This document shows, in pieces, positions 1 to 6,070 of a stretch of 6,070 nucleotides of DNA; the first letter of the stretch is position 1, and the number at the start of each line of letters is the position of its first letter. A program made the translations under genes and the position numbers. Source of the DNA: Oceanicaulis sp. (GTDB taxonomy: Bacteria; Pseudomonadota; Alphaproteobacteria; Caulobacterales; Maricaulaceae); NCBI GenBank assembly GCA_007571185.1, contig RKRX01000218.1, positions 1 to 6,070 on the forward strand, read 5' to 3'. The notes under the pieces were generated by a model, which made no database searches, was not told where the DNA came from, and was given only the letters and a program-made list of their open reading frames with translations.

Positions 1-394
1 TTTCTATACTTGGTACATAATCAAACAAAATTGCAGAAGTAATAACAAGAATAATTGATGAAATTATGATAATAATTAAGCGAACAATTATGAAGGTTGT
101 GAAAATCCAGGATCTGGGAATTGGATAATTTTTGAATTCTCGCAAAATTCCCTTCTGATGATATGATTTTATTACAGATCCCACAGCAAACAGGGCGTCG
201 CTGCTGACCATGACCCCTATCATGCCTGGTAAGAAGAAGGTCGCGTAATTCGCGTCAACGCCAAACGCGAGTCCAAAAACCACAAACAGAAAAACGGGCA
301 GGATGATGGAATAGAAATTTGAAGCAAACGAGCGCATGGAGGTCAGCGCTTGCACTTTCAAAAGGGTGATAAAAGCATTGTGGTCAGGCGCCAT
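1..394 (-). CDS. ABC-2 type transporter permease, N-terminal part (cut by window edge)
   Basis: Integral membrane subunit of an ABC exporter, paired with the ATPase just upstream in transcription. I translated 131 codons from the ATG at 394-392 down to the edge; no stop is reached, so the C-terminal part is missing. The visible protein has a short cytoplasmic lead (about 1-25), a first hydrophobic segment near 26-45, a second near 52-73, a basic loop (about 76-96, with KNYPIPRSW) and a third, very isoleucine-rich segment near 99-124. The run FFLPGMIGVMVSSDALFAVG and the loop 'KGILREFKNYPIP' are typical of ABC-2 permeases of the drug/polysaccharide-export type. The start overlaps the ATPase stop by 11 bases, so the two are probably translationally coupled. 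The last 180 bases are only about 28% GC by hand count, far below most of the window. The substrate cannot be told from the sequence. Confidence 0.85.
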   Translation of the reverse strand, partial: MAPDHNAFITLLKVQALTSMRSFASNFYSIILPVFLFVVFGLAFGVDANYATFFLPGMIGVMVSSDALFAVGSVIKSYHQKGILREFKNYPIPRSWIFTTFIIVRLIIIIISSIILVITSAILFDYVPSIE

Positions 395-1289
395 CGCGAG
401 GCTCCATCAACCAGTGATAAACATCAGCAAGATCAATCGGCAGTGTCGAATAACCGGCGCTGATTAAATCGGATTCCCGCAGCCAGGCGGTCAATTTATC
501 AAGCCCGGCGTCATCGCGATAAAATATAAAACTTGCCCCGTCTCGGTGTATGACCTGGCCGGGCGGGCATGAATTTTCCGGCAGGGAAGGGACTCTGATC
601 TTGCCGGTAAAGGGTGATACGAGCGCTTTCAATGTCTTGGCGGACGTTGGCGGATGCAGGAGCTGGCCGCGCCTTATCATCGCAATCCGGTCATGCACCG
701 CTTCAGCTTCATCCCACATGTGAGTGGTCAGCATGATCGCTCCCGAGCAGTTTTCAATGACGCGCCAGAACGCAGCACGCATCATCGGATCCATGCCGTC
801 TGTCGGTTCATCCAGGATTGCGAGAGGCGGGGAGCTGAACAGAGCGGCGTAAATGCCGACGCGTTTACGTTCGCCTTTTGACAGAATACCGGCGGGCTTA
901 TCTTCAAGTTCTCTGAGTTTCATAACCTCGTACAGACTGGGATCGGCAGGCCGTTTGTAAAACGCATGGAGTAACTCAAGCACTTCACGAACCTTCAGTC
1001 CGGGAAGAGTGGCAAAGCTGTCATAAGCGATGGTGCGACGCTCGCGTGTGATATCAGCGCGCCATTCCACTTCACCCTTGTAGTGTATGTCGTTTGCCAG
1101 AGCCTCTATCAGAAGAGATTTTCCTGACCCGTTTTCACCCAACAGAACGAAAATTTGTTGTGGCATAATCTCGAAATTGATTGAGTCAAGCAATGTAATT
1201 CCATTTGATTTATATTCAAGATTTTTAACTTGAAATATAGGGTGTATAGAGTTTGATTCTGTAAAAGAAACAGGTTCTATTTTTCTCAT
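384..1289 (-). CDS. ABC transporter ATP-binding protein (exporter ATPase)
   Basis: Cytoplasmic ATPase that powers the ABC-2 permease encoded directly after it. Numbered from the ATG at 1289 (301 residues): Walker A GENGSGKS at 51-58, signature LSKGE at 136-140, Walker B LAILDE at 156-161 followed by a GMD D-loop, switch histidine in TTH at 190, then a C-terminal extension of about 100 residues. The frame is open up to a GTG at 1331 and contains another ATG at 1307, but only the 1289 ATG has a reasonable ribosome site (AGG seven bases upstream) and it still leaves a 17-residue lead before the domain. Oddities: around residues 86-98 the region that normally carries the Q-loop glutamine reads AYDSFATLPGL with no Gln, and the signature has K and E where LSGGQ has G and Q. 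The 5' part (1141-1290) is about 28% GC, while the middle is near 58%. Family assignment is firm; the cargo is unknown. Confidence 0.93.
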   Translation of the reverse strand: MRKIEPVSFTESNSIHPIFQVKNLEYKSNGITLLDSINFEIMPQQIFVLLGENGSGKSLLIEALANDIHYKGEVEWRADITRERRTIAYDSFATLPGLKVREVLELLHAFYKRPADPSLYEVMKLRELEDKPAGILSKGERKRVGIYAALFSSPPLAILDEPTDGMDPMMRAAFWRVIENCSGAIMLTTHMWDEAEAVHDRIAMIRRGQLLHPPTSAKTLKALVSPFTGKIRVPSLPENSCPPGQVIHRDGASFIFYRDDAGLDKLTAWLRESDLISAGYSTLPIDLADVYHWLMEPRDGA

Positions 1290-1405
1290 TTCTTTACCTG
1301 CCGCCATCAATCTCTGAACATGAAAAAACACACTGTCTATACCGACAAAGGCTTACCGTACGGGTGCATGCTTGCGGATGTAATGGCGAGCGAGGGCGCT
1401 TGTTA

Positions 1406-1419
1406 GTGACAAATGTCAC
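1406..1419. promoter_or_regulatory. Perfect palindrome GTGACA-AA-TGTCAC, possible operator
   Basis: Two 6-base inverted arms (1406-1411 and 1414-1419) separated by AA. It lies in the non-coding spacer, about 117 bases upstream of the ABC ATPase start. The size and symmetry fit a binding site for a dimeric repressor, but no regulator gene is in the window and I could not place a convincing -35/-10 pair beside it. Confidence 0.35.
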
Positions 1420-1487
1420 CCTGATGCCGCAAATTTGCCGAATTCGCACAGCCGCCAACATAGTGCATGTGACGAGTACAGGCGGCG

Positions 1488-1532
1488 CCGGCTTATCGCC
1501 GGAGACAGCGAGTGAACCCTTTTCCGGGTTCA
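1488..1532 (-). terminator. Two adjacent small hairpins downstream of the GH84 stop
   Basis: The first is a perfect 7-base stem TGAACCC / GGGTTCA (1513-1519 with 1526-1532, six-base loop), about 40 bases after the GH84 stop. The second is CCGGC / GCCGG (1488-1492 with 1498-1502, five-base loop). Neither is followed by a T-run on the minus strand, so this is not a classical intrinsic terminator. It could stabilise the 3' end of the operon mRNA or take part in factor-dependent termination. Confidence 0.25.
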
Positions 1533-1572
1533 GCTGCTTTCATCTCGCGGCAGATGACCAGGGGAGCATGGC

Positions 1573-2634
1573 TCAATCAATTTCCATCTCGGATCCTGAC
1601 AGGCGCCATTGTCCATCCAGCCATGCAATGATTTCCTGCGCTGCGGGGTGGTCAAACCCGGAATATGCTTCGCGCAGTGTTTCAACCCGTTCCTCTAACC
1701 GGTCGAGCCCCGTATCGTTGAGTGCGATCAGGTCGCTTGCAATTTTTTGCGCAAAAGCCTGATTGACGACACGCGAGGCCGCGTCACAGGTCGCTTCCAG
1801 ATAGGAATACGCGCCTGGGTGAGCGTAGCGGCTGGCGAGTGTGAGAGCAGGTATCAGCGACAGATGCGGCTGAAGAGCGGGGTTTATGGCATGCCGGCAA
1901 ACATGTTCGGCAATGTCGCCGGATCGGCCGCTAAATCCTCTGATGTGCAGATACTGACTCTTTACGGGGCCGTCATTGACAGGATAATTATCCCAAAGGA
2001 TCGGTTTTCTTTGTAATTTTTCTGCGATGTCTTTCAGGTGTTGAGCTGAGTATTCCCGGGAACATACTTCTTCACCTGTCCAGAAAACTTCGATATTATC
2101 ATCAAGGTTACGACCAAGCGACTCCAGATATGATGCCGGTCTTGATCCAAAAACGCGATCTAGCACTCGGTCATTGGAATAGTAGGTCGGGCAGAAAGAT
2201 AGCTGATTGACTGATGACTGGCTTGCGACAAAATCCATGATTTCAACCTGTCGCGGTGCCAGGTCCGCCATATCACCGGGCATGTCGTCGAAGAATATGG
2301 CCAGTTCGTTGATACCCGTATCTTGTAATTGCTCAATTTTCTCAACCAGAATGTTTTTTGTTGCACCGTCAAAGTTCTTGTAGAGTTTATAGGGGCTGAG
2401 CCCAATGCCAAATCTGACATGCGCATTTCTGCATGCCTCAGCAAATGTTCTCAAACGAGCAAGTTCCGGTTCAGGATACAATGTTCTCCAGTCCCGGCGA
2501 AGATACAGGTCCGCTTTTGGGGCATAGATGTAAAAATCAAACCCTTCGGGCGCGAGAAACTCCATGACATATTCGCGATCCCGCCACGACCATGCCTGCC
2601 CGAAGTAACCTTCGATAATGCCCAAGCTTTGCAT
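1573..2634 (-). CDS. GH84-family beta-N-acetylglucosaminidase (O-GlcNAcase-like), cytosolic
   Basis: Retaining glycosidase expected to release non-reducing terminal beta-linked GlcNAc by substrate-assisted catalysis. The 353-residue protein starts almost at once with the family motif IEGYFGQAWSWRDR (7-20), then YIYAPKADLYLR (35-46; Lys40 matches the substrate-contact Lys of the APK motif), the catalytic Asp pair in FFDDM (Asp116-Asp117), WTGEEVCS (185-192) and WDNYPVND (214-221), whose Asn and Asp bind the sugar in characterised members. There is no signal peptide or membrane segment, so it should act in the cytoplasm. Residues from about 250 on form a helical tail. The ATG at 2634 is preceded by a modest GGGA site. 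It follows the symporter gene by 75 bases and is the last gene of the minus-strand run. Family members are often annotated as protein O-GlcNAcase, but the neighbours (symporter, amino-sugar kinase, NamZ) point to saccharide breakdown. A hyaluronidase-type label in databases would reflect the same fold. Substrate is inferred. Confidence 0.9.
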   Translation of the reverse strand: MQSLGIIEGYFGQAWSWRDREYVMEFLAPEGFDFYIYAPKADLYLRRDWRTLYPEPELARLRTFAEACRNAHVRFGIGLSPYKLYKNFDGATKNILVEKIEQLQDTGINELAIFFDDMPGDMADLAPRQVEIMDFVASQSSVNQLSFCPTYYSNDRVLDRVFGSRPASYLESLGRNLDDNIEVFWTGEEVCSREYSAQHLKDIAEKLQRKPILWDNYPVNDGPVKSQYLHIRGFSGRSGDIAEHVCRHAINPALQPHLSLIPALTLASRYAHPGAYSYLEATCDAASRVVNQAFAQKIASDLIALNDTGLDRLEERVETLREAYSGFDHPAAQEIIAWLDGQWRLSGSEMEID

Positions 2635-2709
2635 TAGAAATCCCGCTCCCGGATTTGTGGCGGTATGGACCTCGGCTCTATTCCTTGCTCGTCTGTCGCT
2701 TCGACGCTG

Positions 2710-4236
2710 TCAGATGCTGGCAGTCGCTCTGCGATTGCCAGCGACGGCCGTGAGAAATGCGACAAACGTCGCAACGCACAGCTTCCAGGAGAAGGCAAGC
2801 GAGGTGTAGCTTTCCGGGATGCCGATCGCACCGCCAATGCTGGCTTCACCCAAGCACATCACGAGAAAGCCCACGATCAGCGAAGCAAGGACCGAATTTT
2901 TGCTTCCACGATTTGTGAACATCACCGTGGCGTACACACCGAGCAACCCCGCATAGGCGAACGTCATGACAGCCAGGGCAAATTCTAGCAGGGGCAGATC
3001 CGTCGATTGTTGCCAATAATAGCACAAACACGACATCAGGAGCAGAACAATCGCAAAGATCAGCATCGCCAACTGACCCGCAATAACATAATGACGTTCA
3101 GGTTTCCTGCTTGTCAGCGGGCGATAAAAATCGCTAACCGCCACAGCCGCCATGGAATTGAGACCTGAATTCAGCGTTGAAACGGCGGCCGCCACAACGC
3201 CTGTCACCGCCAAACCGCGAACTCCAGATGGCAATTCGCTCAGAATATATTGCACGAACACGGTCGTGCTCTCCAGATCAGGCGCGGCGACCGCTCGCCC
3301 GGTTATGTCCGGGCGCTCGTAGAAAATATGCAGCAGTTGTCCGATTGAAATGAATACAAATGTCAACGGCACTGACACCACTGCCGCCATGACGAGGGCT
3401 GTCCCTGCGCGCCTCGCATTTCCGGCGGCGAGCAATCTTTGCGTCGTATCCTGGTCCAGTCCGTAATTGCCCAACAGTAACAGCGCCACCCCTGTCATGA
3501 TGGACAACATCGTGAATGGTTTTGTCATATCCAGAGAAAAATCGAACAGAAGCAGCTTGTTTTGACCATCCGGTGCGTTTTTTGCCGCGGCCATAATGTC
3601 CGATAGAGGAAGGTTGAGGGTCTGGAAAAGGCCGATCAAAATGAAAACGGCGGTGAAAGCATATACCGCAAATTGCAAGGCATCGCTCGCTACAACCGAC
3701 CGCAGACCGCCCACCAGAGTAAAACCAAGCGCGATAAACGTGATAACCGCCGCAGCAAGAGCAACACTGGAGAAATCGGTGTTGGAGAATATGATCAGTG
3801 ACACGGCAAGCGCCGCCATAAACAGTCTGGCGCCGTTGGCGAAGACACGACCAATCAGGTACATCCCGCCGGCGGCGCGCATGGCGGTCGGTCCATAGGC
3901 TTGATCAAGCAGGTCATAGACCGTCATCACCTTTGCGGCATAAAATCTCGGCAGAAGAATAGAGGCGGCGATGATGCTGGCCAGTATGGAGCCGAGAGTG
4001 CCCGACAGATAGGTGTAATTCCCGCGAAACCCGCTATCGGGTCCGCCCAGGAATGTGGCGGCCGATTGCGTCGTCGCCAGAACGGAAAAAATAATCAGCG
4101 AAATCGGCAAAGCTCCGTTCGAAAGAAAATACTCTTTCGAGGTGGCGGCGGAACGCTGCGATAAAAACACGCCGAGCCCAGAGACGATCGCCAGATATCC
4201 TCCAAGGACCGCCCAGTCAATTAAAGAAAAAGCCAA
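2710..4236 (-). CDS. Sodium:solute symporter (SSS family), probable amino-sugar or muropeptide-sugar importer
   Basis: Inner-membrane secondary transporter of 508 residues, the usual size for the SSS/SLC5 family, with about 13 hydrophobic segments. Family marks in order: first segment at about 7-26 followed by KEYFLSNGALP (34-44), the ATTQSAATFLGGP stretch (54-66), GFTLVGGLRSVVASDALQF (171-189), GNYGLDQDTTQRLLAAGNARRA (256-277), and AAAVSTLNSGLNSMA (349-363), the segment that carries the conserved Ser/Thr of the sodium site in relatives. The start is TTG, with a strong AAGGGGAGA ribosome site upstream; no ATG is available before the first membrane segment, so the TTG is needed. It lies 70 bases after the kinase gene and 75 before the GH84 gene, in one run on the same strand. 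The substrate is not readable from the sequence; context suggests a GlcNAc- or MurNAc-containing saccharide. Confidence 0.92.
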   Translation of the reverse strand: MAFSLIDWAVLGGYLAIVSGLGVFLSQRSAATSKEYFLSNGALPISLIIFSVLATTQSAATFLGGPDSGFRGNYTYLSGTLGSILASIIAASILLPRFYAAKVMTVYDLLDQAYGPTAMRAAGGMYLIGRVFANGARLFMAALAVSLIIFSNTDFSSVALAAAVITFIALGFTLVGGLRSVVASDALQFAVYAFTAVFILIGLFQTLNLPLSDIMAAAKNAPDGQNKLLLFDFSLDMTKPFTMLSIMTGVALLLLGNYGLDQDTTQRLLAAGNARRAGTALVMAAVVSVPLTFVFISIGQLLHIFYERPDITGRAVAAPDLESTTVFVQYILSELPSGVRGLAVTGVVAAAVSTLNSGLNSMAAVAVSDFYRPLTSRKPERHYVIAGQLAMLIFAIVLLLMSCLCYYWQQSTDLPLLEFALAVMTFAYAGLLGVYATVMFTNRGSKNSVLASLIVGFLVMCLGEASIGGAIGIPESYTSLAFSWKLCVATFVAFLTAVAGNRRATASI

Positions 4237-4243
4237 CCTTGTA

Positions 4244-4252
4244 TCTCCCCTT
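4244..4252 (-). promoter_or_regulatory. Strong ribosome binding site that fixes the TTG start of the symporter
   Basis: On the minus strand this reads AAGGGGAGA, seven bases before the TTG at 4236-4234. An ATG slightly further upstream (4265-4263) meets a stop after four codons, so it cannot start the gene. The combination of a strong site and a weak start codon supports TTG initiation. Confidence 0.7.
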
Positions 4253-4306
4253 ACGGTTTTATCATGATTTAGGCGAAAGGAATCTCCGATCCGCCTTCAT
4301 GTCGAG

Positions 4307-5197
4307 TCATGCCCGCTTCTGATGTCCTGATTGTCCGGCGCCAGCGAGCATAAGGGCGCCGTCAAGTCCATCCCCCGTGGCCTTAACGAGTTTTCTGGCT
4401 GTGCGATCCCGCAACCAAGGGGTCATTCTGGACGCCACGCCGCCCACGAGTGCGCACCGCGAGGCTCCTCTTGCAAAAATCGTTTCAATGAATCGTTCAA
4501 CATGCCTGGCCGCATCCTCCACGATGGAACGGGCGATCTCGTCATTCTGTTCGGCAAAATCCAGAATCAGAGGTGCAAAGCGGCCGTAGTCGCAAGGCGT
4601 CGCACTGTCCATCCAGGCGATAGCCTGTGGGGCGTTATTGTTGAAGTGCTTCAATATGGCGGTGGTGAGTGCGGTTGCTTTTGTACGGCCATCCAGAGCT
4701 CTTAATGCGTGACGCACCCCGCTCAACCCAAGAGCCGCCCCGCTGCCTTCATCCGATATTGGAAAGCCATATCCCCCAATGGTGAAAGAGTCTGTCCCGT
4801 TGCGAATATGTGCGATACTGCCGGTTCCGAGGATGAGGATGGCGCCATCCTTGCCGCCATGGGCGCCCAGACACGCAATCGCTGCATCAGTATCCAACGC
4901 TTTGCAGGCATAGGGCAGTTCAATCGCCCTGATCGATTCCCGCATCCCTGGGCGCGTGATTCCAGCCACACCGATACCCGCGACAAGATCCGATATTTGC
5001 GATAACGAAATATTGGCGGCGACCAGCGCCCGTTCAGCGATTTGTATCCATGCCTTTTGGAGTCGCTCAACGCCGATTCTTGCGTTGGCCGGGCCTGATT
5101 CAACCTCGCTGAGTATGTGCATCCGCCCGTCGACAAGCCGTGCCTTGCACCTGCTGCCTCCTGCATCAATGCCGAGATACAAATCAGATTCCGTCAT
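4307..5197 (-). CDS. BadF/BadG/BcrA/BcrD-family sugar kinase, N-acetylglucosamine kinase-like
   Basis: ATP-dependent kinase of the ASKHA fold, expected to phosphorylate free GlcNAc (or MurNAc, as MurK of this family does) in the cytoplasm. The 296 residues show the phosphate-1 loop GIDAGGS (9-15), TDAAIA (103-108, Asp104 as candidate catalytic base), the phosphate-2 loop LILGTGS (121-127), the GGYGFPISDEGSGAALGL block (141-158) typical of NAGK-like kinases, and the adenosine motif ALVGGVASRM (249-258). The reading frame is open to a TTG at 5221, but the ATG at 5197 has an AGG seven bases upstream and begins just before the domain, so I chose it. It is the first gene of the minus-strand run kinase - symporter - GH84 and is divergent from namZ across a 225-base region. 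Which amino sugar it prefers cannot be decided here. Confidence 0.9.
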   Translation of the reverse strand: MTESDLYLGIDAGGSRCKARLVDGRMHILSEVESGPANARIGVERLQKAWIQIAERALVAANISLSQISDLVAGIGVAGITRPGMRESIRAIELPYACKALDTDAAIACLGAHGGKDGAILILGTGSIAHIRNGTDSFTIGGYGFPISDEGSGAALGLSGVRHALRALDGRTKATALTTAILKHFNNNAPQAIAWMDSATPCDYGRFAPLILDFAEQNDEIARSIVEDAARHVERFIETIFARGASRCALVGGVASRMTPWLRDRTARKLVKATGDGLDGALMLAGAGQSGHQKRA

Positions 5198-5268
5198 GTT
5201 GTGACCTGTAGGCGAAACCAATATATAACCAGTCGGGTTGAGGATCCTTAGCTAGGCCGAAAACGGGT

Positions 5269-5319
5269 CAGAGGTCAACGAACAAAACAAGGCGGGATAA
5301 AGATGGCTTGCCAGAGGTC
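5269..5319 (+). repeat. Direct repeat of CAGAGGTC (two copies)
   Basis: Identical 8-mers at 5269-5276 and 5312-5319, start to start 43 bases, close to four turns of the DNA helix. They lie in the middle of the divergent region, where a shared regulator would be expected to bind. Two 8-mers in 225 bases can also occur by chance. Confidence 0.35.
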
Positions 5320-5360
5320 TATGCGGGAGTGAAAAATTTGTATTGTATTGGTTGCGCGAT

Positions 5361-5389
5361 TTGGTCCGACACCATCCTGAATTTTATGC
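5361..5389 (+). promoter_or_regulatory. Candidate promoter for the namZ-like gene
   Basis: TTGGTC (5361-5366) and TTATGC (5384-5389) separated by 17 bases would place the transcript start about 25 bases before the ATG, just leaving room for the ribosome site. Both hexamers are imperfect. The -35 overlaps the TGGT-N5-ACCA inverted repeat, which would suit repression. Confidence 0.25.
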
Positions 5390-5422
5390 CTTGACAGGAT
5401 CACCGCTCGAAGAGGAGACCTC

Positions 5423-6070
5423 ATGATCTCGTTCGGATTGGATCGGTTTGCGGAACAGGCCGCGCTGCGCAGACCATTGCAGGGGCAAAGGGTTGCGTTG
5501 CTGGCGCATCCCGCGTCGGTCACAAGAGAACTGGACCATGCTCTGGATGTGATGGCGGAGCTGGGAGATATAAATTTGACCGCCGCTTTCGGACCTCAAC
5601 ATGGCCTGAAAGGTGACAAACAGGACAACATGGTCGAGTCCGACAATTACCAGGAGCCCGTGCATAACATTCCAGTGTTCAGCTTGTACGGTGATGTGCG
5701 GCGTCCGACCGACGAAATGATGGACACATTCGATGTGCTGCTCATCGATCTGCAGGATCTTGGTTGTCGCATATACACATTCGTGACCACACTCTTGTAT
5801 GTGCTTGAGGCTGCCGCCAAACATAAAAAGACAGTTTGGGTGCTTGATCGCCCTAATCCCGCCGGACGCCCTGTCGAAGGGTTCCGTCTTCGGCCTGGGT
5901 GGGAGAGGTTTGTCGGCGCCGGGCCGATGCCGATGCGGCATGGCATGACGCTTGGAGAAATGGGTAAATGGTTCATCCGCCATTTCAATCTCGATCTGGA
6001 CTATCAGGTCATCGAAATGTCTGGCTGGCGCCCGCATTCTGCTCCCGGTTACGGCTGGCCGATTCTGGAG
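5423..6070 (+). CDS. namZ: DUF1343 / NamZ-type exo-beta-N-acetylmuramidase (GH171), N-terminal 216 residues, cut by window edge
   Basis: Exo-glycosidase family that releases MurNAc from the non-reducing end of peptidoglycan fragments; the founding member is Bacillus subtilis NamZ (YbbC). The frame is open to the right edge, covering a little over half of a typical family member. Family blocks in order: LLAHPAS (26-32), FGPQHGLKGDKQDNMVES (56-73), LLIDLQDLGCRIYTF (106-120), VLDRPNPAGR (140-149), VEGF (151-154) and GPMPMRHGMTLGE (167-179). The ATG at 5423 has AGGAG five bases upstream; the frame is closed by a TGA at 5378 with no earlier usable start, so the protein begins directly with the domain and lacks a signal peptide. 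This predicts a cytoplasmic enzyme, unlike the secreted Bacillus protein. It is transcribed away from the kinase-symporter-GH84 run and probably heads a second operon beyond the window. Confidence 0.93.
   Translation, partial: MISFGLDRFAEQAALRRPLQGQRVALLAHPASVTRELDHALDVMAELGDINLTAAFGPQHGLKGDKQDNMVESDNYQEPVHNIPVFSLYGDVRRPTDEMMDTFDVLLIDLQDLGCRIYTFVTTLLYVLEAAAKHKKTVWVLDRPNPAGRPVEGFRLRPGWERFVGAGPMPMRHGMTLGEMGKWFIRHFNLDLDYQVIEMSGWRPHSAPGYGWPILE

What the first reader, a model, noticed from the sequence alone, without database searches (positions are those of the whole stretch)
1573..6070. Two complementary exo-glycosidases, an importer and a kinase: a candidate cytosolic GlcNAc-MurNAc dismantling pathway built on GH84 and NamZ
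Seen: a GH84 enzyme, an SSS symporter and a NAGK-like kinase in one run, divergent from a NamZ homologue, and both glycosidases without a signal peptide. Known: GH84 removes non-reducing beta-GlcNAc, NamZ removes non-reducing MurNAc, and the described Bacillus cluster pairs NamZ with the GH3 enzyme NagZ and a PTS importer. Inferred: here GH84 takes the NagZ role and a sodium symporter replaces the PTS, so an alternating chain or disaccharide could be degraded from its non-reducing end inside the cell. This combination is not one I recognise as characterised.
Basis: partly seen in the sequence, partly recalled or inferred. Interest (0 to 1): 0.75.

Follow-up and report, generated by a model that had tools for sequence, protein, structure and literature searches.

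The report
Cytosolic cell-wall sugar dismantling gene set
A bacterium in whose sequenced genome the usual cell-wall recycling enzyme NagZ was not found carries a gene set that likely imports fragments of cell-wall sugar chains and is predicted to take them apart inside the cell with two complementary trimming enzymes, one of them from a family best known for removing sugars from proteins.

Summary
The window (a whole contig, C99 of G000) encodes GH84, an SSS symporter and a BadF/NagK-type kinase in one run, divergent from the first 216 residues of a NamZ. Neither glycosidase shows a signal peptide. MurQ, NagA, the end of a NagB-II-like SIS protein, a GntR/UTRA regulator and D-lactate dehydrogenase lie on another contig of the same genome. 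In relative G054 both halves form one locus, without GH84.

GH84 beside NamZ was seen only here (0 of 80 relatives' loci; 42 with full 10-kb flanks). GH84 does recur beside MurNAc genes (MurQ, AnmK, this kinase, this symporter, D-lactate dehydrogenase), but in a minority: 4 of the 80 loci and 4 of 9 other GH84 genomes in a class sample. In G000 NagZ is missing from its conserved slot, and no AnmK was found. Three genomes of one other family have GH84 beside AnmK and no NagZ; two also have MurQ there. Many GH84 genomes keep NagZ.

The new element is GH84, probably in NagZ's place. No activity was measured.

The parts
1573..2634 (-). GH84 beta-N-acetylglucosaminidase, 353 aa, no signal peptide seen; proposed NagZ substitute
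   Evidence: PF07555 220 bits; D116-D117 invariant in 25 sequences; AlphaFold2 model pLDDT 86.5, best Foldseek matches are GH84 O-GlcNAcases
2710..4236 (-). SSS sodium:solute symporter, 508 aa; proposed importer of peptidoglycan sugars
   Evidence: PF00474 71.9 bits; 81% identical in L003, 75% in G054
4307..5221 (-). BadF/NagK-type sugar kinase (likely start near 5197); proposed MurNAc/GlcNAc 6-kinase
   Evidence: PF01869 98.5 bits, NF046058 243 bits below cut-off; relatives with solved structures include a GlcNAc kinase and a MurNAc/GlcNAc kinase
5216..5233 (+). candidate operator: two ACCAAT-like direct repeats between kinase and NamZ
   Evidence: 3 hits in 17 sequences scanned, each close upstream of the kinase gene (window, G054, L003); the pattern was chosen after seeing two of them
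5423..6070 (+). NamZ exo-beta-N-acetylmuramidase, first 216 residues, cut by the contig end, no signal peptide seen
   Evidence: PF07075 228 bits; 77% identical to the 402-aa NamZ of G054, which also has NamZ_C

Best explanation
The window holds a symporter, a sugar kinase, a GH84 glycosidase and the start of a NamZ gene that likely form the import and first cleavage steps of a cytosolic pathway that dismantles peptidoglycan sugars. Shown by sequence: the four families, their order, the lack of visible signal peptides, and MurQ, NagA, D-lactate dehydrogenase, a GntR/UTRA regulator and the end of a SIS protein on contig C49 of the same genome; also that the nagZ slot is closed and that no NagZ or AnmK was found in the held assembly. 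Inferred: the symporter brings in GlcNAc-MurNAc and/or MurNAc-GlcNAc, GH84 removes non-reducing GlcNAc in place of NagZ, NamZ removes non-reducing MurNAc, the kinase makes GlcNAc-6-P and MurNAc-6-P, MurQ splits MurNAc-6-P into GlcNAc-6-P and D-lactate, NagA and the SIS protein feed glycolysis, and Dld oxidises the D-lactate.
For: MurQ, NagA, Dld, GntR and SIS end on C49. G054 has the same genes as one locus with NamZ, kinase and symporter, and a TonB receptor beside it. NagZ absent from G000 with the slot closed; AnmK absent from G000 and present in 14 of 14 congeners. GH84 near MurQ and/or AnmK in L058, L070, L080 (4 of 80 loci have kinase and symporter, 3 of them MurQ), in G097, and in 4 of the 9 other GH84 genomes of a 362-genome class sample (G206, G309, G367, G398). 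Kinase-GH84-Dld run next to MurQ in G367. Symporter of this type near an amidase, a dipeptidase and an NlpC/P60 protein in G031.
Against: GH84 with NamZ was seen only here. 76 of 80 GH84 loci show none of the tested genes in the held flanks. 28 of 41 genomes searched keep a NagZ, among them L058, L070, L080 and G367, whose GH84 is MurNAc-linked; so do all six other GH84 relatives. G054 lacks NagZ without having GH84. The nearest SSS precedent, MurT, imports the monosaccharide MurNAc, and Tannerella takes disaccharides up by AmpG (passages), so disaccharide import by the symporter is unproven. The kinase scores best as a GlcNAc kinase. C99 and C49 are not shown to be neighbours, and NamZ is seen only in part.
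Confidence: 0.6

Rival explanations
1. GH84, symporter and kinase serve GlcNAc or chitobiose use, and the nearby NamZ belongs to a separate MurNAc pathway.
For: Kinase closest to GlcNAc kinases; known GH84 enzymes act on beta-GlcNAc; most GH84 loci lack MurNAc genes; cytosolic-type NamZ mostly stands alone in relatives.
Against: The same kinase and symporter types lie with NamZ and MurQ in G054, where GH84 is absent; GH84 itself lies with AnmK, MurQ and Dld elsewhere.
Confidence: 0.2
2. GH84 substitutes for NagZ in recycling the cell's own wall (GlcNAc-anhMurNAc) rather than in scavenging outside fragments.
For: In G206, G309 and G398 GH84 adjoins AnmK and NagZ is absent, which fits this route for them.
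Against: G000 has no AnmK, so anhMurNAc would not enter this pathway; the symporter here and the TonB receptor in G054 point to outside fragments.
Confidence: 0.1
3. GH84 is a protein O-GlcNAc hydrolase, unrelated to its neighbours.
For: Best structural matches are O-GlcNAcases, Thermobaculum first; a bacterial O-GlcNAc system is reported for Thermobaculum (PMC4683255, start of abstract in the listing).
Against: Recurrent placement beside AnmK, MurQ, kinase and Dld. An O-GlcNAc transferase was not searched for in G000.
Confidence: 0.06
4. The adjacency is accidental: the kinase-symporter-GH84 block moved in as a mobile piece and landed beside NamZ.
For: An integrase lies beside the same block in L003; congeners have no GH84 or NamZ.
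Against: Kinase, symporter and NamZ are in the same order in G054 without GH84, and the candidate operator is shared by three loci.
Confidence: 0.04

Closest known systems
Tannerella forsythia MurT-MurK-MurQ with NamZ1/NamZ2
   Same: Symporter, BadF-type MurNAc kinase and MurQ; NamZ enzymes known in that organism (passages; NamZ1/2 seen as a reference title only)
   Different: No GH84 mentioned in the passages seen; MurT imports MurNAc, disaccharides enter by AmpG. One paper calls MurT a sodium symporter in one place and a major-facilitator protein in another
Bacillus NagZ-NamZ-MurQ cluster with PTS import
   Different: GH3 NagZ and a PTS there; GH84 and a symporter here, both glycosidases without visible signal peptides
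S. aureus MurP/MupG/MurQ
   Same: Disaccharide import, cytosolic cleavage, MurQ (passages)
   Different: Phosphorylating PTS and DUF871 6-phospho-muramidase; no GH84 or NamZ in the passages
NagZ-AnmK recycling (for example Caulobacter crescentus)
   Same: Cytosolic removal of non-reducing GlcNAc from disaccharides
   Different: G000 lacks NagZ and AnmK and has MurQ; C. crescentus has NagZ and AnmK and lacks MurQ (passages)
Bacterial GH84 O-GlcNAcases (Thermobaculum, Oceanicola, C. perfringens NagJ, B. thetaiotaomicron)
   Same: GH84 sequence family and fold, adjacent Asp pair
   Different: Longer proteins; no peptidoglycan role for them was seen in the searches made

Membership tests
GH84 | Match to the NAGidase catalytic domain over its cut-off | tested here: met
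   PF07555 220 bits against 25
GH84 | Adjacent catalytic Asp pair | tested here: met
   D116-D117 invariant in 25 sequences; that this is the catalytic pair is recalled
GH84 | Beta-GlcNAc hydrolysis | not testable with these tools
   Needs an assay
NamZ (GH171) | NamZ_N domain | tested here: met
   PF07075 228 bits, profile 1-183 of 203
NamZ (GH171) | NamZ_C domain | tested here: inconclusive
   Contig ends first; present in the G054 homologue
MurT-MurK-MurQ type MurNAc catabolism | MurQ in the genome | tested here: met
   C49: NF003915 330 against 168, NF009222 275 against 255; TIGR00274 257 misses its 302
MurT-MurK-MurQ type MurNAc catabolism | SSS importer and BadF-type kinase side by side | tested here: met
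MurT-MurK-MurQ type MurNAc catabolism | Kinase acts on MurNAc, importer carries MurNAc | not testable with these tools
   Homology only
NagZ-AnmK recycling pathway | NagZ and AnmK in the genome | tested here: not met
   Neither found in the held G000 assembly, 91% complete
Recurring GH84-NamZ system | GH84 and NamZ neighbours in other genomes | tested here: not met
   0 of 80 loci, 42 with full 10-kb flanks

The most novel reading that the evidence does not exclude
GH84 enzymes have independently replaced NagZ as the cytosolic GlcNAc-removing enzyme of peptidoglycan sugar pathways in several proteobacterial lineages: beside AnmK (and MurQ) on GlcNAc-anhMurNAc in some, and with NamZ, a symporter and MurQ on GlcNAc-MurNAc in the window's organism.
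Probability: 0.5. Interest if true: 0.75.

Novelty: new variant of a known kind. Interest (0 to 1): 0.62.

Why it matters
If true, it gives a natural job to a set of small GH84 enzymes of free-living bacteria whose role is unclear, and shows that NagZ, a studied target for restoring beta-lactam sensitivity (PMC3920638, start of abstract seen in the listings), can be replaced by an unrelated enzyme family. It is directly testable with purified enzymes and in a nagZ deletion mutant of laboratory E. coli.

Tried and rejected
GH84-NamZ as a recurring pair: no second case, with the caveat that L003 ends where NamZ would be. NagZ loss as an assembly gap: rejected for G000 at the nagZ slot, where SPOR and scpA lie 58 bases apart as called (about 140 if scpA starts at its internal ATG); a NagZ elsewhere in the missing part of the assembly is not excluded. 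For G054 the question is open, since no scpA was found there. GlcNAc-anhMurNAc as the window's own substrate: judged unlikely because AnmK was not found. Signal-free NamZ as a novelty: rejected; six other relatives (L094, L095, L098, L101, L102, L103; 64-77% identical to G054's; L095 and L102 judged after trimming an upstream extension by eye, L103 partial) look the same, and in 8 NamZ loci examined no kinase, symporter or MurQ was near. My ORF picker took wrong frames for several other rows (for example L087, L090-L093) and those rows were not used; its lipobox rule also missed the motifs I read by eye for G015 and G031. A palindromic operator: not found; a direct-repeat motif is offered only as a candidate. 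Neighbours of stand-alone GH84: recurring ones were nearly all Marinobacter-only and, by eye, mostly transporters. Literature searches listed no paper giving GH84 this role; (NamZ) returned mostly unrelated papers. Subscription papers are mostly not held.
Full report
What is there. The window is a whole 6070-base contig (C99) of genome G000: 1.66 Mb, 238 contigs, 91% complete. From the left it holds part of an ABC-2 permease and an ABC ATPase, then GH84, SSS symporter and BadF/NagK-type kinase in one minus-strand run with gaps of 75 and 70 bases, and NamZ diverging 201 bases away. NamZ is only the first 216 residues because the contig ends. GH84 opens directly into its catalytic domain and NamZ opens without a hydrophobic leader. 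An AlphaFold2 model of GH84 (mean pLDDT 86.5) matches GH84 O-GlcNAcases best, Thermobaculum first.

The rest of the pathway. MurQ was found in G000 on contig C49. That contig carries, all on the minus strand, D-lactate dehydrogenase (NF008387, 772 bits against 391), a GntR/UTRA regulator, MurQ (NF003915, 330 against 168; TIGR00274, 257, misses its 302), NagA (TIGR00221, 297 against 226; NF008371, 312, misses its 483) and, at the edge, the C-terminal end of a SIS protein. In G054, of the same family, these five genes in the same order directly adjoin NamZ, kinase and symporter, which are 77, 71 and 75% identical to the window's; a TonB-dependent receptor lies beyond the SIS gene. G054 has no GH84; an MmeI-type restriction gene stands beside its symporter. 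In G015, G031 and G037, also of that family, NamZ (weak in G037) lies with MurQ, GntR and NagA, with the kinase found in two of the three, and a symporter 13-17 kb from NamZ. In G015 and G031 that NamZ looks like a lipoprotein by eye. In G031 the symporter is near an amidase with a peptidoglycan-binding domain, a membrane dipeptidase and an NlpC/P60 protein.

NagZ and AnmK. Of 99 relatives searched, 97 have a NagZ-model match at E 4.1e-57 or better; G000 is the only genome with no match, and G054 has only weak matches to long GH3 proteins. In congeners G001 and G011 nagZ lies between a SPOR gene and scpA; in G000 SPOR and scpA are 58 bases apart. AnmK was not found in G000 or G054 and is present in 14 of 14 congeners. 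So the anhydro-sugar route seems gone here, which points to reducing-end disaccharides as substrate.

Does GH84 belong to such pathways elsewhere? Of the 80 best GH84 loci kept by the scan (585 found; 42 of the 80 with full 10-kb flanks) none shows NamZ; 4 show kinase and symporter (L003, L058, L070, L080), 3 of them also MurQ; the other 76 show none of the tested genes in the held flanks. L003 keeps kinase, symporter and GH84 in order but is cut where NamZ would lie. In Sphingopyxis L058 one 11-kb stretch holds SSS, MurQ, GntR, a NagX-like gene, an FAD-linked oxidase, SIS, NagA, GH84, kinase and AnmK. In an even sample of the class, GH84 is in 10 of 362 genomes and MurQ (E 1e-40 or better) in 49; 5 have both (Fisher p 0.006; 0.02 without G000; relatedness not corrected), and in G309, G367 and G398 they are 1.4-2.2 kb apart, while in G435 they are on different contigs. 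In G367 the order is AnmK, an MFS protein, GntR, MurQ, then divergent kinase, GH84, Dld. In G309 and G398 it is MurQ, AnmK, PIG-L, GH84; in G206, AnmK and GH84. The remaining four GH84 genomes of the sample (G102, G220, G323, G418) show no such neighbours.

NagZ in GH84 genomes. I gave the NagZ search 42 chosen handles: G000, G054, the 9 other class-sample GH84 genomes and 31 of the 80 loci; 41 were searched, L003 was not held. There was no match at 1e-10 in 10: G000, G206, G309 (one contig, 100% complete), G398, two Phenylobacterium MAGs (L007, L012) and the 4 Marinobacter given, of 19 among the 80 loci. G220, G323 and G054 (which has no GH84) had only weak matches. The other 28 have NagZ, including L058, L070, L080 and G367, where GH84 is MurNAc-linked. 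All six other GH84 relatives also keep NagZ. So replacement is a reading for some lineages, not a rule, and background NagZ loss in the wider class was not measured.

Independence. On a tree of 97 GH84 proteins the 10 linked to kinase, AnmK or MurQ need 5 label changes, at least 3 forced by well-supported branches; the G206/G309/G398 enzymes are very distant from the rest, and the window pairs with L003 (100/99).

Mechanism and certainty. Shown: gene content, order, the closed nagZ slot, recurrence with AnmK and MurQ. Inferred from family functions: import, GlcNAc removal by GH84, MurNAc removal by NamZ, phosphorylation, MurQ cleavage and D-lactate oxidation. I put about 0.85 on a peptidoglycan-sugar pathway and about 0.6 on GH84 acting on GlcNAc-MurNAc in it. 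The least secure step is disaccharide import by the symporter: Tannerella MurT takes up MurNAc, and there the disaccharides enter by AmpG (passages).

Known precedents. Tannerella MurT, MurK and MurQ match the symporter-kinase-etherase part (passages; one paper places MurT in the sodium symporter superfamily in its introduction and in the major facilitator superfamily in its discussion). S. aureus MurP/MupG shows disaccharide import and cytosolic cleavage. The new part is GH84. Searches of the held library listed no paper giving GH84 this role; the Tannerella NamZ paper was not held and the Bacillus NamZ paper was not read.

Noticed in passing
window 2-1331 (-): ABC-2 type permease fragment and ABC ATPase left of GH84, 241 bases away; a transporter with no evident link to the sugar genes.
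   Followed up: no
G000 as a whole (C99, C49, C210): G000 is about half the size of its congeners (1.66 against about 3 Mb), and the three contigs read are 52-57% G+C against 65-67% in two congener stretches, as in a streamlined lineage.
   Followed up: no
L258 5187-5244 (G000 C210): Closed nagZ slot between a SPOR gene and scpA, with nagZ present there in two congeners.
   Followed up: yes
L009, L021, L027, L046: The four Marinobacter genomes tested have GH84 but no NagZ match at 1e-10; GH84 stands without peptidoglycan genes nearby.
   Followed up: partly
L248, L250 (G309, G398): A PIG-L type de-N-acetylase gene lies between AnmK and GH84.
   Followed up: no
L122 7464-10298: In G054 an MmeI-type restriction-modification gene stands beside the symporter, where the window has GH84.
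   Followed up: no
L003 4304-5467: A phage-type integrase lies beside the kinase-symporter-GH84 block, in a MAG labelled Puniceicoccaceae (Verrucomicrobiota): mobile island or mis-binned contig.
   Followed up: no
L126 1805-9804: Around the G031 symporter: amidase, M19 dipeptidase, NlpC/P60 protein, amidohydrolase and a beta-lactamase-family protein, a likely muropeptide-degrading island.
   Followed up: partly
L279-L286: NamZ of the window's type, without visible signal peptide where read, stands without kinase, symporter or MurQ in 8 of 8 loci examined.
   Followed up: partly
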